Origin: a virus
DNA: 20,486 nucleotides
Reading direction: 5' to 3' (one strand)
Virus record (IMG/VR): IMGVR_UViG_3300028392_000343
Span: 1 to 20,486 of that record
Shown here: positions 1 through 20,486 of the stretch, one piece after another
Layout of the letters: every line of letters starts with the position of its first letter
Position numbering within the stretch: the first letter of the stretch is position 1
Position numbers and translations under genes: made by a program
Notes under the pieces: generated by a model
The model's input: the letters and a program-made list of their open reading frames with translations, nothing else
What the model was told of the DNA's origin: nothing
Database searches by the model: none

Positions 1-1120
1 AAAGGTTGCTGCTACATGGAAAGAAGAAGTTGACCAGATTGATGAACTGAGTAAAAACACTCTTGGTAGTTATGTCAAGAAATCTTCTGATGCTGCGGAT
101 AAACATTTGAAATTAGCGAATTCGGCCGCACAAAGAAGTAAAACTCCAGCAGATACAAAACAATTCTTGAAGCATTCTGAAAAGTTTGGTAAGAGAACTT
201 CTGGTCTAAAGATGGCTGCTGATAGATTGAACAAAGAAGAAGCAGTTACCGAAGACAAGTGGACAGATATTGCTGTTGGTCCTTGGAAGAAGTCAAATAG
301 AAGTGATTCTTCTGCTGCTTCTGCCGCTGCTAATGCTGCTGGTAAAGGTCTGAAAGGTGTTCAACATAAACTTGATGTTGATAGAAGTAAACCGGGTTGG
401 ATGCTTAGAGCTGATCCAAAGTTGGGTAAGAAAATTCGTGACGCCAAACGCGCAGCTCGTCCTCCACTTTCATCGCCATCCAAAGAATATTTGGACAAAA
501 TTAAGAAGGAAGAAGTTGAACAGGTGAATGAATCACATTATGGCGATATGTCACATGCGGCTAAAGAACTCGTACTTCACGCTGACAATGATGTACATCT
601 TCATCACACCAGTCATGCACCAATAATGCACAATTTGAGTAAGAAGATGAAGAACGGTACATATCATCCAGAAAAGGCAAAGAAGTTATGGGCATATCAT
701 GCTGATCGTGCTGCACAATCTTATGCAAAACATCATGGTGATGGTACTCCTTGGCACAAGATGTTCTCAACTTCTGATAGAAAGGCAGCTGCTTCTCATT
801 GGGAAGATATGCACAGACATCAACTCAATGAAACTATTGAAGAAGCAAAAGGTCCAACTTCCACATATGGTTTAGACACATTTGCACAAGAAGATTCTGT
901 TACACCATTATCTAGAGTAAAGCAATTGGCACGTCATTCAATGACCAAAATAAAGAATGAAATGCTGGGTAAGGCTGGTGCAACTTCAGAGGAAGTTGAT
1001 CCTTCAGTAAAAACAACTGATACACTGAAAGGTCGAGTTAAAGGTGGAGACAAGGACGATGTCGGACCAGGATCAGATGCAAAGTCAACCAAGATAAAAT
1101 TCACTCCAGGACCAAAGTAA
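1..1120 (+). CDS. Conserved T4-like marine-phage protein, C-terminal part (5' end outside window)
   Basis: The reading frame is open from base 2 to the TAA at 1118-1120, so the true start lies upstream; the TTG at 107 is only internal. The protein is basic and rich in Lys, Ala and Ser. Near the N-terminal end seen here it carries a motif (IDELSKNTLGSYVKKSS) that I remember from proteins of marine T4-like phages. A His-rich stretch at about 530-840 (motifs LSKKMKNGTYHPEKAKKLW and YAKHHGDGTPWHKMF) resembles a short domain repeated in many such phage proteins. There is no enzyme motif or membrane segment. It ends TAATG, overlapping the next gene by one base, so the two are probably translated together. 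A virion or head-associated role is possible from context but unproven. Confidence 0.75.
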   Translation, partial: KVAATWKEEVDQIDELSKNTLGSYVKKSSDAADKHLKLANSAAQRSKTPADTKQFLKHSEKFGKRTSGLKMAADRLNKEEAVTEDKWTDIAVGPWKKSNRSDSSAASAAANAAGKGLKGVQHKLDVDRSKPGWMLRADPKLGKKIRDAKRAARPPLSSPSKEYLDKIKKEEVEQVNESHYGDMSHAAKELVLHADNDVHLHHTSHAPIMHNLSKKMKNGTYHPEKAKKLWAYHADRAAQSYAKHHGDGTPWHKMFSTSDRKAAASHWEDMHRHQLNETIEEAKGPTSTYGLDTFAQEDSVTPLSRVKQLARHSMTKIKNEMLGKAGATSEEVDPSVKTTDTLKGRVKGGDKDDVGPGSDAKSTKIKFTPGPK

Positions 1121-2103
1121 TGGACGATAAAGCTGAAAAACTAAAAGCTTTGATCAAAGGAAAAGTTAAGGATCGTCCCACTTTCGGGACTGATCCTAAC
1201 GATCCTTGGTCAGTGAAGTCGAATGTTAACGAAGATGAGAACATATCTGAAGATGAACTTCTCAATCGATATATGAAGACTAGGGGACTCAATCCAAAAA
1301 CTGCAAGTAAAATATCAAAAATCTCGGCATCTAAAACTGGCGATTTTGATAAGTGGAAAAGACAACATGTTAGTGGTGGAAGACTTCCTGTACTCAAGTC
1401 GGAACAAGTCACTCAGAATGCTTCTCCAACATTAAAAAGACAGAGAGTTTTGGATAGAGCATTTAAAAAATCGAAGCCAATTCGAATTTCTGGTCCCGAT
1501 CTGCATAGAAATATTCATCACGGAACAACAACTGAAGAAGTTGACAGAAAAGATACGATCACTATGGATATTCCATTACTGATCAGAGTTCTAGAACTGG
1601 CTAGGGAAGACTTGAAAACTGATATGGATCTACACAGAGTTGTTGAGAAACTTATTGATATTCGCAATAAGGGAACATTAACTATGGATGATTATGATTT
1701 TGTTGCGAAGTTAAAAGAGTCTCTTCAGTTGGAAGATACATTTCAAGACACATATGCTGCAACACAATCAGTTTCTCCTGAAACTTATAACCAAAGCACC
1801 GATGATACAGAAAATTCTGTAACAAAGAAAGCAAAGCTTATTAAGAAGATTCACAAAGAAAGTCGAGTGTTTAATGAGGACTTATACGATCACGAAAAAG
1901 AAGATAAGTCTGTCGAAACACCAGGAAAAAAAACGTCTCAACCAAAGGTCGGAAAGTTACCCGATGCAACTGCTGTATTGACCGGTGGAACCACAGAAAC
2001 TGGAAAGGCGAGAGATGATATTGAGTTGGATCCGGTGATGAAAAATAGACCGGGCAATACTAGTTTTAAAGATCAAACACAAAAAAAGAATATCAATAAA
2101 TAG
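1120..2103 (+). CDS. Conserved T4-like phage protein of unknown function, charged
   Basis: A 327-residue hydrophilic protein that starts at the ATG overlapping the stop of the previous gene (TAATG). The first ~150 residues are basic, with a helical segment around residues 40-80. A conserved block at about residues 150-200 (motifs ITMDIPLLIRVLELARED and LTMDDYDFVAKLKESL) looks like a small helical domain that I recall in proteins of marine myoviruses. The C-terminal ~100 residues are Lys/Asp/Thr-rich and probably disordered. A TTEEVD-type motif is shared with the gene before it, which also fits a common origin of short segments. There is no transmembrane segment or catalytic motif. Function unknown. 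Confidence 0.75.
   Translation: MDDKAEKLKALIKGKVKDRPTFGTDPNDPWSVKSNVNEDENISEDELLNRYMKTRGLNPKTASKISKISASKTGDFDKWKRQHVSGGRLPVLKSEQVTQNASPTLKRQRVLDRAFKKSKPIRISGPDLHRNIHHGTTTEEVDRKDTITMDIPLLIRVLELAREDLKTDMDLHRVVEKLIDIRNKGTLTMDDYDFVAKLKESLQLEDTFQDTYAATQSVSPETYNQSTDDTENSVTKKAKLIKKIHKESRVFNEDLYDHEKEDKSVETPGKKTSQPKVGKLPDATAVLTGGTTETGKARDDIELDPVMKNRPGNTSFKDQTQKKNINK
2095..2102 (+). promoter_or_regulatory. Possible T4-type late promoter (AATAAATA)
   Basis: AATAAATA differs from the T4 late consensus TATAAATA only at the first base, the variable position in the NATAAATA form known from cyanomyoviruses. It overlaps the end of the upstream gene and lies about 35 bases before the Ig-like virion gene, a sensible distance for a late leader. 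Confidence 0.45.
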
Positions 2104-2109
2104 ATAAAC

Positions 2110-2123
2110 AAACTTATAAGTTT
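2110..2123. repeat. Perfect 14-base palindrome before the Ig-like gene
   Basis: AAACTTATAAGTTT is a perfect palindrome in the 33-base gap before the strong ribosome-binding site of the gene at 2137. It could be a weak hairpin in the leader or a protein site. It is not followed by a T-run, so it is not a typical terminator. Confidence 0.4.
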
Positions 2124-2136
2124 TAGGAGATAAAAA

Positions 2137-2838
2137 ATGTCATCTTGGGGAAATTACGATAACGCGGCTAACGCTCCATATTGGGCTGTCAATTCAACAA
2201 TTGCACCCGATAATTCAAATCGTGCAATGCCAACAGCAGCAAATGTTGCTTTATTATATGGAAACACCACACCAAATGTTTACACCACAGACGAAACGAT
2301 TGGTCTGTTTATGATTGATAAAAATGAAGAAGATGTCCTAGAATCAAATGGTAATCCTGCAGCACACACTGGATGGAATATCAGAAAAGAAGGTTCTGGT
2401 GGACGCGCTGGTCGTGTTCAGTGGGAAACATTAGTTGCTATAGCAGATGTACAAAACGATAATAATGCAGATGATGGTACATTGCCTGATATGATTATCG
2501 CATTCACTTCACAACCACAAACCAGCAATAGTGTTGTTGCAAATGGTTCACGCACCGTGACATTCAACGCTACCGCAGCAGCAACAGCTGGAGCTACTGG
2601 TGCAGCCATTTCTTACCAATGGCAGGTTAATGCTGGTGGTGCAACGTGGGTTGATATGTCCAACGGTTCAGGTGGTCAACCTGGTGGTATGACAAACAAG
2701 ACAGGTGTTACAACGAATACACTTGTTCTTACACCAACCAACACCACTGCAAACAATTATGTATTCCGTCTGAAGGCATACAACGCTTCTGCTGGTGCCA
2801 CAACATACTCAGCAAACGGCCAAATTGTTATTTTCTAA
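2137..2838 (+). CDS. Ig-like-domain virion protein
   Basis: A 233-residue protein behind an excellent ribosome-binding site (AGGAGA, 7 bases before the ATG). Residues 1-~105 form a phage-type N-terminal domain that contains the block GGRAGRVQWETLVA, which I recognise from structural proteins of marine T4-like phages. Residues ~121-233 form an Ig-like beta-sandwich: ITS/FTSQPQ-type entry, then SYQWQ with its core Trp, then a Thr/Asn-rich stretch and NNYVFRLK near the end. Such domains decorate capsids and tails and bind weakly to cell-surface glycans. The composition (Asn, Thr, Ala, Gly) differs sharply from the Lys-rich neighbours. It has no signal peptide. It has its own likely late promoter upstream and a hairpin terminator just after, so it can be a single-gene transcript, as expected for an abundant virion protein. 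Confidence 0.8.
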   Translation: MSSWGNYDNAANAPYWAVNSTIAPDNSNRAMPTAANVALLYGNTTPNVYTTDETIGLFMIDKNEEDVLESNGNPAAHTGWNIRKEGSGGRAGRVQWETLVAIADVQNDNNADDGTLPDMIIAFTSQPQTSNSVVANGSRTVTFNATAAATAGATGAAISYQWQVNAGGATWVDMSNGSGGQPGGMTNKTGVTTNTLVLTPTNTTANNYVFRLKAYNASAGATTYSANGQIVIF

Positions 2839-2847
2839 TATTAGTAT

Positions 2848-2865
2848 GGGGACTTTTTAGTCCCC
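2848..2865 (+). terminator. Hairpin terminator after the Ig-like gene
   Basis: GGGGACT, a TTTT loop, then AGTCCCC form a perfect 7-base-pair stem starting nine bases after the stop codon. The T-tail is weak (TTCATTAT), so termination may be partial. The stem ends only six bases before the ATG of the next gene. Confidence 0.7.
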
Positions 2866-2871
2866 TTCATT

Positions 2872-3255
2872 ATGCAAAATTTAACTGAAAATAATTTTCT
2901 GATATATGCAATGAAGTGTTATAATGCACCTCATTGCATTTTATCTGAATTTGAAAGTGATATTAAAAGAACTAAATATCTGAAGAGATTATTTCGCAGA
3001 TATCGAGTTACTAAAATATTAAAGGAAAGATTAATTCTAAATCATATCATTTTATTGAATAATGTTTTTGGTCCTGTACCAACAGCAAGAATATTATTTT
3101 ATAAGACGGATGAACGCGATTATGATATTCTGAAAACATTTCTAGAGTATCTAGATATTATGCCAGACGAAGTTGTTGGTATTAATGGAAGAAATGTACA
3201 TACTTCCGAAATTCCACTAGAACTTAATATTGCAGAGATATTACTAAGCATATGA
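2872..3255 (+). CDS. Conserved small protein of T4-like phages
   Basis: A 127-residue protein, mainly helical and basic. Its pattern (an NFLIYAMKCYNAP-like start, then KRTKYLKRLFRRY, then LKERLILNHIILLNNVFG, then TFLEYLDIMPDE) matches a conserved hypothetical family that I remember from many marine T4-like phages, usually near structural genes. There is no catalytic motif or membrane segment. No ribosome-binding site precedes the ATG, because a terminator hairpin occupies that place. The stop overlaps the next start by four bases (ATGA). The role is unknown; an assembly or head-completion function is only a guess from neighbours. Confidence 0.7.
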   Translation: MQNLTENNFLIYAMKCYNAPHCILSEFESDIKRTKYLKRLFRRYRVTKILKERLILNHIILLNNVFGPVPTARILFYKTDERDYDILKTFLEYLDIMPDEVVGINGRNVHTSEIPLELNIAEILLSI

Positions 3256-3455
3256 AAACATTCAAACAGTTTATTAATGAAGATGGAATGGGTGGCGGAG
3301 CAATTGCCGCGGGCCCAACCAACGTAGTTGGTGGTGGTGCAATTGCTGGTAGCGGGGGCAAAGGAGGTGAACCTGGTGTTGACCTCAGAAAACGTAGTAA
3401 GAAAAACTCAGATCCTAGAATGCCTATGGGCATTGTGAAGAGAAAGGATTATTGA
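3252..3455 (+). CDS. Small Gly-rich conserved phage protein
   Basis: A 67-residue protein that starts at an ATG overlapping the previous stop by four bases. The MKTFKQFINE start is typical of a group of small T4-like phage proteins. The middle is Gly/Ala-rich and repetitive (GGGAIAAGP and GGGAIAGSG are near copies). The end is basic (DLRKRSKKNSDPR). This makes a flexible protein with a short helical N-terminus and a cationic tail. The Gly-rich part is more GC-rich than its surroundings. No function is known to me. The tight coupling with the gene upstream suggests they act together. Confidence 0.65.
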   Translation: MKTFKQFINEDGMGGGAIAAGPTNVVGGGAIAGSGGKGGEPGVDLRKRSKKNSDPRMPMGIVKRKDY

Positions 3456-3655
3456 AAGTATTTTTAATATTATTTTTTGTTATTTTGACATCATGTACGA
3501 ATTATCATGATTATATAATTCATGATTGTGAATTTAAACCGTCAATGCCTGTGTTGGCTTTACACACTCAAAATCAGTCCAATATCTCCTCGGGCGTACC
3601 ATTATCAGATGTGGTATTAGTAAAAGCCGAAGGAGTGACTGTGTGTAAATTCTAG
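3452..3655 (+). CDS. Small lipoprotein
   Basis: A 67-residue protein. The best start is the TTG at 3452, which overlaps the previous stop by four bases; no ATG start keeps the signal sequence. The N-terminus is a classic lipoprotein signal: one Lys, a hydrophobic run FLILFFVI, then the lipobox LTSC with the lipidated Cys at residue 15. The mature part is about 53 residues, with two further Cys residues that could form a disulfide. It converges with the minus-strand o-spanin-like gene, sharing bases 3652-3655. Its place beside lysis genes makes an outer-membrane or lysis-related role possible, but it has no proline-rich spanin feature. Confidence 0.6.
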   Translation: MKVFLILFFVILTSCTNYHDYIIHDCEFKPSMPVLALHTQNQSNISSGVPLSDVVLVKAEGVTVCKF

Positions 3656-3930
3656 TTTCTTTTTGTTGAATCAATAACAACTTCAAGTTGTTCCATATAA
3701 TTCTTCATCAAGGTGTCTCTTGTTATAAGAGTATTCTTTGTTTCTGTTGAAACGCATGACAGTTCAGATCCTTTGACTTTAGGAAATTGCGGTCTAGGAT
3801 CGTGTGATAACGGAACTGAAACATAAACGTATTCGATCTTTGGTGGTGTACGATAAACACAACCACTAGTCACCAAAGAAATTGTCATCAGTAGACTTAG
3901 ATTTTTCAACTTTTTGTTTAGATTTAACAT
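3652..3930 (-). CDS. Lipoprotein, o-spanin-like (Rz1-type)
   Basis: A 92-residue lipoprotein. It starts at the ATG at 3930, behind AAGGTGAAGA. The signal sequence runs over residues 1-23 and ends in the lipobox LVTSGC, with Cys24 lipidated. The mature N-terminus is proline-containing (RTPPKIEYVYVSVPLS, then DPRPQFPKVKG). It is followed by a short helical part (RDTLMKNYMEQLEVVIDST). Outer-membrane spanin subunits have this layout, and the conserved ELSCVSTET/YMEQLE pattern matches phage lipoproteins found next to holin and endolysin genes. It would join the inner and outer membranes for the last step of lysis. Its first 65 bases are nested out of frame in the end of the holin-like gene, an overlap reminiscent of Rz/Rz1. 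Confidence 0.65.
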   Translation of the reverse strand: MLNLNKKLKNLSLLMTISLVTSGCVYRTPPKIEYVYVSVPLSHDPRPQFPKVKGSELSCVSTETKNTLITRDTLMKNYMEQLEVVIDSTKRN

Positions 3931-4186
3931 TCTTCACCTTTATTTCAGTTTTCACTTGTTGTTCTTGAACAACTTCTTGAACTTTTTCTTGTGTGGGTAC
4001 CGGAGGTTTCTTATCCTTTTCAATAAATATACTGATAGCACCAACTAAAGCCATACCTGCTGTTGCAATAGCTTCTTGTTGTTCTGGTTGGAGTACAAAA
4101 CCGCAAGCTGTAACAATCCATATAATACCTCTCCAGGTACTTGGTTCTGATAATCTTGCTATGACATATCCGAATAAATCGCTCAT
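3866..4186 (-). CDS. Holin-like membrane protein with charged tail
   Basis: A 106-residue protein whose ATG at 4186 overlaps the stop of the gene before it by one base (TAATG). After a short N-terminus with the conserved piece LSEPSTWRG there are two hydrophobic segments: about residues 20-33 (GIIWIVTACGFVL) and 40-56 (AIATAGMALVGAISIFI). They are split by a short polar turn (QPEQQE). This is the shape of a class II holin, and this sequence type is common beside phage endolysins. Unusually, a ~45-residue Lys/Glu/Val/Gln-rich tail follows that could form a coiled coil. It might therefore contribute an i-spanin-like function to the lipoprotein nested in its end. No endolysin gene is in the window. 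Confidence 0.65.
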   Translation of the reverse strand: MSDLFGYVIARLSEPSTWRGIIWIVTACGFVLQPEQQEAIATAGMALVGAISIFIEKDKKPPVPTQEKVQEVVQEQQVKTEIKVKNVKSKQKVEKSKSTDDNFFGD

Positions 4187-4446
4187 TATTTTGCCTTCTC
4201 ATCTAGTTTAATATTTGCAGCTCTTTTTGTATAAGTTACTGCCAACTCGATAGCAAGATTCGCTAAACTTTTGGAAAGTTCCAAACCGATAATTTCGATT
4301 TCATTTAAAACACCCGCTCTCTTTTCAGCAGAAGAAATTTCTTTATCGGCCCAGCGTTGTACAACACCGAGAACTCTAGTAAACACATCGGAACCTAAAA
4401 TTAAAGATGCCAACATATTAATTGCTTGTAAAATTATAACAGTCAT
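4186..4446 (-). CDS. Small membrane-anchored protein of the lysis cassette
   Basis: An 86-residue protein. The ATG at 4446 is preferred over the GTG three bases earlier because AAGGAG then lies 7 bases upstream instead of 4. The N-terminus is one hydrophobic segment (VIILQAINMLASLILG). The rest is an amphipathic helical domain (RVLGVVQRWADKEISSAEKR, then IEIIGLELSKSLANLAIELA). I recall similar small proteins next to holin-like genes in several phages, but not a proven function. An antiholin or i-spanin role is possible. It is first in a three-gene minus-strand unit, 43 bases after a perfect late promoter. Confidence 0.6.
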   Translation of the reverse strand: MTVIILQAINMLASLILGSDVFTRVLGVVQRWADKEISSAEKRAGVLNEIEIIGLELSKSLANLAIELAVTYTKRAANIKLDEKAK

Positions 4447-4488
4447 CACATATCTCCTTATTAATTTTGTAAATACCCCAATAAAATA

Positions 4489-4496
4489 TATTTATA
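4489..4496 (-). promoter_or_regulatory. T4-type late promoter for the lysis cassette
   Basis: The minus strand reads TATAAATA, the exact T4 late consensus, about 43 bases before the ATG at 4446. It overlaps the plus-strand copy by four bases in the palindrome TATTTATAAATA (4489-4500). Confidence 0.75.
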
Positions 4497-4500
4497 AATA
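4493..4500 (+). promoter_or_regulatory. T4-type late promoter, plus strand
   Basis: TATAAATA is an exact T4 late consensus on the plus strand, 68 bases before the coiled-coil protein at 4569. With its minus-strand partner it explains the whole 122-base gap 4447-4568, in which I see no other feature. Confidence 0.7.
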
Positions 4501-4568
4501 ATAGGTCCTAATAATAACAAGACACTGAATCCGAAAATATTACTTAAAGAACGATCATTAAGAAAGCT

Positions 4569-4991
4569 ATGAATGATAACAGTGTTACTGAATTAAAGGT
4601 GGATGTGGGTGTGTTAAAATCTCAAGTTGCAACTTTGACCTCTTTATGCGAGAAAATGGATCGCGTTATCGAAAAGATTGTTGATCAACAGGAAAGATAC
4701 ATATCCCAGGTTTATGAAGACATGGAAAAGAGACGGTTGGAAAAGAATACTGAGCTTCGAGAAGTTAATAACAGAATAGATACTGTTATTGATAAAGTAG
4801 AGCTAACAGAAAGACGGATTATGGATGAAATTCGCGATCTTCGGGATCAACTATCAAACAGTTCCCAAAAAGAAGAACAAGCAATAGAAAAATTAAATCA
4901 ATGGAAATGGACAATTGCTGGTGGTATTGTTGCTGTTTCGTGGTTGATTTCTCACTTGGATTTTGATACAATAGCTAAGCTGTTACAATAA
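4569..4991 (+). CDS. Coiled-coil protein with C-terminal membrane anchor
   Basis: A 140-residue protein. Residues ~5-110 are a long, charged helix with heptad patterns (ELKVDVGVLKSQVATLTSL, then IDTVIDKVELTERRIMDEIR), so a coiled coil is likely. Residues ~111-130 are hydrophobic and start with WKWTIAGGIVAVSWLIS, which makes a tail anchor near the C-terminus. I remember this family as a conserved hypothetical protein of marine T4-like phages. The topology (long coiled coil plus one membrane segment) would suit a membrane-bound scaffold or lysis-related protein, and it is driven by the same bidirectional late promoter region as the lysis genes. Function unknown. Confidence 0.7.
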   Translation: MNDNSVTELKVDVGVLKSQVATLTSLCEKMDRVIEKIVDQQERYISQVYEDMEKRRLEKNTELREVNNRIDTVIDKVELTERRIMDEIRDLRDQLSNSSQKEEQAIEKLNQWKWTIAGGIVAVSWLISHLDFDTIAKLLQ

Positions 4992-5006
4992 TTTCTTTGG
5001 TTTGTT

Positions 5007-6023
5007 ATGAGTATATACATTGATCGCAAATATTTGCTTCAGATTTCTTCTAAGCTTCCTAGATTTTCACAAAAAAAAGAAGATCTCTACAATTTCAGAT
5101 GTCCAATCTGTGGAGACTCACAGAAAAACAAAACTAAGTGCCGAGGATACGTTTTTCGCAAGAAGAACGATTACTTCTATATGTGTCACAATTGTGGGGC
5201 ATCCATGTCATTCTACAACTTTCTAGACAAGGTTGATTCCAACCTGATCAAAGAGTACACCCTAGAAAGATATAAGGAAGGAGAGACTGGTACGCACAAT
5301 TACACCAAACCATCATTCGATGAGTTTAAATCAAAACCTATTTTCAAGACAAAAACTAAAATTGATCTGGAAAATATCAATCAGTTGGTTGATGGTCATT
5401 TTGCAAAAGAATATTGCAAAAATAGATTAATACCTGAAGAAAAACTCGAAAATTTATATTTTTCTCCAGATTTCAAAAAATTTATTGAAGAAATTGGTGC
5501 AGAGAAAAAAAATCTTATTGACAATGATCATCGCCTTGTGATACCATTCTATGACAAAGAAAATAATTTGATTGCAGTTCAGGGTAGAGCTCTTGGTGAA
5601 TCCAAGATGCGATACATAACAGTGAAAATACAAGATGACAATCGAAAATTCTTTGGTATCGACAAAATTGATGAAGAAGAACTAATATACGTTGTTGAAG
5701 GTCCTATCGATTCTTTATTTCTCAAAAATGCGGTAGCTACTGCTGATTCGAATTTGTTGTCGATAACAGAAATATACGATAAGTCTAAAGTAGTTTTGGT
5801 ATTTGATAACGAACCCAGAAATAAAGAAATTGTTAGATTGATGGAAAAGGCAGTTGATGGACATTTCAATATCGTAATATGGCCAGAGATGATTACTTGT
5901 AAAGACATCAATGAAATGATATTAGATGGATTAACGGATGAAGATGTACAGGATATTATTGAAAGTAATACATTTGTTAATCTTAGAGCTAAGATGGAAT
6001 TAATTAATTGGAAGAAAGTATGA
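5007..6023 (+). CDS. 61: DNA primase, T4 gp61 type
   Basis: Makes RNA primers for lagging-strand synthesis together with the replicative helicase. The 338-residue length is close to T4 gp61 (342). The N-terminal zinc-binding domain is clear: C32-P-I-C35, C45, then C60-H-N-C63, with the usual GD after the first pair. The C-terminal half holds a Toprim-like catalytic domain: hydrophobic strand, then E231-G-P-I-D235, followed by VVLVFD267 and a CKDINEM motif near residues 298-304. The ATG at 5007 has no good ribosome-binding site. The gene overlaps thyX by four bases (ATGA), so primase and dTMP synthesis genes are translated together. No helicase gene (gp41) is in this window. Confidence 0.88.
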   Translation: MSIYIDRKYLLQISSKLPRFSQKKEDLYNFRCPICGDSQKNKTKCRGYVFRKKNDYFYMCHNCGASMSFYNFLDKVDSNLIKEYTLERYKEGETGTHNYTKPSFDEFKSKPIFKTKTKIDLENINQLVDGHFAKEYCKNRLIPEEKLENLYFSPDFKKFIEEIGAEKKNLIDNDHRLVIPFYDKENNLIAVQGRALGESKMRYITVKIQDDNRKFFGIDKIDEEELIYVVEGPIDSLFLKNAVATADSNLLSITEIYDKSKVVLVFDNEPRNKEIVRLMEKAVDGHFNIVIWPEMITCKDINEMILDGLTDEDVQDIIESNTFVNLRAKMELINWKKV

Positions 6024-6676
6024 ACGTGAATCTTATTGCTTGGACCAGTGATGTTGTCGACCGTGGTCTGGTCGAACAGATTGCTTATGTCGCTCGAGTA
6101 TCGAATCCCTCAAATCAGAACAATGACGCAACAGCCGAAAAGTTGATACAATATCTGATCGATCACAAACACTGGTCACCACTTGAGATGGTAGATGTGA
6201 CTCTTGAGATTGAGACTACAAGAGATATCGCCAGACAGATCCTAAGACACAGGAGCTTCGTTTTCCAGGAGTTCAGTCAACGATACGCAGATCCCACAAA
6301 GAGTCTAGGATTCGTCACCAGAGACGCCAGACTGCAAGATCCAAAGAACCGTCAGAATAGTATTGAAACAGATGATTGGAATTTACAAGATTGGTGGTTA
6401 GAACAACAAGAACTTTTCATAAGAAATGCTCAAGATTTGTATTTAGATGCAGTTGATGCTGGCATTGCAAAAGAACAGGCCAGAGCAGTTCTTCCTGAAG
6501 GACTTACTGTTTCTAAAATGTATATGAAAGGTTCTATTCGTTCTTGGATTCACTATATACAGATACGATCTGGTATCGAAACACAGAAAGAACATCGTGA
6601 GGTTGCTATTGCATGTACCAAAGCAATTGAACCTATTTTCCCTATGATTATGGAGTTTGCAAATGAACAGTTATGA
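6020..6676 (+). CDS. thyX: Flavin-dependent thymidylate synthase
   Basis: Makes dTMP from dUMP with FAD, NADPH and methylene-tetrahydrofolate. The 218-residue protein carries the ThyX signature at residues 76-88: RHRSFVFQEFSQR, with the conserved Ser86 and Arg88. The upstream HWSPLEM (residues 51-57) matches the family H-x-S-x-x-E block. Downstream, the SWIHYIQIRSGIETQKEHRE region matches the nucleotide-binding end. The ATG at 6020 overlaps the primase stop by four bases and is preferred to the TTG at 6008, which would give a short unconserved extension. The 3' end overlaps the MazG-like gene by 14 bases. ThyX frees the phage from the host's ThyA and does not deplete tetrahydrofolate. Confidence 0.93.
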   Translation: MNVNLIAWTSDVVDRGLVEQIAYVARVSNPSNQNNDATAEKLIQYLIDHKHWSPLEMVDVTLEIETTRDIARQILRHRSFVFQEFSQRYADPTKSLGFVTRDARLQDPKNRQNSIETDDWNLQDWWLEQQELFIRNAQDLYLDAVDAGIAKEQARAVLPEGLTVSKMYMKGSIRSWIHYIQIRSGIETQKEHREVAIACTKAIEPIFPMIMEFANEQL

Positions 6677-7019
6677 TGATGTAAAGATTTTTATGGAAGC
6701 TTGTGACCAACTGGAAACTGGTTTTGGTAAACAATCTGAACTTTATATGGAATTAATTACAGAAGAATTTCAAGAATTGATTGAAGCATTTCTTGCAAAG
6801 GATATGGTCGAGATCGCTGATGCTTGTGCTGATCTTAAATGGGTTATTGAAGGTTTGGAACACACTTTAGAAATTCCAAATCAAGAAGTATGGGATGAAG
6901 TATCTCGAAGTAATCTGCAAAAGATTGGTTCTGATGGAAAAGTTTTAAAGAGGGAAGATGGAAAGGTTATGAAACCGGAAGGTTGGACACCACCTGACAT
7001 CAAATCAATTTTTGAATAA
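6663..7019 (+). CDS. MazG/HisE-like nucleotide pyrophosphohydrolase
   Basis: A 118-residue all-helical protein. The ATG at 6663 has GGAG seven bases upstream, inside thyX. The metal-binding MazG-type motif is visible: E-E-F-Q-E-L at residues 33-38, and later E-I-A-D-A-C-A-D at about 50-57, the E-E-x-x-E and E-x-x-D pairs of the family. The second half (GSDGKVLKREDGKVMKPEGW, then PPD) is a conserved tail of phage and bacterial MazG-like proteins. These enzymes hydrolyse NTPs or dNTPs to monophosphate and pyrophosphate. Beside thyX and nrdAB it probably trims dUTP/dCTP-type nucleotides or supplies monophosphates. A role against alarmones has also been proposed for phage MazG. The substrate cannot be read from the sequence. 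Confidence 0.85.
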   Translation: MNSYDDVKIFMEACDQLETGFGKQSELYMELITEEFQELIEAFLAKDMVEIADACADLKWVIEGLEHTLEIPNQEVWDEVSRSNLQKIGSDGKVLKREDGKVMKPEGWTPPDIKSIFE

Positions 7020-7035
7020 TAATTGCGAGAGAGAA

Positions 7036-8832
7036 ATGGAAGAATATCTTGGAATACAAATTGATCCAGAAAAAGACAAATTATTCGATGAACTAGGAAT
7101 TAAGAGATTAATTGAATCGTATATGTGTGATGTTGAAGTGTCTCCTCAACATCGATTTGCGTTTGTTTCTAAAACTTTTGGATCGAATTTAGAACACGCT
7201 CAAAGGCTATATAATTATGCTAGTAATCATTGGTTGTCATATTCAACACCAATTCTCTCTTTTGGACGTAGTAAACGAGGATTACCAATATCATGTTTTT
7301 TAAACTTTATCGAAGATACTGCGGAGGGTTTAGTTGATAACTTATCTGAAACCAATTGGCTTAGTATGTTGGGTGGCGGGGTTGGTATTGGCTTTGGTAT
7401 TCGTTCCGCTGATGATAAGTCTACTGGGGTTATGCCACATCTCAAGATATATGACTCAAGTTCTTTGGCTTACCGACAGGGGCGTACTCGACGGGGTTCT
7501 TATGCTGCTTATCTCGATGTGTCTCATCCTGATATAATTTCATTCTTGGAAATGAGAAAACCCACGGGTGATCCTAATGTACGATGTTTAAATTTGCATC
7601 ACGGCATTAATATTAATGACGACTTTATGCGAATTATTGAAAGATGTATGATTGATCCCGAATCGAATGATGATTGGGAACTTAAAGATCCACACACCGG
7701 GGAAATCAGGGAAGTTGTTTCTGCCAAACATTTGTGGCAAATGATTATTGAGATACGAATGCAAACGGGAGAACCCTATTTACATTTTATCGATACTAGT
7801 AATAGATTATTACCTCAGTTTTTGAAAGATAAAGGACTAAAAATAAATCAGTCCAATCTCTGTTCTGAAATTATTTTACCAACAAATGAAGAACGAACCG
7901 CTGTGTGTTGTCTTTCTTCCTTGAATTTGGAATATTTCGATGATTGGAAGAATGATACTAATTTTTTGCGTGACGTTGCTGAAATGCTTGATAATGTACT
8001 TCAGTATTTCATTGATAATGCTCCTGATTCTATCCATAGAGCACGTTATAGTGCCGAACGAGAACGTTCAATTGGTGTTGGCGCTCTTGGCTTTCATGCC
8101 CATTTGCAGCGTAATAGAATACCCTTTGAAAGCGTTATGGCAAAAGTTGCAAACAATAGAATTTTCAAACATATTAAAGAAGGTTTAGATATTGCAAATT
8201 TGGACTTGGGCAAAGAACGTGGTGAAGCGCCTGATGCAAATGGAACTGGTCGTCGTTTCTCTCACACTTGTGCTATTGCTCCTAATGCTTCATCTTCTAT
8301 TATCATGGGTAATACTTCGCCAAGCATAGAACCATATAGGGCAAATGCTTATAGACAAGATACATTGTCCGGTGCGTTCTTAAATAAAAATAGACACTTG
8401 GATACAATCATTAAAGAAGAATGTTTATCCAAACACAGTGAACAGTGGTACGATGAAACATGGTCATCTATTATTGCAAATGACGGTTCGGTACAACATC
8501 TAAATTGGATGGATGATCTAATGAAAGACACATTCAAGACTTCCATGGAGATTGATCAACGATGGATCGTTGAATTGGCGGCAGATAGACAAAACTATAT
8601 AGATCAGTCACAGTCACTCAATCTTTTCTTTAGACCAGATGCACATATCAAATATGTCCATGCAATGCATTTTATGGCATGGAAGAAGGGTGTGAAGACT
8701 CTATACTATTGTCGTTCAGAAAAGATCGGCAAAGCAGATAAAGTATCGAAGAAAATTGAACGTGAAGTTATCAAAGAACTTGATATGACACAGATTGCTC
8801 AGGGTAACGATTGTATCGCTTGCGAAGGTTAA
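7036..8832 (+). CDS. nrdA: Ribonucleotide reductase class Ia, large subunit
   Basis: Reduces ribonucleoside diphosphates to deoxy forms with the NrdB radical. Active-site parts are all present: Cys87 (ISCFL) and Cys291 (CCLSSLNL) as the redox pair, N274-L-C276-S-E278 as the radical and acid/base residues, and L-Y-Y-C-R-S near the C-terminus for the tyrosine radical path. The C-terminal C-I-A-C pair, three residues from the end, is for re-reduction by thioredoxin or glutaredoxin. At 598 residues it is much shorter than T4 NrdA (~750). The N-terminal ATP-cone is missing, so dATP feedback inhibition is probably lost. ATG 7036 is chosen; the TTG at 7012 lies in the end of the previous gene. Confidence 0.94.
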   Translation: MEEYLGIQIDPEKDKLFDELGIKRLIESYMCDVEVSPQHRFAFVSKTFGSNLEHAQRLYNYASNHWLSYSTPILSFGRSKRGLPISCFLNFIEDTAEGLVDNLSETNWLSMLGGGVGIGFGIRSADDKSTGVMPHLKIYDSSSLAYRQGRTRRGSYAAYLDVSHPDIISFLEMRKPTGDPNVRCLNLHHGININDDFMRIIERCMIDPESNDDWELKDPHTGEIREVVSAKHLWQMIIEIRMQTGEPYLHFIDTSNRLLPQFLKDKGLKINQSNLCSEIILPTNEERTAVCCLSSLNLEYFDDWKNDTNFLRDVAEMLDNVLQYFIDNAPDSIHRARYSAERERSIGVGALGFHAHLQRNRIPFESVMAKVANNRIFKHIKEGLDIANLDLGKERGEAPDANGTGRRFSHTCAIAPNASSSIIMGNTSPSIEPYRANAYRQDTLSGAFLNKNRHLDTIIKEECLSKHSEQWYDETWSSIIANDGSVQHLNWMDDLMKDTFKTSMEIDQRWIVELAADRQNYIDQSQSLNLFFRPDAHIKYVHAMHFMAWKKGVKTLYYCRSEKIGKADKVSKKIEREVIKELDMTQIAQGNDCIACEG

Positions 8833-8846
8833 AATAATTAAAATAC

Positions 8847-9830
8847 ATGTCAAAACAAAAATACACTTTAACAGACGAAAGATCATTTTTCAAGCCATTC
8901 AATTATCCTTGGGCATATGACGCTTGGTTGAAACATGAACAGTCACATTGGCTACACACTGAAGTGCCCATGATGGAGGATGTGAAAGATTGGAAAAAGA
9001 AATTAACAAATGATGAAAAACGATTTCTTACTCAAATTTTTCGTTTCTTTACCCAAGGAGACATTGATGTTGCTGGCGGTTATGTTCGCAATTATCTTCC
9101 TTATTTTCCTCAACCAGAAATAAGAATGATGCTCACTGGCTTTGCTGCCAGAGAATCGTTGCACATTGCAGCATATTCACATCTGATTGAAACTCTCGGT
9201 CTTCCAGAAACAACTTATAATGAATTTCTGGAATATAGTGAGATGAAAGAGAAGCATGATTATGTTATGGATCTTTCATCAACAAACGGAACAAAAGAAA
9301 ATACTGCTAGACATATTGCAGTATTTTCCGCCTTCACTGAAGGTATGCAATTATTTTCTTCATTTATTATGTTGCTTAATTTTCCAAGGCATGGTAAAAT
9401 GAAAGGTATGGGACAGATTGTAACTTGGTCGATTGTTGATGAAACGCAACATGCTGAGTCTATGATTAGATTGTTTAAAACATACATAGAAGAAAATCGC
9501 GAAATTTGGAATGACGAATTGAAATCATCAATCTACACGGTTGCTGAGCGAATGGTTGATTTAGAGAATAAATTTATTGATCTTGCATTCTCAACTGGTG
9601 CAATGGAGAATCTGACCTCTGAGGATGTAAAGAAATATATACGTTATATCACTGATCGCCGTTTGATCTCTATGGGACTCAAAGGCATCTTTAAAGTAAA
9701 AAAGAACCCTTTGCCTTGGGTAGAGGAAATGATTAACGCACCAACTCATACCAACTTTTTTGAGAACAGAGCGACAGACTATGCTAAAGGTGCATTATCC
9801 GGAAGTTGGGGTGACGTATGGGCACAATAA
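8847..9830 (+). CDS. nrdB: Ribonucleotide reductase class Ia, small subunit
   Basis: Holds the di-iron tyrosyl-radical cofactor for NrdA. All six metal ligands can be placed by the spacing of E. coli NrdB: D72, E103, H106, E165, E199 and H202. The radical tyrosine is Y110 (motif ESLHIAAY), so this is a standard radical-bearing subunit and not a ligand-poor class Ie form. The C-terminal end (SGSWGDVWAQ) serves to dock on NrdA. The length of 327 residues is slightly short of typical NrdB (375-390). The ATG lies 14 bases after nrdA in an A/T-only stretch without a clear ribosome-binding site, so its translation probably depends on nrdA. Confidence 0.95.
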   Translation: MSKQKYTLTDERSFFKPFNYPWAYDAWLKHEQSHWLHTEVPMMEDVKDWKKKLTNDEKRFLTQIFRFFTQGDIDVAGGYVRNYLPYFPQPEIRMMLTGFAARESLHIAAYSHLIETLGLPETTYNEFLEYSEMKEKHDYVMDLSSTNGTKENTARHIAVFSAFTEGMQLFSSFIMLLNFPRHGKMKGMGQIVTWSIVDETQHAESMIRLFKTYIEENREIWNDELKSSIYTVAERMVDLENKFIDLAFSTGAMENLTSEDVKKYIRYITDRRLISMGLKGIFKVKKNPLPWVEEMINAPTHTNFFENRATDYAKGALSGSWGDVWAQ

Positions 9831-9842
9831 AAAGGAATAACA

Positions 9843-10037
9843 ATGTCAGTACACAAATCGATAAATGGAGAATGTTCAAATTGTGAGTCTACATTTTTAA
9901 TTAATTATACGGATATGCTTGCATCCAAAGAATATCCAGAATACTGTCCGTTCTGTGGCGAATTCATCGAAGAATTGTCCGAAGACTATATAGAAGAGTC
10001 TGAAGATGAATTTGACGATGAGGAAACATGGCATTAG
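9843..10037 (+). CDS. Small zinc-ribbon protein with acidic tail
   Basis: A 64-residue protein with a good ribosome-binding site (AAAAGGAATAACA before the ATG). C11-x-x-C14 and C35-P-F-C38-G make a zinc ribbon. Residues 40-64 are almost only Glu, Asp, Ser and a few aromatics. Such ribbons bind nucleic acid or proteins; the acidic tail may mimic DNA or bind a basic partner. It directly follows nrdB and overlaps the GIY-YIG-like gene by ten bases, so it belongs to the replication and nucleotide operon. I know similar small ribbons behind nrdB in other T4-like phages, but no tested function. Confidence 0.75.
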   Translation: MSVHKSINGECSNCESTFLINYTDMLASKEYPEYCPFCGEFIEELSEDYIEESEDEFDDEETWH

Positions 10038-10435
10038 AATGGCAATATAATAACGATATTTTTACAGAAGAGTTAATTGGTGATAACTATGGATTCGTCT
10101 ATGTTATCACCAACACCAAATCAAACAAAAAATACATTGGCAAAAAATTCTTTTATTCAATTAAGACTAAACAAGTCAACAAAAAAAGAAAAAAGATAAA
10201 AGTAGCAAGTGATTGGCAATCTTATTATGGATCGAACACGGAGTTGCAGAATGACGTTAAGACATTAGGTGAAGAGAATTTTATTAGAGAAATCATATAT
10301 TTGTGTAAAACAAAAGGCACATGTGGTTATCTAGAAGCAAAAGAACAATTTATTCGTAATGTACTTGAGACTGATGACTATTATAATACATGGATTATGG
10401 TTAGAGTCAGGAAATCACACTTAAAGGGTATTTAA
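10028..10435 (+). CDS. GIY-YIG-like endonuclease
   Basis: A 135-residue protein. The N-terminal core is YGFVYVITNT at residues 21-30 (the GIY-type strand) and KKYIGKK at 34-40 (the YIG strand). Next come a basic stretch, then W63 and YYG, and the probable catalytic Glu103 in YLEAKEQF. Spacing fits the GIY-YIG nuclease fold. The C-terminus (DDYYNTWIMVRV) matches a conserved group of small T4-like phage proteins of this fold. It could be a homing-type nuclease or one that cuts host DNA as T4 endonuclease II does. Since it sits in an operon and lacks a DNA-recognition domain, a housekeeping or host-DNA role seems as likely as homing. Next gene starts right after the stop. Confidence 0.7.
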   Translation: MALEWQYNNDIFTEELIGDNYGFVYVITNTKSNKKYIGKKFFYSIKTKQVNKKRKKIKVASDWQSYYGSNTELQNDVKTLGEENFIREIIYLCKTKGTCGYLEAKEQFIRNVLETDDYYNTWIMVRVRKSHLKGI

Positions 10436-10774
10436 ATGTTACCATGTTTTGCAGATATGAAAGGTATGCAGTATGACTGTCTTTCCTTTTTACCTTCCGA
10501 GGACGATAGTGTTAAAGTTGAAGCTGGACGTTTAGTGGATCCAGGAGAAAAGATGGGTGGAAGCGCAATGGGCGATTCTTATGAAATCGTATTATTTAAG
10601 GATGGAGATGATGGTGTTACGGATATCGATCATTTTAAGGCGATCCTTGGTTGTCCAATGGAGTACGCTTCAGGTATCATTCCTGCGGGTTGGTACGGTT
10701 TGATTACTAGATGGACAACAACGTCTAGTGAAATCACTGATGATCTTATCGAGAGTCTTAAATCTTACACTTGA
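10436..10774 (+). CDS. Uncharacterised acidic protein
   Basis: A 112-residue acidic protein that I do not recognise. It starts directly after the stop of the nuclease-like gene, with AAAGGG about nine bases upstream. It has several aromatic and Gly-rich stretches (PAGWYGLITRWTTTS), no membrane segment and no catalytic pattern that I can see. The last stop codon (TGA, 10772-10774) lies within the -35 box of the next promoter, so it is the end of the operon started by the primase region. Confidence 0.6.
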   Translation: MLPCFADMKGMQYDCLSFLPSEDDSVKVEAGRLVDPGEKMGGSAMGDSYEIVLFKDGDDGVTDIDHFKAILGCPMEYASGIIPAGWYGLITRWTTTSSEITDDLIESLKSYT

Positions 10775-10799
10775 CATTTTATCATAATTGTGATATTAT
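10771..10799 (+). promoter_or_regulatory. Sigma-70 promoter with extended -10, before RNase H
   Basis: TTGACA (10771-10776), 17-base spacer, TATTAT (10794-10799), with TG at 10791-10792 as an extended -10. It overlaps the stop codon of the preceding gene. Transcription would start near 10806, giving a leader of about 27 bases for the gene at 10833. Confidence 0.8.
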
Positions 10800-10832
10800 G
10801 GTGATTCAATACAATTTGGATGATAAAAAATC

Positions 10833-11693
10833 ATGATACTCGTTGATCTAAATCAAGTTCTTCTGTCTGGACTGATGGCACAAATTTCTGGCCAGAAAAG
10901 CATTAAATTGGAAGAGGATCTTATTCGCCATATGATTCTCAATATTTTAAAAAATCACATTAGAAATTTTAAAACCGATTATGGTGAAATTGTTTTGTGT
11001 TGTGACAATCGTAAATATTGGAGAAAAGACTTTTTTCCTTTTTACAAAGCATCACGAAAGAAGAATAGGGAAAAGTCAAACTTGGATTGGCATATGATTT
11101 TTGACATGTTGGCCAAGTTCAAGGATGAATTAAAAGAAAACTTCCCATACAAAGTTATTGATGTTGAAGGCGCTGAGGCTGATGACATTATTGGCACTTT
11201 AGTTCCTCGTCATATTGCACATGAAAATATTGTGATCATTTCCAGTGACGGAGACTTTCTTCAATTACAAAGATACAATACTGGAAAATATAATGTAAAG
11301 CAATACAATCCCGCTCAAAAGAAATTTATTAAGTCTGAAGAACCAATCATCGAATTGAAACAGAAGATTATTCAAGGAGATAAAGGAGATGGCATTCCAA
11401 ATATATTTTCTCCAAGTGATTGCTTTGTTCGTGAATTGCGACAGAAACCGATCACAAAAGGTTCTTTATCCAAACTTCTCTCTGAAGATATTGTGAATAC
11501 AGATAATGAATATGTAAAATCTGGTTTTCTTAGAAATCAAACTCTTATTGATTTAACATTTATTCCTCAAGAAATTAAAGAAGGAATTATTAATAAATAC
11601 GAAGAGACTAAACCCGCATCTAGAAACAAACTATTTAATTATTTTGTCGAAAAGAAGTTGATTAACTTGATGGATAATATTGGTGAGTTTTAA
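10833..11693 (+). CDS. rnh: RNase H / 5'-3' exonuclease, T4 Rnh type (FEN family)
   Basis: Removes RNA primers and adjacent DNA from Okazaki fragments. The 286-residue length is close to T4 RNase H (305). Acidic metal ligands are in order: D5, D58 (CCDNRKYWRKDF, with the helical-arch basic residues), E112-G-A-E115-A-D117-D118, D139 and D141 (SSDGDF), and D183/D186 in the helix-hairpin-helix part (GDKGDGIPN). This is the full FEN/PIN-like set. In T4 the gene is also next to late-transcription and replication genes. The ATG follows a sigma-70 promoter, and the stop overlaps the next start (TAATG). It functionally complements the primase at 5007. Confidence 0.9.
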   Translation: MILVDLNQVLLSGLMAQISGQKSIKLEEDLIRHMILNILKNHIRNFKTDYGEIVLCCDNRKYWRKDFFPFYKASRKKNREKSNLDWHMIFDMLAKFKDELKENFPYKVIDVEGAEADDIIGTLVPRHIAHENIVIISSDGDFLQLQRYNTGKYNVKQYNPAQKKFIKSEEPIIELKQKIIQGDKGDGIPNIFSPSDCFVRELRQKPITKGSLSKLLSEDIVNTDNEYVKSGFLRNQTLIDLTFIPQEIKEGIINKYEETKPASRNKLFNYFVEKKLINLMDNIGEF

Positions 11694-12115
11694 TGAAAAA
11701 CATTTATGAAATTTTTGATGAGTTTGAATTAGCATCATCAAAGTCAGAAAAAATGAAGGTTATTGAGAATAATCTATCCAAAATTTTGGTGGATGTTCTT
11801 TATCTGACCTTTCATCCCGATTATGAATGGAAATACAAAGAATTTCCATATAACTACAAAATTCCAGACACAAAACCAGGCATTTCTGTTTGTCAACTTA
11901 GCACGGAGATAAGAAAACTCTATCTTTTCCGTAAGTTCGATGATGCCGCTGAAAATTTATCGGAACGAAAGAGTAAAGAACTGCTACTTCAGTTTTTAGA
12001 ATCATTTGAACCCAGAGAAGCTGAAGTTATTATTGGAATTTTTAAGAAAGATCAAGGAGTTGAGGGTTTGACTTATGAATTTGTAAAAGAGGCATTCCCG
12101 CAACTGTTACCTTAA
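11693..12115 (+). CDS. Conserved T4-like phage protein (DUF6433-like)
   Basis: A 140-residue mostly helical protein whose ATG overlaps the RNase H stop by one base. The pattern is typical of a family that I recall as DUF6433 in T4-like phages: MKNIYEIFDEFELASSKSEK at the start, L-x-x-x-F-H-P-D in the middle, and LLQFLESFEPREAEVIIGIF with LTYEFVKEAFPQLLP at the end. No catalytic residue is apparent. In T4 the genes after rnh (dsbA, 33, 59) act in late transcription and helicase loading. The position is similar, but I do not see sequence resemblance to those, so no function is assigned. Confidence 0.75.
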   Translation: MKNIYEIFDEFELASSKSEKMKVIENNLSKILVDVLYLTFHPDYEWKYKEFPYNYKIPDTKPGISVCQLSTEIRKLYLFRKFDDAAENLSERKSKELLLQFLESFEPREAEVIIGIFKKDQGVEGLTYEFVKEAFPQLLP

Positions 12116-12162
12116 CATGCCGGGTATCAAAATAAAGGCATTCAATCAACGGAGTCAAAAAG

Positions 12163-12366
12163 GTGTCTAAAAGTATTGCAAAATCTCGTAAAAAGTGGGT
12201 TGAAGAAGATTATAGTGAATTTGATCGTACTTTCTTAAATAAAAATAAGAAAAAATCCGAAATTGTCGAAGTGAAGAGATCAAAAAATCGAACTTTTACG
12301 AAAATGAAGCACATGACAACTGATGAATTAGTGGAATTATATGATAGGGAAGAAGAATTCCGTTAA
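12163..12366 (+). CDS. Small basic protein
   Basis: A 67-residue protein starting at GTG 12163, with GGAG eight bases upstream; no ATG gives a better start. It is very rich in Lys, Arg, Glu and Ser. A short helical end (TTDELVELYDREEEFR) suggests a protein-binding helix after a cationic region. No family is recognised. It lies in the slot that T4 uses for its small transcription coactivator gene 33 (after rnh), but I see no sequence support for that identity. A hairpin and a new promoter come directly after it. Confidence 0.55.
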   Translation: MSKSIAKSRKKWVEEDYSEFDRTFLNKNKKKSEIVEVKRSKNRTFTKMKHMTTDELVELYDREEEFR

Positions 12367-12378
12367 TTTTTGAGTGAG

Positions 12379-12400
12379 AGCTCTTCATGGAAGAAGAGCT
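12379..12400 (+). terminator. Hairpin at the end of the RNase H transcript
   Basis: AGCTCTTC, loop ATGGAA, GAAGAGCT form a perfect 8-base-pair stem 13 bases after the stop codon. There is no T-run behind it; the -35 box of the next promoter starts at its last base. It may stop transcription poorly or act as an RNA-processing or end-protecting structure. Confidence 0.5.
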
Positions 12401-12428
12401 TGACAAGATCGAGATAATCTTGTATAAT
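12400..12428 (+). promoter_or_regulatory. Sigma-70 promoter with dyad in spacer
   Basis: TTGACA (12400-12405), 17-base spacer, TATAAT (12423-12428): a perfect match to the consensus. The spacer holds the inverted repeat ACAAGAT (12403-12409) and ATCTTGT (12417-12423). The -10 overlaps the ATG at 12427, so that ATG cannot be the start of the gene this promoter serves. Confidence 0.85.
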
Positions 12429-12459
12429 GAACTCTGAAATTTGTTATGGAGTCTATTTT

Positions 12460-12807
12460 ATGATGATTTATGCGGCCGTTCCTAAGTATAAACCCAAGAA
12501 AAAATCTAAAAAAATGATTTCTTCTACGTCAAAACCAGTTAAACTTGAGACTAAACGTCTCTCTTCCTATAAATTGGAAGTTCCATCGGATAGAATTACT
12601 CCAAATTATCCATCTGCTGATGTTGTAGTCACGGGAGCGCTTTCAAAATCTGGAATTATGCGAAATTTCCACAAACTTTCTGAAGAAGATCGTAAAATTG
12701 TTGAGAAAATTGGTAATTGTCTTGCACCTTTACACAAAGGTAATTACATATACGTGTCTGAGGGTATAAATCCTGCTTCACTTGGTCGTAAAAATGAGGT
12801 TTTGTAA
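12460..12807 (+). CDS. Uncharacterised basic protein
   Basis: A 115-residue protein. The ATG at 12460 is chosen because GGAG lies eight bases upstream and because the earlier ATG (12427) is part of the -10 box. The N-terminus is strongly basic (KYKPKKKSKK). The C-terminal half (VVVTGALSKSGIMRNFHKLS, EEDRKIVEKIGNCLAPLHKG) looks like a small folded domain. I do not recognise the family. It overlaps the next gene by one base (TAATG). Position after a strong sigma-70 promoter suggests early expression. Confidence 0.6.
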   Translation: MMIYAAVPKYKPKKKSKKMISSTSKPVKLETKRLSSYKLEVPSDRITPNYPSADVVVTGALSKSGIMRNFHKLSEEDRKIVEKIGNCLAPLHKGNYIYVSEGINPASLGRKNEVL

Positions 12808-12980
12808 TGTTTGAAAGTAATATTGATGAATTTTATGAAAGTTTTTATGAAGAAGACTATCGATTTCACAACTTGCCTGAAGATGAGTTGAAATATGAGA
12901 TTTCAATTATGAAAATCATTATGGAAAAGAAGAAAATTGGCAAAAACATTGTTTCTATTAATCAGAAATATGCATTTTGA
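12807..12980 (+). CDS. Very small acidic/helical protein
   Basis: A 57-residue reading frame starting at the ATG that overlaps the previous stop (TAATG). The first half is acidic and rich in Phe/Tyr (DEFYESFYEEDYRF), the second half basic and helical (IMKIIMEKKKIGKN). Its stop lies inside the next gene (11-base overlap). Support comes from the coupling on both sides and from codon use like that of its neighbours. No family recognised. Confidence 0.6.
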   Translation: MFESNIDEFYESFYEEDYRFHNLPEDELKYEISIMKIIMEKKKIGKNIVSINQKYAF

Positions 12981-13143
12981 AACCAAAATTAAACAAGATT
13001 ATGATGTTGTTGAAGGATATTACTATTACATTGAACTTCCAGATGAATTATTGAAAGAATTGGGTTGGGAAGAAGGTAATGAGTTGGATTTGTCCATAAA
13101 ATTGGGAACTAATGGTAATGTTATAGTCATAAAAAGAACTTGA
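12970..13143 (+). CDS. AbrB/MazE-like small protein
   Basis: A 57-residue protein; ATG 12970 is chosen because the upstream in-frame TTG at 12937 would add residues overlapping the previous gene. The sequence YYYIELPDELLKELGWEEGNELDLSIK fits the swapped-hairpin AbrB/SpoVT fold (an ELP start, then LGW-x-x-G-x-E-L), followed by a last strand (GNVIVIKRT). Such proteins are dimeric DNA binders and are often antitoxins. There is no separate toxin-like gene next to it, so an autorepressor or stand-alone regulator is more likely. Its stop TGA is part of the -35 of the promoter for the next gene. Confidence 0.65.
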   Translation: MHFETKIKQDYDVVEGYYYYIELPDELLKELGWEEGNELDLSIKLGTNGNVIVIKRT

Positions 13144-13168
13144 CTTTTTGCTGAAGATGTGCGATAAT
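13140..13168 (+). promoter_or_regulatory. Sigma-70 promoter with extended -10, before the VWA protein
   Basis: TTGACT (13140-13145), 17-base spacer, GATAAT (13163-13168), with TG at 13160-13161 (extended -10). The stop codon of the AbrB-like gene sits in its -35 box. Start would be near 13175, some 20 bases before the ATG at 13195. Confidence 0.75.
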
Positions 13169-13194
13169 GTCTCTGTAAATGAGAGAAATATATT

Positions 13195-15339
13195 ATGTTA
13201 ATTGAATCAAAATCACTTCTTGCTAAATTGATGGCTACTGAGAATCTTGTTGTTGAACAACGCAAGGTTTCTACTGCTATGTTCGACACCGTGAATCGCG
13301 TACTCATTGTTCCCGTATTGGACAATAAAATTCCAAGTCACACATATGATCTTTTCATGGGTCATGAAGTTGGTCATGCACTTTGGACTCCTACTGATGG
13401 TCAAAAAATTCGTGAAAAATTTGATATTCCACACAGTCTGGCAAATCTTATAGAAGATTCTAGAATTGAACGCAAAATCAAGTACAAATATCCCGGTCTG
13501 AAAAATTCTTTCATCAAAGGCTACAAAGATCTTCTCGACAGAAATTTCTTTGAAACTAAAGGTGTGAATATCAATAAAATGAAATTCATTGATCGACTGA
13601 ATCTTCACTGTAAGGGTGGTGCTCTTCTGAATATCCAATTCTCGAAAAAAGAAATGGATCTTGTGCGAGATGTCGAATCTACTGAAACTTACGAAGATGT
13701 GATGACTGTTTGTCGAAAAATCATTGACTTCACCAAAGAGAATTCGATAAATGGAGAATCGACTGATTTATCTTTTCCCGACTTTGAAGAAGATGGAGAA
13801 GACGTTTCAGATTTGATCATGGATAATGATGAAGGTGAAGACGAAAAATCTGATGAGGATGGTCAAACTGATCATACCGAAAGTGAAGAAGATGATTTTA
13901 AAGGTACTGGTGAAGTTTCTTCGGAATCTGAAGATGGAAATGGAGGTAGTGATTCTGAGATTGATGATGATATTAGTGATCTTTTGGAATCTGTCACAGA
14001 CCGAGCATATAAGAACAATGAATACAAACTCTTCTCTGAAGAGTCGATTGATTACGTTTATGTGAACGTTCCGAAATTGACTCCTGAACAAACAGTAATT
14101 GATTTCAAAGATGTGTATGAATACTATGACAGTTATAAATCAAAAATTAGTTACATCAATGATGTAAATATGTATGATACTGAAGGTTTTAATAAAATTC
14201 GAAACGAAATCAAAACAGGTGTTTCATATCTAGTAAAAGAATTTGAGATGCGTAAATCCGCAGATCAATTGAAGAAAGCTATTCCCGCAAAAACTGGTGA
14301 TCTGAATATGAATAAGATTTATTCACATCAGTTCAACGAAGATATTTTCAAAAAGATCACTGTAATGCCAGGAGCAAAATCACATGGTTTAGTGATCTTT
14401 CTAGATTGGTCTGGTTCAATGCACAGTCATCTTCAGAACACAATAAAACAACTGTTCAATATCGTGATGTTTTGTAAGAAAGTGAATATTCCTTACGAAG
14501 TGTACACCTTTACTAATCCTGCTTCAAGAGAAATCGAATTCAGACAACGTAGAATTTCTGGAGATCTATTGTTGGAAAATGTGAAACTGTTGAATGTTCT
14601 TTCTTCCAGAATGAATGCTGCACAATTTACCAAAGCATCATCGGCCCTGGTTTATTTGTCATCTACAGATTCACAATATGGATATAATCAAAAAATCACT
14701 CCAGATTGGTTCATTATGAATGGAACTCCTCTGAATCATACTATCGTGGCTGCCATGGAAATTGTTCCTGCTTTTCAACGCAAGAATAATCTTCAAATCG
14801 TTAACACTATCTTCCTGACTGATGGTGAAGGTGATTCTGGATTGGATAGAATTGACAATGATAATATTAGTATAAAAAAAATTCATACATGGAATTATAC
14901 ACCTCATCAGCGGATACATGTCATTGTTCGAGATCCTGTAACCAAACAACAAGAGAAGATTGATTTCTCCACTGCTAGAACTGTGACTGCATCGTTCATC
15001 AAACTGTTCAAATATAGAACGAATTGCAATATTGTGGGATTCTATATACTTTCACCCAATGAATTTAAAAACTATATTAATAATCAGCTTGCGAGTAAAG
15101 GTATAGACACCCAAGATATTCGTGCCAATTTCAGTAAGAATCATTGTGCTGTCATTAAAAATGATGGATTTGATGAATATTATCTCTTGAGGAGTAAGAG
15201 GGGAGATTCTGATGAACCGGAACTAATAGTTAAAGAAAATGCGTCCGCAAAAGTTTTAGCTACAGCATTCGCTAAATACAATACCAAACGTAATACACAC
15301 AGAATTGTACTCAATCGTTTCATTAACATAATTGCCTAA
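13195..15339 (+). CDS. Zinc-metallopeptidase/VWA protein (CobT-like)
   Basis: A 714-residue two-domain protein. The N-terminal domain has the zinc-peptidase motif H57-E-V-G-H61, with E87-D88 in LIEDSRIER as the likely third ligand. Residues ~196-265 are an acidic Asp/Glu/Ser linker. The C-terminal domain is a von Willebrand A domain with the metal site D404-W-S-G-S408, then a conserved Thr (NGTPL) and the last Asp in FLTDGEG. This is the CobT-like layout found in T4-like cyanophages, where the partner is often a MoxR/CobS-type AAA+ ATPase. Such pairs remodel or insert metals into proteins. It follows its own extended -10 promoter, so it is probably early. Whether it really cleaves peptide bonds is unknown. 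Confidence 0.85.
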   Translation: MLIESKSLLAKLMATENLVVEQRKVSTAMFDTVNRVLIVPVLDNKIPSHTYDLFMGHEVGHALWTPTDGQKIREKFDIPHSLANLIEDSRIERKIKYKYPGLKNSFIKGYKDLLDRNFFETKGVNINKMKFIDRLNLHCKGGALLNIQFSKKEMDLVRDVESTETYEDVMTVCRKIIDFTKENSINGESTDLSFPDFEEDGEDVSDLIMDNDEGEDEKSDEDGQTDHTESEEDDFKGTGEVSSESEDGNGGSDSEIDDDISDLLESVTDRAYKNNEYKLFSEESIDYVYVNVPKLTPEQTVIDFKDVYEYYDSYKSKISYINDVNMYDTEGFNKIRNEIKTGVSYLVKEFEMRKSADQLKKAIPAKTGDLNMNKIYSHQFNEDIFKKITVMPGAKSHGLVIFLDWSGSMHSHLQNTIKQLFNIVMFCKKVNIPYEVYTFTNPASREIEFRQRRISGDLLLENVKLLNVLSSRMNAAQFTKASSALVYLSSTDSQYGYNQKITPDWFIMNGTPLNHTIVAAMEIVPAFQRKNNLQIVNTIFLTDGEGDSGLDRIDNDNISIKKIHTWNYTPHQRIHVIVRDPVTKQQEKIDFSTARTVTASFIKLFKYRTNCNIVGFYILSPNEFKNYINNQLASKGIDTQDIRANFSKNHCAVIKNDGFDEYYLLRSKRGDSDEPELIVKENASAKVLATAFAKYNTKRNTHRIVLNRFINIIA

Positions 15340-15340
15340 C

Positions 15341-15544
15341 ATGACAAAATACACAGTAAAACTTTCCGATTCAAGTGGTCTCTCCGCTAATGTGCTTTAT
15401 GTCCGAGAGGATGCATCACACAAGGTAGAGTATTATAAAAATCAAAGATTAGTTGGGGAAGATTACTTTAATACAGAGATAGAGGCAACTAAGTCTGCCA
15501 GTCATTTTATAGATAACGGAGAACTCCATGGAAATCATTTCTAA
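15341..15544 (+). CDS. Small beta-beta-alpha protein
   Basis: A 67-residue protein starting at ATG 15341, two bases after the VWA stop; the in-frame TTG at 15332 overlaps that gene and is unlikely. Two predicted strands (KYTVKLSD, then HKVEYYKNQRLVGED) lead to a helix (EIEATKSASHFID). It overlaps the next gene by 17 bases. The next gene has the same overall layout, so the two may be old duplicates. No function is known to me. Confidence 0.6.
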   Translation: MTKYTVKLSDSSGLSANVLYVREDASHKVEYYKNQRLVGEDYFNTEIEATKSASHFIDNGELHGNHF

Positions 15545-15731
15545 TTATTCGAACGGAAACTACGAAGCACAAGTATCCAAGTCTTTTGATAATCATTATG
15601 TGGTTACTTACTCGATCAACGGTAAACAGATAAAAAAGACCAGTCATATTTCTCAAGCTCTTGCTGAGAATCTTGCTGAGGATTTCATTCTCGATGGTGG
15701 TGGTTACGATCCTCAGTTTCTTTCTGATTAA
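15528..15731 (+). CDS. Small beta-beta-alpha protein
   Basis: A 67-residue protein with a start inside the preceding gene (17-base overlap). The pattern is strand NGNYEAQVSKSF, strand HYVVTYSINGKQIKKT, helix SQALAENLAEDFILD. This is the short fold that recurs in several tiny genes of this window (15341, 20243, 20353). It ends the plus-strand early unit; two convergent genes follow after only 21 bases, without a visible terminator. Confidence 0.6.
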   Translation: MEIISNYSNGNYEAQVSKSFDNHYVVTYSINGKQIKKTSHISQALAENLAEDFILDGGGYDPQFLSD

Positions 15732-15752
15732 TTGTGTCTCTCTATAAGAACA

Positions 15753-16775
15753 TTATATGAAACCCTTCAATACACTCATATCATCTTTTAAATCATTTTC
15801 AATTAGATTATTAGTGGGATTTGGTCTACACATTTTACAATTTAATGTATTAAATGACTGATAAATTTTTTTGTGAGATTCTGAACACCAAATGTCTCTC
15901 CAATCAGAATTAGTCCATGATGCTAATTTAAATTCCGGTCGACCCTTATATTCACAACAAAGATATATGTTACCATCTGCACAGAAACTAGGAAATAAGA
16001 AGAACTGATGACATTTGTTATATGTACGATCTTCGAGTCTGTTTATTGATATGTTCGCAGATATTTGATATTCAATAGAACATTTATTAATTAAATTAAT
16101 AACTTCCGATGTTATATTAAAAGTTTTTGAGTCAATTATCACCGGTCTAAAATGTAATCCTCTCGCATTTACATCTTTAGCAAATTGGAATAGATCATGA
16201 ATTTCTTCCTCTGTAGAATTTTCCGGCATTAATAAAGCCTTTATATCAATTGGAGCTCCATTTGATCCAAACTCTGTTGCAAGTTCTTTTACTTTAGAGA
16301 ATGGACTTTTCATTCGACTTCGACGAATTATCTCATATGTCTCTGGATTTCCACTGTCTATGTCTAATCCAATATATGCCATTCTTTTTATTTTGTCGAA
16401 TGGAATCCGTAACAATTTGTCCAATTTTGTTCCGTTAGTATTCATTGCACAGCAAAATCCTTTATCAATTGCTGTCTCTATTATTTGTTCGTATCCAGGA
16501 AGAAGTGTTGGTTCCCCTCCGCCAGAAAAAATTACATTGCTTGTTGTTCCAATTACAGTAGGATCATATGAACGCCAATTATAGATATCTTCTATCAACT
16601 GGATATACTTCTCGACAGGTTGAAAGACCGGATTATCTTTCCTGAACAATTCTGTATTACAGTAATAACAAGCTTGATTACAAATATTTGTGGTGTCGAG
16701 ATCTATTTGCCAAGGCAATATTTTTCCTGGAATATGTCCTTTCAACCATCTCGCAATTAGTTGGTATTGTTGCAT
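15753..16775 (-). CDS. Radical SAM protein with SPASM-like C-terminus
   Basis: A 340-residue enzyme. The [4Fe-4S] motif is C32-N-Q-A-C36-Y-Y-C39, and the SAM motif GGGEPT sits at about 85-90. Substrate-side strands follow (MNTNGTKLDKL, GLDIDSG). The C-terminal ~100 residues have at least six Cys (CHQF, SFCADGNIYLCC, IWCSE, NCKMC) as in SPASM domains with extra clusters. These enzymes modify peptides, proteins or sugars. The start ATG 16775 overlaps the stop of the fucosyltransferase-like gene (TAATG) and is preferred over longer upstream starts; a GGTGG lies about nine bases upstream. It is not a T4 core gene. Its tight coupling suggests that it modifies what the glycosyltransferase makes or uses. 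Confidence 0.85.
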   Translation of the reverse strand: MQQYQLIARWLKGHIPGKILPWQIDLDTTNICNQACYYCNTELFRKDNPVFQPVEKYIQLIEDIYNWRSYDPTVIGTTSNVIFSGGGEPTLLPGYEQIIETAIDKGFCCAMNTNGTKLDKLLRIPFDKIKRMAYIGLDIDSGNPETYEIIRRSRMKSPFSKVKELATEFGSNGAPIDIKALLMPENSTEEEIHDLFQFAKDVNARGLHFRPVIIDSKTFNITSEVINLINKCSIEYQISANISINRLEDRTYNKCHQFFLFPSFCADGNIYLCCEYKGRPEFKLASWTNSDWRDIWCSESHKKIYQSFNTLNCKMCRPNPTNNLIENDLKDDMSVLKGFI

Positions 16776-17815
16776 TATGAAATCCACCCACATTCGGGCC
16801 ATTCTCTCCACCAAGTGGGTTGGGTGGGATATTCTACCCAGCTGTACTTTCCTGGTGATCTTGTTGACGTATTATTCAATGAATTATGATCTGATGAGAT
16901 ATCACCATCGAAGAAACTCCAAGTGCATCTGCCTCGATGGTGTTGCTGTCGATGTATGTAGGCTGTAAATGTACTACCTGGTGTTCCTATGAATTCCGAA
17001 GCATGTGATAATACCAGATTTGTAATTAAACCCATCACAACTTCATCATGATAAGGCAATTCTCTAAATCTCTGCGCCCACCCTTCCCGAATAATATCTT
17101 CCATAAGTGTGAATCTGTTAGAGTAACTTGTAACTTTGTCATCTCCAGGATTATCAGTTGCAAGTACAATTGGAAGACCATGTTCGGATATTTTATTGAT
17201 GCCCGATTCGAAATGATCTTTCTGAATCCTTATAGTTCTGTGATTGTCTGTGTCGCGTAAATGTAATGCTGCAAATGTTCCTAAATCTCTTGCAATGTCA
17301 TTAGCAAGATCAACATATGGTTGTTTCCATTGTATCTTTTTTAATGAATGGTCGATGTTTGAAGTACGATTGAAAAAGAATCTACAATAGAATGAAATCA
17401 TATTAATGAAATTATAATTCACTGAAGGATCAAGTTCCAACAATCCATGGCCATTTCTAAACTCATCTTCATTCCCATGCATCGATGGTTGACAATTCAC
17501 ATAATGTTTTTGGAATAAACATACAGTTTGATAATCATAGATATCTTCATTAATGTTTTTATCTTCTAAAATCCAATTTTCATTATCCCAATCAAGTATC
17601 TGATGAATACGATTAACCCTATCAGTTCCAATTAATTCGGGAAGTCTATTTCTATATCGATAAAATACTGGACTCGAAACACCTATAGGGTCATATTGAT
17701 CCCATAAATTATATAATCTAACAGGTTTATTCAACAAAGTGCTTAGACCAACAGCAATTTCTAAACTCATTAATTGATTAATCATTCCTGTACTCCACAA
17801 CCGAGCAGCAATCAT
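16775..17815 (-). CDS. O-fucosyltransferase-like glycosyltransferase
   Basis: A 346-residue protein starting at ATG 17815, with AAAGGAA about six bases upstream. The N-terminus (GMINQLMSLEIAVGLSTLL, residues 10-28) is typical of fucosyltransferase-type GT-B enzymes. The central H185-L-R187-D-T-D190 is the HxRxxD sugar-nucleotide (GDP-fucose) motif. The late block EFIGTPGSTFTAYIHR (274-289) resembles the last conserved motif of this group (FUT8/NodZ/POFUT-like). The acceptor is unknown: it could be cell-surface glycan, a protein or DNA base. No signal peptide or membrane anchor, so it is cytoplasmic. Only eight codons lie between its TTG alternative and the ATG; the ATG is chosen for the ribosome-binding site. 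Confidence 0.75.
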   Translation of the reverse strand: MIAARLWSTGMINQLMSLEIAVGLSTLLNKPVRLYNLWDQYDPIGVSSPVFYRYRNRLPELIGTDRVNRIHQILDWDNENWILEDKNINEDIYDYQTVCLFQKHYVNCQPSMHGNEDEFRNGHGLLELDPSVNYNFINMISFYCRFFFNRTSNIDHSLKKIQWKQPYVDLANDIARDLGTFAALHLRDTDNHRTIRIQKDHFESGINKISEHGLPIVLATDNPGDDKVTSYSNRFTLMEDIIREGWAQRFRELPYHDEVVMGLITNLVLSHASEFIGTPGSTFTAYIHRQQHHRGRCTWSFFDGDISSDHNSLNNTSTRSPGKYSWVEYPTQPTWWREWPECGWIS

Positions 17816-17832
17816 AGATGTTTCCTTTATTG

Positions 17833-17861
17833 TTGACAATTCAAATCTAATGTGTTATACT
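17833..17861 (+). promoter_or_regulatory. Sigma-70 promoter with extended -10, plus strand
   Basis: TTGACA (17833-17838), 17-base spacer, TATACT (17856-17861), with TG at 17853-17854. It points to the membrane protein at 17921. It lies just upstream of the start of the minus-strand fucosyltransferase-like gene. I found no equally good promoter on the minus strand. Confidence 0.8.
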
Positions 17862-17869
17862 AGCTTATA

Positions 17870-17877
17870 TATAAATA
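17870..17877 (+). promoter_or_regulatory. T4-type late promoter
   Basis: TATAAATA is an exact late consensus, eight bases after the sigma-70 -10 box and 43 bases before the ATG at 17921. The gene pair 17921/18188 could thus be expressed both early and late. Confidence 0.65.
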
Positions 17878-17920
17878 ATTAATGTATCTTCTAAGAGCCT
17901 CCTGAAGCGTTTCCTAAAGC

Positions 17921-18184
17921 ATGTTCTCAAATCTATTTGATATATCTCCGAGTACTCTGAATCTGTTCTCGTTTATCCTTGGAATGACCTTCGCCTCATT
18001 TCTTTCATGGTACCGCAGAACTGCATTCATGTACATTGTTGCATACTTCATGTGTCTTGCATTCTTTTACGGTGCATTTAAACCCAACATCGAAACATCT
18101 CCATATAATTCGAGAAGTAATTCTGCACCACAATCAGATAATTATCCACCACTCCCATTGCCAACTCCAAGAGGATACAAATAA
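17921..18184 (+). CDS. Small membrane protein with Pro-rich tail
   Basis: An 87-residue protein. Two hydrophobic segments are visible: about residues 12-28 (LNLFSFILGMTFASFLSW) and 32-51 (TAFMYIVAYFMCLAFFYGAF), split by YRR. A ~35-residue Ser/Asn/Pro-rich tail follows (PPLPLPTPRGYK at the end). No signal cleavage is predicted. It is the first gene of a pair with the glycosyltransferase-like gene, three bases apart. It may anchor that enzyme to the membrane or act alone. Ribosome-binding site weak. Family not recognised. Confidence 0.6.
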   Translation: MFSNLFDISPSTLNLFSFILGMTFASFLSWYRRTAFMYIVAYFMCLAFFYGAFKPNIETSPYNSRSNSAPQSDNYPPLPLPTPRGYK

Positions 18185-18187
18185 TTC

Positions 18188-19024
18188 ATGATCAGTATAC
18201 TCGTAGCAGACAATAGAGACTACTTCAAATGGCAAGTAGAGTTATTCTGGTTCGCGCATCAATCCATCTATGGTGATCGCGCAAATCAGAAAGCGCTTGT
18301 TGTTATCATGGACAAAGATTGCAGTAGTGGTCCAATTAAGGACACTAACTGGAACATATCGATACCCAAACAAACAGGAATCAATTTCGGCGATTATCTA
18401 AGTTTAGAGAAAGCAGAACGTGGATTAAGTACAATTAACATACAGGTAGGATTAAAACAAGTCATCGATAGATTTGATGATGAAGAAATCATCGAAGTTC
18501 TCGACTGTGATATGTTTCATCTTAAACCATATCCGGAATATGAAATCGGTGATAACGAAGTAATTGTGTGTGATCTATATGAAGATTGGCATATGAAAAG
18601 CTTGACTGATCACAAAGATATCATCGAACCTTATTTTCTAAACGATGGAAAATACTATAATGGTGGATTTGTTCCTTTGGTGGCTAAGGTCAAAACGTTT
18701 CGTAAATTACTCGCCGATTGGATCTCCATTCATCTAGAGATTTTTAACCAACAAGACGATGAGTTAATTCGTTGGTGGGCGGGTATGTATTCATTTAATG
18801 CTGCGTGTGAACGGCATAAAATACAAATGATTGCCAAGGATTGTTGTTATATTCCACCTGCAAACAATTTCGAAGACTCACATTATATTTGTCATTACTC
18901 GGGTGATAAGACCTTCAATAAAAACGAAATCAACGGTAATTTCAATAATATTGACACATCTATCTTCCCAGACAATCCATTTTATAACACAATAAAAGAA
19001 TGGTTAAAACACCGCCGCGGTTAA
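18188..19024 (+). CDS. GT-A-like glycosyltransferase (DxD), HPAT/SERGT-like
   Basis: A 278-residue protein. The core motif is EVLDCDMFHLKP with D106-C-D108, a metal-binding DxD of GT-A enzymes that bind UDP-sugars. The start (DYFKWQVELFWFAHQS, residues 11-26) and a later block (YYNGGFVPLVAKVKTFRKLLADW, about 157-179, shown in part by YNGG and FRKLL) recall plant-type peptidyl serine galactosyl- or hydroxyproline arabinosyltransferases. That likeness is from memory and only moderate. Signal or membrane segment absent. It is coupled to the membrane protein just upstream and lies next to the radical SAM and fucosyltransferase-like pair on the opposite strand. The target could be a peptide, virion protein or surface glycan. 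Confidence 0.6.
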   Translation: MISILVADNRDYFKWQVELFWFAHQSIYGDRANQKALVVIMDKDCSSGPIKDTNWNISIPKQTGINFGDYLSLEKAERGLSTINIQVGLKQVIDRFDDEEIIEVLDCDMFHLKPYPEYEIGDNEVIVCDLYEDWHMKSLTDHKDIIEPYFLNDGKYYNGGFVPLVAKVKTFRKLLADWISIHLEIFNQQDDELIRWWAGMYSFNAACERHKIQMIAKDCCYIPPANNFEDSHYICHYSGDKTFNKNEINGNFNNIDTSIFPDNPFYNTIKEWLKHRRG

Positions 19025-19042
19025 CTTTAAGAGTATGAAAGA

Positions 19043-19240
19043 ATGATTATTAATCGAAAATCTAAATGGGCTAAAAAAGTCGAAGAAAAGAAAAAGTATG
19101 AGAATGTATGGTTTGACTGGTTCGCATGGAGACCTACGAGGATCAATGAACATACTATCGTGTGGTTCCAAACTATACAGAGACGTAGATCGTATCTAAG
19201 TCTGTTTAGTTATAGTTACAATTACCGATTGAAGAAGTAA
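19043..19240 (+). CDS. Small Arg/Trp-rich protein
   Basis: A 65-residue basic protein from ATG 19043, 18 bases after the glycosyltransferase-like gene. It is rich in Trp, Arg, Lys and Tyr: VWFDWFAWRPTRI, then IVWFQTIQRRRSYL. The WFAWRP and WFQTIQRRR pattern is like small proteins I remember in other T4-like phages, without known role. There is no membrane segment. No good ribosome-binding site is seen, so it may depend on upstream translation. Confidence 0.55.
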   Translation: MIINRKSKWAKKVEEKKKYENVWFDWFAWRPTRINEHTIVWFQTIQRRRSYLSLFSYSYNYRLKK

Positions 19241-19454
19241 CCATTGTGGCTTTCTGAAATTCTCTGAGGAGCCACTGGAAAAATTTTTGTGGTCCACTTT
19301 GAGGCAAAATTCGAAATTCTCTGTGGATGGCCAAGAAATTAAATTTTAGGGAAAAAGAGTTTGGGCACCACAGCAATTTTCTTACACACTCTACACACTC
19401 CATTTTAACACAGTCGGAACACACTGTCAACCACTATTTTTCGCACGATAATGC

Positions 19455-19483
19455 TTGACAACCGAATCGGAATGTGTTAGACT
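19455..19483 (+). promoter_or_regulatory. Sigma-70 promoter with extended -10 in the gap
   Basis: TTGACA (19455-19460), 17-base spacer, TAGACT (19478-19483), with TG at 19475-19476. The spacer begins ACCGAATCGG, whose CCGA/TCGG forms a short dyad. A transcript would run about 145 bases before the first gene. Confidence 0.7.
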
Positions 19484-19572
19484 ATGCATACCAGAGCAGC
19501 CAGATCCACCCTTTAATTCCATTGTTCACTCTCCATTGACACACTGTTTCCTAAATCACACTCAAAAAAGTC

Positions 19573-19600
19573 TTGACATTCTCTGAAAATGTGATATCAT
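19573..19600 (+). promoter_or_regulatory. Sigma-70 promoter with extended -10 before 19634
   Basis: TTGACA (19573-19578), 16-base spacer, TATCAT (19595-19600), with TG at 19592-19593. ACATT (19576-19580) and AATGT (19588-19592) form a short dyad in the spacer. The start near 19607 gives a 27-base leader with GGAG. Confidence 0.75.
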
Positions 19601-19633
19601 ATACCCATAGTCAATGATAACTGGAGTGAATAA

Positions 19634-19891
19634 ATGATGAATAGTGTGAACAATGTTAGTGAGAAACGTGCCCGGATGCACCTTGAATTATCTCTTGCTG
19701 TTGCCGAGTTTGAATTGTCGCATAAAGTGACAGTATGCAAACCCGCTAAGAATAATCGCAATACTAAGCCGATGAATCTCGGCAAGTATAGAACCTTTAG
19801 TGCCACAGCACCATCTAAAAGAGTAGCGCTGTGCTCTGATACTTGGGGAATGCTGACTTCTGAATCAGTATACTATAAAGTGAGAGCATAA
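19634..19891 (+). CDS. Small uncharacterised protein
   Basis: An 85-residue basic protein. GGAG lies seven bases before the ATG at 19634 (a second ATG follows directly). Residues 8-30 form a likely helix (SEKRARMHLELSLAVAEFEL). The rest is Lys/Thr/Asn-rich with short strands. No family recognised. It is the first gene of a run of tiny genes behind an early-type promoter, where T4-like phages often carry host-takeover genes. Confidence 0.6.
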   Translation: MMNSVNNVSEKRARMHLELSLAVAEFELSHKVTVCKPAKNNRNTKPMNLGKYRTFSATAPSKRVALCSDTWGMLTSESVYYKVRA

Positions 19892-19892
19892 T

Positions 19893-20138
19893 ATGAATAT
19901 TAAGAAACTTGGTACTAATGAAACTGAATTAACTCTGCAAGGTTGTGTTATACTGTTCTCATATAATACTCCAGTAGCTTGTTTTGTATCTAATTTGAAT
20001 AATCATATACCTTCTGGATGGTATAAGACTGGCAAGAAGTGGTCTAATACTACCACTAAGCATATTAACAAGTGGTATAATGGAGAGTATATGGAAAAGG
20101 ATCAACAGTTCTTTAATAACCTTATCTCTGGAGTGTAA
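19893..20138 (+). CDS. Conserved-type small phage protein
   Basis: An 81-residue protein one base after the preceding stop. It starts with strands (ELTLQGCVILFSYNTPVACF), then has a W-rich conserved part (GWYKTGKKWSNTTTKHINKW). This pattern (VLFSY-TPVA, then KKWS-TT-KHI-KW) is like small proteins that I recall from many different tailed phages, of unknown function. No membrane segment or catalytic motif. Confidence 0.7.
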   Translation: MNIKKLGTNETELTLQGCVILFSYNTPVACFVSNLNNHIPSGWYKTGKKWSNTTTKHINKWYNGEYMEKDQQFFNNLISGV

Positions 20139-20141
20139 TAT

Positions 20142-20243
20142 ATGATACTTGTAAATTACATAGCAACAGTTAGTATACTAATAGCAATGGTTGGTATATT
20201 CAATAAGATAACCGTATCAGGTAAGCGTGAGGTAAGATTATAA
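20142..20243 (+). CDS. 33-residue single-span membrane peptide
   Basis: Starts at ATG 20142, three bases after the previous stop, behind GGAG at 20130-20133 (eight bases away). The peptide is one hydrophobic helix (NYIATVSILIAMVGIF) with a basic end (KITVSGKREVRL), so the tail is probably in the cytoplasm. The TAATG overlap with the next gene supports it. It is a small membrane peptide like those in early regions of T4-like phages. Confidence 0.5.
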   Translation: MILVNYIATVSILIAMVGIFNKITVSGKREVRL

Positions 20244-20356
20244 TGTATATTAAATTTAATAAGCATTGGAAACTCTGGGTTGTATATAATAACCAAGATA
20301 AAGTCGTAGCATCATTCAAACAATTTTACGAAGCAGATAGGTATTTGGAACAATGA
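20243..20356 (+). CDS. Tiny 37-residue beta-beta-alpha protein
   Basis: Starts by TAATG overlap with the membrane peptide, and its stop overlaps the next start by four bases (ATGA). The layout is strand MYIKFNKHWKLWVVYN, strand KVVASF, helix FYEADRYLEQ. This is a truncated form of the fold in the genes at 15341 and 15528. Both couplings support that it is translated. Confidence 0.5.
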   Translation: MYIKFNKHWKLWVVYNNQDKVVASFKQFYEADRYLEQ

Positions 20357-20486
20357 GAGCACGCAATATTAACCGTTCAATTCCATATACTGTAACCTAT
20401 ACTGTGGATGGTATTGTAAAGAAGAAACGCTTCAAAGAACCTGCTGCTGCATGGAAGTGTCTCAGAGAAATGGGTGGTAGTATCTG
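20353..20486 (+). CDS. Small beta-beta-alpha protein, cut by window end
   Basis: At least 44 residues; the frame is open at base 20486, so the 3' end is missing. It starts at ATG 20353 within the end of the previous gene. PYTVTYTVDGIVKKKRF forms a beta-hairpin, and EPAAAWKCLREMG forms a helix, as in the other tiny proteins of this window. Confidence 0.55.
   Translation, partial: MRARNINRSIPYTVTYTVDGIVKKKRFKEPAAAWKCLREMGGSI

Follow-up and report, generated by a model that had tools for sequence, protein, structure and literature searches.

The locus studied here, in the genome of a T4-like phage, carries a minus-strand pair of genes lying back to back with a plus-strand pair, and together the two pairs encode a radical-SAM enzyme, two unlike glycosyltransferases and a small membrane protein. 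An earlier note had read the four genes as an apparently inserted cassette whose three enzymes suggest a single product. Is this a single cassette, and do its enzymes serve a common pathway?

Gene order and two insertions around a resident gene

The window, that is, the whole stretch of DNA analysed, is an entire 20,486-bp viral contig. Its genes include those for a primase, ThyX, ribonucleotide reductase (two genes), an RNase H-like exonuclease and a phage peptidase-like protein. A DNA-level search of annotated phages found no close relatives of the window, and Rfam and tRNA scans of it gave no match. The features discussed below are as follows.

13195..15339, plus strand: phage peptidase-like protein, 714 aa (phrog_459, 1.2e-187), flanking gene and syntenic anchor
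15341-15544, plus strand: gA, small flanking gene conserved between the peptidase and TM
15528-15731, plus strand: gB, small flanking gene conserved between the peptidase and TM
15732..17887, ends approximate: inserted segment 1, about 2.15 kb, with RSAM, OFUT and a predicted promoter
15753..16778, minus strand: RSAM, predicted twitch-type radical-SAM enzyme, 341 aa
16775..17815, minus strand: OFUT, putative GDP-fucose-type (POFUT/NodZ/FUT8-like) GT-B glycosyltransferase, 346 aa
17833..17861, plus strand: predicted extended -10 sigma-70-type promoter, TTGACA-N17-TATACT, upstream of TM and HPAT
17921..18184, plus strand: TM, resident small membrane protein, 87 aa
18188..19024, plus strand: HPAT, HPAT-like GT-A glycosyltransferase, 278 aa, in the variable slot after TM
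19402..19430, minus strand: predicted leftward promoter

All four open reading frames of the earlier note were present without interruption, and its strands, overlaps and motifs were correct, while the start codons were revised. The OFUT stop overlaps the RSAM start by 4 nt (TAATG), and HPAT starts 3 nt past the TM stop. The start codon of RSAM is the ATG within TAATG and not the upstream TTG at 16814; all phage homologues begin at this ATG. The start of OFUT is most likely the ATG at 17815, as judged by the AAGGAAA immediately upstream and by the homologue alignment, which begins at this codon.

A search based on the peptidase yielded 542 viral relatives; the best 80 were used. By tblastn, the four closest of these 80 (L030-L033; 59-69% identity) were collinear with the window from its ribonucleotide reductase genes to peptidase-gA-gB-TM, some small genes being missing from the tblastn list. 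In all four, TM (61-79% identity) was located directly after gB, with a spacing of 0-160 bp by tblastn synteny: the gB stop and the TM start overlap in L031, and the two genes are separated by 29 bp in L030 and by 161 bp in L032. In the window, the distance from gB to TM is 2,189 bp, and the extra DNA is RSAM and OFUT. As indicated by tblastn synteny and junction alignments, this segment is absent in the four relatives. Its left edge is the gB stop, and its right edge lies near 17887, where CTTCTAAGAGCC matches CTCCTAAGCGCC of L030 in the junction alignments. The base composition of the insert was not unusual (GC 0.336, compared with 0.356 for the window), and no perfect direct repeats of at least 7 nt were found between the two 100-bp junction neighbourhoods.

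Because TM directly follows gB in these uninserted relatives, it is a resident gene and not a member of a cassette. Therefore, RSAM with OFUT and HPAT are two separate additions, and the idea of one inserted four-gene cassette was not borne out. The part of the earlier description that held is that the three modifying enzymes, none of which is a T4 core gene, lie in inserted or variable DNA. A strand-switched "cassette" can thus be two unrelated insertions flanking a resident gene.

By comparison with the four relatives, HPAT occupies a second variable slot, immediately 3' of TM. At this position L030 has a small ORF followed by an exonuclease-like gene, L031 has a Methyltransf_24 gene, and L032 and L033 have small ORFs followed by a 227-aa protein. 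Further, the region past the peptidase was plastic across the best 80 of the 542 relatives, some of which carry in it a GT4 gene, a nucleotide-sugar dehydratase/epimerase gene or another radical-SAM gene. Absence from syntenic relatives and varying site content, both observed here, are what is expected of a hypervariable cassette of T4-like phages.

The promoter form in this phage clade is TTGACA-N17-TGTG(t/a)TATaAT. In the window, four sites with the TGn extension matched at 11 or more of 12 positions, compared with 0.07 per shuffled window. One of them, the early-type promoter at 17833-17861(+), sits in inserted DNA just 5' of the resident TM, and a search of L030-L033 found no counterpart; with this promoter, TM and HPAT would again be transcribed beyond the reversed pair. 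The leftward promoter, which has a conserved leader and is common to L030-L033, could in principle transcribe OFUT and RSAM.

The radical-SAM enzyme and its relatives

RSAM belongs to the radical SAM superfamily (Pfam PF04055, 1.5e-16; 61.5 bits against a cutoff of 29.5). Its CX3CX2C motif (CNQACYYC) lies at residues 33-40, with C33, C37 and C40, and this motif and GGGEPT were invariant across the close homologues. Farther along, RSAM has auxiliary-cluster cysteines arranged as C256-x12-G-x4-C274 and then C314-x2-C317, and all four of these were kept in every aligned phage homologue. Of the full SPASM motif, RSAM has the CX9-15GX4C and CX2C segments and lacks CX2CX5CX3C; the score for PF13186 was 19.3 bits, below the cutoff of 21.5. 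The full SPASM domain was accordingly rejected, and the earlier label SPASM-type was imprecise; the cysteine pattern indicates a twitch-type enzyme with one predicted auxiliary cluster.

The best NCBIfam and PADLOC matches of RSAM were viperins, which would make it a pVip producing a modified nucleotide. We regard this as very improbable, because the viperin NCBIfam score of 54 bits fell far short of the cutoff (180), the match covered the radical-SAM core alone, and the conserved auxiliary-cluster cysteines are those of a twitch domain. The viperin identity was accordingly rejected.

Twenty-eight viral homologues of RSAM were found. The full-length ones (62-64% identity) all belong to a second T4-like phage group with SSB, UvsX, UvsY and helicase genes. 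Codon-position identities between RSAM and the homologues at 63% were 0.71/0.79/0.47, which indicates that RSAM is under purifying selection. In this second clade (L002-L019), RSAM lies in the uvsY-to-helicase interval, and at all 17 loci that extend past it one or two convergent genes for proteins of 430-460 aa adjoin it; many of these loci are near-identical, so that the 17 represent far fewer independent events. Pfam did not recognise the neighbouring proteins. However, the AlphaFold2 model (pLDDT 80) matched GT-B glycosyltransferases in Foldseek (best 3.6e-4, probability 0.99). The second clade therefore resembles the window in having RSAM with a gene of glycosyltransferase fold directly beside it, and differs in that the partner is of an unrelated GT-B family, is convergent and lies at another genomic site. 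Further, a distant relative of RSAM in a podovirus heads a GT2-PhyH-methyltransferase-NodB-GT cassette and adjoins its GT2 gene.

The best bacterial relatives found, by a scan with patterns from a small alignment, were from Helicobacteraceae (60-82 bits, about 25% identity). rmlA was nearby in 12 of 12 cases, and several also had rmlB, FdtA-like or DegT aminotransferase genes. These enzymes of dTDP-sugar clusters have the same auxiliary cysteine spacing as RSAM (C-x17-C and CX2C, with an 18-residue step); they sit with nucleotide-sugar genes, whereas the window has no recognised sugar-synthesis genes. Since the identity is only about 25%, a transfer of function from them would be indirect. An alignment search of 200 genomes of one phylum gave nothing at 1e-12, and this search also missed known relatives.

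In prophage-like loci, some more distant relatives of RSAM (about 37 bits or less) have as neighbours packaging-type genes and genes for TET-associated (TAGT-type) glycosyltransferases. TET-associated glycosyltransferases and the glucosylation of T4 DNA are precedents for DNA modification in phages, and the region in which the four genes lie is of the early or nucleotide-metabolism type, ThyX and ribonucleotide reductase being encoded there as well. RSAM and the glycosyltransferases could accordingly decorate a modified base of the phage DNA against restriction. However, neither OFUT nor HPAT matched a DNA glucosyltransferase family or a TAGT family. The window has no recognised hydroxymethylase, its ThyX is an ordinary Thy1, and the enzymes of sugar clusters (60-82 bits) are closer to RSAM than those linked to TAGT (36.7 bits, L116). 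We therefore judge hypermodification of DNA to be distinctly unlikely.

The glycosyltransferases and their possible link to the radical-SAM enzyme

OFUT matched the Pfam O-FucT family (PF10250) at 5e-5 with 23.5 bits, below the cutoff of 31.5, and a profile of five phage OFUT sequences matched POFUT2 at 6e-6. The model of OFUT had a mean pLDDT of 45.7 over its whole length, and its confident part was the C-terminal half, which matched POFUT1/2 in Foldseek (5e-4, probability 1.00) and also NodZ and FUT8. The protein has the motifs HxRxTD and GTPGSTF. OFUT has the HxR and GTxxSTF motifs of the GDP-fucose protein O-fucosyltransferases, NodZ and FUT8 (GT65/68/23) and may share their C-terminal nucleotide-binding half. 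Unlike them, it scores below the Pfam cutoff, and the likeness concerns the C-terminal half, the part modelled with confidence.

The phage relatives of OFUT are 31-33% identical to it. One (L027) lies beside a GT11 fucosyltransferase gene, with a GDP-fucose synthase gene a few genes further, and another (L113) adjoins a GDP-mannose 3,5-epimerase gene.

By score, HPAT falls in the hydroxyproline O-arabinosyltransferase family PF23452 (5.1e-9; 36.4 bits against a cutoff of 23.9; positions 4-249 of 307) and shares with it the DxD motif, here DCD at residue 106. It differs from that family in being a phage protein: no relatives were found in annotated phages or by a pattern search of viral contigs, a search that misses distant relatives. 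The same kind of search gave no confirmed relatives of TM, and it missed even the TM copies in L030-L033.

In eukaryotes, the O-FucT and HPAT families are protein glycosyltransferases, and many SPASM or twitch enzymes have peptide substrates. RSAM might accordingly modify a peptide or a virion protein by radical chemistry and the two glycosyltransferases glycosylate it, in a RiPP-like or glycoprotein-like maturation. Against this, neither a RiPP precursor nor a leader-recognition domain was noticed, the RSAM relatives found in bacteria have sugar genes as neighbours, and the phage relatives of OFUT lie with GDP-sugar genes. We consider this quite unlikely. Like DNA modification, it is a live rival but weaker than glycan tailoring.

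The earlier note had linked the three enzymes to one product and had called for a search for the same neighbourhood elsewhere. The outcome of that comparison was mixed. Their relatives are of the glycan type, and the RSAM family does recur beside glycosyltransferases, namely the GT-B gene of the second phage clade and the GT2 gene of the distant relative. However, the contigs of the phage relatives of OFUT yielded no radical-SAM gene and those of the RSAM homologues no OFUT, nor was any relative of HPAT found in annotated phages or by the pattern search of viral contigs. Because no other contig had both RSAM and OFUT, the case for a pathway common to the two is their overlap in an operon, which makes it plausible; that HPAT takes part in it is only a guess.

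Alternatively, the genes may have unrelated functions and be linked merely by proximity within a hypervariable slot. The two separate insertions, the failure to find RSAM and OFUT together in other contigs and the diversity of genes in the slot after TM all favour such independence. Nevertheless, we regard it as rather unlikely, since the RSAM and OFUT genes lie on one strand, share 4 nt and arrived as one segment, and since the RSAM family recurs beside a glycosyltransferase in another phage clade.

Probable glycan tailoring and known systems

On balance, we lean towards an accessory module for glycan tailoring that a T4-like phage acquired piece by piece in a hypervariable slot and that would remodel the host surface or the virion. 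This reading agrees with the recurrent position of RSAM beside glycosyltransferases, its Helicobacteraceae relatives with rmlA, the OFUT relatives with GDP-sugar genes and the score of HPAT above the Pfam cutoff. Points against it are that RSAM was found with OFUT in no other contig, the lack of a recognised gene for nucleotide-sugar synthesis in the 20-kb contig, the low identity of the bacterial RSAM relatives (about 25%), the score of OFUT under the Pfam cutoff and the position of TM outside the cassette.

The chemistry, acceptor and biological role that we infer for the module are as follows. OFUT would transfer a sugar from a GDP-sugar donor, probably GDP-fucose or a relative. RSAM, co-translated with OFUT, would alter a sugar by oxidation, epimerisation or deoxygenation, using SAM, the radical cluster and one auxiliary cluster; its substrate may be the nucleotide-sugar donor or the sugar after transfer. 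The HPAT-like glycosyltransferase would attach a further sugar. The product would most likely change a surface glycan of the infected host, for receptor masking or superinfection exclusion, and a virion protein is an alternative but less likely target.

A more far-reaching possibility, which we consider unlikely though less so than the rivals above, is that RSAM forms the constant core of a system by which phages edit glycans, while its glycosyltransferase partners can be exchanged. In two T4-like lineages, RSAM would make a radical-edited sugar, and different GT-B partners, OFUT here and an enzyme of an unrelated GT-B family in the other, would place it on a surface target. If true, this would be a sugar chemistry that, as far as we found, has not been described for phages.

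Radical-SAM genes recur in variable regions of aquatic T4-like phages, and we found none with an assigned reaction. The RSAM-OFUT pair and the bacterial sugar-cluster relatives of RSAM lead to a concrete prediction, namely that RSAM edits the sugar used by a GDP-sugar-type transferase. As far as we found, this enzyme pair is undescribed; the strategy is already known in outline. A plasmid block of Brachyspira combines a radical SAM gene, a glycosyl transferase gene and dTDP-sugar genes (PMC4267127), and the likeness noted is one of gene content, radical-SAM with nucleotide-sugar genes. The host-recognition clusters of pelagimyophages contain cassettes of glycosyltransferase and radical-SAM genes, for which the authors propose O-chain modification (PMC7029224). 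Like the window, these phages are T4-like and carry such cassettes in a plastic region, with a proposed change of the host-surface glycan. Their site is the VrlC-gp14 structural cluster, whereas the genes of the window follow the peptidase gene in a region of early/middle type and include a specific overlapping RSAM-OFUT pair.

Leftward promoter and leader

On the minus strand of the window, an early-type promoter is followed by a conserved leader that contains AAACTCTTTTTCC, and the same element was found in the four closest relatives by peptidase (L030-L033).

Window 19206-19430, minus strand: leftward early-type promoter and leader

No conserved ORF was noticed in the leader of the window or of L030-L033, and the window leader had no Rfam match at the gathering threshold. 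The leader is a possible small RNA.

Enzyme genes after the peptidase gene in other phages

The region after the peptidase gene, variable as in the window, holds other enzyme genes in three loci.

L106 10368-11855: another radical-SAM gene
L109 6159-9892: nucleotide-sugar dehydratase/epimerase and methyltransferase-like gene
L059 6491-7495: GT4

Radical-SAM arrays and distant relatives of RSAM

Two T4-like phage contigs with a homologue of RSAM, the twitch-type radical-SAM gene of the window, each carry a near-tandem run of radical-SAM genes (also L153, L154); the two contigs have 17 and 16 Pfam matches.

G001 (IMGVR_UViG_3300027749_000040) 54.8-73.4 kb, one strand: radical-SAM array
G210 (IMGVR_UViG_3300028557_000015) 38.8-58.1 kb, one strand: radical-SAM array

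Each array comprises about a dozen or more genes of 380-520 aa. In G001, tail-fibre-like and glycosyltransferase-like ORFs precede the array, and consecutive NAD-dependent epimerase, DegT aminotransferase and radical-SAM genes lie elsewhere in the same phage (94.0-97.1 kb; L155).

More distant RSAM relatives occur in prophage-like loci (L116, L135-L137 and L140), with packaging-type genes on one side and glycosyltransferase-type genes on the other; in L116 the latter include a gene for a TET-associated GT. These gene groups are possibly DNA-modification cassettes.
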